Below are positions 1-64,000 of a stretch of DNA of 64,000 bases, piece by piece. Every line of letters begins with the position of its first letter. Position 1 is the stretch's first letter. A program made the position numbers and the translations under genes. The DNA lies in the NCBI GenBank assembly GCA_021324775.1, contig JAJPIM010000029.1:1-64000 (forward strand), in the 5' to 3' direction. The notes under the pieces were generated by a model that saw only the letters and a list, made by a program, of their open reading frames with translations, ran no database searches and was not told the DNA's origin. This stretch comes from Gemmatimonadota bacterium. Lineage in GTDB: Bacteria; Gemmatimonadota; Gemmatimonadetes; Gemmatimonadales; Gemmatimonadaceae.

Positions 1-10
1 CGGCCGATGA

Positions 11-625
11 TCATGACGTTCCGCTCCGGCGTGTGCGGCCAGGTGCGGCGACTGCCAGGCGGACGGCCAGGCCGGCCGCCACGATGAGGACGGCGATCGT
101 CGCGAGAATGGCGAACAGCAATGCAGGACCGCCCGCGCGCAGCGCGCCGACGGATTGTGGTCCAAAGATGGCCGAGACGGCCGCGCCGGCCTGCTCCACC
201 AGTGTGTCGCGGAGGCGGGCGCGGACAATGGTCCCGACGAAGAAGACGGCATCCAGATGGCTGCCGAGCCAGATGCAGGCGACGGAGAGAACGGCGGCAA
301 TCGAGAGCCCGGCGGCTCCAGCCGCGACGCGCATGGGGCGGGACCGTGGGGTGAGCCGCGTGACCCAGGTGCTCACGGCGTCGCGGGCGGCGACGTGCCA
401 CGGTTCGTAGACATCGACCTTGGCCATCACGCGCTCGGCGAACAGCGGCGACGCGGACAGGCGGGGCAGGTGCTCGATCGCCTCCACCACCCGGCGCCCG
501 GCTTCGATTTCCGCGCGACAGGCCGCACACTCGCGGATGTGCGCTTCGAGCGGCGCGACGCCAAATCCAACTTGGCCGTCGAGCAGCTCGTCGATCTCGT
601 CAGGGAGCAGGTGGCGATACGTCAT
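11..625 (-). CDS. Zinc-finger anti-sigma factor, membrane protein
   Basis: Probable anti-sigma factor that holds the ECF sigma factor encoded just upstream at the membrane. The N-terminal region carries an HxxxCxxC zinc-binding motif (HIRECAAC, about residues 31-38), typical of the zf-HC2/ZAS fold. Two hydrophobic stretches follow, around residues 100-125 and 165-190 (AGLSIAAVLSVACIWLG and LLFAILATIAVLIVAAG), predicted as membrane helices. The start is set at the ATG at 625, giving MTYRHLLPDEID; a longer in-frame reading to 658 adds 11 residues without support. It lies 100 bp downstream of the sigma gene on the same strand, the usual order for co-transcribed sigma/anti-sigma pairs. The signal sensed cannot be read from the sequence. 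Confidence 0.8.
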   Translation of the reverse strand: MTYRHLLPDEIDELLDGQVGFGVAPLEAHIRECAACRAEIEAGRRVVEAIEHLPRLSASPLFAERVMAKVDVYEPWHVAARDAVSTWVTRLTPRSRPMRVAAGAAGLSIAAVLSVACIWLGSHLDAVFFVGTIVRARLRDTLVEQAGAAVSAIFGPQSVGALRAGGPALLFAILATIAVLIVAAGLAVRLAVAAPGRTRRSGTS

Positions 626-724
626 AGTGTTTAGAACCAGTACGGTGAGGTCGGACAAGAGGTTTCAGGGAGGACAGACCAAACATCGGGGAACATCTGT
701 TTCCGGGCCTGGGGCCGTTGTCCG

Positions 725-1405
725 CTATCCATCGTCGACGCCTTCCAGGGCAGTGCGGAGCTCGTTCCGCGCTCGATGGATGTACGTCTTCACCGTGCCG
801 AGCGGGAGATCCAGGGTGGTGGCGATCTCCTCGTACGAGCGACCCTCGACGTGGCGCATGATAATGCACGACCGGTATTCGGGGCGGAGCTTGGCGATCG
901 CCTGCTCGATGGCGGAGCCGATCTCCCGGGCCTCGAGCGCCTGGAGGGCGGATGGCTCGTGGGTCGCCACCTCGAACGACGTTGCTTCGATCTCGGCGGC
1001 GGTGGCCGCGCCGGGCGCACCCGAGAGGCTGACGGTCGGGAGACGGGCCTTGCGGAGCTGATCGATCGCCAGGTTGTTGGCGATCTTGAACAGCCAACTC
1101 GACAGCTTGAACTCCGGGGAATAGCGGTCGATGTTGTTGAGTGCTTTGACGAACGTGTCCTGTGCGAGCTCCTCCGCGGTCTCGCGGTCGCGCACCATCC
1201 GGTACACGAGGGAGAACACGGGCCGCTCGTAGCGGCGAATGAGCTCCCGATACGCCGCTTCGCGCCCCTGCTGCGCGAGCACCACGACGTCCGCGTCCGG
1301 GAGATTGGGGAGGTCGAACAGAGGGTCGGGCACGCGCTCGGGTAGAGGTTGTCCGAGGGGTGAAGCTAGCCCGGGACGGCCCGGACGTGCCAGCGTCCGG
1401 CCCAC
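725..1405 (-). CDS. ECF RNA polymerase sigma factor (sigma-E-like)
   Basis: Extracytoplasmic-function sigma-70 family factor. Region 2 is clear (AYRELIRRYERPVFSLVYRM, ETAEELAQDTFVKAL, WLFKIANNLAIDQLRK), followed by a linker of about 50 residues and region 4 (LRPEYRSCIIMRHVEGRSYE, EIATTLDLPLGTVKTYIHRA), which reads the -35 element. It is 226 aa from the far GTG; an inner GTG at 1333 would give about 202 aa and a start nearer to the conserved part, so the start is uncertain. It is divergent from the menaquinone methyltransferase gene and is followed by the anti-sigma gene, with which it probably forms a regulatory pair. Confidence 0.9.
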   Translation of the reverse strand: MGRTLARPGRPGLASPLGQPLPERVPDPLFDLPNLPDADVVVLAQQGREAAYRELIRRYERPVFSLVYRMVRDRETAEELAQDTFVKALNNIDRYSPEFKLSSWLFKIANNLAIDQLRKARLPTVSLSGAPGAATAAEIEATSFEVATHEPSALQALEAREIGSAIEQAIAKLRPEYRSCIIMRHVEGRSYEEIATTLDLPLGTVKTYIHRARNELRTALEGVDDG

Positions 1406-1453
1406 GAGTCGGCGCTGTCACCGCTCGTCCGCTTGCCGCCGCTCATCCTTCGG

Positions 1454-2218
1454 GTGAGTTTTCCCACCGTGGCCGCACTGGGTTCGGAGGCGCAGCTCGC
1501 CGATGCGGCGGCAGCGGGAGGGGCGGAGAAGCCGCGGTACGTGCGCCGGATTTTCTCAGAGATCGCCCCGCGGTACGATCTCCTCAACCATCTCCTCAGC
1601 GCGAATATCGATCGCGCATGGCGCCGGAAGGCCATCCGGGAACTCGGGTGGGAGCGGCATCCGGATGGCATCTACCTCGATCTGTGTGCCGGCACGCTGG
1701 ATGTGGCCGCCGAGCTGTCCCGGCGGCCGGGGTTTGCGGGTACGGTGGTGGGAGCGGACTTCGCGGAGCCCATGCTCAGGGCGGGCGACGGCAAAGCGCC
1801 GCGCAGTGCGGTCGCTCCGGTCGCGGCGGACGCGCTCCAACTGCCACTCGCCGATGGCGTGGTGCGGGGCGCCGTGGTCGCCTTCGGCATCCGCAACGTG
1901 TCCGATCTCGATGCGGGGCTGGCGGAGACCTACCGCGTGCTCGCGCCGGGGGCGCGATTCGTGATTCTCGAGTTCTCGAAGCCACATCCACCGCTCGTCC
2001 GCGCGCTCTACCACGCCTATTTCCATCACGTGCTGCCGGTGATCGGCGGCCTCCTGAGCGGACAGGCCACGGCGTACCGGTATCTGCCGCGGTCGGTGGC
2101 GAACTTTCCGGCAGGGCCGGAACTCGCGAGGCGCATGGAGTCGGCCGGGTTCCGCCAGGTCCGGTGGTACGAACTCACCCTCGGCATCGCGGCGGTGCAT
2201 GTGGGGGAGCGCGTATGA
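1454..2218 (+). CDS. menG: Demethylmenaquinone methyltransferase (UbiE/MenG)
   Basis: SAM-dependent C-methyltransferase for the last step of menaquinone synthesis. The family motifs are present: RRIFSEIAPRYDLLNHLLS near the N-terminus, the SAM-binding YLDLCAGTLDVAAEL, and GIRNVSDLDAGLAETYRVL and FVILEFSKPHPPLVRALY further on. Length of about 254 aa is normal. The start is taken at the GTG at 1454; an in-frame start at 1433 and another GTG at 1469 are possible. The stop overlaps the ATG of the UbiD-like gene (ATGA), so the four genes that follow are probably translated together. Confidence 0.93.
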   Translation: MSFPTVAALGSEAQLADAAAAGGAEKPRYVRRIFSEIAPRYDLLNHLLSANIDRAWRRKAIRELGWERHPDGIYLDLCAGTLDVAAELSRRPGFAGTVVGADFAEPMLRAGDGKAPRSAVAPVAADALQLPLADGVVRGAVVAFGIRNVSDLDAGLAETYRVLAPGARFVILEFSKPHPPLVRALYHAYFHHVLPVIGGLLSGQATAYRYLPRSVANFPAGPELARRMESAGFRQVRWYELTLGIAAVHVGERV

Positions 2219-3759
2219 GCGGTGAGGCGCACCCGGTCTTCGATCGCCTGGGCGATTTCATCACCGCGCTGGACCGGGCCGGCGAGCTGGTGCGCGTGAA
2301 GGCACCCGTGTCCGCGAAGCTCGATCTGGCCGCGATCAGTGACCGTGTGATGAAGCAACCGGGTGGGGGCAAAGCGCTCCTGTTCGAGCACGTGCTGCTC
2401 GACGACGGCACGCGCTCCCCGTACCCTGTTGCCATCAATCTCTTCGGCTCGATGCGGCGAATGGCGATGGCGCTGGGTGCGGAGAACCTCGATGACATTG
2501 GTGGGCGGATCACGGAGCTTCTGGAGCTCAAGGTCCCTGATGGCCTCCTCGCCAGACTCGCACTCGTGCCGCGGCTCCTCGAAGTGGCGAAATTCCCGCC
2601 CCGAACGCGCGGACCCGGCGCAGCGTCGCAGGAGATCGTTGCGCGGGGCGGCGATGCCGATCTGCGGCGGCTGCCGGTGCTGACGTGCTGGCCAGACGAT
2701 GGTGGTCCCTACATCACCCTGCCGATGGTGATCTCGCGTGATCCCGTCCGCGGCATCCGCAACGTCGGCATGTACCGCGTCCAGGTCCTCGGCCCGCGTA
2801 CGCTGGCGATGCACTGGCAGCGGCACAAAGTCGGCGCGGCGCACTGGCGCGCGATGGCCGAGCGTGGGGAGACGATGCCGGTGTGCATCGCGGTCGGCGC
2901 GGACCCGGCGTCTGTCTACGCGGCGAGTGCGCCACTGCCGCCGACGGTGGACGAGTTTCTGTTCGCGGGATTTCTGCGGCGATCGCCGGTTTCGCTCACC
3001 CGCGCAATGACCTGCGACCTCGAAGTGCCAGCGGAGGCCGAGTTCGTGATCGAGGGCTACATCGATCCCCGCGAGCCGCTGGTCACCGAGGGGCCGTTCG
3101 GCGACCACACCGGATTCTACTCGGAGGCCGATCTGTATCCTGCCGTGCACGTGACCGCGGTGACATCCCGCCGTGATCCCGTGTATGCCACGACGATCGT
3201 GGGCCGCCCACCGATGGAGGACTTCTACCTCGGACACGCGACCGAGCGCATCTTCCTTCCGCTGCTGCGCCTCACGATTCCGGAGATCGTGGACTACCAC
3301 ATGCCGTCGGAGGGCATCTTCCACAACCTGGTCTTCGTCTCGATCGACAAGCAGTATCCCGGCCAGGCACAGAAAGTCATGAACGCGCTGTGGGGGCAGG
3401 GTCTCATGTCGCTCGCCAAAGTTCTCGTCATCGTCGACAAGGACGTCAACGTCCGTGACCCGCACGAGGCGTGGTGGGTAGCGCTCAACCACATCGATCC
3501 GGAGCGTGACGCCCGATTCACAATGGGTCCGATCGACGTGCTGGACCATGCGAGCCGTGCATTCACCTACGGGTCCAAGCTCGGCCTCGACGGCACGCGG
3601 AAGATGCCCGAAGAGGGTTTTACCGGACGCTGGCCGGCGGTCATCGTCGCGGACGCAGCGACGCGCGCGCGGGTCGATGCCCTGTGGCCGACTCTCGGAC
3701 TCGACGGCGCGGCGGCCCAGGGTCCCACCCAGGGTGCTGCGCACGGAGCGGCGTCATGA
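2215..3759 (+). CDS. ubiD: UbiD-family decarboxylase (menaquinone, MqnL-like)
   Basis: Prenylated-FMN-dependent aromatic decarboxylase, 514 aa. The active-site region AEFVIEGYIDPREPLVTEGP followed by FGDHTGFYS carries the conserved glutamates of UbiD enzymes; DRVMKQPGGGKALLFE near the N-terminus and FHNLVFVSIDKQYPGQAQK are further family signatures. It overlaps menG upstream and the prenyltransferase downstream, both through ATGA. In genomes with the futalosine pathway, UbiA-, UbiD- and UbiX-like proteins (MqnP, MqnL, MqnM) convert dihydroxynaphthoate into demethylmenaquinone. The adjacent menG supports that role over ubiquinone synthesis, but substrate choice is inferred from context. Confidence 0.92.
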   Translation: MSGEAHPVFDRLGDFITALDRAGELVRVKAPVSAKLDLAAISDRVMKQPGGGKALLFEHVLLDDGTRSPYPVAINLFGSMRRMAMALGAENLDDIGGRITELLELKVPDGLLARLALVPRLLEVAKFPPRTRGPGAASQEIVARGGDADLRRLPVLTCWPDDGGPYITLPMVISRDPVRGIRNVGMYRVQVLGPRTLAMHWQRHKVGAAHWRAMAERGETMPVCIAVGADPASVYAASAPLPPTVDEFLFAGFLRRSPVSLTRAMTCDLEVPAEAEFVIEGYIDPREPLVTEGPFGDHTGFYSEADLYPAVHVTAVTSRRDPVYATTIVGRPPMEDFYLGHATERIFLPLLRLTIPEIVDYHMPSEGIFHNLVFVSIDKQYPGQAQKVMNALWGQGLMSLAKVLVIVDKDVNVRDPHEAWWVALNHIDPERDARFTMGPIDVLDHASRAFTYGSKLGLDGTRKMPEEGFTGRWPAVIVADAATRARVDALWPTLGLDGAAAQGPTQGAAHGAAS

Positions 3760-4661
3760 CGCGCGAGGGGCAGACATTCGCGGGCGAGTCCCGCTGGGTC
3801 ACGTATGTCAACTTCGTGAAGCTGCCGCACACCGTCTTTCTGCTGCCATTCGCGCTCGTGGGGGCGACACTCGGCAGCTACGCGGCGACGGTCACGACGG
3901 CGAGAGTGTTGTGGATCATCGTGGCGTTCACGAGCGCGCGGTTCGCGGCCATGGGATTCAACCGGATCGTCGACCGGGAATTCGATGCGCGTAACCCTCG
4001 CACGGCGCGGCGCGAGCTACCGTCCGGTATGCTCGATCTCCGGTCTGCACGGATCGCGGTCACGGTTGCCGCGGTGCTCTTCGCCCTGGCCGCGTGGCGA
4101 CTCAGCCCACTGTGCCTGGCCCTCTCGCCGTTCGCGCTGCTCTGGATCTTCTTCTATAGCTACACCAAGCGGTTCACGCGCTGGTCGCACCTGGTGCTTG
4201 GCGCCGGCCTCGCGATCGCGCCGGTGGGCGGCTATCTGGCGGTCGCCGGGCACTGGAGCACGCCCTGGTGGATGCTCGTCGCGCTGGCCACGGCTGTCGC
4301 GGCATGGTCCGGCGGATTCGACATCCTGTACGCCTTGCAGGACGTGGCGTTCGACCGGGCGCATGCGCTCCACTCCCTGCCGGCATCGATCGGCGAATGG
4401 AATGCCGTGCGGGTTGCGCGCGGCTTGCACGTGGTGACGATCCTCGCCCTGGCGGCCGTGGGCGTCGCCTCGGGAGCCGGGTGGCTCTACGACGCGGGGG
4501 TCGGGATCGCGGCGGTCCTGCTGGCCTACGAGCATTCGCTGATCCGGCGGGGCGACCTGTCGCGGCTGGACGCCGCGTTCTTCATGATGAACGGCATCAT
4601 CAGCGTGGTGTTCTTCGGTTTCGTCTTCGCGGAGCGAATCGCCAGCGGCTGGGTCCGATGA
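3756..4661 (+). CDS. ubiA: UbiA-family prenyltransferase (menaquinone, MqnP-like)
   Basis: Integral-membrane polyprenyltransferase, 301 aa. The first aspartate-rich motif is NRIVDREFDARNPRT (about residues 69-83) and the second is DILYALQDVAFDRA (about 191-204); these bind Mg-prenyl diphosphate. About eight hydrophobic segments are visible. The start ATG at 3756 overlaps the ubiD stop, and the stop overlaps the ubiX start (ATGA twice). It would attach the polyprenyl tail to a naphthoate precursor before UbiD-type decarboxylation and MenG methylation. A hydroxybenzoate substrate cannot be excluded from sequence alone, but no other ubiquinone genes are present here. Confidence 0.9.
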   Translation: MTREGQTFAGESRWVTYVNFVKLPHTVFLLPFALVGATLGSYAATVTTARVLWIIVAFTSARFAAMGFNRIVDREFDARNPRTARRELPSGMLDLRSARIAVTVAAVLFALAAWRLSPLCLALSPFALLWIFFYSYTKRFTRWSHLVLGAGLAIAPVGGYLAVAGHWSTPWWMLVALATAVAAWSGGFDILYALQDVAFDRAHALHSLPASIGEWNAVRVARGLHVVTILALAAVGVASGAGWLYDAGVGIAAVLLAYEHSLIRRGDLSRLDAAFFMMNGIISVVFFGFVFAERIASGWVR

Positions 4662-5350
4662 GTGCGGGTAGGCCGCGGCGCCGATCCCGATCGCCGGCTG
4701 CCCGGCGCGCCCATTCGTCGTCGGCCCGGCGGTTGGCCAAGGCGCCGGTCGTTGTCGCGATCACGGGAGCGTCCGGAGCGCCGTACGCGGTCCGCCTGCT
4801 GCAACTCCTCGCGGCCGCCCGGCGTCCGGTATCACTGATCGTATCGGCGCACGGCTACCGCCTGCTCGACGCGGAGTCGGGCATCGCCTCGCAGGCCGAA
4901 CTCCGGCGCGCGGTCGGAGCAGCCGGATGGGATGCCACGATCACGCCGTTCGACGACACGGACCGTGGCGCGGTGCCGGCGTCGGGATCAGCGCCGAGTG
5001 CGGGCATGGTCATCTGTCCGTGTTCGATGGGCACGGTGGCGGCGATCGCCGCGGGCACGTCGCGATCGCTGATCGAACGGGCGGCCGATGTGACGCTCAA
5101 GGAGCGGCGACTCCTGGTGCTGGTGCCGCGGGAGACGCCCGTCAGTGTGATCCACCTCGAGAACATGCTGCGCGTGGCGCGGGCTGGTGCGCTGGTGCTA
5201 CCGGCATCGCCGGGATTCTACCAGCGGCCGGCCACCGTCCCCGACCTGGTCGATTTCGTGGTCGGGCGGATCCTCGACCATCTGGGCGTTCCGCAGACGG
5301 TGGCGCCTCGATGGGCTGGCAACGCGGTGGACGGCACCTCCGGAGCCTAG
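4658..5350 (+). CDS. ubiX: UbiX-family flavin prenyltransferase
   Basis: Makes prenylated FMN, the cofactor needed by the UbiD-type decarboxylase two genes upstream. The flavin-binding GASGAPYAVRLLQLL motif lies near residue 38, and MVICPCSMGTVAAIAAG and RRLLVLVPRETPVSVIHLEN are typical of the family. The protein is 230 aa. About 30 basic, Ser/Arg-rich residues precede the conserved core, so either the N-terminus is extended or translation starts later; the ATGA overlap with ubiA at 4658 favours the extended form. The enzyme and its client being in one cassette is consistent with coupled expression. Confidence 0.92.
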   Translation: MSAGRPRRRSRSPAARRAHSSSARRLAKAPVVVAITGASGAPYAVRLLQLLAAARRPVSLIVSAHGYRLLDAESGIASQAELRRAVGAAGWDATITPFDDTDRGAVPASGSAPSAGMVICPCSMGTVAAIAAGTSRSLIERAADVTLKERRLLVLVPRETPVSVIHLENMLRVARAGALVLPASPGFYQRPATVPDLVDFVVGRILDHLGVPQTVAPRWAGNAVDGTSGA

Positions 5351-5355
5351 CGCGC

Positions 5356-5838
5356 ATGGCGAGGCGCGTCGTGGGGCTGATCTCGGACACGCACGGCCAG
5401 GTGCGCCCCGACGTCCACATGGCGCTGGCCGGTGCCGAGGTGATCCTTCACGCCGGCGATGTCGGTGGCGACGGAGTGCTCGACGAGCTGAGTCTGATCG
5501 CACCGGTGCGCGCGGTCTTCGGGAACACCGACGACCCAGGCGATCCGCGACTCGCGGCGGAAATCGTGTACGAGGTGGACGGCGTTTCGATCCACGTCAG
5601 CCATGGGCACGAGACCGGGACGCCCACGCCCGGGAAGTTGTTCACGCGGTATCCGCAGCAGGTGATCGTGTACGGCCACACCCACCGCCATCTGGAAACC
5701 CGTGATGGCAACCGCCTGGCGATCAATCCCGGGGCAGCGGGGCCGCGGCGGTTCCGTCTCGAGCCGAGCGTGGTCCGTCTCACGGTGCGCGACGGCGTCG
5801 TCGAGACGGAGGTGGTGAGGCTGGTGGCGGGCGATTGA
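5356..5838 (+). CDS. YfcE/MJ0936-type metallophosphoesterase
   Basis: Small calcineurin-like phosphodiesterase, 160 aa. Metal-binding blocks are all present: GLISDTHGQV at the N-terminus, ILHAGDVGG, VFGNTDD, HVSHGHE and VIVYGHTHRHLE. The family hydrolyses phosphodiesters in vitro and its physiological substrate is usually unknown. It starts 5 bp after ubiX and is probably the last gene of the menaquinone cassette transcript. A heptamer-type G-rich array begins directly after the stop codon. Confidence 0.88.
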   Translation: MARRVVGLISDTHGQVRPDVHMALAGAEVILHAGDVGGDGVLDELSLIAPVRAVFGNTDDPGDPRLAAEIVYEVDGVSIHVSHGHETGTPTPGKLFTRYPQQVIVYGHTHRHLETRDGNRLAINPGAAGPRRFRLEPSVVRLTVRDGVVETEVVRLVAGD

Positions 5839-5993
5839 GGGGATTGGGATTGGGGATTGGGGATTGGGGGTTGGGGACTGGGGGTTGGGGACTGGGGGGT
5901 GGGGATTGGGGGTTGGGGACGGGGGGTTGGGGGGTGGGGGGTGGGGGTGTGGGGGTTGGGGGGTGGGGGTTGGGGGGTTGGGGATTGGGGGGT
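5839..5993 (+). repeat. G-rich heptamer-derived array (R1)
   Basis: About 155 bp made almost only of GGGGATT, GGGGTT, GGGGACT and GGGGGTG blocks, G-rich on the + strand. It fills the whole space between the convergent metallophosphoesterase and UvrC-like genes and touches the stop region of both. It is the most degenerate of five related arrays in the window and could fold into G-quadruplexes on the + strand. Confidence 0.9.
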
Positions 5994-5995
5994 CA

Positions 5996-7132
5996 CTAAT
6001 TCCCGTTCGCGGCGAGGTCCCAGGTGCGGGCGTGGTGCAGCTCGTGCGGGTGGCGCCGGAACCAGGACGATACGAGCATCAATTCATCTACCTCGTGCGC
6101 TGGCACGGACGTCGCCGTCCGTCCGGGCTCGGCGAAGATGCTCGTCGCGAGGTCGTGCAGGGCGTCCTGCTCGACCGGGGTGCGCGGGGACGCGCAGATG
6201 GCGCGTACGCATCCGCGACGGATGACATAGACGCGGTCCTCGCCGTCGTAGCCTGAGACCGTATAAAGAAAGGACAACGTCTCCACCGCGAACCGGAGCC
6301 GCCCGAACTGCTCGCGGAGCATCTCGAGCCGCTGGATCTTGTCGCGCAGCCGCGCGGCGCGTTCGTACTCCAGCCGGTCGCTCGCCTGCTGCATCTCGGT
6401 CGTGAGCGATGCCAGCGGGCCATCGTTGGTGCCTTCGAAGAAGGCGCGCGCCAGTGCCACGCGCCCGGCGTACTGGTGCTCGGAGCACGCGCCGATGCAC
6501 GGACCCAGGCACTTGTGGATCTCGTGACGGATGCAGCCGGGCGTGCGCGGGGGCGGCGTGAAGATCTCGACCTGATCGCTGAACCGCACCGGGGTGTCGA
6601 GTGCGCAGTCGCGGAGGCCCAGGGCATCATTGAGCTCGCGTAACGCCTCGCCGACCCGCATGGCGCCCAGAAACGGGCCATAGTACGCACCGCCGTCGTC
6701 GCTGCCGGCGCTGCGGACGACCAACAGCTTGGGCGCGGGGCCGCGCGTCACCTTGATGAACGCGTAGTTGTGGGCATCGCGCTTGAGGGCGACGTTGAAT
6801 CGCGGGCGGTACTGCTTGATGAGGCGCAGCTCCTGCACCAGCGCATCGAACTCGCTGGGCGTGTAGTCCCATGCGATGCGATCCGCTTCGCGGAGGATGC
6901 GGGCACCCTTGTGCTCGGGATACGCGCCGCGGAAATAGCTGAGCAGCCGGGATCGCACACGTTTCGACTTGCCGACGTAAATGACCTCGCCGCCAGGCGA
7001 CATCATGCGGTAGACGCCGGGCCGGTCGGCGGCGCCTGCGCGCACCGTGTCCCGCATCACCCGGACCTGCTCGTCGGAAGTCGGGGCGGCGCGCAATGCA
7101 CTCCGCCGGCTTGCCGCGCCCGATCGCGCCAC
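5996..7132 (-). CDS. UvrC N-terminal-half protein (GIY-YIG plus UVR domain)
   Basis: GIY-YIG nuclease related to the N-terminal half of excinuclease UvrC and to Cho, 378 aa against about 600 for UvrC. The GIY-YIG fold reads GVYRMMSPGGEVIYVGKSKR (about 40-59). Cysteines in RDC, PGC, HKC and LGPC resemble the iron-sulfur ligands reported for E. coli UvrC. The UVR helix pair follows (EMQQASDRLEYERAARLRDK, IQRLEMLREQ). The RNase H-like 5' nuclease and helix-hairpin-helix parts of UvrC are absent, so only the 3' incision is expected. It starts 14 bp after mutM, as the last gene of a DNA-repair and purine operon; a later ATG at residue 26 is an alternative start. Confidence 0.85.
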   Translation of the reverse strand: MARSGAASRRSALRAAPTSDEQVRVMRDTVRAGAADRPGVYRMMSPGGEVIYVGKSKRVRSRLLSYFRGAYPEHKGARILREADRIAWDYTPSEFDALVQELRLIKQYRPRFNVALKRDAHNYAFIKVTRGPAPKLLVVRSAGSDDGGAYYGPFLGAMRVGEALRELNDALGLRDCALDTPVRFSDQVEIFTPPPRTPGCIRHEIHKCLGPCIGACSEHQYAGRVALARAFFEGTNDGPLASLTTEMQQASDRLEYERAARLRDKIQRLEMLREQFGRLRFAVETLSFLYTVSGYDGEDRVYVIRRGCVRAICASPRTPVEQDALHDLATSIFAEPGRTATSVPAHEVDELMLVSSWFRRHPHELHHARTWDLAANGN

Positions 7133-7145
7133 CCCGGGCTGCCTT

Positions 7146-8087
7146 CTACCGCTGGCAGTGGGCGCAGAACACGGTGGCGCGTCCGTCCACCGCGTGCGTC
7201 CCGATGAGGCGTGACCCGCACCGCCGGCATGGCAGGCCCGCCCGGCCGTAGGCGTCGAGCTTCTCCGCGAAGCCGCCGCGCGCTCCGTGGGCGTCGCGGT
7301 AGTCGCGAAAGCTCGTGCCGCGAGCGGCGATCGCTTCGCTCAACACGCCGACGAGGGCCTCGCGCAGCGATGCGGCGCGCACCGGCTCGACCCGGTTCGC
7401 GCTCCGTGATGGGTCGATGCCAGACCGCCAGAGGGATTCGTTCGCATAGATGTTGCCGACCCCCGCGAGGTGCCGCTGATCCATGATCACCTTCTTCACT
7501 GCCTGCCGGGAGCTTCGGAGCACGCCGGACAAGTTGTCAGCGGTGAAGCCGGGGTCAAGTGGCTCGGGACCAATCGAGCCAGAGTACGTTGCGAAGCGGC
7601 GAGGCGACATCAGCGCGACGGTGCCCAGCCGGCGGATATCGCGATAGTGAAGAAGGCGGCCAGCCGTTTTGGGGATTGGGGACTGGGGATTGGGGATTGG
7701 GGACTGGGGATTGGGGATTGGGGATTGGGGATTGGGGACTGGGGATTGGGGATTGGGGATTCGGGATTGGGGATTGGGGATTAGCGCGAATGCGATCGCC
7801 GAGTAGCGGCGTTCAGCCGGCGGCAGGTCACCCGCGTCGATCAGCAGGGCGCCGGTGAACCGTGGCTGGACCACGATGCGGTCGCCGGACGAGAGATCGA
7901 GGACCACGAGCTTGGCGCGTCGCCAAACGCGATCGATGGTGGTGCCGGTGACACGCGCGCGCAATGCGCGGGGCGTTACCTCGCGCAGAACGTCGGCGTG
8001 CGTGACGGTGACGTCGGTGATCCGCTCACCGGCGATCGCGGCGTGCAGGTCCCGCGCGATCGTCTCGGTCTCAGGAAGCTCGGGCAC
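7146..8087 (-). CDS. mutM: Formamidopyrimidine-DNA glycosylase with in-frame repeat insertion
   Basis: Fpg/MutM removes 8-oxoguanine and FapyG from DNA. The GTG start at 8087 gives the required PELPETE N-terminus with catalytic Pro2 and Glu3; longer readings would bury it. [10 protein letters not shown] and [11 protein letters not shown] match the core. The beta-lyase region [25 protein letters not shown] and the C-terminal zinc finger CRRC...CAHC are intact. The oddity is about 37 residues of repeated IPNPQSP, residues 103-139, encoded by a 16-unit heptamer array. They lie between SAIAFAL and the strand KTAGRLLHY, a turn in family members. Without them the protein would be about 276 aa, the usual length. 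The gene overlaps purD by 17 bp. Confidence 0.93.
7671..7782 (+). repeat. Heptamer array inside mutM (R2)
   Basis: Sixteen perfect-phase heptamers, GGGGATT (12, one of them CGGGATT) and GGGGACT (the rest), G-rich on the + strand. It lies wholly within mutM, read on the opposite strand as repeated IPNPQSP because three heptamers equal seven codons. Same unit as the intergenic arrays at 5839, 25637, 34751 and 59566. Confidence 0.97.
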
Positions 8088-9420
8088 TGCGCGCCAACTC
8101 CCGCCACGCGATGTCGGTCCGGAACTGTTTCCCCGGAAAGCTGACGGCCGCGGCATAACTCGCACTGGCATGCTGGGCGGATGCGAGGTCCGGTGCGACG
8201 GCGGTGACTGCGAGCACGCGGCCGGCGGCGGTCACCAGCTCACCCGCCCCGTTGCGAGCGGTCCCTGCGTGGAACACATGCACGCCGGGCGGGGCCTCTG
8301 GCAGCCCGATGACGTCGCCTGTGCGCGGCGTACCGGGGTAGCCCGCCGCCGCGACGACGGTGGACACGGCGTGTGCGGGGTGCAGGTGTCCGATCCATTC
8401 GCCCGATTCCAGCCGGCCGCCGCGGGCGACGGCGTCCATGAGCGGCAGCAGCGGGTAGCGGGTGAGGGGCAGGATCGCCTCCGTCTCGGGGTCGCCGAGG
8501 CGGCAGTTGAACTCGACGACCTTGAGGCCGTCAGTGGTCACCATGAGGCCTGCGTAGAGGGCCCCCGAGAACCGGCGCCCCATGCGCCGCATCGCGTCGA
8601 GGACCGGTGCGATGATCTGGTCGCCGGCGAGTCCGACGAGGCTGTGCCATTCCGCCCAGGTGTTGCCGGGCGCATGCGCGCTCGAGCGCTCCGTACCGGA
8701 GGTCACGACCAGCGGGTACACGGGCGCGTATGCGCCCATTCCACCCGTGTTGGGCCCCTGATCACCGTCCAGGAGCCGCTTGTGGTCCTGCGCCGGCACG
8801 AGCGGCAGCCACTGTTCGCCGTCAGTGAGGAATAGCAGCGACACCTCTTCGCCCTGCATGAACTCCTCCACCAGGATCTCGGCACCCGCGGTACCGAAGA
8901 CGCGCTGGCTGAGCATCGCATCGACGGCGGCGTCCGCGTCCGCGGTGGAGTCCGCGATGATGACGCCTTTGCCCGCAGCGAGTCCTGAGGCCTTGATCAC
9001 GACGGGCGTGCCGAAGTCCCGGACCGCGCGCTTCGCCGCTGCGGCATCGGTATGGCGCTCGGCGCGCGCCGTCGGCACACCGGCGTCGGCCATGAGCTGT
9101 TTCGCGAACACTTTCGAGCTTTCGATCTCGGCAGCGCTTCTGGTGGGCCCGAATGCGGGATGGCCTGCCGCACGAAGACGGTCGACGAGACCCAGCGCGA
9201 GCGGCGCCTCCGGCCCGATCACGGTGAGCGCAGGCCGCTCGTGGTTGGCGAGCGCGACGAGTGCATCGATATCGGTCGCCGCGATGGGTACGCACCGGGC
9301 GTATTCGGCGATGCCCGGGTTCCCGGGCGCCGCGATCAGCTCAGCGGCCGGATCGTCCTGCTTGAACTTCCACGCCAGCGCGTGTTCCCGGCCGCCGCCG
9401 CCGACGAGCAGTACCTTCAC
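8071..9420 (-). CDS. purD: Phosphoribosylamine--glycine ligase
   Basis: ATP-grasp enzyme for the second step of de novo purine synthesis (phosphoribosylamine + glycine + ATP to GAR). Diagnostic segments: MKVLLVGGGGREHALAWK at the N-terminus, FGPTRSAAEIESSKVFAKQL, PVVIKASGLAAGKGVI, AQDHKRLLDGDQGPNTGGMG and VVEFNCRLGDPETEAILPL. Length 449 aa is slightly above the usual 420-430, with an insertion near VVTSGTERSSAHAPGNTWAE. Starts with GTG, overlapping the M48 peptidase stop (GTGA); its own 3' end overlaps mutM by 17 bp. Confidence 0.96.
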   Translation of the reverse strand: MKVLLVGGGGREHALAWKFKQDDPAAELIAAPGNPGIAEYARCVPIAATDIDALVALANHERPALTVIGPEAPLALGLVDRLRAAGHPAFGPTRSAAEIESSKVFAKQLMADAGVPTARAERHTDAAAAKRAVRDFGTPVVIKASGLAAGKGVIIADSTADADAAVDAMLSQRVFGTAGAEILVEEFMQGEEVSLLFLTDGEQWLPLVPAQDHKRLLDGDQGPNTGGMGAYAPVYPLVVTSGTERSSAHAPGNTWAEWHSLVGLAGDQIIAPVLDAMRRMGRRFSGALYAGLMVTTDGLKVVEFNCRLGDPETEAILPLTRYPLLPLMDAVARGGRLESGEWIGHLHPAHAVSTVVAAAGYPGTPRTGDVIGLPEAPPGVHVFHAGTARNGAGELVTAAGRVLAVTAVAPDLASAQHASASYAAAVSFPGKQFRTDIAWRELARSARAS

Positions 9421-10430
9421 GACGAGCGTCCGCCGTCCGAGCCGCTGTCCGGATTGCCGCCTGTGCGCGAGCGAAACGCCTGCCCGAACGCATCGCGTGC
9501 CCGCCCGACGGCGCCTTCGATCTCACCCAGCGCGGCGCGGGCGCGGTCGCCGTAGTAGCCGGCTGCCGCCGCGTAATCCTGCGTGAGGGGCCGGTCGCCA
9601 TCGTCACCGCGTCGCGGATATTCGCCGCGCAGGATCCGCGCGTAGTCCTCGGATGCGGCCCAGCGCTGCAGCTCGGCGGCACGCACCGTGTTCAATGGAT
9701 GATCGCGAAACACCGTGTTGAAGAACTTGAGCGCGCTGTCCCACGCTCCGCCCGACGTTTCGTATTCCTGTGCCTGGAGCAGGAACTGATCCAGATCGAT
9801 CGTGTCGTCGCCAGCGGATCCGCCTGCGAGCTTGAGGTAGGTACCGAGCGAGGCGCGGGGGTCCTGGGTGCCGAGCAGTCCGGCGCGATCGCACGAGAGC
9901 TCCGCCTTGCGATACCACTCGAGCAGCGCGACCTGAATCGGCAGCAGCGCGATACCGGCGAGGAAGGGCAGGTTCTTGAGACCGAAATTGAGCAGGATGA
10001 CCGCGATCGTGCTGTACGTGACGTGGCCGCTCATGACGTGTCCCAGCTCGTGCGCGAGCACATCGCGCTGCTCTTCGCGGTCGAGCAGGCCCAGTGTGCC
10101 GGAATTGATGATGATGAACGGATCATCAAACCCGACGGCGCCAGCGTTCACGAACGGCGTCTGCGTGACGTAGAGCTGTGGGCGCCGCGGCCACTCGAAC
10201 GTCGCGATCACCTCGTCGTACAGGGCGTCCAGCTTGGGACGCTGGCCGGGTCCGACGCGGACCGCGTTGGCGAGGAACAGGTGCCGGAGTCCGCGCTCGC
10301 CGAAGAACCCGGCGATCTTGCGGACCACTTCGTCGAAGCCCGGAATGGCACGCAGCGTGTTGAGGGCCGCGCGGTCCGCGGGATGTTCCCACGCCAGGGA
10401 CGAGATGCCGGGAAGCGGGATGCGAGGCAT
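9417..10430 (-). CDS. M48-family zinc metallopeptidase
   Basis: Membrane-associated M48 peptidase, 337 aa. Zinc motif HELGH (in EEQRDVLAHELGHVMSGH, about residues 133-150), with the third ligand in RKAELSCDRAGLLG. A hydrophobic stretch (YSTIAVILLNFGLKNLPFLAG and IALLPIQVALLEW) sits between these, as in HtpX-like proteins. The C-terminal 100 residues are hydrophilic and glycine-rich. The ATG at 10430 gives MPRIPLPGISSLAWEHPADR; the longer frame runs into the pyrimidine-rich leader and is not credible. First gene of the operon that continues into purD through a GTGA overlap. Confidence 0.9.
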   Translation of the reverse strand: MPRIPLPGISSLAWEHPADRAALNTLRAIPGFDEVVRKIAGFFGERGLRHLFLANAVRVGPGQRPKLDALYDEVIATFEWPRRPQLYVTQTPFVNAGAVGFDDPFIIINSGTLGLLDREEQRDVLAHELGHVMSGHVTYSTIAVILLNFGLKNLPFLAGIALLPIQVALLEWYRKAELSCDRAGLLGTQDPRASLGTYLKLAGGSAGDDTIDLDQFLLQAQEYETSGGAWDSALKFFNTVFRDHPLNTVRAAELQRWAASEDYARILRGEYPRRGDDGDRPLTQDYAAAAGYYGDRARAALGEIEGAVGRARDAFGQAFRSRTGGNPDSGSDGGRSS

Positions 10431-10432
10431 GT

Positions 10433-10491
10433 GAGACGAGAGAAGGGAGAAAGGGGAGAGGAGAGAGGAACAAAAAAAACAACCAAACTCT
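10433..10491 (+). repeat. Purine-rich array (P1)
   Basis: GAGA, GGAGAAAGG and GAGGAGAGAGGAAC blocks, then an A-run, purine on the + strand. It is the 5' leader of the M48 gene, so the transcript leader would be pyrimidine-rich. Confidence 0.75.
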
Positions 10492-10556
10492 CCGGGCAAT
10501 ACGGAGTGGGGCGGGTGTGGGTGTCAGCGCTTACGCAGGCCTGTCAAACAGGCCGG

Positions 10557-11726
10557 TCACACTCCTCGGAATGCCTGGTCCAGATCCGCGATCAAGTCGT
10601 CGCCGTCCTCCACGCCGCATGAGAAGCGTACGAGGCCGTCGGTGATGCCCAGCGCCGCGCGCCGCTCGGGTGGAACCGATGCGTGCGTCATGATCGCCGG
10701 ATAGTTGACCAGGCTTTCGACACCGCCGAGCGATTCCGCGAGAGTGAAGAGGCGGAGACGATCGATGACTGTCGTGGCACGTTCGCGAGAGCCCATCTCG
10801 ACGCTGACCATTCCTCCGAACCCGGTCATCTGGCGTGCCGCCAGCGCGTGCTGCGGGTGGGAGGGGAGTCCCGGATAGTGGACCGCGCGCTCGCCGAGCC
10901 GGTTGGCGAGCCACGCGGCGACGAGCCGCCCGTTGGTGTCGTGCCGAGGCATACGGAGGTGCAGAGTCTTGGTCCCGCGGAGCGCCAGCCATGCGTCGAA
11001 GGGGCCGGCGACAGCTCCAGCCGCATTGTGAATGAATTGTAATCGTCCGGCGAGGTCGTCGTCCTTCACCACCGCAATCCCGCCGATCATGTCGCTGTGC
11101 CCGTTGAGATACTTGGTCGTCGAGTGGAAGACGATAGAGGCACCTGACTCGAGCGGGCGCTGAAAAAACGGTGTCGCGAAAGTGTTATCGACGACCAGCA
11201 GTGCGTTCCGCCGCCGCGCAATCCCGCCAATCGCGCGGAGGTCGGTCAGCCGCATCAGCGGATTCGTCGGGGTCTCGACGATGATGGCGGTGGTACGATC
11301 GGTACATGCGTCGTCAACGCGTTGTGGATCACGGGCATCAACGAAGGTGAATTGGAGACCGAAGTGCTGCAGAATCCGGTCGAAGAGGCGAAACACTCCT
11401 CCGTACGCATCGTCGCCGCAGATGATATGATCGCCGCTCCGGAAGAGCTTCATGATGCTATCGAGGCAGGCCATGCCGCTCGCGAATGCGAAGCCGTGCG
11501 TGCCGCCTTCGAGGACCGCCACGTTCCGCTCGAACGCTTCGCGTGTGGGATTGGTGCCACGCGAGTACTCCCATCCCTTGTTCATTCCCACCGCCTCCTG
11601 CGCGTACGTGGAGGTCAGGTAGACGGGCGTCATGACCGCCCCTGAATACGGGTCGGGCCGTTGACCGGCGTGAACGGCGCGGGTGCCGAAGCCGGCGTTG
11701 GTCTCGTCAGGAAGGATTCGGGTCAC
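10557..11726 (-). CDS. Cystathionine gamma-synthase/lyase-type PLP enzyme
   Basis: Cys/Met-metabolism PLP-dependent enzyme, 389 aa, normal length. TRAVHAGQRPDPYSGAVMTP, YSRGTNPTREAFE, FASGMACLDSIMKLF, VVDNTFATPFFQRPLESGA and the PLP-lysine motif HSTTKYLNGHSD are all present, and ESLGGVESLVNYPAIMTHAS and FSCGVEDGDDLIADL close the protein. The gamma-synthase, gamma-lyase and beta-lyase subgroups cannot be told apart by eye; SLGGVESLVNYPAIMTH is seen in gamma-synthases/lyases. The start is GTG. It is divergent from the HD-GYP response regulator, and the two 5' ends almost touch. Confidence 0.93.
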   Translation of the reverse strand: MTRILPDETNAGFGTRAVHAGQRPDPYSGAVMTPVYLTSTYAQEAVGMNKGWEYSRGTNPTREAFERNVAVLEGGTHGFAFASGMACLDSIMKLFRSGDHIICGDDAYGGVFRLFDRILQHFGLQFTFVDARDPQRVDDACTDRTTAIIVETPTNPLMRLTDLRAIGGIARRRNALLVVDNTFATPFFQRPLESGASIVFHSTTKYLNGHSDMIGGIAVVKDDDLAGRLQFIHNAAGAVAGPFDAWLALRGTKTLHLRMPRHDTNGRLVAAWLANRLGERAVHYPGLPSHPQHALAARQMTGFGGMVSVEMGSRERATTVIDRLRLFTLAESLGGVESLVNYPAIMTHASVPPERRAALGITDGLVRFSCGVEDGDDLIADLDQAFRGV

Positions 11727-11738
11727 GTCCAGACCAAT

Positions 11739-12833
11739 TTGGATGAGGCCGGGAAGTTAACCTGCCTCGTCGTGGACGACGAATCCTATCTCCGCCAGGC
11801 CGTTCGCCGCCTGATGGAGAGCGAGGGATTCGAATGCGTAGAGGCCGCGTCCGCCGAAACGGCGCTTGCCTTACTCGCCCATCAGCCGGCCAGCGTGATT
11901 CTCTCGGACGTTCGCATGCCGCGGATGGACGGCCTCACCTTCCTGCGGGAAGTGCGGGCCCGCTATCCCGACACGGCCGTCGTCATGATCACGGCGGTCG
12001 CCGATGTGGACGTCGCCGTCAGCTGCCTGGCGCTCGGCGCGATGGACTATCTGATGAAGCCGTTCCATCTCGACGAAGTGCGCGCGCGTGTCGGGCAGGT
12101 GCTGGAGAAGCGGCGTCTCGTGCTCGAGAACCGAAGCTATCAGGTGCGGCTCGAGGAGCGAGTCCAGGCACAGGCCCGCCGTCTGGAGGATCAATTCCTC
12201 GCGACGATGCAGGCCTTCGCGCATGCGCTCGAAGTGAAGGACCGGTATACGCGCGGCCACTCGATCCGGGTCAGCCAGTACGCGGTCGCGATCGCGCGAG
12301 CGATGGAGCTGGAGCCGGACATCGTGCGGCAGGTCGAGATCGGCGGCCACGTGCACGACATCGGCAAGATCGGCGTGCGGGAATCGGTGCTCAACAAACC
12401 GAGTCCGCTGACCGACGACGAGTACCAGCACATCATGACCCACCCGATGGTGGGCTGGCGAATCCTCTCGCCGGTGCTCACCGATTTTCCGTTGGCACTT
12501 CACATCGTCCGGTCACACCATGAGCGGTTCGACGGACGGGGAACGCCCGACGGATTGGCTGGAACCGGCATCCCGCTCGTGGCGCGGATCGCGGCGGTCG
12601 CGGACTCGTTCGACGCGATGACCAGTGGCCGCGCGTACCGGCGCGGCGGCCGGCTCACCCTCGATGCCGCGGTGGCAGAGCTGGAGCGGTGCAGCGGGAC
12701 GCAATTCGACCCCGATGCCGTGCGTGCATTCCTGGCAGCGGTCGCAGAGGGCGCGATCTCGAGTACGCACGGGCCGCCGACCGGAGAACTGGCCGCCTTT
12801 GCCGAGCCGGTTACCGCGGGCCACGGCGGATAG
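11739..12833 (+). CDS. Response regulator with HD-GYP output domain
   Basis: Two-domain signalling protein, about 364 aa. The receiver domain (LTCLVVDDESYLRQAVRRLM, phospho-acceptor Asp in SVILSDVRMPRMDG, Lys in YLMKPFHLDEV) is joined by a coiled linker (VRLEERVQAQARRLEDQFLA) to an HD domain (HVHDIGKIGVRESVLNKP, SHHERFDGRGTPDGL, ADSFDAMTSGRAY). HD-GYP proteins degrade cyclic di-GMP; here the GYP triplet is GTP, though HDIGKIG is intact. The start is unclear: a TTG at 11739 is chosen because longer starts (11661, 11670) would overlap the divergent PLP-enzyme gene. No kinase gene is adjacent. Confidence 0.87.
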   Translation: MDEAGKLTCLVVDDESYLRQAVRRLMESEGFECVEAASAETALALLAHQPASVILSDVRMPRMDGLTFLREVRARYPDTAVVMITAVADVDVAVSCLALGAMDYLMKPFHLDEVRARVGQVLEKRRLVLENRSYQVRLEERVQAQARRLEDQFLATMQAFAHALEVKDRYTRGHSIRVSQYAVAIARAMELEPDIVRQVEIGGHVHDIGKIGVRESVLNKPSPLTDDEYQHIMTHPMVGWRILSPVLTDFPLALHIVRSHHERFDGRGTPDGLAGTGIPLVARIAAVADSFDAMTSGRAYRRGGRLTLDAAVAELERCSGTQFDPDAVRAFLAAVAEGAISSTHGPPTGELAAFAEPVTAGHGG

Positions 12834-12886
12834 CTATCCGACGAGGCTGACCGGACCCCTCGGTAGACACTAATTTCTGCTTCACT

Positions 12887-14269
12887 ATGACCGACAAGCT
12901 GATGGTAAGCGTGTCCGGGGTCCGCGGTCGTGTCGGCGAGGCCCTCTCGCCCGAGGTGATCACCAGGTTTGCCGCCGGATTCGGTACCTGGGCGGCCGCC
13001 CGAGCCGCGAAGCCCCGGGCCGCGATCGTGGTGGGGCGTGACAGCCGGGTGTCCGGCCCGATGTTCCAGAGAGCTGCGATCGCCGGGCTGCAGTCCGTGG
13101 GGTGCGACGTGATCGAAGTGGGCGTGGTGCCGACCCCGACGGTGCAACTCGCCGTCGAGTTCCACCACGCGGCGGGTGGGCTGGCGATCACGGCGAGTCA
13201 CAATCCCATCGAGTGGAATGCGCTCAAGTTCATCGCTCCGTCGGGGCTCTTCCTCTCGGCGGAGGAGGGGGCCTCGATGCGGGAGGCGATGGCCAAGGGG
13301 GTGGCTCTCGCGACCTGGGACCGGCTCGGCGAGGTTCGGTCCGACCCGGACGCCGTGGCCCGGCATCTCGACGCGATTCTGGCGCTTCCGTACCTGGATG
13401 TGGAGGCCGTGCGCCAGCGCCGGCTGCACGTCGCGCTCGACTGCGTCCGCGGGGCGGGGGGCCCGATCATGACCGCTCTGCTCGAGCGACTCGGCTGCCG
13501 GGTGAGCGCGATCAATCTCGAAGCCGACGGCCGATTTCCACGGCCGCCCGAACCGATCGCCGCCAATCTCGGGGAACTGGAGGCGCTGGTCCGCCTCGCC
13601 GGTGCCGACGTGGGATTCGCGGTCGATCCGGACGTGGACCGGCTGGCCCTGATCGACGAGACGGGGCACGCGATCGGCGAGGATTACACCCTGGCCCTGG
13701 CGGCTTCAGTGGTCCTCCGGCACCGGAAGGGGCCCCTCGTAACGAATCTCTCGACGAGCCGGATCGTCGATGACATAGCCAGCGAGGCAGGGGTGCCCGT
13801 CATTCGGACTCCTGTCGGGGAGGTGAACGTCGCGATCCGCATGCGCGCCGAGGGTGCGCCGGTGGGTGGCGAGGGGAACGGCGGGGTGATCGTGGCTGGG
13901 CTTCACCTGGGGCGCGATGCCCCGGCGGGGGCGGCCTTGGTCCTCCAAATGCTGACAGGCGCGGGCGGGGAGACGCTGTCGGGGATCACGAAGCGGTGGC
14001 CGCGGTACGCGATCGTCAAGGACAAGCTGGACCGTCCCTCGGGGAGTCTGCACCAGATCTACGACACATTGCGGTCCGCGTTTCCCGGGGCAGGGGTAGA
14101 TTTGGAGGATGGCCTTCGCTTGACCTGGTCCGACAGCTGGCTCCACGTGCGGCCCAGTGGAACGGAACCGATCGTGCGGGTAATTGCCGAGGCGCCGACA
14201 GAGGCACGAGCCAGAGAGCTGGTGGCCCGCGCCCGTGCCCCGTTGGACGCAATGCAGTCAGTGCGGTAG
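12887..14269 (+). CDS. glmM: Phosphoglucosamine mutase
   Basis: Alpha-D-phosphohexomutase, 460 aa. The phosphoserine loop is TASHNPIEWN (Ser104), the metal loop DPDVDRLAL, the sugar loop GEGNGGV and the phosphate loop RPSGTEPIVRV. The neighbour glmS, which makes glucosamine-6-phosphate, supports conversion of that product to glucosamine-1-phosphate for cell-wall and LPS precursor synthesis. A plain phosphomannomutase cannot be fully excluded from sequence. The start ATG at 12887 gives MTDKLMVSVSGVRGRVG, the correct N-terminal sugar-phosphate mutase motif. Confidence 0.92.
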   Translation: MTDKLMVSVSGVRGRVGEALSPEVITRFAAGFGTWAAARAAKPRAAIVVGRDSRVSGPMFQRAAIAGLQSVGCDVIEVGVVPTPTVQLAVEFHHAAGGLAITASHNPIEWNALKFIAPSGLFLSAEEGASMREAMAKGVALATWDRLGEVRSDPDAVARHLDAILALPYLDVEAVRQRRLHVALDCVRGAGGPIMTALLERLGCRVSAINLEADGRFPRPPEPIAANLGELEALVRLAGADVGFAVDPDVDRLALIDETGHAIGEDYTLALAASVVLRHRKGPLVTNLSTSRIVDDIASEAGVPVIRTPVGEVNVAIRMRAEGAPVGGEGNGGVIVAGLHLGRDAPAGAALVLQMLTGAGGETLSGITKRWPRYAIVKDKLDRPSGSLHQIYDTLRSAFPGAGVDLEDGLRLTWSDSWLHVRPSGTEPIVRVIAEAPTEARARELVARARAPLDAMQSVR

Positions 14270-14300
14270 CTCGATGCGGTAGCCCGATGCGGTAGCTCGA
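14262..14300 (+). repeat. Three 13-bp direct repeats after glmM
   Basis: TGCGGTAGCTCGA, TGCGGTAGCCCGA and TGCGGTAGCTCGA in direct succession. The first copy contains the glmM stop codon, so the other two look like slippage duplications of the gene end. They lie in the 80-bp glmM-glmS spacer. Confidence 0.9.
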
Positions 14301-14349
14301 CCACGCGCCTGCGGCGTACCCGCGATGGCGACAACGAAGGCAGCCGAAT

Positions 14350-16176
<1,827 letters not shown>

Positions 16177-16183
16177 GCGGCGC

Positions 16184-16810
16184 CTGCGCCAGGCTCCTCG
16201 CATCATCCTCGCGTCCCAGTCGCCGCGGCGACGGGACCTGCTGGCACTCATCGGCATCTCGCACACCGTCCGGCCTGCCGACGTCGATGAGCGGGTGCTC
16301 CCGGACGAATCACCGATCGAGTGCGTCGAGCGGCTGGCCCGGGCGAAGGCCGCGGTCATCGCGGAGACTGACCCCGACGCACTGGTGATCGGCGCCGACA
16401 CGATCGTCGTGATCGATGATCGGATCCTGAACAAGCCAGCGGATACCGCGGAAGCGTTGTCGATGCTGCGGCGCCTACGCGGGCGCACGCATCAGGTTCA
16501 CACCGCCGTCTGCATCGCCTGGGGCGAGCGGGTGGTGTCAGGGGTCGAGACAGTCCGTGTGCGGTTCCGGGCGATGACCGACGCGGATCTGCTGGCCTAC
16601 ATCGCGACCGGCGAGCCGATGGACAAGGCCGGCGCGTACGGCATCCAGGGGTATGGGGCGACGATCGTGGACCGCATCGAAGGTGATTTTTTCGCCGTGA
16701 TGGGGCTGCCGCTGGTGCGGCTCGTGGCGCTGCTGCGAGAAGTCGGGGTGACCTACGAGTTCGGGACGCTCGCGGTGGCTGCGATCCCCGGCACCCATCA
16801 TCCCGCGTAG
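16184..16810 (+). CDS. maf: Maf-family nucleotide pyrophosphatase
   Basis: House-cleaning nucleoside-triphosphate pyrophosphatase that hydrolyses non-canonical or dTTP/UTP-type nucleotides. The conserved N-terminal block RIILASQSPRRRDLLALIG is encoded, as are RLARAKAAVI, VIGADTIVVIDDRILNKP and DKAGAYGIQGYGATIVDRIEG. No ATG, GTG or TTG lies upstream of that block in frame; the first normal start (GTG at 16295) would delete it. A CTG at 16184, 8 bp after the glmS stop, gives a 208-aa protein of typical length and is proposed as the start. The 3' end overlaps the convergent glycosyltransferase by 13 bp. Confidence 0.85.
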   Translation: MRQAPRIILASQSPRRRDLLALIGISHTVRPADVDERVLPDESPIECVERLARAKAAVIAETDPDALVIGADTIVVIDDRILNKPADTAEALSMLRRLRGRTHQVHTAVCIAWGERVVSGVETVRVRFRAMTDADLLAYIATGEPMDKAGAYGIQGYGATIVDRIEGDFFAVMGLPLVRLVALLREVGVTYEFGTLAVAAIPGTHHPA

Positions 16811-17829
16811 CGGGATTTCCACAGCGCGACCTTCGCCAGCACATCGTCGACGGTGATGCGCGGCATGCGCCCCGCCCGGGTTTCCATCGACACTGGATAG
16901 TTCTCACCCGGATCGCCGTAGGCATCGATCATCAGGTCGTGGAACCGGCGGTACGGGCCCGTGCGCTTGGGGTTCGTATAGCCCAGCAAGCTGACCACGG
17001 GGCGGCCAAGCGCGACGGCCATGTGGAGCGGGCCCGTGTCGGGCGACATCGCCAGAGCGGCACCGTCGAGGATGCCGACCAATGCCCGGAGGCCGCATCC
17101 GAGCGCCGAGACCGCGCGCGGCGCGCGAGCGAGGATGACGGATTCCGCGTGGCGTTCTCGAGGCGACGTGCCTCCCACGAGCACCGGCTGCAACCCGAAG
17201 TCGGAATCGAGTGCGCGTGCGACGTCCCCCCATCGTTCCGGGAGCCAATCTTTCTCCGGTTTACTCGTCGCTACGACAATCACCGCGGCCGGCCGGTCCA
17301 GCTTCGAATAGAACGCCGCTTGGGCGGCCCGTTCCGTGGGCCAGGGCCCGAGGTCCCATCGTACCGGATCGTGGGGAATCCCGAGCGCGGCCAGAAACTC
17401 GAAGTACTGATCCTGGACATGCTGGCCCTCGGGGTGCGGCGGAATCCGGTTCGTCGTGAACAGCCAGTTCGCGTCTCTCGCGCGCGCGCGATCGAACCCC
17501 AGCTTGACCGGCGCTCGCGTGAAGGCGGTCACGATGCCGGCTTTGAGGTAGACCTGCAGATCGAGCACGACGTCGAAGGGTCTTGCCCGAAGCGTACGCC
17601 GTACATCGAGGAACGCCTGCCACCCAGCGGACCGGTCGAAGAGCACCAGCTCATCGACCGCCGTGTGCCCGCGCACCAGTGCGGCGGGGCCGGGCTGCAG
17701 TACCCACGTGATGTGCGCGGCCGGCGTGTGCCGTTTGATTGCAGTCACCACCGAGAGCACGTGCACCGCGTCGCCGACCGCGCTCATCATCACGATGCCG
17801 ACGCGGCCGAGCGGGGTAGCGATCGCCAC
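16798..17829 (-). CDS. Glycosyltransferase family 9 (heptosyltransferase-like)
   Basis: GT9-type transferase of the LPS heptosyltransferase group, 343 aa. The N-terminal domain opens with GIVMMSAVGDAVHVLSVVTA, the C-terminal NDP-sugar domain has VVATSKPEKDWLPERWGDVA and the signature MSPDTGPLHMAVALGRPVVSLLG. Likely builds the inner core of an LPS-like glycolipid at the inner face of the membrane. It is co-transcribed with the Kdo-kinase-like gene, sharing one base of stop and start. Donor and acceptor sugars cannot be read from sequence. Confidence 0.88.
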   Translation of the reverse strand: MAIATPLGRVGIVMMSAVGDAVHVLSVVTAIKRHTPAAHITWVLQPGPAALVRGHTAVDELVLFDRSAGWQAFLDVRRTLRARPFDVVLDLQVYLKAGIVTAFTRAPVKLGFDRARARDANWLFTTNRIPPHPEGQHVQDQYFEFLAALGIPHDPVRWDLGPWPTERAAQAAFYSKLDRPAAVIVVATSKPEKDWLPERWGDVARALDSDFGLQPVLVGGTSPRERHAESVILARAPRAVSALGCGLRALVGILDGAALAMSPDTGPLHMAVALGRPVVSLLGYTNPKRTGPYRRFHDLMIDAYGDPGENYPVSMETRAGRMPRITVDDVLAKVALWKSRYAG

Positions 17830-18524
17830 TACAGGAGGCCCTGTTTGCGCGCGGAGCGGTGCAGGCGGTCGAGGTTGGTGCGCAGGAGGGCCGGGTCGCC
17901 GGGATGGCCCCAGACGACGCGATCCACATCGATCGCGTGCGCGGTCCGGCGTCCGTCAGCGCCGGTCGATACGAGGATGTTCCTGACGTTGAGATCCTCG
18001 TGGTAGGCTCCGGCCGCGGCCAGGGATGCGATGAGCTCCGACACGGATTCCCAGAGGGCGGCCCGATCGCTGGCGGAGCGGCTGGCGGTGCCGAGCAGGG
18101 TGCCGAGGTCCGTGGCATCGGGGATCTCGCGGGTGATGACGTCAGCGCGCCGGAGAAACATTGCGGCGGGATACGTGATGTAGGCGACGACTTGAGGCGT
18201 GGGAACGCCGCCGTCTCGCAGCCGGTGCGACACGGCCAACTCGTAAGGGGCGCGGGTGGGAGGGAGAAAGAGATCCCTGGTGAGGGGAGCGAGGAATCCG
18301 CCGTGGCGCACGTGGCGGACGACCACGCGCGCGGAGCCGAGGGGGATGGCGTACGCGGGGCCGCGACCCGAGAGCTCGCGCCGTTCGGGATGGGCGGCAG
18401 CGTGCGCGTAGACCGTGCGGCCCGAGACGATCTCGCGAAGCGGCTGGATCAGCTCCTCGAGAGCCACGCCGCTCGCGATCGGCGTGTCGAGGCGCTGGTA
18501 GCCGGGTTGCGGCGGGCTGGTCAA
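17829..18524 (-). CDS. Kdo/WaaP-family lipopolysaccharide kinase
   Basis: Protein-kinase-like fold of the Kdo/WaaP family, 231 aa. The nucleotide-binding region RVVVRHVRHGGFLAP carries the lysine-equivalent basic stretch typical of KdkA. The catalytic loop AYHEDLNVRNILVST and the metal-binding HAIDVDRVVWG are present. Such enzymes phosphorylate Kdo or heptose in the LPS inner core. The adjoining GT9 gene supports that role and, with it, an outer membrane. An 89-bp gap with a purine array separates it from the cyclase gene upstream. Confidence 0.82.
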   Translation of the reverse strand: MTSPPQPGYQRLDTPIASGVALEELIQPLREIVSGRTVYAHAAAHPERRELSGRGPAYAIPLGSARVVVRHVRHGGFLAPLTRDLFLPPTRAPYELAVSHRLRDGGVPTPQVVAYITYPAAMFLRRADVITREIPDATDLGTLLGTASRSASDRAALWESVSELIASLAAAGAYHEDLNVRNILVSTGADGRRTAHAIDVDRVVWGHPGDPALLRTNLDRLHRSARKQGLL

Positions 18525-18532
18525 GTAAGGAC

Positions 18533-18562
18533 CAGAGAGGAGAAAGGAGAAAGGAGAGCGAG
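18533..18562 (+). repeat. Purine-rich array (P2)
   Basis: Short run of AGGAGAAAGGAGAAAGGAGAG, purine on the + strand, in the 90-bp spacer between the LPS kinase and adenylate cyclase genes (both read on the other strand). Confidence 0.7.
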
Positions 18563-18614
18563 CATCGGCGGCCGGCCTGTGTGCGTCATCGCGGGCGATG
18601 TCAGTTCTGCGCGA

Positions 18615-20405
18615 TCACAGCGTGGCCACGCGGTACACGGCCACAGGGGTCGCGTTGCCCTTCAGGTCCAATGGCGCGTGCTCGTCCAGTTGTGGCGGGG
18701 ACTGCAGCACCCGCCGGATGTCCTCGGAGATGAGGATCTCGCCCGCTTCGGCCGCGGCGCAGAGGCGGCTCGCGAGGTTGACCGTGTCGCCGATGACGGT
18801 GAATTCGAGACGGCGTTCGGATCCGATGTTGCCCGCGAATACCTCGCCGTAGCTCAAGCCGATACCGATCGCGAGCTCCGGGCGCCCTTCGGCGCGCCAC
18901 TGCGTGTTGAGCTCGTCGAGCGCGTGCATCATGTCAATGGCGGCGCGCATCGCGCGATCGGGGTCGTCCGCGTTGGCGATCGGGGCGCCCCACTGGGCCA
19001 TCACCGCGTCGCCCATGAACTTGTCGAGCGTGCCGCCGTGCCGGAACACGCAATCCACCATCTCGGTGAAATATTCGGAGAGCAGGGCCGCCATGTCGTC
19101 CGGCGTCATGGAGCGAGACAGAGCGGTGAAGCCGCGGATGTCGCTGAAGAGGACCGCCACGGGCCGCTTGTCACCGCCCAACTTGACGGATTCCGGCGAG
19201 CCCGCGATCTGCGCGGCGAGAGTCGGCGCGAAATAGCGCTCGAAATTGTTGCGCACGACCAACTCGTGCCGGATGCGCTCGGAGAATTGCCCGTGCTCGA
19301 TCGCGACGGCGGCGATGCCAGCGAACGCCGCGAGGAACTCGAGATCCTCCTCATCCACCCGGTGGGTGGACGTGACGTTGTCCACGTAGAGGACGCCGAG
19401 CACCTGGCCTTCGCCGCCGACCAGCGGCGCGCACATCGTAGACCGGACCCGTTGCACCAGGATGGACTCGCCGCCAAACCGCACGTCTTCGGGTGCGTTG
19501 TCGGAGAGAATCGCCACCTTGTCGTGCACGGCGGACCGGACGATCGACTGCGGTACCGAGCGATGCGAGGCTACACCCTTGCGGTCGCGCGCCACCGCGG
19601 GGACCTGCGTACCGTGCTGGTCGGCGAGCAAGACCGATACGTAGTCGACATCGAAGATCTGGAGACAGAAGCCCGCGATCTTCTCGAGAAGCGCGCCGGT
19701 ATCTGCGACCCGGGTGAGGCCCTTTGAGACCTCGAGGAGCAGCGCGAGCTTCTGCTCGTTCTTCTCGCGGTCGCCGGGCGCATCCGGCGTCGTGCCGCCT
19801 GCGTGGTCCTGGCCACCTGCAGCAGCGCCACTTGCAGCAGCGCCACTGGCCACAGCACCAGTGGCGGCCGGGCCGCTGGCCGCCGCGCCACCTGAACGCG
19901 GGCCCCCCGCGCGCGCGCCGCTCGGACGGTGCCGGAGGGCGGCTTCAAACGCCTGTGGATCGCTTTCGGGGACCCGGAGCTGGCGGACGATCTTGGCGGC
20001 ATCGCGGGGAGGTGCGACGCCGCTTGGCCGGCCATCACTGCGATACGCCGGCGCGACCGAACGGCTGCTTATCGGAGTCGGCATCCCGGCGAAGCCCGCC
20101 ATTCCCGGCGGTGGCACGGGTGCGCGCTCGACGATCCGGAACGACACCTTGCCGAACGCGATGATATCGCCGGGATTGATCCGCGCCTTACTGACCTTCG
20201 CACCGTTGACGAAGGTGCCGTTACTCGACCCGAGGTCCCGGACCTCGACGCCTGCCTCGTCCGTCGTCAGGGCCGCGTGCCGCCGCGAGATCGTCGGGTC
20301 GAACACAGGGATGTCGCTGGTGAGGGCGCGACCGATCACCTGGGCCACCCCCGATTTCAAATCGAAGGACTGCTCGCCTTCGACGCTCGCCAGGGTATAG
20401 AGCAT
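18615..20405 (-). CDS. FHA-GAF class III adenylate cyclase
   Basis: 596-aa cyclase with three modules. An N-terminal FHA phosphopeptide-binding domain (VIGRALTSDIPVFD, TISRRHAAL, DLGSSNGTFVNG) is followed by an Ala/Gly/Ser-rich linker of about 60 residues, a GAF domain (about 230-390) and a class III cyclase domain. The cyclase has both metal aspartates (FSDIRGFTALSR and KFMGDAVMAQWG), the adenine-selecting Lys and Asp (LDKFMGD and TVIGDTVNLASR) and the transition-state Arg, so it should make cAMP. The ATG at 20405 gives MLYTLASVEGEQ; the longer reading enters trpE. It follows trpE by 5 bp, an unexpected pairing. No transmembrane segment is visible. Confidence 0.92.
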   Translation of the reverse strand: MLYTLASVEGEQSFDLKSGVAQVIGRALTSDIPVFDPTISRRHAALTTDEAGVEVRDLGSSNGTFVNGAKVSKARINPGDIIAFGKVSFRIVERAPVPPPGMAGFAGMPTPISSRSVAPAYRSDGRPSGVAPPRDAAKIVRQLRVPESDPQAFEAALRHRPSGARAGGPRSGGAAASGPAATGAVASGAAASGAAAGGQDHAGGTTPDAPGDREKNEQKLALLLEVSKGLTRVADTGALLEKIAGFCLQIFDVDYVSVLLADQHGTQVPAVARDRKGVASHRSVPQSIVRSAVHDKVAILSDNAPEDVRFGGESILVQRVRSTMCAPLVGGEGQVLGVLYVDNVTSTHRVDEEDLEFLAAFAGIAAVAIEHGQFSERIRHELVVRNNFERYFAPTLAAQIAGSPESVKLGGDKRPVAVLFSDIRGFTALSRSMTPDDMAALLSEYFTEMVDCVFRHGGTLDKFMGDAVMAQWGAPIANADDPDRAMRAAIDMMHALDELNTQWRAEGRPELAIGIGLSYGEVFAGNIGSERRLEFTVIGDTVNLASRLCAAAEAGEILISEDIRRVLQSPPQLDEHAPLDLKGNATPVAVYRVATL

Positions 20406-20410
20406 CGCTC

Positions 20411-21961
20411 TCAGAATATAGGTGCCGGAGTCCGCACGCCGCGCGAACTCGGGGCCGGCAGGGCGGCCCGGACCTGGCCGATCGCAGTCAGCAGTGCCCG
20501 CGCCTTGTTCTCCGTCTCGTCCCACTCGCGCTCGGGTACGGAGTCGGCGACGATCCCCGCTGCGGCCTGCACCGACGCCACACCATGGGCGAGCACGCAC
20601 GTCCGGATCGTGATCGCGAGGTCCATCCGCTGATCGCCGGCGGCGATATATCCGACGGCGCCTCCATACGGCCCGCGCCGCTCCGGCTCCAACTCATCGA
20701 TGATCTCCATGGCCCGGACTTTGGGAGCGCCCGTCAGGGTCCCGGCGGGGAACGTCGCGCGGAAGACATCGAGCGCCGATCGTCCGTCCGCGACCATGCC
20801 TTCGACCTGGCTCACGATGTGGAGGACATGCGAGTACTGCTCGACGACCATCAGCTCCGTGACGGCCACCGTGCCGTACTCGGCCACGCGGCCGACGTCG
20901 TTCCGTCCCAGATCCACGAGCATGACGTGCTCGGCGCGCTCCTTCTCGTCCGCGAGCAACTCCGCCGCAAGCGCCGCGTCTTCGGCGGCCGAGTGGCCAC
21001 GGCGCCGCGTGCCGGCGATCGGGCGCACCGTGACGCGCCCGTCGGCGACCCGGACCAACAACTCCGGCGAGCTGCCGACGAGCTCCACTCCGTCCAGCAC
21101 GAGATGGTACATGTACGGCGACGGATTGATCGCCCGAAGCGCGCGGTACAAGGCGGCCGACTGGAAATCGTGTGGCACATCGATCCGCCGGGCGAGCTGC
21201 GCCTGAAAACAATCCCCGGCCAGGATGTACTCGCGGATGCGCGTGACATCGGCGAGGAAGCGCGGGCGCTCGTAGGTCGAGCGCCCGGTCGCCGGTGCAG
21301 CGCCCGAGTCGAGATCCAGCGCAGGGAGTGGAAGCGGGGCGTGGAGGCGGCCGAGCATTTGGTCCACGTCACGAAGCGCCGCGTCGTGCTGCGCGCGCAG
21401 CGTCACGTCATCGGCACCGGCGGCGACGGACACACCGACCACCACCCGGGCTTGCGCCCGCAGATTGTCGATGATCACCACGCATTTCGTGAATACGAAC
21501 ACCGCATCGGGGACATCGAGGCCAGCGGCCGGCGGATCTGGCAGGCGCTCGATGTATCGCACGACATCGTACCCGAAGTACCCCACGGCTCCCGTCCAGA
21601 AATCGCCCAGCTCCGGTGCGGCGACCGGCACGTCCTCGGCGACATAACTCTGGAGATCCGCGAGCGGATCGGCGGGCCGGCGGGTCCCGTGCCAGCCGCG
21701 CTCGGGAGTCCAGTCATCGACCGATCCGTCGCGGTGCAGGCGCCACGCGCGGCGCGGCTCGGTGCCCATGTAGGTGTAGCGTGACCACGTTTCGCTCCCC
21801 GCGGGCGCCGATTCGAGCAGAAACGCGAACGGGCCGCGGCGGACCTTGGCGAACGCCGAGACCGGCGTGTCGGTGTCGAGGAGCATGTCCTTCCACACTG
21901 GGACGATGCCGCCGCGAGCGGGGACAGTCGCCGCGAGTTGGCGAAAGCGGTCGTAGGTCAT
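20411..21961 (-). CDS. trpE: Anthranilate synthase component I
   Basis: Chorismate-binding enzyme for the first step of tryptophan synthesis, 516 aa. SYVAEDVP, GAVGYFGYDVVRYIE, RIREYILAGDCFQAQLARR, SSPELLVRV, RPIAGTRRRG, ERAEHVMLVDLGRNDVGRV, GTLTGAPKVRAMEIIDELEP and YGGAVGYIAAGDQRMDLAI are all chorismate-enzyme blocks. The length and N-terminal domain favour TrpE over PabB, but the glutamine amidotransferase partner trpG is not here, so p-aminobenzoate synthesis remains possible. It is divergent from the outer-membrane protein gene with only an 18-bp gap. Confidence 0.9.
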   Translation of the reverse strand: MTYDRFRQLAATVPARGGIVPVWKDMLLDTDTPVSAFAKVRRGPFAFLLESAPAGSETWSRYTYMGTEPRRAWRLHRDGSVDDWTPERGWHGTRRPADPLADLQSYVAEDVPVAAPELGDFWTGAVGYFGYDVVRYIERLPDPPAAGLDVPDAVFVFTKCVVIIDNLRAQARVVVGVSVAAGADDVTLRAQHDAALRDVDQMLGRLHAPLPLPALDLDSGAAPATGRSTYERPRFLADVTRIREYILAGDCFQAQLARRIDVPHDFQSAALYRALRAINPSPYMYHLVLDGVELVGSSPELLVRVADGRVTVRPIAGTRRRGHSAAEDAALAAELLADEKERAEHVMLVDLGRNDVGRVAEYGTVAVTELMVVEQYSHVLHIVSQVEGMVADGRSALDVFRATFPAGTLTGAPKVRAMEIIDELEPERRGPYGGAVGYIAAGDQRMDLAITIRTCVLAHGVASVQAAAGIVADSVPEREWDETENKARALLTAIGQVRAALPAPSSRGVRTPAPIF

Positions 21962-21979
21962 CTGGTATATTTGGCGTTC

Positions 21980-24094
21980 ATGCGCGGCGGCCGGCGACGG
22001 CGGTGGATCGTAACGTGCGCTCTCGGGCTGTCAGGAGCAGTGGTCGGCATCGGCCCGCGTCCCGTTGCGGCTCAAGGGAATCCCGCCCAGTGGAACGACG
22101 CCCGGGCGCGGGCGCTCGTGGCGCTCGCGATCGCGCGGCGTAGCCGCCAACTGGCCGATACCGGACTGACCGACTACAAGGCGACGGCGCACGGATATCT
22201 GACGTTTCTCGCGCAGGCCGGTCCGGGCTTTCCCGACCCGCCCAAGATCATCCGATCGGACGAGTTGGCGGTGGAAGTCTATTGGCGGGCGCCCAACCTC
22301 AGCAAGCAGCTTGTGGTCGGTCACCGGGATACCCTCCTCCTCCCCGGGGATATCGGCTACTACAGCGATCGCTACGGGATCATCCAGAACAACTTCCCGG
22401 ACTCCATTCGCCTCGGCGACGGCCACGACGTGCGTGGGGTCCCCCACCCGCTCGCACCGCACGGCCCCGACGACTACGACTACCTGGCCGGCGATTCACT
22501 TCGCATCACGATTCCCGGGCGCGTGGTCGAGGTGTATGCGATCCGGGTGCGGCCGCGCGATCCGGCTGCCGCCCGCATGGTCGGCACCGTCTACGTGGAG
22601 CGGGAGACGGGCGCCCTGGTCCGGATGGCGGTGACGTTCACGCGGGCCGCGATCCTCGACCACCGCATCGAGACGCTGACGGTCACACTGGACAACGCGC
22701 TCGTGAATCAACGGTTCTGGCTCCCCCAACGCCAAGAGCTGGACGTCGTGCGGTCGGCATCGTGGTTCGACTATCCCGTTCGCGGGATCATCCGCGCGCG
22801 ATGGCATATCTGCTGCTACGCGGTCAATCGCGGATTCGTGCCGGGTGCCTTCGCGGGGCCGGAGATCGCGTCCGTGCCCCTCAATGCCCTCAAGGCGTAT
22901 CCGTGGCAGGGGCGGATCCTCGACTCGCTCCCGGACGTCGCCGTGGCGACGGTCGAGGATGTCCGCCGAGTCGAGAACGATGCCCGGGCGATCGTGCAGC
23001 GCGCGGCGGTCGCTCGCGTGCGTGGGGCGGCGGTCGCAGGTGGGGGCATCTCGGACTTCGTGCGCGTGGATCGCGTAGAGGGGCTGGCGCTGGGCGCTGG
23101 TGCGAGCCTGCCATTTGGTCCCGCCTGGACGGTATCGGGAAACGGCCGGTACGGCCTGGACGACCGTCAGGGCAAGGGTGAAGCGGCCGTCCGCTGGGAA
23201 TCCGGTGCGGGGCCGTCGATCCGGGCGTTCGCATTCCGGAGCTATCGCGACGCTGGTGACGTGGCCGAGGGCTCACAACTCGCAAACTCGCTCGCGGCCC
23301 AGGAGTTCGGCGCTGATCATACCGAGCCCTACGACGTGCGCGGCATCGGCGCGACGTTCGACGCCGGCGAGATCGCGGGGCTGCGCTGGACACTGAGCGC
23401 GACGCGCGAAACTCAGCGCGGACTCGCCGTGCATGCCCGGCCGGCGGACGGCGTGTATGGTCCAACGATTCCCGCATTCGGGCTGCAGGCGACGCGCGCC
23501 GCTCTGTCGATCGCCCGCGCGATGGCCGCGGGACCGTGGGGCACCGAGTGGCGCGCGCGGGCCGAAGTGCGAGTCGAGTCTTACACGGCGGCCGACACGG
23601 TGCTGGCGCGAGGCGCCGCGACCCTCGGCCGCGCGTTCGCCGATGCAGAAGCCGATCGTGCGTGGGGGCCTGACCGGCTCGTGGCGCGCGTGTCCCTGGG
23701 TGGCGTCAGTGCGGCGACGCCGCTGCCGGCGCAGGAGTACCTCTATGCCGGGGGCGACGTAAGCGGGCCCGGTTACGCATATCACGCGTTCGCCGGGCGT
23801 ATGACGGGGACGGGACGGCTGGAGTGGCAGTTTCCGGTCCCTGGGCCGGCGATACCGCTAGGCCGATACGGTACCACGCCTGCGCACATTATCCTGGCGC
23901 CGTTCATCTCAGCCGACTACGTCGATGGGGCCGCGTCATTTCGGCCACTCGCAACCGGATGGTATCCTGCGGCCGGGCTCGGAGGAATCATGCTATTCGA
24001 CCTCGTGCGGATCGACGTGGCTCGCGGACTGCGCGCCAATGGGCAGTGGACGGTGTGGGCAGACCTGCTGCCGGATTTGTGGGGCGTGTTGTAG
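21980..24094 (+). CDS. Secreted outer-membrane beta-barrel protein, function unknown
   Basis: 704-aa exported protein. The ATG at 21980 gives a signal peptide (RGGRRRRWIVTCALGLSG, cleavage probably after VAAQ). The first half (residues 40-350) is a soluble domain with SRQLADTGLTDYKATAHGYL, repeated strand-like segments and conserved-looking Trp/Tyr. From about 360 the sequence alternates polar and hydrophobic residues and ends GQWTVWADLLPDLWGVL, as in an outer-membrane barrel. The block YLYAGGDVSGPGYAYHAF resembles the end of Omp85/surface-antigen barrels. I recognise no exact family. The start lies 18 bp from divergent trpE. Confidence 0.75.
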   Translation: MRGGRRRRWIVTCALGLSGAVVGIGPRPVAAQGNPAQWNDARARALVALAIARRSRQLADTGLTDYKATAHGYLTFLAQAGPGFPDPPKIIRSDELAVEVYWRAPNLSKQLVVGHRDTLLLPGDIGYYSDRYGIIQNNFPDSIRLGDGHDVRGVPHPLAPHGPDDYDYLAGDSLRITIPGRVVEVYAIRVRPRDPAAARMVGTVYVERETGALVRMAVTFTRAAILDHRIETLTVTLDNALVNQRFWLPQRQELDVVRSASWFDYPVRGIIRARWHICCYAVNRGFVPGAFAGPEIASVPLNALKAYPWQGRILDSLPDVAVATVEDVRRVENDARAIVQRAAVARVRGAAVAGGGISDFVRVDRVEGLALGAGASLPFGPAWTVSGNGRYGLDDRQGKGEAAVRWESGAGPSIRAFAFRSYRDAGDVAEGSQLANSLAAQEFGADHTEPYDVRGIGATFDAGEIAGLRWTLSATRETQRGLAVHARPADGVYGPTIPAFGLQATRAALSIARAMAAGPWGTEWRARAEVRVESYTAADTVLARGAATLGRAFADAEADRAWGPDRLVARVSLGGVSAATPLPAQEYLYAGGDVSGPGYAYHAFAGRMTGTGRLEWQFPVPGPAIPLGRYGTTPAHIILAPFISADYVDGAASFRPLATGWYPAAGLGGIMLFDLVRIDVARGLRANGQWTVWADLLPDLWGVL

Positions 24095-24278
24095 AGACCG
24101 GCCGCCTCCGATTAGAGAGCTCCAATGATCGGCGCGGCCTCCGGATTGCTTATTGCGATCTGACGCGTGGGTGCCGGAGTCATACTATGAGACGCGTGTC
24201 GCCACGGAGGATCCTGGCGGAAGATCGCGCGCCGTCCGCCACTAACGACACCTCACCTCTCTCCCCAGATTCCTCCAT

Positions 24279-24785
24279 ATGCGCGATCCCGACACGGAGT
24301 GGGAGCCGGCACGACACGCAATGACGCACATCATCGCCGGTGTCGTGGACGTCTACGTCATCCGGCCATATCGAGCCGCATGGCGGGTGCTGACACTGCA
24401 GCGCGGCTACGACACGCGATGTCCGGGTGCGTGGGAGTCGGTTCACGGCAAGATCGAGCCTGACGAGACTCCTGAGGCGGCGGCCGTTCGCGAGCTGGCC
24501 GAAGAGACGGGGTTGCAGGCCGAACGCCTGTACAACGTCAGCGTGCAGCCTTTCTATCTCCACGCGGTACACACGATCGAGATGGCGGTGGTGTTCGCCG
24601 CGTTCGTGCGCGAGCCGGGCGCGGTGACGCTCGGGGCGGAGCACCAGGCCCACGAGTGGCTGCCGGTGGAACTGGCCAGAAAGCGGTTCATCTGGCCGCG
24701 CTCGCGCGCGGCGCTCGAGGACATCGTGGCGCTGCTCAAACGGGGGCATGCCGGTCCCGTCGAGGATGTGTTGCGCGTGCTGTAG
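24279..24785 (+). CDS. NUDIX hydrolase
   Basis: Nucleoside-diphosphate-X pyrophosphatase, 168 aa. The Nudix box GKIEPDETPEAAAVRELAEE plus TGL at residues 57-79 matches GX5EX7REUXEEXGU exactly. A second ATG at 24321 would trim 14 residues. Such small NUDIX enzymes remove damaged or excess nucleotides and sugar-nucleotides; the substrate cannot be read. The stop lies 8 bp before the acetyltransferase start, so the two probably share a transcript. The 184 bp upstream, after the barrel protein, hold no recognisable feature. Confidence 0.88.
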   Translation: MRDPDTEWEPARHAMTHIIAGVVDVYVIRPYRAAWRVLTLQRGYDTRCPGAWESVHGKIEPDETPEAAAVRELAEETGLQAERLYNVSVQPFYLHAVHTIEMAVVFAAFVREPGAVTLGAEHQAHEWLPVELARKRFIWPRSRAALEDIVALLKRGHAGPVEDVLRVL

Positions 24786-24793
24786 ATTGGGGC

Positions 24794-25636
24794 ATGGCCT
24801 ACCTGCCGCTCCGGGCGCTGACGGAAGACCGCCCGCATGGTGCGCTGGCCGACGCCTGGCTGGACGGGCTCGCCGGCGCTCTGTCCGATCCGTCCACGGA
24901 CCGATCGCTCCTGTGCCGCCGCACGCTCACGGATCTGGTGTATCCGGCGTATGCGGAAAACTGGGAGACGGCGGTCAACGATCCGGCGCTTCCGGCCGGG
25001 TTACGCCTCGCGCTCGCGTCGCTTGATCCGCGGGAGGTCACGCTCGAGCCCGAGTACTACGCGGAGTGCGACGAGGCGAAGTTCGCGCGGGTCAAGCCGC
25101 TCCTGTGGCTGTGGTATTCGTTCGACCGGACGCCACTGGGCGGGCAGAACGTCGACCTCGGCGTCCGGCTTCGCCGGCTCCTGGCGCCGTACATCTTCAA
25201 GCGGTGCGGTGAGAACTTCAAGGCGTTCCAGCACGTCGAGTTCTCGTTCGGCTACAACATGGACGTCGGCGACAATTTCGTCGTCCACCGTCACGTGCTG
25301 CTCGACGACCGCGGCGGCATCCTGGTCGGCAACAACGTGTCGGTCAGCGACTACGCGAACGTCTACAGTCACACGCACAGCATCGTGGACCAGAAGGATG
25401 TCACCGACGCGGTGACGATTCTCGAGGACAACGTCCGCATCACGTATCACGCGACGGTGCTGGCCGGCGTGCGCGTCGCGTGCAACGGCATGGTGGGCGC
25501 GCTCGCAGTCGCGACCAAGGACGTGCGACCGTACCACGTGTACGTCGGCATCCCGGCCAAGAGCATTCGCGTGAAGCCGAACGCACCGCATGACGCGCAG
25601 AACGTCTGTCTGCCGCTGTCGAGGGATAGAGGGTAG
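24794..25636 (+). CDS. Hexapeptide-repeat acyltransferase
   Basis: Left-handed beta-helix transferase, 280 aa. The ATG at 24794 gives MAYLPLRALTEDRPH. An alpha-helical N-terminal domain of about 130 residues is followed by hexapeptide turns (NMDVGDNFVVHRHVLLDDRG, ILVGNNVSVSDYANVYSHTH, ILEDNVRITYHATVLAGVRV, YVGIPAKSIRVKP). The His in YSHTHSI fits the catalytic position of the xenobiotic/maltose O-acetyltransferase group. The N-terminal domain is unusual for short members. It follows the NUDIX gene by 8 bp; a heptamer array follows its stop. Confidence 0.83.
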   Translation: MAYLPLRALTEDRPHGALADAWLDGLAGALSDPSTDRSLLCRRTLTDLVYPAYAENWETAVNDPALPAGLRLALASLDPREVTLEPEYYAECDEAKFARVKPLLWLWYSFDRTPLGGQNVDLGVRLRRLLAPYIFKRCGENFKAFQHVEFSFGYNMDVGDNFVVHRHVLLDDRGGILVGNNVSVSDYANVYSHTHSIVDQKDVTDAVTILEDNVRITYHATVLAGVRVACNGMVGALAVATKDVRPYHVYVGIPAKSIRVKPNAPHDAQNVCLPLSRDRG

Positions 25637-25859
25637 GGGTGGGGGTGGGGCTGGGATTAGGGACTAGGGACTGGGGATTGGGGACTGGGGATTAGGGACT
25701 AGGGATTAGGGACTGGGCACTGGGGGCTGGGGACTCGGGGCTGGGGACTGGGGATTAGGGACTGGGGATTAGGGACTGGGGACTGGGGATTAGGGACTGG
25801 GGACTCGGGACTAGGGACTAGGGATTAGGGATTAGGTACTGGGGGCTGGGGGATGGTTA
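25637..25859 (+). repeat. Heptamer array between convergent genes (R3)
   Basis: About 220 bp, mainly GGGGATT, GGGGACT, AGGGACT and AGGGATT in 7-bp phase, nearly 30 units with scattered variants (GGGGGCT, GGGACTC). G-rich on the + strand. It fills the whole space between the stop codons of the acetyltransferase and engB genes. Confidence 0.95.
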
Positions 25860-25860
25860 G

Positions 25861-26481
25861 CTAGGGCGCGCCCACGACCAACGCTGCCACGGCAGCCGCC
25901 AGTTCGTCGCGGCCCTCGCCGGTGACGGCGCTGAAGGCGATCACCTGGCTCTCATCGAGCGAGAGTGACTCGCCCAGAGCCCGGACGCGATCCGTGGCCG
26001 TCTTCCGCGCGAGCTTGTCGATCTTGGTGACGACGACGAGCGCCGGTGTTTCGAGCGCGGCCAGAAAAGCGAGCATCGCGAGGTCGTCGGCAGTCGGCTC
26101 GTGCCGGACATCGAGCAACTGCACCGCGCCACGCAGTACGGCCGTGTTGCCGAGGTAGCCCTCGATCAGCGGACGCCACGCGGCTTGTCGTTCCCTGGAG
26201 ACGCGCGCGTAGCCGTATCCGGGCAGATCGGCGAGGACGAACGCGTCGTTGATGCGGAAGAAATTGATTTCCTGCGTACGGCCCGGCGTGCGGCTCACCC
26301 GGGCGATCGCGCGCCGATGGACCAATCGGTTGAGGAGCGCGGATTTGCCGACATTCGACCGGCCGAGGAACGCCACCTCGGGGAGGGACATCGGGGGCCG
26401 CCATCCACCGGGCTGCGCCATGCCGCCGAGGAATTCCACGGCGCGAATGGTCAGGGGGTCGGCGGTGATGGGGCGGTCCAA
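25861..26481 (-). CDS. engB: Ribosome biogenesis GTP-binding protein EngB/YsxC
   Basis: Small GTPase needed for 50S assembly, 206 aa. G1 FLGRSNVGKSALLNRL, G2-region TPGRTQEINFF, G3 DLPGYGYARVS, G4 VVTKIDKLARK and G5-region VIAFSAVTGEG are in order. It is the last gene of the tig-clpP-clpX-lon-engB run; lon-engB adjacency is common in bacteria. The start is TTG at 26481, giving MDRPITADPLTIRAVEFLGG when initiated with Met. A heptamer array begins 1 bp after the stop. Confidence 0.95.
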   Translation of the reverse strand: MDRPITADPLTIRAVEFLGGMAQPGGWRPPMSLPEVAFLGRSNVGKSALLNRLVHRRAIARVSRTPGRTQEINFFRINDAFVLADLPGYGYARVSRERQAAWRPLIEGYLGNTAVLRGAVQLLDVRHEPTADDLAMLAFLAALETPALVVVTKIDKLARKTATDRVRALGESLSLDESQVIAFSAVTGEGRDELAAAVAALVVGAP

Positions 26482-26483
26482 AT

Positions 26484-26530
26484 GAGAAAGGAGAGAGGAG
26501 AAAGGAGAAAGTAGAACAAAAACAAAAAAC
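26484..26530 (+). repeat. Purine-rich array (P3)
   Basis: GAGAAAGGAGAGAGGAGAAA followed by GGAGAAAGTAGAAC and an A-run, purine on the + strand. It occupies the entire lon-engB spacer, both genes being on the other strand. Confidence 0.8.
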
Positions 26531-26535
26531 CGCGA

Positions 26536-29247
26536 TCAGTGTGGTGCGATGTCGCCGTGGGGGTCGCCCCGCGGCGGCACCGGGGGACCGAGTGGTATCA
26601 CCTTGCCGGGTGGATTGCTGCGGGCGCCGGGCCGGCGGCCTGGCGGGGGCGTGTTGGGCACGGCGGCGGGCGCGGAGGGGCGACGCAGTCCGAACTCGAG
26701 CACCTCGTCCATCGTCTTCACGGCGTGGAACGTGATCGAGCTGCGGATCTCCTCGGGGAACTCATCGAGCTCGCGCAGATTACCTGCGGGGATGATCACG
26801 TGGCGGATCCCGTAGCGGTGCGCGGCGACCGACTTCTCCTTGAGGCCGCCGATCGGCAGGACGCGCCCGCGGAGAGTGACTTCGCCCGTCATCGCGATGT
26901 CCCCGCGCACCGGCACGCCGGTGAGCGCGCTAATGATGGCGGTGGCGATCGCGATGCCCGCGCTCGGTCCGTCCTTGGGTGTGGCGCCCGCCGGGATGTG
27001 AACGTGAATGTCCCGTCCGCCTCCCCGTGCGAGATCTTCGTCGATCCCGAGATCGCCGGCACGCCGCCGGGCGTAGCTCAGGGCAGCGGTTGCGGACTCC
27101 TTCATGACCTCGCCGAGTGTGCCGGTCAACTGGAGTTTGCCACGCCCGCGCACGACGCTGACCTCGATGTCGAGAATTTCCCCCCCGACGGCGGTATACG
27201 CGAGCCCACGTGCCACGCCGACCGAATCCTCGAGTGTCGTTTCGTCCGGATCGAATGGCGCCGGTCCGAGAAGGTCGGGGAGCGCGGCCGCGGTGATCGT
27301 CACGGGGCCGGCAGGCGCGGGACCAATCGCCGGTGTTTCGACCCGTTGCCGCGCGACCTTGCGGGCCACGCGCGCGATGCGGCGCTCGAACTCGCGGACC
27401 CCGGCTTCGCGGGTGTATTGCCGCATGATCTCGCTCAGCGCGCCGGGCTCCCACGTCACGTCGTCCGGCTTCAGGCCGTTGCGCTCGAGCTGCTTGGGCA
27501 CGAGGAACTGTCGTGCGATCGCGACCTTTTCGTGGTCGAGATATCCGGTGAGGCGGATCACCTCCATGCGATCGCGGAGCGCATCGGGCACATTCGCGAG
27601 CGTGTTGGCGGTCGTGATGAACAGGACCTGGGAGAGATCGTAGTCGATCTCGAGGTAGTGATCATTGAACGCGCTGTTCTGCTCCGGGTCGAGCACTTCC
27701 AGCAGCGCAGCGGCGGGATCGCCCCTGTAGTCCTGTCCCAGCTTGTCGACCTCGTCGAGCAGAATCACCGGGTTGATCACCTCGGCGCGGCGCATCGCCT
27801 GGAGGATGCGTCCGGGCAGGGCACCGATATAGGTGCGCCGGTGTCCGCGGATCTCCGCCTCGTCGCGGACGCCACCGAGGGCCATGCGGGCGAACCGGCG
27901 GCCGAGGGCTTTGGCGATCGAGCGGCCGAGCGACGTTTTCCCGACGCCGGGCGGACCCACGAAGCAGAGGATGGGGCCTTCGAGGCGGCCGACGAGGCCG
28001 AGCACCGCGATGTAGTCGAGGATCCGGTCCTTCACTTCGGCGAGACCGTAGTGGTCCTCATCGAGCACATGCCGCGCGTGATCGACGTCGAGGATGTCGT
28101 CGGTGCGTTCGGTCCAGGGGAGGCCGAGGAGCCAATCGAGGTAATTGCGGCCGACGGTCGTCTCGGGGGACATCGGCGCCGTGCGCCGGAGCTTCCGCAA
28201 CTCGCGCTGTGCCCGGGCCTGCACCGCTTCGGGCAGTGCGCGCCGCTTGATCTCGGCATCGAGATCAGCCAACTCGTCGCCGTCATCCTGCCCGAGCTCG
28301 CGCGTGATCGCCCGGAGCTGCTCCTGCAGGTAGAACTCCCGCTGGTTCTGGAACAGCGATCCGCGCACATCCTCATCGATCTTGCGCTCGAGGCGAAGAA
28401 GCTCGATCTCGGCGCTCAGCACATCCGACAGCGCCTGCCAGAGGCTTCCGAGTGCCGGCGTTTCGAGGAGCTTCTGGCGGACGTCGTGTTTGACCGCGAG
28501 GTGGGCGGCGATGGCGATGGCGCGTCGCTCGTCGGATTCGATCGACTGGACGAACACGGCGGTCTCGTCGGGAATCCGCCGGTGCATCGAGACGTACTCC
28601 TCGAACCGCGAGAGCACGCGCCGGCTGAGGGCCGTCTGGGCGTCCTTGGCGGCGTCGGCGCCCTCGTGGCCCGTGTCGCCGGGGGCCGAGCCGGGTAGCG
28701 GTGGGTGGGGATTCGGGCTGCCGGCCGTTTCTCCGGCGGGGGAGTCCCGGGGGGTCCGTGCGGACTCGGAAGGGCCTTCTGGGGCGCTCCCGGGCTTTGG
28801 TGGGTATCCCTCGTCTCCGGACTCCGCCCCGGGCTCGGGGGGCGCCGGTGGGGCCACGAAGGGGTATGCCACCACGGTGGCCCGGTGCCACCCGCCGGCG
28901 AGGCCGTAGCGAGTCACCCGGGCCCTGGCGACGCCTTCGACGAGCACCTTGGCGGTACCGTTCGGCAGCCGGGAGCTTTGGAGGACGCGGGCGACGACCC
29001 CGACCCGGTACAGGTCGCTCGCGTTAGGGTCCTGGATCTCGCCGCTTCGCTGGGCGACGAGCAGGACATACTTGTCCTTCCCCGGGCCACCGGCCGATTC
29101 GGCAGCATCGAGAGCCGCCAGCGAGGCGGGGCGGCCCACGAGCAACGGCATCACGACATACGGGAATACCACGACCTCGCGCAGCGGGAGCACCGGGAGG
29201 CGGTCCGGGGTGGCGAACTGCTCGGCGTCGCGGGCGAAGAGGGGCAT
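26536..29247 (-). CDS. lon: ATP-dependent protease Lon (with low-complexity insertion)
   Basis: Full-length Lon, 903 aa, about 100 longer than usual. The N-terminal substrate-binding domain ([20 protein letters not shown]) is interrupted at about residues 132-208 by a Pro/Gly/Glu/Ser-rich insertion. The AAA module has [19 protein letters not shown] and [13 protein letters not shown]. The protease module has catalytic Ser762 in [11 protein letters not shown] and Lys805 in [10 protein letters not shown] Pro-rich tail of about 45 residues ends the protein. It degrades damaged and regulatory proteins in the cytoplasm. It lies in the tig-clpP-clpX-lon-engB block. A second, separate lon lies at the right edge of the window. 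Confidence 0.97.
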
Positions 29248-29303
29248 TAAAACAGAAAGTAGAACGACAGAAAGTAGAAAGTAGACACGTCAACAACACA
29301 GAA
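29248..29303 (+). repeat. Purine-rich array (P4)
   Basis: Contains ACAGAAAGTAGAACGACAG and AAAGTAGAAAGTAGACAC, purine on the + strand, directly upstream of lon (other strand). Same GAAAGTAGA core as arrays P3, P8, P9 and P10. Confidence 0.85.
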
Positions 29304-29361
29304 GACTTGCGACGTCGCGAAAGCGGCGCGTGGGGCGATCGTGGGCGCTGGAAAAACAGAA

Positions 29362-29385
29362 GCGGGACACCAGCAGGGGTCCCGC
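29362..29385 (-). terminator. Intrinsic terminator of clpX
   Basis: Hairpin with stem GCGGGAC/GTCCCGC, 52 bp past the clpX stop. Read on the - strand it is followed a few bases on by a run of five T (GCTTCTGTTTTTCC). It suggests that lon has its own promoter downstream, in the 130 bp before its start. Confidence 0.65.
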
Positions 29386-29437
29386 CTCAATCTAACCGCG
29401 AGCCACCGGGCAACCGGCAGCGCTGCCCGCGCCGGTG

Positions 29438-30700
<1,263 letters not shown>

Positions 30701-30781
30701 GGGAATCCGGACACCGGGCGACGGGGGAGCACTGAGCCAATCGGGACGCGGTCATGCAACACCACTCCTCAGATACGAACC

Positions 30782-30849
30782 AAACACCGAGAACCCCAAC
30801 ACCAGAACCCAAACACCGAGAACCCCAACACCAGAACCCAAACACCGAG
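30782..30849. repeat. 29-bp tandem repeat in the clpP-clpX spacer
   Basis: Two exact copies of a 29-bp unit at 30782-30810 and 30811-30839, plus 10 bp of a third. The unit is A/C-rich (AAACACCGAGAACCCCAACA is its first 20 bases). It lies 82 bp before the clpX start in a 393-bp non-coding stretch (30701-31093). Nothing else in that stretch was recognised. Confidence 0.93.
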
Positions 30850-31093
30850 GCAACGAGCCGAACGAGCGAGCGGCTGCCGGAGAAGTAACAGGCGCTCAGA
30901 ATCGGGTCAAGCTGACTTGCGCGAACGCGAACATGTACAACCATGTTTGTGAAAGATTTCACGAGCGACGTACGCCATCTGGTCACATTCCGGCGCAATC
31001 ACATGCCAGCACGCCGGTTACGCTGTCGGTCACCGGCCGCCCGAGCCCGCGGCGGCCGGCGCCTTTCATCTGACGACGCGACGGGCGCGCGGG

Positions 31094-31729
31094 TCAGCCC
31101 TTCGTCAGTTCGACCGTATCGGTTGACCGAATCGATGGCAAGACATCCTGCGACACGACCTTGTCGATGATCCCGTACGCCTTCGCTTCCTCGGCCGACA
31201 TGTAGTAGTCGCGATCGAAATCCCGCTCGATCTGCTCGACCGGCCGTCCGGTGTGCTTGGACATGAGGTCGTGCATCTTGCCGCGCAGATACAGGATTTC
31301 CTTGGCCTGGATCTGAATGTCCGACGCCGTGCCCTGCGTTCCGCCCGAGGGCTGGTGCATCATGACGCGGGCATGCGGGAGCGCGGCGCGGCGGCCCTTG
31401 CGGCCTCCCGCCAGCAGGAAGCACCCCATGCTCGCCGCCATCCCCATACAGGTGGTATTCACCGGGGCGCGGAGGAACTGCATCGTGTCGTAGATCGCGA
31501 GGCCCGCCGACACACTGCCGCCGGGGGAGTTCACATACAGGTGGATGTCGCGCTCCGGGTTATCGGCATCCAGGAACAGCAACTGGGCGATGATGATGTT
31601 GGCGACATCGTCGTTCACCGGCGTACCGAGGAACACGATGCGGTCCATGAGGAGCCGCGAGAAGATGTCGTAGGTGCGCTCGCCGCGGCTTGAGCGTTCG
31701 ATGACGTAGGGCGGATACAGCGTGGACAT
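31094..31729 (-). CDS. clpP: ATP-dependent Clp protease proteolytic subunit ClpP
   Basis: Serine protease that forms the ClpXP chamber, 211 aa from the ATG at 31729 ([13 protein letters not shown]) or 223 aa from an ATG at 31765. [36 protein letters not shown], the nucleophile region [16 protein letters not shown], the catalytic His in [10 protein letters not shown] and [18 protein letters not shown] are all present. Position between tig and clpX is the common bacterial order. A purine array separates it from tig. Confidence 0.96.
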
Positions 31730-31788
31730 GGGAAACTCGGTAGTCAATTTGCGGTCATCGGTCATGAATCGTGGGACACAGGTGCGTC

Positions 31789-31884
31789 AAAAAAATCAAG
31801 AAAGGAGCGAGGCGGAAAGGAGAAAGGAGAAACCACTGAGATCAACAACACGGAAAAGAGCGTGGCGGAAAGGAGAGAAGACAA
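31789..31884 (+). repeat. Purine-rich array (P5)
   Basis: Blocks of AAAGGAG, CGGAAAGGAGAAAGGAGAAA and GGCGGAAAGGAGAGAAGAC, purine on the + strand, in the tig-clpP spacer (both genes on the other strand). Confidence 0.8.
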
Positions 31885-31906
31885 TGACTCACATCATCAG
31901 CTTTCA

Positions 31907-33145
31907 TCACTCGACCGTGTTCTTCTCGAGGAGCCACTTGAAGACCTTTTCCTCGGTCACGCTGCGCTCGATCTCGCGGAGCCGGTCCGCTTTCTGGAGG
32001 GAGGCGTACACCTCGGCCACGGGCGCATTGCGCTTGGCGGCGACCTCCGCGACCCGATCATCGACATCGGCCTCCGTGGCAGTGAGATGCTCGCGCTCGG
32101 CGAGGGTCTCGATGATGAGCTCACGGCGCACCTGGCTCTCGGCCACGGGCCGGAACTCACTCGCAAACCGGGGACGATCGTCGTCGGGGATCTGATACGC
32201 CTGCCCGTAGGCGTCCACCAGCCGCTGGACCCAACTCGGCGGAATCTCAAACGGATTGGCGCTCCCGATGTCATCGAGGAGTCGTTGGCGTACTTCGGCA
32301 TCGGCCTCGCGCTCGGCGGACTTGGTGAGGTCCTCTCGCACGGCGGTGGCCAGCGCATCCTTCGAATCGAAGTCACCGACCTCGCGCGCGAAGGCGTCGT
32401 CGAGCGCGGGGAGTGATTTCCGTTTCACCTCGCGGAGGGTCACCCGGACCGGTTTGGTCTTGCCGCGCTGGGACTCGTCCGGAAAATCATCCGGCCATTT
32501 GACTGGCCGCTCGACCGTCTGGCCGGGCGTGGCCTCCATGATCAACTCTTCGATGCCGGGTATCGCCTGGCCGCTGCCGAGCACGAGAGGGTATTCCTTG
32601 CCATCCGCGAGGGTGGGGGGTTCGTCACCCGTCGAGAGCACCACTGTGACGCGGTCGCCCGGGCCGGGCCGCTCCTCGACCGGCGTCCACATCGCGCGCT
32701 GCTCGCGCAACGCGTCGAGCTGTGCGGTGACCTGGTCCTGTGTCACGACGCGCGTGGGTCGTTCCACGCGAAAGCCGGCGACCCGTGCCAGCGCGATCTC
32801 GGGCCGCACCTCGAGGTGCAGCTCGAATGTCAGCGGCTTGCCTTCCTCGAACTTGAGGTCGTGCACGTGCGGCTGTCCGACGAGCTTGAGCTCCTCCCGT
32901 CCGATGGCCTCCTTGTAGGCCTCCTGGACGAGCGCTTCGACGGTCTGCTGGCGGATCGCTTCCGCGAAGCGCTTGCGCACGACCGCGGCGGGGGCCTTCC
33001 CCGGACGGAAGCCCGGAAGCCGGACCTTCGACGCGTATCGCCGGGCTTCGCGCTCTTCGGCGTCGCGCACATCGTCCGCGGGAACCGTCACGACCAGCAG
33101 TCGCTCGACGCCGGTGGCTTTCTTCGGCGTGATCTCGATTGGCAT
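31907..33145 (-). CDS. tig: Trigger factor (ribosome-associated chaperone)
   Basis: Peptidyl-prolyl isomerase and chaperone at the ribosome exit, 412 aa. The ribosome-binding signature is LPGFRPGKAPAAVVRKRF (about residues 44-61). The FKBP-type domain spans roughly 150-235 (GPGDRVTVVL, YPLVLGSGQAIPGIEELIME) and the helical C-terminal domain follows. The ATG at 33145 gives MPIEITPKKATGVERLLV; the upstream reading crosses into crtI antisense and is not real. First gene of the proteostasis block, ahead of clpP and clpX. Confidence 0.94.
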   Translation of the reverse strand: MPIEITPKKATGVERLLVVTVPADDVRDAEEREARRYASKVRLPGFRPGKAPAAVVRKRFAEAIRQQTVEALVQEAYKEAIGREELKLVGQPHVHDLKFEEGKPLTFELHLEVRPEIALARVAGFRVERPTRVVTQDQVTAQLDALREQRAMWTPVEERPGPGDRVTVVLSTGDEPPTLADGKEYPLVLGSGQAIPGIEELIMEATPGQTVERPVKWPDDFPDESQRGKTKPVRVTLREVKRKSLPALDDAFAREVGDFDSKDALATAVREDLTKSAEREADAEVRQRLLDDIGSANPFEIPPSWVQRLVDAYGQAYQIPDDDRPRFASEFRPVAESQVRRELIIETLAEREHLTATEADVDDRVAEVAAKRNAPVAEVYASLQKADRLREIERSVTEEKVFKWLLEKNTVE

Positions 33146-33165
33146 GCGCGAAATGTAATGGGGCG

Positions 33166-34635
33166 CTACGCTCCGCCGATCAACTGGGCGGCGATCTTGC
33201 CCGAACAGAGGACGCCGGGAACGCCCGCGCCGGGATGTGTGCCCGCGCCGACGCAGTACAGATTGGCGACATCCGGACTCTGGTTGTGCGGCCGCCGCCA
33301 GCCCGTCTGGCCGCGTGCCGCCGCGGCCGAAAACGCGCTGCCCAGATGCGCATTCGCCGCATCGCGGAAATAGCGCGGATCGATGCATCGCTCGGCGACG
33401 ATGTGGCGCGAGAGGCCGGGCAGATAGCGGTCCTCCAGGTACCGCACGATCGCATCGCGGAACGGGCGCGCGGCCGAATCCCAATCCGTGCCGACGCTCA
33501 GGTTCGGGACGGCGGCCATCACGTACCACGAGTCGCAGCCAGCCGGCGCGAGCGACGGATCGGACGCGGTGGGGCGATGCAGGTGGAGCGAAAAGCCGGC
33601 CGCGAGGTGCGGACGCGCGGCGGGGTCGTCGCTCAGGCCTCCCCGGCGCTCGCCCATCAGGATCTCGTAGTGCGAGAGATCCGCGTACTGGCGATCGGTG
33701 CCGAAGCACAGCATGAACAGCGACTTCGCATAGGTGCGTCCGAGGATGCGCCGGTTCGTCTCGACGGCGCGCACGGCAGCCGGTACGAGATGCAGATACG
33801 TCGAGGCCACGTCGGCGTTGCTCACGACGATGTCGGCGGGCAGCACCTCGCCGGCCGAGAGCCGGACGCCCGTGGCGCGGCGAGTGGACGGGGCGATCAC
33901 GATTTCCGTGGCTTCCTGGCCGAGGCGCAGTACCACGCCGGTCTCCACGAGCACCTGCGCGAGTGCGCGGACCAGGGCTCCAGTCCCGCCCATTGGGTAC
34001 CAGACGCCCCAGCGTTGCTCGAGGGCCTGCAGGGCGGTGTAGACACCGGGCGTGCGTGCGGCGTCGCCGCCGGCGAAGGACGGATGGATGGCGAACACGC
34101 GCCGGAGGCGTGCGTCACTGATGTTCGCGTTGACGAGCGACGCGACGGGCCGGTAGGCGCGGGTGCGCAGCACCTCGCCGAGGGCGGGCGCTGCGTCACT
34201 GGCGCGGGTGAGCGGGCGTTGCGCGAGAGGGAAGGCGGACTCGAACAGGCGCGTGGCGATGGCACGGAGACGGACGGCGCCGCGAATGTCGTCCGTCGCG
34301 AACTTCCGGAGCTCGCGGGCGAGCGGTTCGGCGAGACCGGAAAAGTGGAACGACGAGCCGTCCTCGAACCGGATCGTGTAGAAGGGTTCGAGCGGCGCCA
34401 TCGTGACGTAGTCGGCGGTCCGTCGCCCCGCGAGATCGAACAGCTCCTGGATCAGCCAGGGTGCGGTGATGAACGGCGGCCCGGCATCGAAGGTGAAGCC
34501 GTCCTGGCGGTAGACCTGTGCGATCCCGCCGGGCTGGTCCTGCTTGTCGATGACCGTGACATCGTGGCCGAGTGCGCGGAGCCGGATGGCGGTGCTGAGA
34601 CCTCCGAGCCCGCAACCGATGACGACGATGCGCAT
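33166..34635 (-). CDS. crtI: Phytoene desaturase family FAD oxidoreductase
   Basis: CrtI-type carotenoid desaturase, 489 aa. The FAD-binding Rossmann motif is VVIGCGLGGLSTAIRLRALG at the N-terminus, followed by GGIAQVYRQDGFTFDAGPPF. The C-terminal signature is LYCVGAGTHPGAGVPGVLCS. It should introduce double bonds into phytoene or a related carotenoid at the membrane. No phytoene synthase or other crt gene is adjacent, so the exact substrate is unknown. It is encoded just upstream of trigger factor and downstream of tRNA-Leu, all on the same strand. Confidence 0.88.
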   Translation of the reverse strand: MRIVVIGCGLGGLSTAIRLRALGHDVTVIDKQDQPGGIAQVYRQDGFTFDAGPPFITAPWLIQELFDLAGRRTADYVTMAPLEPFYTIRFEDGSSFHFSGLAEPLARELRKFATDDIRGAVRLRAIATRLFESAFPLAQRPLTRASDAAPALGEVLRTRAYRPVASLVNANISDARLRRVFAIHPSFAGGDAARTPGVYTALQALEQRWGVWYPMGGTGALVRALAQVLVETGVVLRLGQEATEIVIAPSTRRATGVRLSAGEVLPADIVVSNADVASTYLHLVPAAVRAVETNRRILGRTYAKSLFMLCFGTDRQYADLSHYEILMGERRGGLSDDPAARPHLAAGFSLHLHRPTASDPSLAPAGCDSWYVMAAVPNLSVGTDWDSAARPFRDAIVRYLEDRYLPGLSRHIVAERCIDPRYFRDAANAHLGSAFSAAAARGQTGWRRPHNQSPDVANLYCVGAGTHPGAGVPGVLCSGKIAAQLIGGA

Positions 34636-34663
34636 GTGCCGCAGAGTGGTGGAGCGATGGCGA

Positions 34664-34744
34664 TGCTCGGGGCGGGACTCGAACCCGCACGTCTTTCGAC
34701 AAGGGCTCCTAAGACCCTCGCGGCTACCATTACGCCACCCGAGC
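34664..34744 (-). tRNA. tRNA-Leu (anticodon TAG)
   Basis: Read on the - strand: acceptor stem GCTCGGG/CCCGAGC, D-arm GCG...CGC with GG in the loop, anticodon stem AGGGT/GCCCT with loop CTTAGGA (anticodon TAG), an extra variable arm TGTCGAAAGACG, and T-arm GCGGG TTCGAGT CCCGC. The class II variable arm and anticodon both point to leucine. No encoded CCA is seen. A heptamer array lies 6 bp upstream of its 5' end. Confidence 0.93.
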
Positions 34745-34750
34745 GAGGAA

Positions 34751-34883
34751 GGGGACTGGGGACTAGGGACTGGGGGCTGGGGATTGGGGACTAGGGACTG
34801 GGGATTGGGGATTGGGGACTAGGGACTGGGGATTGGGGACTGGGGACTAGGGACTGGGGATTGGGAAATGGGAAATGGGAAAT
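34751..34883 (+). repeat. Heptamer array upstream of tRNA-Leu (R4)
   Basis: Nineteen heptamers in strict phase: GGGGACT, AGGGACT, GGGGATT, one GGGGGCT, and finally three GGGAAAT. G-rich on the + strand. The last three units keep the 7-bp period while changing sequence. It lies between tRNA-Leu and htrA, both on the other strand. Confidence 0.97.
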
Positions 34884-34884
34884 G

Positions 34885-34924
34885 CGAAAGAAAGATAGAA
34901 AGAAAAAGAGAGAAAGAAGAGAGC
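34885..34924 (+). repeat. Purine-rich array (P6)
   Basis: GAAAGAAAGATAGAAAGAAA followed by AAGAGAGAAAGAAGAGAG, all purine on the + strand apart from one T, continuing directly from heptamer array R4. Confidence 0.85.
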
Positions 34925-34935
34925 ACGTGCAGATG

Positions 34936-34972
34936 CGAGCAGGGCCGGCCCTGTGTTGGCCGGCCCTGCTCG
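34936..34972. terminator. Strong hairpin downstream of htrA
   Basis: A perfect 15-bp stem (CGAGCAGGGCCGGCC and its complement) with a 7-base loop, 46 bp past the htrA stop. No clear T-run follows on the - strand, only mixed pyrimidines. It probably ends the htrA transcript. Confidence 0.65.
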
Positions 34973-35018
34973 TCTCCTCCCTACTTCCTACTCGCTGCTT
35001 CTTCTCTACTGTGTTCCT

Positions 35019-36593
35019 TTAGCCGCCAACGTGGAGGCTCACGACCCGCGTGGCGCCGGTCTGTCCCTGTGCGCCGACGGTGTAGACCAGCAAGCTGACA
35101 TAATCGCCGGCGTGGACCTTGGCGAGCGCCGTCTGGAGATCTGCCACCGAGTGGATGTCGTGGCGCGGCTCCGGATAGAGCACGGCCACGATAATGTCAT
35201 TGGGCACGAGCTTGTTGAAGGCCGGACCGGCCCCCGCGACATCGGCGACCCGGACGCCGCGATCGGCCTCCGGAATGCTCGCCTCACGCGCCATGTCATC
35301 GCTCACCGGCTCGACATCGATTCCGAGTTTGTCGGAGGCGACGCCGCCATTCGGTTTCGCGCTGTTGACGTCGTTCGCGGCCAACTGCTCATCGCTCGGT
35401 GCTTCCGTGAGCTTGACCTGGAACGACTTCCGCGTGCCGTAGCGCATCACGTCGAGCGCGATCGACTGCCCCGGCTGGTGCAGGCGCACGATCCGCTGGA
35501 GCGTGCTCACGCGGTCCACTGGTTTGCCATCGGCGGCGACGATAATGTCGCCGGCTTCGAGGCCGGCCTTCTCGGCCGGGCTCGACCCATCACTGGGCTG
35601 GAATCCGCCGACCTTGACGCCGCCGATCGTCTTGAGACCGGCCGCTGCGGCGTCATCCGGATCGACGTCGCCGATCGCAATGCCAAGGACGGCACGGCGC
35701 ACTTTGCCGTACTTGATCAGGTCGTCCATGACACTCTTGGCGAGCGTGATCGGAATCGCGAAGCCGTAGCCCGCGTAGTAGCCGGTCGGGCTGGCGATCG
35801 CGCTGTTGATCCCGATGACGTCCCCGTGGATGTCGACCAGCGGGCCGCCGGAGTTGCCGGGATTGATCGCGGCGTCGGTCTGGATGAAGTCCGAAATCGC
35901 GTAGGGGTTGCGCAGGAGGCCGGCGAGCTCGCGTCCACCGCGGCCCTTGGCACTGACGATGCCGGCGGTGACGGTGAAGTTGAGCTCCAGCGGGTTGCCG
36001 ATCGCGAGAACCCATTCGCCCACGCGGGCCTGCGCGTCGTCGCCCAGCGTCAACGTCGGGAGGTCGTGTCCGTCGATCTTGACCACGGCCACGTCGGTCG
36101 TCGGATCGCGTCCCACGACCTTCGCCTTGAACACGCGCTCATCGGTGAGCGTGACGGTCACCCGGTCCGCGTCGGCGACGACGTGGTTGTTGGTGAGGAT
36201 GTAGCCGTCGGGTGTGACGATGAAGCCTGAGCCGCTCGCTTCCTGGGGTACCGGGCGCTGCGGGCCGAACTGGTTGAAGAAATCCTCGAGTCCGGGCGGC
36301 ACGCGGCCGCGCATGCGGGGGCTCGCGTTGTCGCTTTCGCGCGGGTCGCGGACCGTCTGTATGGCGACGACCGCGGGCGTGACGTGCTCGGCGATCGCGA
36401 CGAAGGCATTGCCTGCGTCGGCGATCGGATGGGCCGGCGGCGCCGCCTGGGGCTTCGCGGCGGTAGCGGTCACCGCGGTGCCCTGCGCGTAGCCGAAGTG
36501 AGTGAAATCGAGCGATGAGGCGACGAGGACTCCGCCGACGAACGCGGCGGCAACCGCGGCTCCGAATCGCGTGCGAGTGAGTGTGCGTGACAT
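35019..36593 (-). CDS. Do/DegQ-type periplasmic serine protease HtrA
   Basis: Secreted or membrane-anchored HtrA protease, 524 aa. A signal or anchor segment lies at residues 10-28 (FGAAVAAAFVGGVLVASSL). The catalytic triad is His137 in ILTNNHVVAD, Asp167 in DPTTDVAVVKI and Ser248 in AAINPGNSGGPLVD. Two PDZ domains follow (VKVGGFQPSDGSSPAEKAGL, ELASIPEADRGVRVADVAGA-like region). It degrades or refolds damaged envelope proteins. The ATG at 36593 is chosen because it starts the signal sequence; a longer frame has none. Confidence 0.94.
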   Translation of the reverse strand: MSRTLTRTRFGAAVAAAFVGGVLVASSLDFTHFGYAQGTAVTATAAKPQAAPPAHPIADAGNAFVAIAEHVTPAVVAIQTVRDPRESDNASPRMRGRVPPGLEDFFNQFGPQRPVPQEASGSGFIVTPDGYILTNNHVVADADRVTVTLTDERVFKAKVVGRDPTTDVAVVKIDGHDLPTLTLGDDAQARVGEWVLAIGNPLELNFTVTAGIVSAKGRGGRELAGLLRNPYAISDFIQTDAAINPGNSGGPLVDIHGDVIGINSAIASPTGYYAGYGFAIPITLAKSVMDDLIKYGKVRRAVLGIAIGDVDPDDAAAAGLKTIGGVKVGGFQPSDGSSPAEKAGLEAGDIIVAADGKPVDRVSTLQRIVRLHQPGQSIALDVMRYGTRKSFQVKLTEAPSDEQLAANDVNSAKPNGGVASDKLGIDVEPVSDDMAREASIPEADRGVRVADVAGAGPAFNKLVPNDIIVAVLYPEPRHDIHSVADLQTALAKVHAGDYVSLLVYTVGAQGQTGATRVVSLHVGG

Positions 36594-36870
36594 AGGCCTG
36601 TCCTGATTGTTCAATGAGTCGTGAATGCGACCAAGCGCGACACCAATGCTCCTCCGATATACACGTACCACGGCCTCAGGGTTTCCTCGGTGCGCCATGT
36701 TGGATCATAGCGAGCCGTGATCCACCATGCCGAGCGCCACCGGCGCCGCGTGCCACGTTCATTGTGGAGCCTGCCTCAACGGCCGGGCCCACTCGTCTGG
36801 CGAGGGACCCGGCCGCCGGGCTACATCGATCCTACACAGGACCACCTACACAGGACCAGCTCCACCAATC

Positions 36871-38823
36871 CTACTTCTTTTCGTCGACGATCTCGTAGTC
36901 TGCTTCGACGACATCATCGGGCTTCGCGCCCGGGCCGCCGGCCGGGCCACCCGCCGGTGGTTCCTGGCCGGTGTCGCCGGACGTTGGACCCGACGCCCCA
37001 CTCGCTGCCCCCTGCTGCTGGTAGAGAGACTGTCCAGCCTCACTGTAGGCACGGGTGAGCTCTTCCTGGGCGGAGCGAATCTCCGCCTGGTCGTCCGCGC
37101 GCAGGGCCTTGCGTGCCCGTTCGACAGCCCCATCGAGCTTCGACTTGAGATCGGGACTCAGCCGGTCGGACCATTCCTTGGCGTTCTTCTCCACCTCGTA
37201 CGTCATGCTGTCGAGGCGGTTCCGGGTGTCGATTTCCTCGCGCCGCTTCTTGTCCTCCGACGCGTTCTTGTCGGCATCCTTGACCATCCGGTCGATCTCG
37301 GCCTCCGACAGACCGCTGGAGGCCTCGATGCGGATCTTCTGCTCCTTGCCCGTGGTCTTGTCCTTCGCGGACACGTGCAGGATGCCGTTGGCATCGATGT
37401 CGAAGGTGACCTCGATCTGGGGCATGCCGCGTGGTGCGGGCGGGATTCCGGTCAGTTGGAACTTGCCAATGGTCTTGTTGTAGGTCGCCAGTTCGCGCTC
37501 GCCCTGCAGGACGTGAATCTCGACCGTCGTCTGATTGTCGTCGGCGGTGGAGAACGTCTCGCTCTTCTTCGTGGGGATCGTCGTGTTCCGCGGAATGAGC
37601 ACCGTGGTCACGCCGCCGAGCGTTTCAATACCGAGCGACAGCGGGGTCACATCGAGGAGCAGAACATCCTTCTGCTCGCCGGTGAGGACCGCACCCTGAA
37701 CGGCCGCACCGATCGCGACCACCTCGTCGGGGTTGACGCCCTTGTTCGGCTCCTTGCCGAAGAACTTCTTGACGATGTCCTGGACCTTGGGAATGCGCGT
37801 CGAGCCGCCGACGAGCAACACCTCGTCGATCTCCGTCGGCTTCAGCCCTGCGTCCTTGAGCGCCAGCTCCATGGGGGGCAGCGTGCGCTGGAGCAGGTCG
37901 TCCACCAACTGCTCGAACTTCGCCCGGGTGAGCGAGTAGTTCAGATGCTTGGGCCCGGACTGGTCGGCGGTGATGAAGGGGAGATTGATGTCCGTCGACA
38001 GCGTCGTGGACAGCTCCATCTTCGCCTTTTCGGCGGCTTCCTTGAGCCGCTGCAGCGCCATCGGGTCCTTGGACAGGTCGATGCCCTGGTCGCGCTTGAA
38101 CTCGGCCACGAGCCAGTCGATCACTCGCTGGTCGAAGTCATCGCCACCCAGGTGCGTGTCACCGTTCGTGGATTTGACCTCGAACTGGCGGGACCCTTCG
38201 ACGTCGTACAACTCGAGGACCGAGATGTCGTACGTGCCGCCGCCCAGGTCAAACACGGCGACCTTCTCGTCCTTCTTCTTGTCGAGGCCATAGGCCAGTG
38301 CCGCGGCGGTCGGCTCGTTGATGATGCGGAGCACATCCAGCCCCGCGATCTTGCCCGCGTCCTTGGTCGCCTGCCGCTGCGAATCGTTGAAGTAGGCGGG
38401 CACCGTGACGACCGCCTTTTCGACCTTGGTGCCGAGGTAGTCCTCCGCCGTCTGCTTCATCTTCTGGAGGATCATCGCGGAGATCTCGGGGGGCGTGTAC
38501 CGTTTGCCCTGCACCTCGACCGTCGCGACGCCGTTGTTCCCGGCCACGACCTTGTACGGCACGCGTTTCACTTCACCTTCGACCTCGGACATCTTGCGGC
38601 CCATGAACCGCTTGATCGAGAAGACCGTGTTCTGCGGGTTGGTCACCGCCTGGCGCTTCGCGATCTGCCCGACGAGCCGTTCACCGTCCTTGGTGAAGCC
38701 GACGACCGACGGGGTCGTCCGTCCGCCTTCCGCGTTCGGGATGACGACCGGATCGCCGCCTTCCATCACGGCGACGACCGAGTTGGTCGTCCCCAAGTCG
38801 ATACCAATCACCTTGTCTGCCAT
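36871..38823 (-). CDS. dnaK: Chaperone DnaK (Hsp70)
   Basis: Hsp70 chaperone, 650 aa, full length. ATPase domain signatures [53 protein letters not shown] and [14 protein letters not shown] are followed by the interdomain linker [16 protein letters not shown] and the lid region. The C-terminus ends [15 protein letters not shown]. No dnaJ or grpE is adjacent. An inverted repeat with a 9-base spacer lies 93 bp upstream of the start. The 277 bp downstream, before htrA, hold no gene. Confidence 0.98.
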
Positions 38824-38915
38824 GCAACCCTCGTGAATGTTCCGGTGGGCTCGCTGAACCTCACCCTGCGCGGCCCTGACCGGTCGCTGATCGTCCGTCG
38901 TGGCCGCAACTCGAT

Positions 38916-38936
38916 TTGCTATCCACCCCCTAGCAA
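38916..38936. promoter_or_regulatory. Candidate operator upstream of dnaK
   Basis: Inverted repeat TTGCTA-N9-TAGCAA. Allowing one bulged T, the arms extend to CGATTTGCTA and TAGCAATCG. The 9-base spacer is that of CIRCE elements bound by HrcA, but the arm sequence (TTAGCACTC in CIRCE) does not match well. It lies in the 179-bp divergent region between dnaK and the rhomboid gene. Confidence 0.3.
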
Positions 38937-39002
38937 TCGCGGGACCGCTTCAACCGGTCAAAATGGCAGAAACTCTCCAATAGTGCCACCTGGAACGGCA
39001 GC

Positions 39003-39764
39003 ATGATTCCGCTGGGGGATGACACCCCGACCATGCGAACCCCGTGGATGACCTACCTCCTGATCGGGGTCAACGTGGCGGTCTGGGTGGCGGTGCAGGG
39101 GGCCGGGTTCGATGGGCAGACCCTGGCCCGGACCGTGTGCAACCTGGGAATGGTTCCTGGCGAGCTCACCCATATGGCTCCGCTCGGGACCTCCGTGCCG
39201 CTGGGACCGGGGCTGGTGTGCGCCGTCGACAACGACCCGATCAATATCCTGACCCCGTTGATCTCGATGTTCCTACACGGCGGGTGGATGCACTTGCTCG
39301 GGAACATGCTCTACCTGGCGGTCTTCGGCAGGAACGTGGAAGACAGCATGGGGCACGCGCGGTTTCTGGCCTTCTATCTGATCTGCGGGCTGGTGGCGGC
39401 CGCGACCCACATCGCGTTCAACGCGACATCGCCGGTGCCAACCGTGGGAGCGTCGGGGGCGATCTCCGGCGTCCTCGGGGCGTTCCTCGTACTGTATCCG
39501 CGCACGACCGTCCGCATGTTCGTGTTCATCTTCGTGATCCGGATCCGGGCGTGGCTGGTACTCGTCTACTGGTTCGCGCTGCAGGCGCTCGGCGGGCTCT
39601 CCGAACTCAACCAGATCAACCCGAGCGTCTCAGGGGGCACGGCCGTGTGGGCGCACGTGGGTGGGTTCCTGGCGGGCGTGGCGTTGGCCAGGCTGTTCGT
39701 GAACCCGGAGCTGCATGGCGCGCGAATCAGCGGCGGATCCGGGTATCCCGATTCCTACGCATGA
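39003..39764 (+). CDS. Rhomboid-family intramembrane serine protease
   Basis: Six-helix rhomboid protease, 253 aa. The catalytic serine is Ser151 in GASGAISGVLGAF and the partner His218 in AVWAHVGGFLAGV. The helix-2 motif FLHGGWMHLLGNMLYLAVFG and the loop between helices 1 and 2 are typical. It cleaves transmembrane substrates within the bilayer; the natural substrate is unknown. Divergent from dnaK. The 27 bp after its stop lead directly to the deoC remnant. Confidence 0.93.
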   Translation: MIPLGDDTPTMRTPWMTYLLIGVNVAVWVAVQGAGFDGQTLARTVCNLGMVPGELTHMAPLGTSVPLGPGLVCAVDNDPINILTPLISMFLHGGWMHLLGNMLYLAVFGRNVEDSMGHARFLAFYLICGLVAAATHIAFNATSPVPTVGASGAISGVLGAFLVLYPRTTVRMFVFIFVIRIRAWLVLVYWFALQALGGLSELNQINPSVSGGTAVWAHVGGFLAGVALARLFVNPELHGARISGGSGYPDSYA

Positions 39765-39791
39765 GCGGTGATTGGCCAGGTCATGTAACAA

Positions 39792-40131
39792 ATGCGGGTT
39801 GTCGTGCGGATTGCACGGGTTCTTGGCCGCACGCTGCTTGCTCGCGAAGCCACCACGCCCGACATTCACCTACTGGGCGATGAAGCCGTGCGTCACGGGA
39901 TGGCCGCCGTGTGCGTCCATGCAGCGTGGGTCGCCCGCTGCGCGGCACGCGTCGCAGGGTTGGGTCGCGAAGGTCATCATTGATTCGGCGCTAGTCACAC
40001 CTCCGGACCTCCTCCGTGCGTGCGATATAGCGCGGGACGGGGGCGCAGGGTTTGTGACGACGAGCACGGGGTATCACACGCGAGGGGCGCGCGCGCTGGC
40101 GGCGCTCGATGCCGGCACGGTGGCGTCATGA
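39792..40131 (+). pseudogene. deoC: Deoxyribose-phosphate aldolase (deoC) remnant
   Basis: Two DeoC-like pieces in different frames. Frame 3 (39792-39983) reads RTLLAREATTPDIHLLGDEA and RHGMAAVCVHAAWVARCAARVAG, matching the DeoC N-terminal region around HTLLKP...ASVCVNP. Frame 1 then reads KVIIDSALVTPPDLLRACDI and ARDGGAGFVTTSTGYHTRGA, matching the C-terminal Lys region (FVKTSTGF; here the active-site Lys is Thr). About 70 residues of the middle are missing, and the join near 39965 shifts frame. The end still overlaps ppk by ATGA, as in an intact operon. Not expected to be active. Confidence 0.75.
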
Positions 40132-42275
40132 CTGCGCCCACGCTCGTACCGGCGTCGCAATTCCTCAATCGCGAACTGAGCTGGCTTGCGTTCAACGCCC
40201 GGGTGCTCCACGAAGCGTTCGACGAGCGGAACCCGTTACTCGAGCGGCTCAAGTTCATCGCGATCCACAGCACCAATCTGGATGAGTTCTACATGGTGCG
40301 GATCGCCGGCCTCCGGCGCCAGGTGCGGGCTGGGGTCGTGCAGCCGTCGCCGGACGGCCTCATGCCGTCCGAGCAACTGACGGCGATCGCGCGACAGGTC
40401 ACGGAGCAACTGGCCGAGGTGCAGGTCTGCCTGTATCAGCAGGTGCTGCCCGCGCTGGCGGCCCGCGGCGTCCGGCTCGTGTCGATGGCCGATCTCTCGC
40501 CGGCCGAGTGGCTGACGGTCGACAGCTTCTTCGAGTCGCAGGTCTTTCCGATCCTGACGCCGCTCGCGGTCGATCCCGGGCATCCGTTCCCGTACATCTC
40601 CAACCTCTCGCTGTCGCTCGCGGTCGAGATCCGTGACCCGGTGAAGGGCGTCGAGCATTTCGCCCGCGTCAAAGTCCCGAAGAGCCTCCCGCGGTGGGTC
40701 CCGTTCGGCCGCGCCAATGAGTTCGTGCCGCTCGAGCAACTGATCGGCGCCAACCTCGGCGCGCTGTTCCCGGGGATGGAGATCATGGGGTGGCACGCGT
40801 TCCGGGTCACGCGCTACTCGGACCTCGATCTCGCCGCCACCGACGAATCCGAAGACTTGCTGGAAATGGTCGAACAGCAGGTGTTCGAGCGGCGGTTCAG
40901 CGAAGTCGTACGCCTCGAAGTCCAGAACACGATGCCGGCCCATCTGCGGTCGCTGCTCCTCGAAGAGCTGCGCGACGAGCAGACCGCCGAACTTCCGGCG
41001 CTCACCGAACACGACGTGCAGGACGCCGGGTCGCTGCTCGACCTCGGCGATCTCATGTCGATCGCCACACTCGACATCCCCGACCTGAGGGACCTGCCGT
41101 TCTCCGCGGCGGTACCGGCCGAGCTGCGCGATCCGCACAAGTCGATGTTCGCGGTGATTCGCGAGCGCGACCTGCTGGTCCATCATCCGTTCGACTCGTT
41201 CACGGCGTCGATCGAGCACTTCCTCGATGCGGCCGCCGAAGACCCCAACGTTCTCGCGATCAAGCTGACCCTGTACCGCACATCGGGCGACACGGCCATC
41301 GTGCGCGCGCTGACGGATGCCGCACAGCAGGGCAAACAAGTCGCCGTGCTCGTGGAGCTGCAGGCCCGTGGCGACGAGGCGAACAACATCACCTGGGCGA
41401 GGACACTGGAAAGCGCGGGCGTTCACGTCGCGTACGGCCTGCCGGGACTCAAGACCCACACCAAAGTCGCGCTCGTGGTCCGGCGCGAGACCGACGCCAT
41501 CCGCCGCTACGTGCACATCGGCACGGGGAACTACAACTCCAAGACCGCGCGCATCTATACCGACTTCGGGCTCTTCACGTGCAGCCCGTCCGTCGGCGCC
41601 GACGTCAGTGACCTCTTCAACTCACTGACAGGGTACTCCCGGCAGCGGCTCTACCGGAAACTCCTGGTCGCCCCGTCCAACATGCGGCAACGCGTGATCG
41701 AGCTGATCGATCGTGAAGCGGCGTTCGCACGGGCGGGGCGGGGCGGACGAATCGTCGCCAAGATGAACGCGGTCGCCGACACCGAGACGATCGAGGCGCT
41801 CTACCGCGCGTCGCAAGCCGGCGTGTCGATCGATCTGATCGTTCGCGGTATCTGCTGTCTGCGGCCCGGCGTGAACGGCATCAGCGAGAACGTCCGCGTC
41901 ATCAGCATCATTGGCCGTTTCCTCGAGCACTCGCGCCTCTGGCGCTTCGGGAACTGTGGGTCACCCGAGTACTACATCGGCTCAGCCGACTGGATGGCGC
42001 GCAACTTCGACCGGCGTGTCGAGGCCGTCGTACCGGTGGAAGACCCGGCGCTGCATCCGCGCCTCGATTCGCTGCTCGATCTGTGTCTGAGCGACAACCG
42101 CGCCGCGTGGGAGCTGCGCGAGAATGGCACGTATCGCCAGCGGCATCCGGGGACCGATCCCGAGCGGTCGGCGCAGATCATCTGCCAGCGGGAGAGTTGG
42201 GGGCGGGTGCCGCCGGAGCCGGTGCCACCGCCGGCGCCGCGCCTGATGGAGATGAAGGAACAGGCGGCAGACTAG
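40128..42275 (+). CDS. ppk1: Polyphosphate kinase 1
   Basis: Synthesises inorganic polyphosphate from ATP, 715 aa. The N-terminal domain begins FLNRELSWLAFNARVLHEAF. The catalytic region has LKTHTKVALVVRRE and YVHIGTGNYNSKTARIYTDF with the autophosphorylated His; the second His is in FLEHSRLWRFGN, followed by YYIGSADWMARNFDRRVEAV. The ATG at 40128 overlaps the deoC remnant stop (ATGA). Together with the convergent ppx and the pst genes it forms a phosphate-storage region. About 30 residues at the C-terminus are Pro-rich. Confidence 0.97.
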   Translation: MTAPTLVPASQFLNRELSWLAFNARVLHEAFDERNPLLERLKFIAIHSTNLDEFYMVRIAGLRRQVRAGVVQPSPDGLMPSEQLTAIARQVTEQLAEVQVCLYQQVLPALAARGVRLVSMADLSPAEWLTVDSFFESQVFPILTPLAVDPGHPFPYISNLSLSLAVEIRDPVKGVEHFARVKVPKSLPRWVPFGRANEFVPLEQLIGANLGALFPGMEIMGWHAFRVTRYSDLDLAATDESEDLLEMVEQQVFERRFSEVVRLEVQNTMPAHLRSLLLEELRDEQTAELPALTEHDVQDAGSLLDLGDLMSIATLDIPDLRDLPFSAAVPAELRDPHKSMFAVIRERDLLVHHPFDSFTASIEHFLDAAAEDPNVLAIKLTLYRTSGDTAIVRALTDAAQQGKQVAVLVELQARGDEANNITWARTLESAGVHVAYGLPGLKTHTKVALVVRRETDAIRRYVHIGTGNYNSKTARIYTDFGLFTCSPSVGADVSDLFNSLTGYSRQRLYRKLLVAPSNMRQRVIELIDREAAFARAGRGGRIVAKMNAVADTETIEALYRASQAGVSIDLIVRGICCLRPGVNGISENVRVISIIGRFLEHSRLWRFGNCGSPEYYIGSADWMARNFDRRVEAVVPVEDPALHPRLDSLLDLCLSDNRAAWELRENGTYRQRHPGTDPERSAQIICQRESWGRVPPEPVPPPAPRLMEMKEQAAD

Positions 42276-42285
42276 TCCCACATCT

Positions 42286-42596
42286 GTGTGGGCGGCGAGA
42301 TGGCGCGGTTCTCGAACCGCGCCTGCTGCCCTCGGCGACTGGACCTTGTGTGGGCGACGAGATGGCGCGGTTCTCGAACCGCGCCTGCTGCCCTCGACGA
42401 CAGGCCTTTGGGTGGGCGGCGGGATGGCGCGGTTCTCGAACCGCGCCTGCTGCCCTCGGCGACTGGCCCTTGTGTGGGCGGCGAGATGGCGCGGGTCTCG
42501 AACCGCGCCTGCTGCCCTCGACGACAGGCCTTTGGGTGGGCGGCGAGATGGCGCGGTTCTCGAACCGCGCCTGCTGCCCTCGACGACTGGCCTCCG
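42286..42596 (+). repeat. Array of five 62-bp units, each with a hairpin
   Basis: Five tandem units with an exact 62-bp period (ATGGCGCGG cores at 42300, 42362, 42424, 42486 and 42548). Each has a palindrome with stem GGCGCGGTT/AACCGCGCC and loop CTCG; unit 4 has one mismatch. Unit ends alternate between two types (1 and 3 against 2 and 4), so the array probably grew by copying a two-unit block. It fills the space between convergent ppk and ppx. Because 62 is not a multiple of 3, the short reading frames in it (MARFSNRACCPRR) shift each unit and are not credible genes. Confidence 0.97.
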
Positions 42597-42625
42597 CTTG
42601 TGCGGCTAGTCCTGCCTAGTCTTGC

Positions 42626-44296
42626 CTAGTCGATCTCGACTCCGTCGTCGTCCGTTGTAATCACCTGGCCGTCCGGGGCCACGATTTCGACCTTGACCTT
42701 GGCCACCTCCTCCAGGAGCGCGGCTTTGCGGCTTGCGCCCCACAGCTCGAGGCGGAGGGGGACGCGGACGCGGGCGGGGACTGCGGTCAGGCGCATGGCG
42801 CGGCCCAGCCAGCGGACCTTGATGCGGGAGACGGCGCAGGCGTGGCCGCGGTCGAAGCCGTCGGCCACCCGCAGGATCGCCGCGAGGCGTTTCACCCGGC
42901 GGCGGAGTGCGCGGTCGAGACCACCGTAGTCCTCGTGGGATTTCTTGGGCGCGGTGCCGCGGTGGTAGCGAGCCACCGTCGCCACCGCCAACTGTTCCTC
43001 CGGCGTCATCCCGAGCAGGTCCGCGTGCAGGATGAGATGATACGAGTGCTTGTGGTGCTTGTTGTAGTTGATGTGGTAGCCGATGTCGTGCAGCAGGGCC
43101 GCATCGGCCAGCACCTCGCGGTCTCCTGGCTCGCAGCCGATCCGGTCGCCGATCGCGTCGAAAAGCTGCAAGGCGAGCCGCTGGACCTGATGCGCGTGTG
43201 GCGACTCGTAGTGCGTCCGCTCGGCCAACTCGCGCACCGAGCGGGCTCGCGCCTCGCCCGGGTCGGCGACCGTGGGCGCGACGCGCGCCGTCTCCAGCAG
43301 GAGGCCCTCGCGAATCCCATACGCCGACACCGCGACCTCACGCGCTTCCACGCGGGCGATCACTTCGGCGATCACCGCGAGGCCCGCGACCACGATGTCG
43401 GCGCGCGCGGGATTGAGTCCCGGGACCGTGGCGCGCTCCTCGAGCGGCATGTCCTGCAGCGCATCCAGAATGTGCTCGATCTCGACCCGCGGCACGCGGG
43501 CCGCGTGGACCGTCCGCGCGTTCTCGACGCCCTGCCGGTGGAGGTACATGCCGGCGAGATTCGTGAACGTCCCGCCGGATCCGATGACCTGTGCACCGCG
43601 CCAATCCCGCACCGGCAGATGCGTGCGGAGCGTCTCCCGGACATCGCGGCGCAGTTTGCGAATCCCGCGGCGCAACTGGCGGCCGCCGGTCTCAAGCGCG
43701 GCTCCCAGATACTGCTCGCTCAAGCGGATGGCGCCGAGCGGCAGCGAGATGAGCCGGTCGAGAAGGCCGTCCGCGCTCAGCGCGAGCTCGATCGATCCGC
43801 CGCCGATGTCCATCACCACCCACCGGCCGACGCCCAAGTCGAAGTGCGCGAGCGCGCTGCGGAAAGTGAGCCGGGCTTCGTCCTCGCCGTCAAGCGTTCG
43901 GACTCGGAGTCCCGTGTCGGCGCGCACCCGATCGATGAAGGCGCGGCCGTTCGAGGCATCGCGCACGGCGCTGGTGGCGACCGCCTCGATGCGATTGGCG
44001 CCAAGCTGCCGAGCGAGCGTCGCCATGCGGCTCAGGGCATCGATTGCCGCCTGCATCGGCTCCGCGGCCAATGCACCGGTCGCCGTGACCCCGGTGCCGA
44101 GGCGCGGTTGGGCCTTGAGCTGGTCCACGACGCGGATCGAGCCGTTGGCGGAGACGTCGGCGACCATCTGGCGGATCGAATTGGATCCGATGTCGATGGC
44201 CGCGACCCTGACACTGTCTTTGTTCGTTCGTACCGTCGCGCCGGCCCCGCCCGTCGCGGGCGTCCCACCATTCCGAACGAGAGCCGTCGACGCCAC
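42626..44296 (-). CDS. ppx: Exopolyphosphatase / ppGpp phosphohydrolase (Ppx/GppA)
   Basis: Degrades polyphosphate or (p)ppGpp, 556 aa. The ASKHA-type phosphate-binding regions are AAIDIGSNSIRQMVADV and VVMDIGGGSIELALS; VIGSGGTFTNLAGMYL is also typical. The C-terminal HD-like domain has DAALLHDIGYHINYNKHHKH, as in longer Ppx proteins. The N-terminal 28 residues precede the fold and may be extra; a later start is possible. Convergent with ppk across the hairpin array and followed upstream by phoU 12 bp away, so it may belong to the pst transcript. Confidence 0.93.
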   Translation of the reverse strand: MASTALVRNGGTPATGGAGATVRTNKDSVRVAAIDIGSNSIRQMVADVSANGSIRVVDQLKAQPRLGTGVTATGALAAEPMQAAIDALSRMATLARQLGANRIEAVATSAVRDASNGRAFIDRVRADTGLRVRTLDGEDEARLTFRSALAHFDLGVGRWVVMDIGGGSIELALSADGLLDRLISLPLGAIRLSEQYLGAALETGGRQLRRGIRKLRRDVRETLRTHLPVRDWRGAQVIGSGGTFTNLAGMYLHRQGVENARTVHAARVPRVEIEHILDALQDMPLEERATVPGLNPARADIVVAGLAVIAEVIARVEAREVAVSAYGIREGLLLETARVAPTVADPGEARARSVRELAERTHYESPHAHQVQRLALQLFDAIGDRIGCEPGDREVLADAALLHDIGYHINYNKHHKHSYHLILHADLLGMTPEEQLAVATVARYHRGTAPKKSHEDYGGLDRALRRRVKRLAAILRVADGFDRGHACAVSRIKVRWLGRAMRLTAVPARVRVPLRLELWGASRKAALLEEVAKVKVEIVAPDGQVITTDDDGVEID

Positions 44297-44308
44297 CCTG
44301 TGCCCTTC

Positions 44309-45091
44309 CTACCGCGAGTCGTCGGGAATGCCGATCCCACGGCCTCCCGTGAGCGCCGGCGATCCGGCGGAGCGCCGGGCGGGATCATCGAAATGGTGCT
44401 TGATCTGCTTGCCTTCGGCCAGGAATACGGCGTCCTCCCCGATATTGGTCGCCAGGTCGGCGACCCGTTCCAGGTTGCGGCCCACCAGGATGAGCTCGAG
44501 GGACGGCGTGATGTTGCGCGCGTCCGCCATCATGTGGGTGAGCAGGATCCGGAAGAGCGAGTTGAGCAGGGCATCGACAGCATCGTCGGACTTGCACACG
44601 TCGCGTCCGAGCGTCCCATCGGCGCGGATGAAGGCATCGAGGGCGTCGCCCAGCATGCCGCGGGCCCGCCGGGCCATGTCTTCGATTTCCGGCTCCGGGG
44701 TAATCGTCGAGCGGATCGCGATCAGGCGCTGGGCGCACTGCGCGATGTTGACGGCATGGTCGCCCACGCGTTCCAGGTCGCTCGAGATCTTGATCGCGCT
44801 GACGATGAACCGGAGGTCGCGGGCCATCGGCTGCTGCAGGGCGAGGAGTTCGACGGCCAGGCCCTCGATCTCGACCTCCAGGGCATCGAGCTCGCGGTCG
44901 CCGGTGATCACCGCCTCGGCGCGATCCTGATCCTGTTTGAGCAGCGCATCGACTGCGAGATCGACCAGGCCTTCGGCGCGGTCCGACATCGTCAGGAGCC
45001 GCTCCTTGAGCGTCTCCAACTGATCGTGAAAGTGCCGGAAGCCGGTCGGCGCGTCAGGCGCCGCGGCGGACAACGGAGCGGGCGGCATCAT
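44309..45091 (-). CDS. phoU: Phosphate signalling complex protein PhoU
   Basis: Negative regulator of the Pho response that links the Pst transporter to the PhoR kinase, 260 aa. Two PhoU helical repeats are visible, each with the metal-binding ERVGDHA/ERVADLA type motif ([16 protein letters not shown], and [19 protein letters not shown]). It carries an extra N-terminal 20 and a C-terminal tail of about 30 residues. Its start overlaps the last bases of pstB (4 bp). Confidence 0.95.
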
Positions 45092-45906
45092 CCAAACCTA
45101 CCTGTGATGTACGAGTTGGTGCGCTCTTCGCGGGGGGCCGTGAACATCCGCTCGGTGGGCCCCGCTTCAATGAGACGACCCATGTAGAAGAACGCAGTAT
45201 AGTCCGACGCGCGGGCGGCCTGCTGGAGATTGTGCGTGACGATGACGACAGTGAGCTCCCGTTTGAGCTCGTACAGCAACTCTTCGATCTTCTGGGTCGC
45301 GATCGGGTCGAGGGCACTCGCCGGCTCATCGAGGAGGAGCACCTCGGGATCATTGGCCAGTGTCCGGGCGATACAGAGGCGCTGCTGCTGTCCGCCGGAA
45401 AGCCCCAGGGCGGACTGGCGCAGCCGGTCCTTGACCTCGTCCCACAGTGCCGCGCGCCGCAGCGACGATTCCACGATCCAGTCCATCTCGTGACGGGGCA
45501 GCGAGGCGTTGATGCTCGGGCCGTACGCGACGTTGTCGTAGATCGATTTGGGAAAGCAATTCCAGCGCTGGAAGACCATTCCGACGCGGCGGCGGAGCGA
45601 CGTGGGGTCGAGCTCCGACCGATAGATGTCCGCCTCGTCGAGCAGAATCTGCCCTTCGTGGCGCGTCCCGGGAAGGAGGTCATGCATGCGATTGATCGAC
45701 CGGAGGAACGTCGACTTGCCACACCCCGACGGCCCGATCAGCGCGGTGATGGAGCGAGAGCGCATCTCGAGATCGATTCCGTAGAGCGCCTGCTTCTCGC
45801 CGTACCAGAACGAGAACTGCTTGGCCACGAGGGCGCCGAGCGCGGCGGCCGGCGCGCCGGATCCTCCGGGCCGTGACGGGGCAACGGGGCCGGCCGTCGC
45901 GGTCAT
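45088..45906 (-). CDS. pstB: Phosphate ABC transporter ATP-binding protein PstB (copy 2)
   Basis: ATPase of the high-affinity phosphate importer, 272 aa. Walker [10 protein letters not shown] (residues 58-66), Q-loop region [20 protein letters not shown], signature [16 protein letters not shown], Walker [17 protein letters not shown] and H-loop [16 protein letters not shown]. The C-terminus ITGRFG is shared with copy 1. Its start overlaps the stop of copy 1. Two pstB genes in one operon suggest a duplication that may allow different ATPase pairs. Confidence 0.95.
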
Positions 45907-46892
45907 CCGAACCGCCCGGTGATGTAGGCCTCAGTCCGCGAGTCGCGGGGGGTCGTGAAGAGCGTGGTCGTCGGCGCCACCTCGACCAACTCGCCGGCCA
46001 GCATGAACGCGGTGCGGTCCGACACGCGCGCCGCCTGCTGCATGTTGTGCGTCACGATCACCACCGTCATATCGCGGCGCAGCTCATACACCAACTCTTC
46101 TACCTTCTGGGTGCTGATCGGGTCCAGGGAGGCCGTGGGCTCGTCGAGGAGGAGCACCTCGGGCTCGACCGCGAGCGCGCGGGCGATGCAGAGCCGTTGC
46201 TGCTGGCCACCGGACAGCCCGACGGCGCTGTCCCGCAAGCGGTCCTTGACCTCTTCCCAGAGGGCGGTGCGCCGCAGCGCACGCTCCACGATCTCGTCAG
46301 TGCGCGCGCGCGACGGGCGGTCGCCGGCCGTCAAGAGGGCGGCGGCGACGTTGTCGCGGATCGACATCGTGGGGAAGGGCGTCGGGCGCTGGAAGACCAT
46401 CCCGACGTGCTGCCGCACTGCCGTGACATTGACGGCGCGCCCGTAGATGTCCTGCCCATCGAGCAGCACCTGGCCTTCGACCCTCGCCAGCGGCAAGGTC
46501 TCGTGCATGCGGTTCAGGCACCGGAGCAACGTCGATTTGCCGCACCCGGATGGGCCGATGATGGCGGTCACAAATCGGTCGGGGAGTAGCACCGACACGT
46601 TGTGCACCGCGCATGACGCGCCGAAATACGCGTTCAACCGTTCGACCGACAGTCTCGGCGCGTCAGTCGGCTCGGCACTCGGCTTGGCCGGGGTGCTGAC
46701 CGTGACGCTGGGTGCCGGAACCGGACGCGGACTCGAGTCCGCATAGTCGGCGACGGGCACGGCGCCCGGTTCCCTGGGGGCTGCGGCTGGCGGCGGGGCA
46801 GGCGACGGGGTTGGCGGCTGCGCCGGGCTGCGCGATGCCGGCATCGGCGGCTGCTCGGCAGCCGGGGATGCGAGGGGAGGGCTGACTCGCAT
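45903..46892 (-). CDS. pstB: Phosphate ABC transporter ATP-binding protein PstB (copy 1)
   Basis: Second PstB-type ATPase, 329 aa. Walker [10 protein letters not shown] at about 113-121, [52 protein letters not shown] and [16 protein letters not shown]. Before the ATPase core lies a Pro/Ala/Ser-rich extension of about 80 residues, not part of normal PstB. The start ATG at 46892 follows the pstA stop by 1 bp. Paralogue of the next gene, similar but not identical. Confidence 0.93.
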
Positions 46893-46893
46893 A

Positions 46894-47817
46894 TCAGTCA
46901 CTCGCGGTCGCGAATCGGCCCCGGGTCGCCACGCGAGCGATGAGGCTGATAATGAGGATGAGTGCAATGAGTACGAGCGCACCCGCCCACGCCTGTGAGT
47001 GCCAGTCGTCGTAGGGGCTCAGCGCGTAGGTATAGATCTGGAGCGGCAGCGCGGCGACCGGCTGGTTCAGCGACGTTGACCAGAACTGGTTGCCGAACGC
47101 CGTGAAGAGGAGCGGTGCCGTCTCGCCCGCGATGCGGGCGATCGCCACGAGCGCGCCAGTGACCACACCCGCGGTGGCCGTACGAAGGACCACGGTCAGT
47201 GACGTGCGCCAGTGCGCGTATCCCAGCGCGAGCGCGGCTTCGCGAAGCGAGACAGGCACCGTCCGCACGATCTCCTCGGTGGTCCGCGCCACCTGCGGGA
47301 TCATCATCGCGGCCAGGGCGACGCCGCCGGCCCACGCCGAGAAGTGGCCGACCGGACGCACGAGGATCTGCCAGGCGAAGATGCCCATCACGATCGAGGG
47401 GAGTCCGTTGAGCACATCCGCGAGAAACCGCGTGGTGTTGGCGAGGCGGCTGCCGCGGTGCTCGGCCAGGTAGAGGCCCGCACCGATCCCGACCGGCAAT
47501 CCGATCACACTGGCGGTCCCGATCAGCATCAGGGTACCGACGATTGCGTTCGCCATGCCGCCGCCCGACTCGCCTACCGGCTTGGGCATGTTGGTAAAGA
47601 AATGCCACTGGAGCGACGCCACACCCTGCTTGAGGAGATAGAACAGGACGATAACGAGCGGCAGGGTGGCGAGGATGGCGGCAACGCCGACCAGGCCAGC
47701 CATGACGGCGTTGACGGCGTGGCGGCGGCGCAGCTTGCCGGCGCGGGCGGCGGCCGGGTAGACGCCGCTCCAGCGCGCCGGGGGAGCGGGGCTGGCGGCG
47801 GGCGAGGGCGCCGTCAT
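46894..47817 (-). CDS. pstA: Phosphate ABC transporter permease PstA
   Basis: Inner-membrane permease half of the Pst importer, 307 aa. About six membrane helices are visible, and the EAA-like coupling loop is [20 protein letters not shown]. The N-terminus holds the family region [20 protein letters not shown]. The ATG at 47817 is preferred because it overlaps the pstC stop (ATGA); the longer in-frame start at 47853 lies inside pstC. Partner permease is PstC. Confidence 0.95.
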
Positions 47818-48854
47818 GCCGATTTCCCGGCGCTGCCGCGAGACACTTGCCACACCAGCCAGCGGGCGACCGCGTTGACGATGAGCGTGATCACGAACAG
47901 CACGAAACCCACGGCCATGAGCGCCGACAAGTGGAGGTCGCCGGACGCTTCCGAGAACTCATTCGCGATGAGCGACGCCATGGTATAGCCGGGGGCGAAC
48001 AGCGATGCCGAGATCTGGGGCCGGTTGCCGATGAGCATCGTGACGGCCATCGTCTCGCCGAGGGCACGACCGAGTCCGAGGATGACGCCGCCGATGATCC
48101 CTGATTTGGCGTAGGGCAGGACGGCACCCCAGATCGTCTCCCACTTCGTGGCGCCCAACGCCAGGGCCGCTTCACGTTGCGAGCGCGGCACCGCGAGCAG
48201 GACCTCGCGGGACACTGACGAGATGTACGGAAGCACCATGACCGACAGAATGAGGCCGGCGGCGAGCATACTCGGCCCGTATGCCGGTCCGGAGAAGAAA
48301 GGCAGCACTCCCAAGTGGAGCGTGTCACGCAGGAACGGCATCACGGCGGTCCGCAGGATCGGAATCAGGACGAAGATGCCCCAGAGGCCGTAGACGACAC
48401 TCGGGACAGCGGCGAGCAAATCGACGAGGAAGGCCACGGGCTGGCGCAGCCATTGTGGTGCGAACTCCGAGAGGAAGATTGCGACGCCGATCGCCAGGGG
48501 AGTCGAGATGGCGAGGGCGATGGCCGACGAGACGAGCGTGCCGTAGATCGCCGGCGCGGCGCCGAAGGCTCCGTTCACCGGGTCCCACGCGCTGGACGTC
48601 AGAAACGAGAATCCGAACTGGCGCAGTGCGGGCCAGCCGGCGATGAAGATCTCGAGCGCGATGAGAATCATGAGAACCGGTACACACAACGCGAACAGCG
48701 TGATCGCGGTGGAGTAGACCCGATCCCCGATGACCGCCCCCTGGATCCTGACACCAAGCCGGCGCGCGCCCCGCGCCGGCTCCGCACCAGAGGGAAGAAC
48801 CGGCCGGTCGAGCGGGCTGCCGGCGCGCTCGCTCGGTACGGCCGCGTGCGTCAC
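47814..48854 (-). CDS. pstC: Phosphate ABC transporter permease PstC
   Basis: Second inner-membrane permease of the Pst importer, 346 aa. Helices include ITLFALCVPVLMILIALEIF, LVSSAIALAISTPLAIGVAI and ILSVMVLPYISSVSREVLLA; the coupling loop is [18 protein letters not shown] and GLGRALGETMAVTMLIGN is the classical PstC region. The N-terminal 30 residues are cytoplasmic and basic. Its start overlaps the pstS stop by 4 bp. Confidence 0.96.
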   Translation of the reverse strand: MTHAAVPSERAGSPLDRPVLPSGAEPARGARRLGVRIQGAVIGDRVYSTAITLFALCVPVLMILIALEIFIAGWPALRQFGFSFLTSSAWDPVNGAFGAAPAIYGTLVSSAIALAISTPLAIGVAIFLSEFAPQWLRQPVAFLVDLLAAVPSVVYGLWGIFVLIPILRTAVMPFLRDTLHLGVLPFFSGPAYGPSMLAAGLILSVMVLPYISSVSREVLLAVPRSQREAALALGATKWETIWGAVLPYAKSGIIGGVILGLGRALGETMAVTMLIGNRPQISASLFAPGYTMASLIANEFSEASGDLHLSALMAVGFVLFVITLIVNAVARWLVWQVSRGSAGKSA

Positions 48855-49957
48855 GACGTGGGGCCAGCCGAGAGCGAGTCGATCCGAGCCGAGAGGCGCG
48901 TCACGATGGCTGCCGGCAGCGGGGAATAGTCGAGGGAGGCGGCGGATTGCTCGCCGTCACTGAGGGCCCATTTCACGAAATCGAGCAACTTCTTCCCTTT
49001 GACCGCGTCGGCCGGATTCCTGTTGATCAGCAGGTACGTGAACGACGAGATCGGATAGGCGTCCGCACCCGGCGCGTTGACGACCGAGACGCGAAAGTCC
49101 GTATTGGGCGGGAGGGCGGCGGCGACGCCCGCGGCCGCCGCGGTCACTGATTCGATGGTCGGGGCCACGAAGGCGCCGCTGGCGTTCTTCAGTGTCGCGT
49201 AGGGCATGTTGTTCTGCTTCGCATACGCCAGCTCGACATAGCCGATCGCTCCTGGAGTCTGCTTGACCTGACCCGCCACGCCTTCATTGCCCTTGCCGCC
49301 CATTCCGACGGGCCACTGCAACTCCTTGCCACGTCCCGGGGCCTTGGCCCATGTGGGGCTGACGGCCGCGAGGTAGTCCGAGAAAATGTACGTCGTGCCG
49401 CTGCCATCGGAACGGTGCACGATGAGCACGTCGGTTGCGGGGAGCTTGACGCCGGGATTGAGCTTGGCGATGCGGGGGTCGTTCCACTTCGCGATCTTGC
49501 CGAGGAACATGTCCGCGACCGCGTCACCGTCGAGGCGAATCGGCTGCGTGACGCCGGGCACGTTGTATGTGATCACGACGGCGCCGAGGACAGTCGGCAC
49601 GTGGAGAACGGGGCCCTTGGTTTTCGCGAGTTCCGCGTCGGTCATCGGGGCGTCGGAGGCGCCGAAGTCGACGGTGCCTTCCGTGAGCTGGCGGATGCCG
49701 CCACCGGAGCCGATCGACTGATAGTTGATCTTGACGCCGGTCTTGGCCGCGTAGTCCGCGAACCACTTCGAGTAGATCGGGTAGGGGAACGTCGCGCCAG
49801 CGCCGGTGAGGTCTGCACCGCCCGATGCGGACCCCGCATTGGGCGCGCCGGACGCGGTCTTCTGATCGCCCGATCCGCCGCACGCAGCGGCCACAAGAGC
49901 GACCACGAGTGCGCTGCAGATGAGTGTCGCAAGTGCCGACGGGTGCCGACGTTGCAT
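48851..49957 (-). CDS. pstS: Phosphate-binding lipoprotein PstS
   Basis: Periplasmic phosphate receptor, 368 aa. The lipoprotein signal is LVVALVAAAC with the lipid-bearing Cys26. Phosphate-binding segments are LTGAGATFPYPIYSKW, YQSIGSGGGIRQLTEGTVDF, GASDAPMT and VHRSDGSGTTYIFSDYLAA. First gene of the pstS-pstC-pstA-pstB-pstB-phoU(-ppx) operon, each joined by overlaps of a few bases. The 306 bp upstream carry possible PhoB half-sites. Confidence 0.97.
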   Translation of the reverse strand: MQRRHPSALATLICSALVVALVAAACGGSGDQKTASGAPNAGSASGGADLTGAGATFPYPIYSKWFADYAAKTGVKINYQSIGSGGGIRQLTEGTVDFGASDAPMTDAELAKTKGPVLHVPTVLGAVVITYNVPGVTQPIRLDGDAVADMFLGKIAKWNDPRIAKLNPGVKLPATDVLIVHRSDGSGTTYIFSDYLAAVSPTWAKAPGRGKELQWPVGMGGKGNEGVAGQVKQTPGAIGYVELAYAKQNNMPYATLKNASGAFVAPTIESVTAAAAGVAAALPPNTDFRVSVVNAPGADAYPISSFTYLLINRNPADAVKGKKLLDFVKWALSDGEQSAASLDYSPLPAAIVTRLSARIDSLSAGPTS

Positions 49958-50051
49958 ATCCTGCTCCAGATGCGAGGTTGAGTCTCGTGTAGCCGGTGGC
50001 GCACTGTGGAGGCGCGATCCGGATGGGACGGGACCGGGAGGGGAACTAAGG

Positions 50052-50116
50052 TGTCACTGCGTAACGTAGGACTGGCTGGACAGCTTTTGATTCCACGCAG
50101 GTAACGAAGCTGTCAC
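50052..50116. promoter_or_regulatory. Possible PhoB half-sites upstream of pstS
   Basis: TGTCAC occurs twice (about 50053 and 50111), the second within CTGTCAC, which matches the E. coli Pho-box half CTGTCAT in six of seven bases. GTAACG also recurs exactly 40 bp apart (50061 and 50101). No pair has the 11-base spacing of a full Pho box, so this is weak. The region 49958-50263 is otherwise empty apart from the hairpin at its right end. Confidence 0.2.
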
Positions 50117-50173
50117 ACGGGATGGCGGTGAGCGGCGGCGACGTCATCCGCGCGGCGGATCGGCGGAAAGAGC

Positions 50174-50209
50174 GAAGGGCCAGACGCGATATCCTGCGCC
50201 TGGCCCTTC
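50174..50209. terminator. Hairpin downstream of the porin-like gene
   Basis: GAAGGGCCAG pairs perfectly with CTGGCCCTTC across a 16-base loop that can pair further. It lies 55 bp past the stop of the porin-like gene. No T-run follows, so termination is inferred from position only. Confidence 0.5.
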
Positions 50210-50263
50210 CTGTTGCTGCAGCGGATCGCGAACGATCCAGCACTACTGCGACGTGCTCCGAAC

Positions 50264-51784
50264 TTACGGCAGGTAGTAGCGGAACGAGTTGAAGACCATC
50301 TGGTCCAGCGCGCGCGGCTGGATGCCGGCCGCACCCGACCATGTCTGGCGGTCCGTGTAGGAATACTGCATGCCCCACGCGAAATTGCCGGCCGGACCCT
50401 GATAGAACCGGTACCAAAAGCCGAGGTTGCCTTGGGCAATGGCGCGGTTGTCGGCGTTGCAGCTCGGGTTCGTGCCACCCGCGGCGCCCGGTGTGTCGGG
50501 GCCGACCGGTGCGAACTCCGTGGTGCAGCCGGCGTTGGACTCCAGCGGCGAACCGTAGCCCTCGCCCTTGGCGCCGTTCAGGAACGCATCGCGGTACGCG
50601 TACTCGGCGCCCCCGTAGCCATAGATATCGAGACGGCGCGTCGGGTGTACCTCGAGCGAGACCAAACCCATTGCCGAGCGAATCGGCGCCAGCTCGCCGT
50701 TGGGGCGAACCGTCGCGTCAGACAACTGCGACGTGCCGTAGCGCCCGATGCCGTTGCCCCAGAGACCCGAGACGCCGAAGTCGACGACGCTGCGTGACTT
50801 GCCGTCCTCGACGATCTTGGCGGACCATACTGCGGCGGCGCCCACGCCGCCCACGTATACGGCCGAATTGTGCGAGCCACCGTAGATCCCGCTCACGTCG
50901 ACGACGCGGTCACGTAGCGCGGACCCGACAACCTTGATCTCATAGTGACCGAATCCGGGCTCGAATACGAGCTTGCCGATCAGGTCGGGCGAGATATCCG
51001 ACGAGAAGTTGGTGGTGGCGTTGAGGAGCGATCCGCCAGGCTGCCCGACGATGAAGTTATCGTTGGCGCCGTGCGCGGTGAACGTCGTCTGCGACTCTTC
51101 CGCGGAGGCGGCGAACCACACCTTGTCCTTGACCAGGTCCTTGGCGACGCGCACACCGAACTGCCGGGCCCAGTTGAAGCCCGAGGCGTACTGCGCGTCG
51201 ATCGTGAGCGGGACCCACTCCTGGCGAGTCGCGACGCCAGTCTTGTCGGTGGTGAGCAGCGTCCACATCTGGCCTGCGGTGAACTGCCAGCCGTCGCCGA
51301 GCGTCGCGCGTCCCCAGAACTGGCGAATGCGGAGCGCGTAGCTGTTACTCTCGTTGGAGTTCGACGTGGTGCCGTTGGTCAGGAAGTCAGACTCCCAGTA
51401 GCCCGCGAACTTCGTGTCACCACCTTTTCCTTCGGCCAGCAATCCGAGCCGGGACTGACGCGCCGACCCGCGGAACTCCGACAGGTTGGCGTTGGTCGTT
51501 CCTTCGAACGGAATGGCGTTGAAGCTCGAGCCGATATCCGCTGTCTCGTTCTTCTCACGCCACACGGCCTCCGCCGCGGCAAATCCGACCGGCGTGATGG
51601 TGATGCCCTTGAAGTGAATCTGCGCGGGCGTCGTACTGTCGGCCTGCGCGCCAGCGGTCTGCACCGCGAGTGCGACGGCCATCGCGCCGGCGGCAAGCCG
51701 GGCGGCGACGGCGAAACTCCGGTTCCAAGTGGACGGGTGGAACAGACTCCCCGTCGTCGGTTGGGTGTCGACCCACAAAGACAT
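50264..51784 (-). CDS. Porin-like outer-membrane beta-barrel protein
   Basis: 506-aa exported barrel protein. The signal sequence is AVAARLAAGAMAVALAVQ, cleaved after TAGAQA. The mature part has alternating strand patterns (SRLGLLAEGKGGDTKFAGYW, YALRIRQFWGRATLGDGWQF, YDIYGYGGAEYAY-like strands) and the aromatic last strand MVFNSFRYYLP. The N-terminus HFKGITITPVGFAAAEAVWR resembles other porins. It lies directly behind the pst operon and before phoBR, so a phosphate-regulated porin (OprP-like role) is a reasonable inference, but no specific family motif was recognised. Confidence 0.72.
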   Translation of the reverse strand: MSLWVDTQPTTGSLFHPSTWNRSFAVAARLAAGAMAVALAVQTAGAQADSTTPAQIHFKGITITPVGFAAAEAVWREKNETADIGSSFNAIPFEGTTNANLSEFRGSARQSRLGLLAEGKGGDTKFAGYWESDFLTNGTTSNSNESNSYALRIRQFWGRATLGDGWQFTAGQMWTLLTTDKTGVATRQEWVPLTIDAQYASGFNWARQFGVRVAKDLVKDKVWFAASAEESQTTFTAHGANDNFIVGQPGGSLLNATTNFSSDISPDLIGKLVFEPGFGHYEIKVVGSALRDRVVDVSGIYGGSHNSAVYVGGVGAAAVWSAKIVEDGKSRSVVDFGVSGLWGNGIGRYGTSQLSDATVRPNGELAPIRSAMGLVSLEVHPTRRLDIYGYGGAEYAYRDAFLNGAKGEGYGSPLESNAGCTTEFAPVGPDTPGAAGGTNPSCNADNRAIAQGNLGFWYRFYQGPAGNFAWGMQYSYTDRQTWSGAAGIQPRALDQMVFNSFRYYLP

Positions 51785-52091
51785 TCGTGCTCCGGTGGAG
51801 GAGGTTCAGTTACAACCCACTGAACTATCCGCCGCCATGTAAAGCCCGGACCGGCCTATCGTATCGGATGTGTCACGAAAACCCGAGGGAGGCTGGGCCG
51901 CGCACCAGGAACGGGTGACGCCCAACTCGTGACCACACCGATACAACACGCGCGGGCTGCCGGAGCAGCAGGCACCACGGACGCCGGCCCATCGGATGCG
52001 CCTATTTCCGGCCGAGAAGGCGACGCCCGAAGTGCCGGTTACCCACTGCGGGCTATTCCCGGCGGGCTGGGAAGCCGGTATTGTGGGAGGC
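51785..52091. other. Divergent intergenic region, no gene seen
   Basis: 307 bp between the divergent porin-like and Mop-regulator genes. The region next to the porin start is relatively A/T-rich and should hold its promoter. No reading frame, hairpin or repeat with support was found. Confidence 0.6.
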
Positions 52092-52508
52092 ATGGCGCGC
52101 ACGGCGGCGGGATCGGATCTCATCACGGCGGATGAAGCCGCGGCGTTGCTACATCTGCATGTCAAACGCGTACAACTGCTGGCGAGGGAAGGGAAGATCC
52201 CCGCGGTCCGTCACGGCCGCCGCTGGCTCTTCTCGCGCGAACACCTGGTCGAGGGCCGCAGCGCGCGTCAGACCGCCGCTCGCGACGAGCGTGCCGTCGA
52301 CATCAGTGCGCGCAACCAGATCCGCGGGCGGATCAAATCCGTGACTGCGGACGGCTTGATGGCGGAAGTGACGATGTCGATCCAGCCACAAGATCTCGTC
52401 GCCGTGATCACACGCGGCTCGGCACAGCGGCTCGGTCTCGCGCCGGGCGTAGAGGCCGTGGCGGTGATGAAGTCGACCGAGGTGATGATTGCGCGGCGCC
52501 GCGGGTGA
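52092..52508 (+). CDS. Excisionase-type HTH plus Mop (molybdate-binding) domain protein
   Basis: 138-aa two-part regulator. Residues 9-55 form a MerR/excisionase-like helix-turn-helix (LITADEAAALLHLHVKRVQL, AVRHGRRWLFSREHLVEG). Residues 72-137 match the Mop/TOBE domain that binds molybdate (SARNQIRGRIKSVTADGLMA, VAVITRGSAQRLGLAPG, VAVMKSTEVMIARR). It is probably a molybdate-responsive DNA-binding protein. No mod transport or molybdopterin genes are near, so its target is unknown. The ATG at 52092 is the first credible start. It is convergent with phoR. Confidence 0.85.
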   Translation: MARTAAGSDLITADEAAALLHLHVKRVQLLAREGKIPAVRHGRRWLFSREHLVEGRSARQTAARDERAVDISARNQIRGRIKSVTADGLMAEVTMSIQPQDLVAVITRGSAQRLGLAPGVEAVAVMKSTEVMIARRRG

Positions 52509-52544
52509 GACGAGAAAGGAGAGAAGAGAAAGGAGAGAAGAGAG
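52509..52544 (+). repeat. Purine-rich array (P7)
   Basis: ACGAGAAAGGAGAGAAGAGA followed by AAGGAGAGAAGAGAG, purine on the + strand, directly after the Mop-regulator stop and before the phoR hairpin. Confidence 0.8.
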
Positions 52545-52574
52545 CAACCGGCGCCGCTTACGCGGCGCCGGTTG
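52545..52574. terminator. Perfect 13-bp hairpin between convergent genes
   Basis: CAACCGGCGCCGC and its exact complement around the loop TTAC. It includes the phoR stop codon. It could stop transcription from both sides, although there is no T-run on either strand. Confidence 0.6.
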
Positions 52575-53979
52575 TGGAGTCGGGGAAGAATGCGGCCACA
52601 GTCGTGCCGCGACCAACCTGGCTGTCGGCGCGCACGTGTCCGCCGTGGGCCTCCACCAGATGCCGGACGATCGCGAGTCCCAGGCCCGTGCCACCGGCGT
52701 CGCGCGAGCGGGCGCGATCGACGCGATAGAACCGCTCGAAGATCCGGGGCAGGTGCTGCGCCGGGATGCCCGCTCCGGTATCGCGGACGATCAGCCACAC
52801 GCCCGATGGTGACGATGTCCCGGCGGCGTCCAGCCCGGGCTCCCGGTATGTGGCGACGGTCACCGACCCCGTGGATGTATGACGGACCGCGTTCTCGACG
52901 AGGTTCGTGAGTATCTGCCGGAGCGCCGTGGCATCAGCTCTCACGGTGCTCGCGTCGTCTGGGACGCAGACCTCGAGCGTAACGCCTTTTTCCGCGGCGA
53001 TCACCCGGGAGGGAACGACGGCGTCCGCGGCTGCCGCGCGCACATCGATTGGCGCCGGCTTCGGGACCCACCCACCGGATTCGATACGGGACAAGTCGAG
53101 CAGGTCATCCACGATCCGCTGCATCCGTCTCGTATTGGCGAGAATGGTCTCCGCGAACTGGCGACGCTGGTTCGCGGGGAGATCCTCGTCGGTCAGCGTC
53201 TCGGCGAATCCGCCGACGACGGTGAGCGGGGTCTTGAGCTCGTGGGACACGTTGGCCACGAAGTCGCGGCGCACGGCTTCCAGGCGCCGGGTGGCTGTCA
53301 GGTCGAGCAACGCGACGACGGCTCCGCCGCCGGCGAGCGGCCGCGCCGTAAACGCCAGCGTCCGTCCGTCGATAACGGCTTCCGCGCTCTCCGTGACCTC
53401 GCCGGCGATGGCGCCGGCGATCGCGTCGCGCAGCACGCGGTCACGTGGCAGATGGTCCAGCGGGAACGGCACGGGCACGAGCGCGCGCACGAGCCGGCGG
53501 CCCGTGGCGTTGATACGGACGACGCGCTGGCGGGAATCGACGGCGATCACGCCTTCATTCAGCGAGTCGAACAGCGCGGTGAGCAGGGAATCCTCGGCTT
53601 CGAGGGCCGTGAGCCGCGCGCCGAGCTGCTCGCCGAGCCGGTGGAGGGCGATCGCCAGGTCGCCGACCTCGCCTGGCGCGGTGAGTGACGGCCGCAGGCT
53701 GAGATCGCCGGCCGCGAGCCCCCGGGCCACATCGCGCAACTCGACGATCGGCTTCGACACCGCGCGCGCAAAGAGGATAGCCACGCCGGCCGCGACGGCG
53801 AGCGCGAGGCATCCCACGAGATAGACATCCTGCTTGGCCTGCTTCACGAGCGCGGGCATGCTGGCGCCGGCCCCGCCGATCGTGACGTCGAGACGGTGGT
53901 CGATGATGATGACCACGCAGACGACGATCAGGCTCACGACGATGAGCGAGCCGAGGAGGAGCCGTTGTGTAAGTCTCAC
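52558..53979 (-). CDS. phoR: PhoR-like sensor histidine kinase
   Basis: Membrane sensor kinase, 473 aa. Two membrane helices (about residues 9-28 and 52-73) flank a short periplasmic segment; HAMP (AVSKPIVELRDVARGLAAGD) and a PAS region (LFDSLNEGVIAVDSRQRVVR) follow. The phosphorylated His is in FVANVSHELKTPLT; ATP-binding boxes are LVENAVRHT, IVRDTGAGIP and GGTGLGLAIVRHLVEAHGGH. The small periplasmic loop and PAS match PhoR, which senses phosphate through PhoU/Pst rather than a ligand-binding domain. It follows its regulator gene by 48 bp. Confidence 0.92.
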   Translation of the reverse strand: MRLTQRLLLGSLIVVSLIVVCVVIIIDHRLDVTIGGAGASMPALVKQAKQDVYLVGCLALAVAAGVAILFARAVSKPIVELRDVARGLAAGDLSLRPSLTAPGEVGDLAIALHRLGEQLGARLTALEAEDSLLTALFDSLNEGVIAVDSRQRVVRINATGRRLVRALVPVPFPLDHLPRDRVLRDAIAGAIAGEVTESAEAVIDGRTLAFTARPLAGGGAVVALLDLTATRRLEAVRRDFVANVSHELKTPLTVVGGFAETLTDEDLPANQRRQFAETILANTRRMQRIVDDLLDLSRIESGGWVPKPAPIDVRAAAADAVVPSRVIAAEKGVTLEVCVPDDASTVRADATALRQILTNLVENAVRHTSTGSVTVATYREPGLDAAGTSSPSGVWLIVRDTGAGIPAQHLPRIFERFYRVDRARSRDAGGTGLGLAIVRHLVEAHGGHVRADSQVGRGTTVAAFFPDSTTGAA

Positions 53980-54027
53980 AGTGGGCGCGCCAGGGCTGAG
54001 CGCGAGGTGGCCCGCGACGGGCCGGGG

Positions 54028-54777
54028 CTACGCGCCTCGAGAATGTCCAGCGCGCAACCGGTATCCGAAACCGCGAACGGTTTCGATCAGGTCACCGGCC
54101 GGTCCGAGCTTCGTGCGGAGCCGCTGGATGTGCATGTCCACTGTCCGCGTCTGAATGTCGGGCGCGGCCTCCCAGACCGTCTCCAGCAGATGTCCCCGTG
54201 CCTGAACGCGGCCACGCCGCTCGGCGAGCGTCAAGAGCAGCTTGAACTCTGTCGGTGTGAGCTCGATCGCCGCGCCTTCGACGCTCACACGGTGCGCGGC
54301 GCGGTCGATCTGGATTGGACCAATCGCCAGCACGTCGGACGCGGTGTGCGCCGACGCGCCGACACGCCGCAGGATCGCGCCTACGCGCAGCACCAATTCC
54401 TGCGGGCTGAACGGCTTCGTGAGATAGTCGTCGGCACCCAGGGAGAGACCGCGGATGCGGTCGGGCTCTTCGCGGCGTGCGGTGAGCATCAGAACCGCGA
54501 CGTCACGTGTCGCGTCGTCGGCGCGGAGCTGTTCCAGCACATCGAACCCAGAGAGGCCGGGAAGCATCAGATCCAGCACCACGATCGCGGGCCTTTCCTG
54601 GCGGGCGAGCCCCAGCGCGTCCTGTCCGTTGGACGCGGTCGAGACGCGGTAGCCGGATTTCGCGAGGTGGTACGCGACGAGGGCGACGATATCCGGCTCA
54701 TCGTCGACGACGAGGACGCGCTCCGTGTTGACCGGTGTAACGACCGGCTTAGCGGGGGTGTGTCGCGACGTGGTCAT
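54028..54777 (-). CDS. phoB: PhoB-like OmpR-family response regulator
   Basis: Two-domain regulator, 249 aa from the ATG at 54777 (MTTSRHTPAKP). The receiver has VLVVDDEPDIVALVAYHLAK, phospho-acceptor Asp in VVLDLMLPGLSG and Lys in DDYLTKPFSPQELVLRV. The winged-helix domain has ELTPTEFKLLLTLAERRGRV, TVDMHIQRLRTKLG and IETVRGFGYRL. Position ahead of phoR and near the pst genes supports control of the Pho regulon. The family resemblance alone would also allow other OmpR-type roles. Confidence 0.92.
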   Translation of the reverse strand: MTTSRHTPAKPVVTPVNTERVLVVDDEPDIVALVAYHLAKSGYRVSTASNGQDALGLARQERPAIVVLDLMLPGLSGFDVLEQLRADDATRDVAVLMLTARREEPDRIRGLSLGADDYLTKPFSPQELVLRVGAILRRVGASAHTASDVLAIGPIQIDRAAHRVSVEGAAIELTPTEFKLLLTLAERRGRVQARGHLLETVWEAAPDIQTRTVDMHIQRLRTKLGPAGDLIETVRGFGYRLRAGHSRGA

Positions 54778-54910
54778 GATGCCGGCGGGCACAACGGAAA
54801 ATATGCGGCCGGCCCGCAGGTAGGGCAAAGCCAGGGGTGTTCACCGGTCACGGTTGTGTAAAGCGGTGAGGCCATCGAGTGTTAGGGCCGGGGACCCGGG
54901 GCAATGCCAT

Positions 54911-54957
54911 GGGGGCCGTTGCCCGAAAGGGCGACCTGCCGTTCTCGAACGGCCCCC
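54911..54957. repeat. Nested palindrome between phoB and adenosine deaminase
   Basis: GGGGGCCGTT pairs perfectly with AACGGCCCCC across 27 bases. The loop holds its own hairpin GCCCGAAAGGGC, and a competing inner hairpin CCGTTCTCGAACGG overlaps the right arm. The TTCTCGAA core is the same as in the 62-bp units at 42286. Confidence 0.8.
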
Positions 54958-54963
54958 GCTATT

Positions 54964-55010
54964 CAGAAGGTAGAAAGGAGAAAGCCAGAAAGTAGAAAGT
55001 AGAACAAGAA
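54964..55010 (+). repeat. Purine-rich array (P8)
   Basis: AGAAGGTAGAAAGGAGAAAG then CCAGAAAGTAGAAAGTAGAA, purine on the + strand. It is the leader of the adenosine deaminase gene, which lies on the same strand; it includes GGAG-type purines but no well-placed single ribosome site. Confidence 0.85.
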
Positions 55011-56072
55011 ATGACCGACCTCCCGTCAATGGACGATTCTGATCTCCTGCGGCGTCTCCCGAAGGCGGACCTGCATTGCCACCTGGATGGATCGCTGCGG
55101 GTGGAGACACTGCTCGAACTGGCGCAGGGCCTGGGCAGTTGGCTGCCTGCTCACGACGTCCCAGCGTTGCGGACGGCCATGCGGGTGCCTGACGCCTGCA
55201 CTCTCGAAGCGTATCTCTCCTCGTTCGCGGTCACCCTGGGCGTCCTGCAGACCGCCGACGCCCTGGAGCGCGTAGCGTTCGAGCTTGCGGAGGATTCGGC
55301 GCGCGAGGGGGTCTGGTACCTGGAAGTACGATTCGCGCCGATTCTCAACACGCGGCTGGGACTCTCGAGCGACGATGTGGTCGACGCCGTCGCAAGAGGT
55401 CTGGCCCGCGCCGAGCGCCAGACCGGAATCGTGGCGCGGATCATCGTGTGCGCGCTCCGGCAATTGGGACCCGATGCGTCGCTGGAGGCGGCGCGGTTCG
55501 CAGCCCGGCATCGCGGGGACCTGGTCGTGGGATTCGACCTCGCCGGGGCCGAGGCTGGTCATCCGGCGGGCGTGCACGCGCCTGCGTTCCGGTACGCCCG
55601 CGAGAGCGGGCTTGCCTGTACCTGCCACGCGGGCGAAGCGGAGGGTCCTGAGTCCGTGCGACAGGCGATCGACATCTGCGGTGCGGCGCGAATCGGGCAC
55701 GGCACGCGCCTGATCGGCGATGCGGCGCTCATGGCGTCGGTCGCGGATCGCCGGATCTGTCTCGAGATCTGTCTCACGAGCAACGTTCAGACCGGCGCGA
55801 CGCCGTCGTACCATGCGCACCCGCTTGGCGCGTACGTGCGGGAGGGGGTGCCGACGGTACTCTGCACCGACAACCGGCTGATGAGCGACACGACGGTGAC
55901 CGCCGAGTATGCGCATGCCGCGGCGGCGCAGAGGCTGAGCTTCGGCGAACTGTGCGCGATCGCCCGGACGGGTTTCGAGTACGCTTTTCTTCCCGACTCC
56001 GAGCGGCATGCAGAGCTTGCGCGATTTGACGCCGCAGTCGCCCTGCTCGCGGCGGGTGCCACCCGCCCGTGA
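55011..56072 (+). CDS. add: Adenosine deaminase
   Basis: Converts adenosine or deoxyadenosine to inosine, 353 aa. Metal-binding HCHLDGS (residues 20-26) and the general-acid region CTCHAGEAEGPESVRQAI, then RIGHGTRL, and LCTDNRLMSDTTVTAEY, correspond to the zinc site and catalytic residues. The deaminase and the following phosphorylase overlap (GTGA) and act in sequence in purine-nucleoside salvage (inosine to hypoxanthine plus ribose-1-phosphate). Start at ATG 55011; the leader is purine array P8. Confidence 0.95.
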   Translation: MTDLPSMDDSDLLRRLPKADLHCHLDGSLRVETLLELAQGLGSWLPAHDVPALRTAMRVPDACTLEAYLSSFAVTLGVLQTADALERVAFELAEDSAREGVWYLEVRFAPILNTRLGLSSDDVVDAVARGLARAERQTGIVARIIVCALRQLGPDASLEAARFAARHRGDLVVGFDLAGAEAGHPAGVHAPAFRYARESGLACTCHAGEAEGPESVRQAIDICGAARIGHGTRLIGDAALMASVADRRICLEICLTSNVQTGATPSYHAHPLGAYVREGVPTVLCTDNRLMSDTTVTAEYAHAAAAQRLSFGELCAIARTGFEYAFLPDSERHAELARFDAAVALLAAGATRP

Positions 56073-56944
56073 CGCCAGCCAGCCGGCAGCGGCCGGTGAA
56101 ACGCGCGGACGCCGTTGCGGATATGGCGGCGGCGGTCGGGGCTATCTGCCGCGGCGCGTGTCCGCGCGTGGCGATCATCCTGGGTTCGGGCCTTGGTGGG
56201 TTCGCGCGGCACATCGAGCACGCGACGCGGATCCCGTTCGCCGAGATCCCGGGGCTCCCGGCGGCGACCGTCGCCGGGCACGTGGGTGAACTCGTTCATG
56301 GCACGGTCGATGGCGAGGAAGTGGTCGCCCTGTCTGGCCGTCTGCATCTCTATGAGGGGGTTGCTGCCGATATCGTCGGACTGCCGGTGCGAATCGTCCA
56401 CGCCTTGGGAGTGCGGACGATCTTCATCTCCAACGCCGCCGGCGCCATCCGGTCCGATCTCAGGCCGGGCACCCTGATGGTGATCCGCGACCACATCAAC
56501 ATGTCGTGGGGCAATCCGCTCACGGGACCGGTCCGTCCGGGCGAGCAGCGGTTTCCCGACATGTCGTCGCCATACGACCGCGCGCTCGGCGACCGGTTCA
56601 TCACGATCGCGCGGGCGGCGGGTGCCACGGTCAGTGAAGGGACCTACGCCGCGGTACTCGGTCCGTCGTACGAGACGCGCGCCGAGATCCGGATGCTGGC
56701 GGGCATGGGCGCGGACGCCGTGGGGATGTCCACCGTTCCGGAGGTGCTCGTAGCACGTGCGCTCGGTATGCGCGTGACGGCCGTGAGCTGTATCACCAAC
56801 GCGGCGGCGGGTACGGGCGCGCGGCTCGATCACGCCGAGGTGCTGGCGACGGCCGGCCGGATCGCGCCGATCTTCGAGCGCGCCGTGCGGGAATGGCTCG
56901 CGCCTACGGCGCGAGAGAGTAGAAAAGTAGAAAGTAGAGAGTAG
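56069..56944 (+). CDS. punA: Purine-nucleoside phosphorylase
   Basis: Cleaves inosine/guanosine with phosphate, 291 aa. Trimeric PNP signatures: ILGSGLGGFARHIE, VVALSGRLHLYEG, ISNAAGAIRSDLRPGTL and AVGMSTVPEVLVARALGM. The GTG start overlaps the add stop (GTGA). The last 9 residues, ESRKVESRE, are encoded by purine array P9 (AGAAAAGTAGAAAGTAGA type) running into the gene, so the original stop was probably lost or displaced by the repeat. The enzyme core ends at REWLAPTARE. Confidence 0.93.
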   Translation: MTPASRQRPVKRADAVADMAAAVGAICRGACPRVAIILGSGLGGFARHIEHATRIPFAEIPGLPAATVAGHVGELVHGTVDGEEVVALSGRLHLYEGVAADIVGLPVRIVHALGVRTIFISNAAGAIRSDLRPGTLMVIRDHINMSWGNPLTGPVRPGEQRFPDMSSPYDRALGDRFITIARAAGATVSEGTYAAVLGPSYETRAEIRMLAGMGADAVGMSTVPEVLVARALGMRVTAVSCITNAAAGTGARLDHAEVLATAGRIAPIFERAVREWLAPTARESRKVESRE

Positions 56945-56980
56945 AAAGTGGAAAGTAGAAAAAACCAAAATCAGAACAAC
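56911..56980 (+). repeat. Purine-rich array (P9), entering punA
   Basis: AGTAGAAAAGTAGAAAGTAG, AGAGTAGAAAGTGGAAAGTA and a trailing A-run, purine on the + strand. The first part is the coding end of punA (to 56944); the rest lies between punA and the convergent thiD. Confidence 0.9.
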
Positions 56981-56985
56981 GTGTG

Positions 56986-57768
56986 TCAGCTTACGGGGCC
57001 GGTACCCGAGCCAATCGATGGGGGGTCCAGTAGGGCGCGGTGGACGTAGCGGGTGGCGGCTGAGACCGCGGTGAGCAGCGAATCGCCCAGGGCGAGCCGG
57101 GCGGCGATCGCCGCGGAGAGGACACAGCCCGTGCCGTGCGTGTGGCGTATGGTGATGCGGCGATGGCGAAAGAGCCTCGGCGCGGACCTGCCGTCGTAGA
57201 ACACATCGGTGGCCGATGCGCCAGTGAGGTGGCCGCCCGTGATGAGCGCCGCGTTCGCCCCATGACCGTCGACCAGCAGCAGGGCGGCGCGGCGCATCGA
57301 GGCGAGTGAATCGACGGGCTCGCCAGTGAGCGCCGCGGCTTCGGCGAGATTGGGGGTGACGATCACGGCGAGCGGCAGCAAGTCGCGGCGCAGCGCGCGC
57401 ACGCCATCCCGATCCAGCAACGGAGTGCCGGAGCTGGCGAGGATCACGGGATCGAGCACATACCGGCTCAACTCGTGCTTGCGGAGGGCCGCGACCACCG
57501 TGCGGACGATCGACGCGTTGGCGAGCATGCCACTCTTGACCGCGTCCGGGCGCAGGTCGGTGGCGACCGCATCGATCTGTGCCCGTATGAGCCGGGGTTC
57601 GACCGGCGTCCAGCCGTGGACGCCGCGGGTGTTCTGCGCCGTGACGGCGGTGATCGCGGTCGTCCCGAAGACACCCATGCGCGTAAACGTCCGAAGATCG
57701 GCCTGGATGCCGGCTCCGCCGCCCGAGTCCGAGCCGGCGATCGTCAACGCGATGCGCGTGCGGGTCAT
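56986..57768 (-). CDS. thiD: Hydroxymethylpyrimidine (phosphate) kinase ThiD
   Basis: Phosphorylates HMP and HMP-P in thiamine synthesis, 260 aa. Opens ALTIAGSDSGGGAGIQADLR; has VFGTTAITAVTAQNTRGVHG, DAVKSGMLAN, DPVILASSGTPLL, VTPNLAEAAALTGEPV and the anion hole TIRHTHGTGCVLSAAIAARL. Length is normal. Convergent with punA. No TPP riboswitch was recognised in the 97 bp upstream, and no other thiamine gene is adjacent. Confidence 0.95.
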   Translation of the reverse strand: MTRTRIALTIAGSDSGGGAGIQADLRTFTRMGVFGTTAITAVTAQNTRGVHGWTPVEPRLIRAQIDAVATDLRPDAVKSGMLANASIVRTVVAALRKHELSRYVLDPVILASSGTPLLDRDGVRALRRDLLPLAVIVTPNLAEAAALTGEPVDSLASMRRAALLLVDGHGANAALITGGHLTGASATDVFYDGRSAPRLFRHRRITIRHTHGTGCVLSAAIAARLALGDSLLTAVSAATRYVHRALLDPPSIGSGTGPVS

Positions 57769-57865
57769 CCTGCGGTCATACCTTCCTCATCTCTCGGTCG
57801 TGCCGATGTGAGTATGATTGGTATGGCTCCAGCAATGCGCCTCACCGACTCAATCTAGCAATCAC

Positions 57866-58651
57866 GTGGCGCTCATCACCCAGGCTCGCGATCTCAAGCG
57901 ACGCAAAGCACGTGAGCGGACGGGCTATTTCGTCGCCGAGGGCGTGCGGGCCGTCGAGGAGCTGCTCCGGTCGCCGCTCGACGTGCACGGAGCGCTCGTG
58001 AGCCCTCAGCTCGCGGCCACGCCGCGCGGCATCGCACTGCGGGAGGCGCTAGCGGCACGAGTGGCGACCGTGACTGAGGTGGACGACGCCGACTTCGCGA
58101 CCGCCGCGGACACGGAGACGCCGCAGGGCGTGCTGGCGATCGCGGCGATTCCAGCGCGAACGTGGGATACGGTGCCCGCTGTGGACCCGCTCCGCGTTCT
58201 GGTGCTCGACGCGGTGCAGGACCCCGGCAACGTGGGCACGATGCTCCGGACGGCGGCGGCGCTGGGAGTCGCGGCAACCGCCGCCCTGCCCGGCACGGTT
58301 GACCTGTGGAACGCGAAAGTCGTCCGTAGCGCGATGGGAGCCCACTTCACGCATCCGGCGTTTGCCACCACATGGCAGGAACTCGACGCGTGGCGGGCGC
58401 CTCACCACGTGGCGCTATGGGGCGCCGATGCGCGGGGAGTCGCGCTGGAGGCCAGGCCGGCCGGCCTGCCCGCACGGCTGGCCCTGATCGTAGGGAACGA
58501 GGGCGCCGGCCTCACGGCGGATGCGCGTGACCGGATAGAGCGCCCCGTCGCGCTGCCGATCGCGGATGTCGAGTCCCTCAACGTCGCCGTCGCGGCGGGG
58601 ATTCTGCTGTACACGTTGCGGCCGGACGCCGGCGTCCGGGCTGGCTCGTGA
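57866..58651 (+). CDS. SpoU/TrmH-family RNA 2'-O-methyltransferase
   Basis: SPOUT-fold RNA methyltransferase, 261 aa. The substrate-binding N-terminal domain is LITQARDLKRRKARERTGYF followed by VAEGVRAVEELL. Motif 1 is LDAVQDPGNVGTMLRTAAAL, motif 2 LIVGNEGAGLTADARDRIER, motif 3 LPIADVESLNVAVAAGILLY. Typical targets are 2'-O-ribose sites in 23S rRNA or tRNA. The GTG at 57866 fits the family N-terminus better than the longer frame from 57818. Followed by the prepilin peptidase with a GTGA overlap. Confidence 0.9.
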   Translation: MALITQARDLKRRKARERTGYFVAEGVRAVEELLRSPLDVHGALVSPQLAATPRGIALREALAARVATVTEVDDADFATAADTETPQGVLAIAAIPARTWDTVPAVDPLRVLVLDAVQDPGNVGTMLRTAAALGVAATAALPGTVDLWNAKVVRSAMGAHFTHPAFATTWQELDAWRAPHHVALWGADARGVALEARPAGLPARLALIVGNEGAGLTADARDRIERPVALPIADVESLNVAVAAGILLYTLRPDAGVRAGS

Positions 58652-59553
58652 GCGCTCTCCTCGTGAAGCCGCTCCTGGCGGTTGCTGCCGGGGCGCCCCT
58701 GGGCGCGGGCGCGGCGCCGCAGGGGATACCGCCCTGGCTCTGGTGGGGGATGATCTTCATGCTCGGCGCCATCATTGGCTCGTTCCTCAATGTGTGCATC
58801 GCGCGGTGGCCGATGGAGCTGTCGGTGGTCGCGCCGCGGTCTCGATGCCCCCGGTGCCAGCGGCAGATCGCGTGGTACGAGAACATCCCCCTCGGGAGCT
58901 GGGTCGCGCTCGGCGGACGATGCCGAGGCTGCAAGCTGCCGATCTCGATCCAGTATCCGGCGGTGGAACTGCTCATCGCGCTCGGATGGCTGGCGGCCTT
59001 CGCCACCATCGCGTCCCCGCTCACGGCACTGCGGGTCGCGGTGTTTGGGACGATCCTGGCGGGCGTCGCGATCACCGATCTCCAGTACTACCTGATTCCC
59101 GATGGGTTCACGGTGTTTGGCCTGGTGTGGGTCAGTATCACGTCCGTGGCCGGCGTGCTGCTCCGCGATGGGGGCGGATTCGCGAACCCCTACGACGCGA
59201 TGATCGGCGCCTGCGTCGGGGCCGGCGCGATTTCGATCATCGGGTGGCTCGGTGAAGTGGTGCTCAAGAAGGAAGCGATGGGGTTCGGCGACGTCACACT
59301 GATGGCGGTCGTGGGCGCCGCGGTCGGTCCTGGCAGGACACTGCTGACCGTATTCATTGGCGCGGCGCTCGGGGCCATCGTCTTTCTCCTGTTCGTGATG
59401 CCGTTCACGTGGTTCCGAAGCCGCCAGAAGCACGTCCCATTCGAGCCACCCCTGGTCCCATTCGGAGTATTCCTTGCGCCTGCGGCACTCGTGGCCTTGC
59501 TTTGGGGATACAGGCTGATCGCGTGGTATCTGGGCCGGATTGGGTTGCTCTGA
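58648..59553 (+). CDS. pilD: Prepilin peptidase (A24, PilD-type)
   Basis: Membrane aspartic peptidase and N-methyltransferase that cleaves type IV pilin or type II secretion pseudopilin leaders, 301 aa. N-terminal membrane segment IFMLGAIIGSFLNVCIARWP is followed by the zinc-type CPRC...CRGC domain. Catalytic aspartates are in AITDLQYYLIPDG and GFGDVTLMAVVG. About seven further hydrophobic segments. The GTG start overlaps the methyltransferase stop. No pilin genes are next to it. Confidence 0.93.
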   Translation: MSALLVKPLLAVAAGAPLGAGAAPQGIPPWLWWGMIFMLGAIIGSFLNVCIARWPMELSVVAPRSRCPRCQRQIAWYENIPLGSWVALGGRCRGCKLPISIQYPAVELLIALGWLAAFATIASPLTALRVAVFGTILAGVAITDLQYYLIPDGFTVFGLVWVSITSVAGVLLRDGGGFANPYDAMIGACVGAGAISIIGWLGEVVLKKEAMGFGDVTLMAVVGAAVGPGRTLLTVFIGAALGAIVFLLFVMPFTWFRSRQKHVPFEPPLVPFGVFLAPAALVALLWGYRLIAWYLGRIGLL

Positions 59554-59565
59554 GAGCATTGAGAA

Positions 59566-59663
59566 GGACTAGGGATTAGGGATTAGGGACTAGGGATTAG
59601 GGATTAGGGACTAGGGACTAGGGATTAGGGACTAGGGACTAGGGATTAGGGACTAGGGACTAA
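59566..59663 (+). repeat. Heptamer array after prepilin peptidase (R5)
   Basis: Fourteen heptamers in strict phase, all GGACTAG or GGATTAG (the last GGACTAA). G-rich on the + strand. The spacer up to the Clp gene (59664-59820) shows nothing further that I can support. Confidence 0.97.
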
Positions 59664-59820
59664 CAGCAAACATCGTGTCGGGGCGCCGCATTGCGATCGC
59701 CGTCCCTCAAATGACCCAGTCACTAAGAACACGACTGAGATCAAGTCTGCGCGCTCGGCGGCAAACAAATCAGGCAACCAGCAGCTCGATGGCGGCGCGC
59801 GTCCGCGCGTCCATCCAGAG

Positions 59821-61044
59821 GTGGTGACCGTGCGGTCTCGTGATTCGGAACTGGACCGGTACACTCGCGATCTGACGGACGAGGCGCGTAACGGCAGGCT
59901 CGATCCCGTCCGCTGCCGTGATCCGGAGATCTCGCGCGTGATCGACATCCTGCTTCGCTACGGGAAGAACAACCCCGCGCTGGTGGGACCCGCCGGCGTC
60001 GGCAAGACCGCCATCGTCGAGGGACTCGCGCAGCGAGTGGTGGCGGGTGCGGTTCCCCTGGCCCTACGGGACGTGCGCGTGCTCTCGCTTGACCACGTCG
60101 CCTTGCTGGGCGGGACCACCTATCGCGGCCAATACGAGGCCCGGATCACGGGGCTCGTGGATGGCGTGACGGTCGCCGGCGACGTCGTGCTCTTCATCGA
60201 CGAACTGCACAACCTGATCGGCCAGGGCACGGCGATGGGCGCCGCGATGGATGCGGGCAACATGCTCAAGCCGGCGCTCGTTCGCGGCGACTTCCGGGTG
60301 ATCGGCGCGACGACGGAAGACGAATACATGCGATGGGTGTGCGGCGACCCGGCGCTGGAGCGCCGGTTCCAGCGGGTCGATGTGCGCGAGCTGTCGTCGC
60401 TCGACACTCTCGAGATCCTGCGCGCGCGCGTCGTGCGCCTGGAGCGCCATCATGGGGTCGTGATCTCGGATGACGCGCTCGACGCGGCGGTGCGTCTGAC
60501 CGACGAATACGTGACCGACCGTGCGCGTCCAGACCGAGCGATCGACGCCCTCGACGAGGCGTGCGCCCATGCGCAGGCCTTGGCGGTCTACTCGGATGCG
60601 ACGGCCGCACTCCTCGCGGAGCGGCGGGCCGTCTTACGCACGCATCCGCCGGACCTGATAGCAAGATCGATGACGACTGATGCCGGAGATGGGGAGGACA
60701 TGCCGGACCAACTGGAGCGATTCGCGCGCACGGGATTCGACGCCCTGGGGCGTTTCGGCGCCGAGATCGAGGCGGCCATCACGGGACGCCGTACGGGCAG
60801 CGCGGCGGGACGCCCGAGGGAGACGGAGCCGGTCGTTCCAGGCGACGCGGCGGCCGGCGCCGGTGCCGGCTACGGGATGGACTCGAGCGCGACCGTCCCG
60901 CGTCCGGTGCGCGCCGTCGCGGAACTGGACGTGATGGTCCGGCACCAACTCGCCGACGAGGGGATCGTCGTGCGTGGCCACGACATCGCGCGCGCGGTGG
61001 CAGTGGCCACGGGACGGACCATCGTGTGGCGCGCGGCACAATGA
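59821..61044 (+). CDS. ClpA/ClpB-type AAA ATPase containing only the D1 domain
   Basis: 407-aa Clp-like ATPase. The N-terminal part matches the ClpB/ClpC junction and D1 exactly: DLTDEARNGRLDPVRCRDPE, then Walker A GPAGVGKT (56-63), pore-loop GTTYRGQYEAR (Tyr101), Walker B VLFIDELHNLIG, sensor VIGATTEDEY and the Arg finger in ALERRFQ. A helical part of about 100 residues follows. The protein ends VRGHDIARAVAVATGRTIVW, the segment that in ClpB precedes D2, so D2 and the N-domain are missing. No ClpP-docking loop is seen. It overlaps the metalloprotease start by ATGA. Confidence 0.88.
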   Translation: MVTVRSRDSELDRYTRDLTDEARNGRLDPVRCRDPEISRVIDILLRYGKNNPALVGPAGVGKTAIVEGLAQRVVAGAVPLALRDVRVLSLDHVALLGGTTYRGQYEARITGLVDGVTVAGDVVLFIDELHNLIGQGTAMGAAMDAGNMLKPALVRGDFRVIGATTEDEYMRWVCGDPALERRFQRVDVRELSSLDTLEILRARVVRLERHHGVVISDDALDAAVRLTDEYVTDRARPDRAIDALDEACAHAQALAVYSDATAALLAERRAVLRTHPPDLIARSMTTDAGDGEDMPDQLERFARTGFDALGRFGAEIEAAITGRRTGSAAGRPRETEPVVPGDAAAGAGAGYGMDSSATVPRPVRAVAELDVMVRHQLADEGIVVRGHDIARAVAVATGRTIVWRAAQ

Positions 61045-62294
61045 TGCCGCGCCTCCTGTATCGCGCGGCGGCGGGCGCGTTCGTCGCGGGCGCTGCGGCG
61101 TGGAGCCTGGCGTGTGCGCAGGACACGCATGCCGCGCCCGGCGCTGGCCGATATGCCAGTGACGTCGACGACGCCGTGCCCAAGATCGAGCGCGCGGTGG
61201 GCCTCAAGTTCAAGCGGCCACCCAAGGTCGAGCCGCGCTCACGCGCCGAGGTGCGGGCGTTCCTGGAAAAGGAATTCAACACCAGTCACGCGGAGCGGGA
61301 CCTCGAGGGCAGCGAGATCGCCAACAAGCTGTTCGGTCTCATACCCGACACCATGCATCTGCGAGCGGAACTCGAGAACCTGCTGACCGAGCAGATCATC
61401 GGGTTCTACGACCCGAAGACCAAAGTCCTCTATGTCGTCGATGGCGCGCCGGCCAACGAAGTCACGACGGTGATCTCGCACGAGCTGGTGCACGCGCTGC
61501 AGGACCAGTACCTGAATCTCGACTCATTGCAATCGATCGAAGGGGACGACGATCGTGCGGCGGCCGCGGAGGCCGTGATCGAGGGGCAGGCCGTGTTCGA
61601 CCAACTGGTGGCGATGTCCGGAACGCGGAACTTCATGACGATGATCCCCGGCGGCTGGGATGGGATCCGCCAGCAGATCCGGGAGAATCAGAACGCCATG
61701 CCGGCGTTCGCGAACGCGCCGATGGTACTCCAGGAGACGCTGATCTTCCCGTATCTGAGCGGCGCCGAGTTCATGCGGGATTTCGATCAGCACGAACCGG
61801 GGAAGCAGCCATACAGCGACATGCCGGCGTCGACGCAGCAGATTCTGCATCCCGAGCAGGCGTATTTCGGAACGCGGAAACAACCGCTCGAGGTGGCGCT
61901 TCCGGCGCCGCCCGGCGGGGCGTCGCGGGTGCGCTACTCGAACGACATGGGCGAGTTCGACACGCGGCTCTTCCTGTTCCAGCATCTGAACGACCAGGCG
62001 GCCGCGATCCGTGGCGCGGCGGGTTGGGCCGGGGACCGATACGAGGTCGTCGATACGCCCAAGGGGCCGGCGCTGGTGTGGGTGACGCTGTGGGGCACGC
62101 CGGTGGCGGCCGGGCAGTTCCATGACGAGCTGCTGCAGACGATCAACGCGCGGTACGGCGCGCATCCCGCGCGGACGGTGTCGGCGACGCCGGTGGAGAT
62201 CAGCGGGCATCCTGCCGTCGTGTATGTCGATGCGCCGGCGGGGACGCCGGCGGGGACCCAGTGGGTGGAGTTGGGGAAGGTTGGGGTGAAGTAG
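61041..62294 (+). CDS. HExxH lipoprotein metallopeptidase, unnamed family
   Basis: 417-aa probable lipoprotein with a zinc-peptidase motif. The signal is AAGAFVAGAAAWSLAC with Cys25 as lipid site. The active-site region is ISHELVHALQDQY (HELVH 146-150); a later AAAEAVIEGQAVFDQL helix carries a likely third ligand (Glu180). Two conserved-looking blocks follow, FPYLSGAEFMRDF and DTRLFLFQHLNDQAAAIRGA, then a beta-rich C-terminus. I recognise no named family. The ATG at 61041 overlaps the Clp D1-only gene stop (ATGA), a direct translational link to that ATPase, but one is cytoplasmic and the other exported. Confidence 0.85.
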   Translation: MMPRLLYRAAAGAFVAGAAAWSLACAQDTHAAPGAGRYASDVDDAVPKIERAVGLKFKRPPKVEPRSRAEVRAFLEKEFNTSHAERDLEGSEIANKLFGLIPDTMHLRAELENLLTEQIIGFYDPKTKVLYVVDGAPANEVTTVISHELVHALQDQYLNLDSLQSIEGDDDRAAAAEAVIEGQAVFDQLVAMSGTRNFMTMIPGGWDGIRQQIRENQNAMPAFANAPMVLQETLIFPYLSGAEFMRDFDQHEPGKQPYSDMPASTQQILHPEQAYFGTRKQPLEVALPAPPGGASRVRYSNDMGEFDTRLFLFQHLNDQAAAIRGAAGWAGDRYEVVDTPKGPALVWVTLWGTPVAAGQFHDELLQTINARYGAHPARTVSATPVEISGHPAVVYVDAPAGTPAGTQWVELGKVGVK

Positions 62295-62412
62295 ACGAAC
62301 AGAATGGAGACGAACAGAAAGGAGACAAGCAGAAAGTAGACAAACACAGAGTAGACAAACAGAAAGTAGACAAACAGAAAGTAGACAAACAGAAAGTAGA
62401 GAGTAGAAAGCG
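62290..62412 (+). repeat. Purine-rich array (P10), 15-bp period
   Basis: AGACGAACAGAAAGGAGACA and four copies of ACAAACAGAAAGTAG (15-bp period) with variants, purine on the + strand. It begins at the metalloprotease stop codon and is the longest purine array in the window. Confidence 0.92.
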
Positions 62413-62449
62413 ACATGCGGGCCGTGGAAAGTGCGGCCGGTCTTACGGC

Positions 62450-62469
62450 GGGCCGGTCGCGACCGGCCC
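62450..62469. repeat. Perfect 20-bp palindrome GGGCCGGTCGCGACCGGCCC
   Basis: Perfect self-complementary sequence, followed by CTAC. It is a further dispersed palindrome beside the ones at 42286 and 54911, but with a different core. It lies between the metalloprotease and DUF445 genes and may act as a shared terminator for the convergent pair. Confidence 0.85.
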
Positions 62470-62517
62470 CTACCAGGGACGAATTCGCGCGGCCTCGCTG
62501 GCCGTGGATGCTACGTG

Positions 62518-63279
62518 CTAGAGGCCCACCAGTTTTGTCAGGCCGAACAGGACGACGGCGATCAAGCCGCCCAGGACGTAGCCTGTGCGGATGATCAGGC
62601 GTAGCTCCCGGTCGATCACACCGCGGATCAGTTCCTCGATCCGGTCGTGGCTGAAGGCCAGCACCTTGCGCTCCACCATCTCCTGTACGCGGAAGCGCTC
62701 GACCAGACTCGGGATCTGTTGCTCGATCCAGGTCCAGATCGCGGGTGACAGAGCGTGCGCGAGGCGCTGCGCCGTGTCGGGCGGCAGCCAGCGGCCCGGC
62801 CGGCCGATCGGCTGTTCCAGTGCTTCCACGATTTTGTCCACCGTGCGGTCGGTCAGGACGAGCCGGGCCACCATGCGCTCGCGAAAGGGAAGATCGTTGA
62901 CGAAGCGAGTCAGGAAATCCTGCACCGCGGTCTCCACGGCCGGTACCAGCTCGGCCGGAAGCATCGTGGTCACGGATCCGTGCTCCTTGTCGAGCGCATC
63001 GCTGAGGATGGCGGCGAGCTGGCCCTCGAGTGCGTCGCGCAGGCCCGAGCGCGCGATCTCCTCCATCAGATCGTGGGGTGTGAGAAGGCGCTCGCCGACC
63101 GTACGGCCGATGCTCTTGGCGAGCCGCGGCTGATTCTTGGGGATCGCGCCCTGGAACCCGAACCGTTTCTGCCGCGGACGGAAGAGCATCCAGACAGCCA
63201 CGGTATCCGAGAAGCCGCCGGCGATGGTGCCGATGGCGACCTGAATCGCGAACTCCAGCCAGGGGTTGTGGACCGCCAC
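62518..63279 (-). CDS. DUF445 family membrane protein
   Basis: 253-aa protein of the DUF445 type. The N-terminal hydrophobic segment is FAIQVAIGTIAGGFSDTVAV, followed by WMLFRPRQKRFGFQGAIPKN, a signature of the family, then PRLAKSIGRTVGERLLTP. A long amphipathic central part (alpha-helical, with FLTRFVNDLPFRERMVARLV) leads to a C-terminal membrane helix (YVLGGLIAVVLFGLTKLVGL). Family members sit in the inner membrane and have no known reaction. Convergent with the metalloprotease gene; the lon at the right edge lies 115 bp upstream. Confidence 0.85.
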   Translation of the reverse strand: MAVHNPWLEFAIQVAIGTIAGGFSDTVAVWMLFRPRQKRFGFQGAIPKNQPRLAKSIGRTVGERLLTPHDLMEEIARSGLRDALEGQLAAILSDALDKEHGSVTTMLPAELVPAVETAVQDFLTRFVNDLPFRERMVARLVLTDRTVDKIVEALEQPIGRPGRWLPPDTAQRLAHALSPAIWTWIEQQIPSLVERFRVQEMVERKVLAFSHDRIEELIRGVIDRELRLIIRTGYVLGGLIAVVLFGLTKLVGL

Positions 63280-63394
63280 TGAGCGAGTGCCGATCGTCGA
63301 GCCGGCAGCCGGGGTGCGGGCGCACGCCGGCCGCGGCTACACGATTAGCGCACCGGGGGTGTTGTACCGGCGGGCCGAGTCGCCACGGCGCGCG

Positions 63395-64000
63395 TCACGA
63401 CCTCGGTTTGCTGCCGCGACGCGCTGACATGAGCGGCGTCGCCGGTGAGCGCTTGGAGACCGGTGTCGTCGCAGCCGGGGTTGCCGCGGCCGGTGGCGCG
63501 GGCGACGCCTCTTCCTCGGGCGGGTGGTCGGCGAGCAGCGCAGGCGATGTGGTCGCCACCGACGCCGGCGCGCCGTCGAGCAGCGCGATCCTCATCACGT
63601 CATCCATCGTGGTGACGAAGCTGAACGCCATGTTCGCACGGACCTCGTCGGGCACATCGCGCAGATCCTTCTCGTTGGTCTTGGGGAGGATCACCTCGCG
63701 AAGGCCCGCGCGGTACGCGGCGAGCACTTTCTCTTTCACACCGCCGATCTCGAGGGCCTTGCCACGCAGCGTGACCTCGCCCGTCATCGCGAGATCGCGC
63801 CGCACGGGCCGGCGCGAGAGGACACTCGCAATGGCGAGGGTGACGGCGATGCCGGCACTGGGGCCGTCCTTGGGGATCGCGCCCGCCGGGAAGTGGATGT
63901 GAAGGTCGCCTTCCTTGAAGTCCTTCTCGTCGATGCCCAGTATCGCCGCGCGGGACCGGACGTAGGAATACGCCGCGTCCACCGACTCGCGCATCACGTC
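63395..64000 (-). CDS. lon: Second Lon protease, C-terminal part (cut by window edge)
   Basis: About 200 residues of the protease domain and tail, continuing beyond the window. Catalytic Ser lies in [12 protein letters not shown] and Lys in [30 protein letters not shown] and [15 protein letters not shown] are further Lon blocks. The tail of about 50 residues is Ala/Pro/Thr-rich. It is clearly distinct from the lon at 26536 and closer to ordinary LonA in its last 130 residues. Start and N-terminal domains are not in the window. Confidence 0.95.

Follow-up and report, generated by a model that had tools for sequence, protein, structure and literature searches.

The window analysed here, a stretch of 64,000 nucleotides from a Gemmatimonadota bacterium, carries a gene for a AAA+ ATPase of the Hsp100/Clp type followed by a gene for an exported metallopeptidase. 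The genes and repeats of this locus are as follows.

58648-59553, + strand: A24 prepilin peptidase of the PilD type (PF06750, PF01478; synteny), the conserved upstream neighbour
59566-59662, + strand: 21-bp tandem repeat with a 7-bp sub-unit GGACTAG, between the A24 gene and the ATPase gene (TRF)
59821-61044, + strand: D1-only (NBD1-only) Hsp100/Clp AAA+ ATPase, 407 aa (open reading frame, ClpB D1 profile, AAA and AAA_lid_9, conserved family)
61041-61044, + strand: ATGA overlap of the ATPase stop with the peptidase start (sequence; overlap kept in relatives)
61041-62294, + strand: exported HExxH lipoprotein metallopeptidase, 417 aa (invariant columns, signal peptides, NF038145, AF2)
62518-63279, - strand: DUF445 protein, convergent neighbour (PF04286, 1.5e-23)
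63395-64000, - strand: 3' part of a lon gene, convergent and running past the window end (Lon_C, 1.9e-60); the full-length gene is C8:63581-65875

The ATPase frame runs from a GTG start to a TGA stop, with alternative in-frame GTG starts at 59824 and 59830, and its last four nucleotides overlap the ATG of the peptidase at 61041. Three full-length lon genes are present in the genome, two of them on the contig of the window, and one of the three lies at 26695-29196.

Domain make-up of the ATPase

The ATPase can be divided into three parts.

59845-60585, + strand: D1 core, residues 9-255 (invariant columns in the family alignment and in full-length Clp D1s)
60586-60906, + strand: variable region replacing the ClpB M-domain, residues about 256-362 (family alignment, AF2 pLDDT)
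60907-61041, + strand: residues 363-407, the C-terminal part of the D1 small domain, equivalent to the ClpB segment ending in WTGIPV (alignment, AF2)

In a profile search, residues 9-252 of the ATPase matched positions 154-397 of the ClpB profile TIGR03346 (E 3.5e-93, 313.5 bits), and the same profile found no match to D2 anywhere in the protein. The score is below the curated cut-off of 1232 bits for membership of ClpB, and the protein has one AAA+ module only. AAA and AAA_lid_9 were the Pfam matches. No match to Clp_N was found in the ATPase, and in its homologues only about 8-25 residues stand ahead of D1. At the other end, the final residues DIARAVAVATGRTIVW align with EIAEVLARWTGIPV of E. 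coli ClpB (TGIPV at residue 543), which is the block just before D2. No ClpP-binding loop of the IGF/LGF type was seen in the C-terminal sequence, D2 being also absent, and the protein has no export signal.

The D1 core contains the Walker A (GPAGVGKT), pore loop (TTYRGQYE), Walker B (LFIDE), sensor 1 (GATT), arginine finger (ALERRF) and sensor 2 (RPDRAID) motifs, and the ATPase of the window has kept intact versions of Walker A, Walker B, sensor 1, RRF and the pore YRG. The features that mark an Hsp100/Clp D1 module (Walker A and B, sensors, paired arginine fingers, pore YRG and AAA_lid_9) are thus all found. The sequence-only reading had described an ATPase consisting of D1 alone, ending at the block that precedes D2 and with its catalytic and pore residues intact, and had called for its profiling against ClpB; both the profile match, with D1 matched and D2 absent, and the alignment with E. 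coli ClpB bear this description out.

At the place of the M-domain lies an insert of about 100 residues that shows no clear homology to it. It has one conserved short helix (ALxRFGAEIEA, about residues 295-321) and a disordered segment at 324-358; in the AF2 model, pLDDT falls below 50 at residues 287-295 and 324-358. The model as a whole (mean pLDDT 82) contains the large and the small AAA+ domain, both complete. Its tail forms a strand (383-384) and a helix (386-397) with pLDDT of 96-98, so the small domain is predicted to be folded to its end and the AAA module to be complete. Within this C-terminal piece the family alignment shows G381, V383, R391, V393 and W403 to be invariant. The nearest solved structures by sequence are those of ClpC and ClpB, with S. 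aureus ClpC as the top PDB match, and a Foldseek search with the model also returned ClpC and ClpB as top matches, including the ClpB NBD1 structure 4hse (E 9.5e-25).

Compared with ClpB/Hsp104 (class I Hsp100, TIGR03346), the D1 core is about 56% identical to the ClpB of its own genome and keeps all the catalytic, pore and arginine finger residues, whereas the N-domain, a canonical M-domain and D2 are missing and the protein belongs to a separate clade with 13 signature residues of its own. The unfoldases ClpC and ClpA also resemble it in D1 but, unlike it, possess a D2 and a ClpP-binding loop.

Distribution and conservation of the D1-only family

A homologue of the ATPase was found in 67 of the 395 Gemmatimonadota genomes, all 67 from the same order as the window, in three families of it (f1, f2 and f3), so the D1-only gene is not a chance event. 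A scan of genome contigs with short patterns, whose results are the matches listed, gave among them about 24 Gemmatimonadota loci that align far beyond the D1 core, with 52-71% identity. All the D1-only copies that are not cut by a contig end stop at the same point and are 376-432 aa long. In a test set, members of the family scored E values of 1e-105 to 1e-120, against 1e-78 or weaker for full-length ClpB and ClpC. Outside Gemmatimonadota this short-pattern scan found no D1-only protein, the other best matches listed being full-length or cut by a contig end, and no second D1-only copy was found in genomes that lack the ATPase gene. One short D1-only match elsewhere, cut by a contig end, came from a genome that bears the ATPase (G110, C18). 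As far as searched, the family thus appears restricted to a single soil-bacterial order.

A tree was built from 87 D1 domains, 28 of them D1-only rows; these 28 grouped together in a single clade (support 100/100), its stem 1.24 changes per site long. This clade is separate from the ClpB (C2) and the ClpC (C16) of the same genome, a position that rules out a recent copy of either of them. Two further origins were considered and discarded: among the best 80 viral relatives the sole D1-only cases were two sequences truncated by a contig end, which argues against a phage origin, and PADLOC gave only weak generic AAA matches, against a defence system.

The alignment of the 28 members showed invariance of Walker A (G56, G59 and G61-K62-T63), Walker B (F125 and D127-E128), sensor 1 (T164-T165), the arginine fingers (R181-R182), the sensor 2 region (P237-D238) and the pore (R102-G103), with Y or F as the pore aromatic in 27 of the 28. 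Most of these catalytic and pore residues are also invariant in the 59 full-length Clp D1s. By contrast, 13 signature positions (R31, C32, D42, L45, H92, Q135, V154, W172, L191, A202, R203, L207 and T227) are fixed or nearly so in the family and rare or absent in the full-length proteins, in a comparison of the 28 with the 59 D1s. The dN/dS ratios of D1, taken from close, non-saturated pairs only, as distant pairs are saturated and uninformative, were 0.047, 0.059, 0.094 and 0.165. Judged from its sequences, the D1-only ATPase is a real, unusual and ancient family that is under selection and has intact catalytic residues.

The lipoprotein peptidase and the gene pair

The second gene encodes a protein with a signal peptide, a lipobox cysteine (Cys25) and the motif HELVH at residues 147-151, with E181 as the likely third ligand. 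H147, E148, H151 and E181 are invariant in 46 aligned peptidases, a pattern of HExxH plus a downstream acidic ligand that is gluzincin-like. A signal peptide ending in an invariant Cys, nearly always after a small residue, is present in all 46; a strict lipobox fits 17 of them and a relaxed one 43. The protein would therefore be exported and lie outside the cytoplasm. Its AF2 model has a pLDDT of 91, and a sequence search gave no reliable PDB match. It was matched by the Hvo_1808 family NF038145 at 1e-29 (104.1 bits, cut-off 200) and more weakly by DUF6782 (PF20573; 20.4 bits, cut-off 27), a weak match that is also seen in 43 of the 46 members. The lipoprotein thus shares the HExxH core and the nature of an exported surface protein with these two families while scoring below both curated cut-offs, and the earlier view of an exported HExxH peptidase of no recognised family stands as regards export and has to be softened as regards its relatives.

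The order of the locus in relatives is SpoU methylase, A24 prepilin peptidase, ATPase and peptidase, and then the convergent DUF445 and lon genes. The A24 gene is directly upstream of the ATPase wherever the contig reaches, often 2-20 nt away. The peptidase is directly 3' of the ATPase in all the Gemmatimonadota loci listed by the contig scan, except two that are cut by contig ends (L018 and L021), and in a sample of 150 genomes the ATPase was directly 5' of the peptidase in all 26 genomes that have it. In nearly all ATPase loci (not L014, L086 or L090) the ATPase frame has a start codon for the peptidase 4-19 nt before its end, always in the same relative frame, some of the loci in this survey being the same genome sampled twice. 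The ATGA overlap thus probably reflects translational coupling of the two genes. The overlap and the neighbouring DUF445 and further lon had been put forward by the sequence-only reading, and both were confirmed. The same reading had named a pair not conserved together as a refutation; in relatives the pair proved to be conserved. Co-occurrence holds in one direction: the ATPase is always accompanied by the peptidase, whereas the peptidase, present in 115 of the 150 genomes against 26 for the ATPase, often occurs without it.

Genomes free of the ATPase keep the same locus intact, with the A24 and peptidase genes side by side or with a four-gene module between them. In the latter relatives (L109 3490-6343, L112 3503-6437) the slot of the ATPase holds an ECF-like sigma factor, a zinc-finger-like anti-sigma factor and two repeat-rich exported DUF4097-like proteins, as named by eye from their translations, and the presence of this sigma/anti-sigma module suggests an envelope-stress setting for the peptidase. 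A full-length ClpB at this position was looked for in relatives and was not found; the slot contains the D1-only gene, nothing, or the other module. On the tree of the neighbour genes, the ATPase requires 5 gains or losses, versus 14 with shuffled labels, and the ATPase tree broadly mirrors that of the neighbours (an agreement judged by eye), a pattern consistent with inheritance along with the locus and clean loss on repeated occasions. The job of a gene lost several times would therefore be dispensable.

Some minor features of the DNA were also recorded. The gap between the A24 and ATPase genes is 267 nt here, including the 21-bp repeat; many relatives have just 2-20 nt. Another tandem repeat, with a unit of 15 bp (AAGTAGACAAACAGA, 7.5 copies, 62289-62400), follows immediately on the peptidase gene, where this gene and DUF445 converge. 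A scan for sigma-70 promoters and terminators gave nothing above chance. The terminal Trp of the ATPase, an invariant residue encoded by TGG, is often within GA[A/G]TGG (61020-61044; homologous ends in L004-L026), where ATG/GTG is an in-frame start of the peptidase, and the conservation of this Trp may partly stem from the overlapping start codon.

Possible functions of the ATPase

Double-ring Hsp100 proteins invite the question of how much either AAA+ ring can achieve by itself. For D1, the closest engineered case is the fragment NBD1-M of T. thermophilus ClpB (residues 141-534), which binds nucleotide, forms ATP-induced trimers, not hexamers, and hydrolyses ATP without D2, both of its neighbouring arginines being needed for assembly (PMC4239642). 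The ATPase has nearly the same limits (AAA1, middle region and small-domain tail) and the same paired arginines; it differs in being a natural gene and in having a shorter, partly disordered insert in place of the M-domain. Its best reading, by analogy, is as a natural counterpart of NBD1-M. In p97, an N-D1 truncate shows an active D1 when the D1-D2 linker is kept (PMC4730245). As both constructs are active, a functional stand-alone D1 is plausible. Against this, isolated Hsp100 domains often lose activity (PMC7343390).

A natural disaggregase with a single NBD, derived from NBD2, exists in Skd3 (human CLPB; PMC7343390). Like Skd3, the ATPase is a natural Hsp100 relative with one NBD and no protease partner; unlike it, the family has NBD1 instead of an NBD2-type domain with ankyrin repeats, and no added substrate-binding domain. 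The D1-only family appears to be the NBD1 counterpart of Skd3, under selection across one bacterial order, and a search of the open-access literature turned up no account of a D1-only Clp occurring in nature. Being an evolved protein and not a cut-down construct, it would allow a direct test of assembly, threading and remodelling by a D1 ring.

We propose, as an evenly balanced judgement, that the ATPase, by its sequence an order-specific Hsp100 reduced to NBD1, is a stand-alone single-ring remodeller of the cytosol that is made together with an envelope peptidase without handing substrates over to it. The protein would be cytosolic, bind ATP and assemble by way of the conserved D1 interface, including the trans arginine pair R181/R182, and as a single ring it would use its D1 pore loop to pull on protein clients or remodel them. 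With D2 and the ClpP-binding loop both absent, no protease would be attached. The lipoprotein metallopeptidase would be an operon partner acting outside the cytoplasm, produced jointly with the ATPase with no transfer of substrates between them. Together with the upstream A24 prepilin peptidase the pair would probably form a unit of envelope or secretion proteostasis, this functional link being the least certain step; from the gene neighbourhood, joint expression in such an operon is most likely what the coupling reflects. A bolder version, which we hold tentatively and a little below even, is that of a natural single-ring Hsp100 with NBD1 as sole motor and with its own insert and clients, translationally wired to an envelope lipoprotease as a mirror image of Skd3. 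If true, a module thought to be auxiliary in ClpB would have become a complete stand-alone remodeller. By the accepted view ClpB is driven mainly by D2, and a ring of D1 alone may therefore remodel weakly. The ATPase is not one half of a split ClpB: matches to TIGR03346 in its own genome at E<=1e-20 were the full ClpB, the full ClpC and the D1-only protein, and no D2-only gene was found with this profile.

The main rival to single-ring remodelling is regulation of ClpB or ClpC, in which the D1-only protein would join the D1 rings of these proteins, as mixed hexamers or capping rings, and tune their activity. The protein has the same residues at the D1 interface as full-length Clp D1s, both ClpB and ClpC are encoded in the same genome, and ClpB halves can complement in trans (cited in PMC7343390). 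We nevertheless regard it as unlikely, if the most serious of the alternatives: the 13 family-specific residues and the long stem indicate divergence from the D1s of ClpB and ClpC, and full-length Clp proteins are kept in all the ATPase-free genomes checked. A role as helper of secretion or pilus assembly, with the ATPase acting on cytosolic precursors of the A24 prepilin peptidase or of lipoprotein export and with the export pathway as its partner, would account for the constant, often very close A24 gene, but the A24 neighbourhood is the same without the ATPase, and we give this role a clearly smaller chance.

Strict adjacency and translational coupling could also point to a membrane-bound machine in which proteins unfolded by the ATPase would pass straight into the HExxH peptidase, the arrangement imagined in the sequence-only reading. 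Its conserved, coupled pair was recovered, but the working machine was not upheld and is very improbable. The peptidase has a lipoprotein signal with an invariant Cys and the ATPase has no signal, so that the two products are almost certainly, as predicted from their sequences, on opposite sides of the membrane, and a cytosolic Clp ring could therefore not thread substrates into the peptidase. In addition, most genomes with the peptidase have no ATPase in an otherwise intact locus, and the peptidase tree does not need the ATPase. Operon coupling can thus mislead, the tightest genetic partner of the ATPase sitting across the membrane. The other possibility raised earlier, a decaying relic of a full-length ClpB after loss of D2, is the least probable of all and is refuted for the family as a whole: no remnant of D2 lies downstream, the same truncated architecture is found in the three families, the catalytic motifs are all conserved and dN/dS is low. 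What speaks for decay is the repeated loss of the gene and a frameshifted copy in a sister genome (G104, L149 3868-3873), in which an additional base within the codon region of Walker B splits the frame and which may be a pseudogene or an assembly error.
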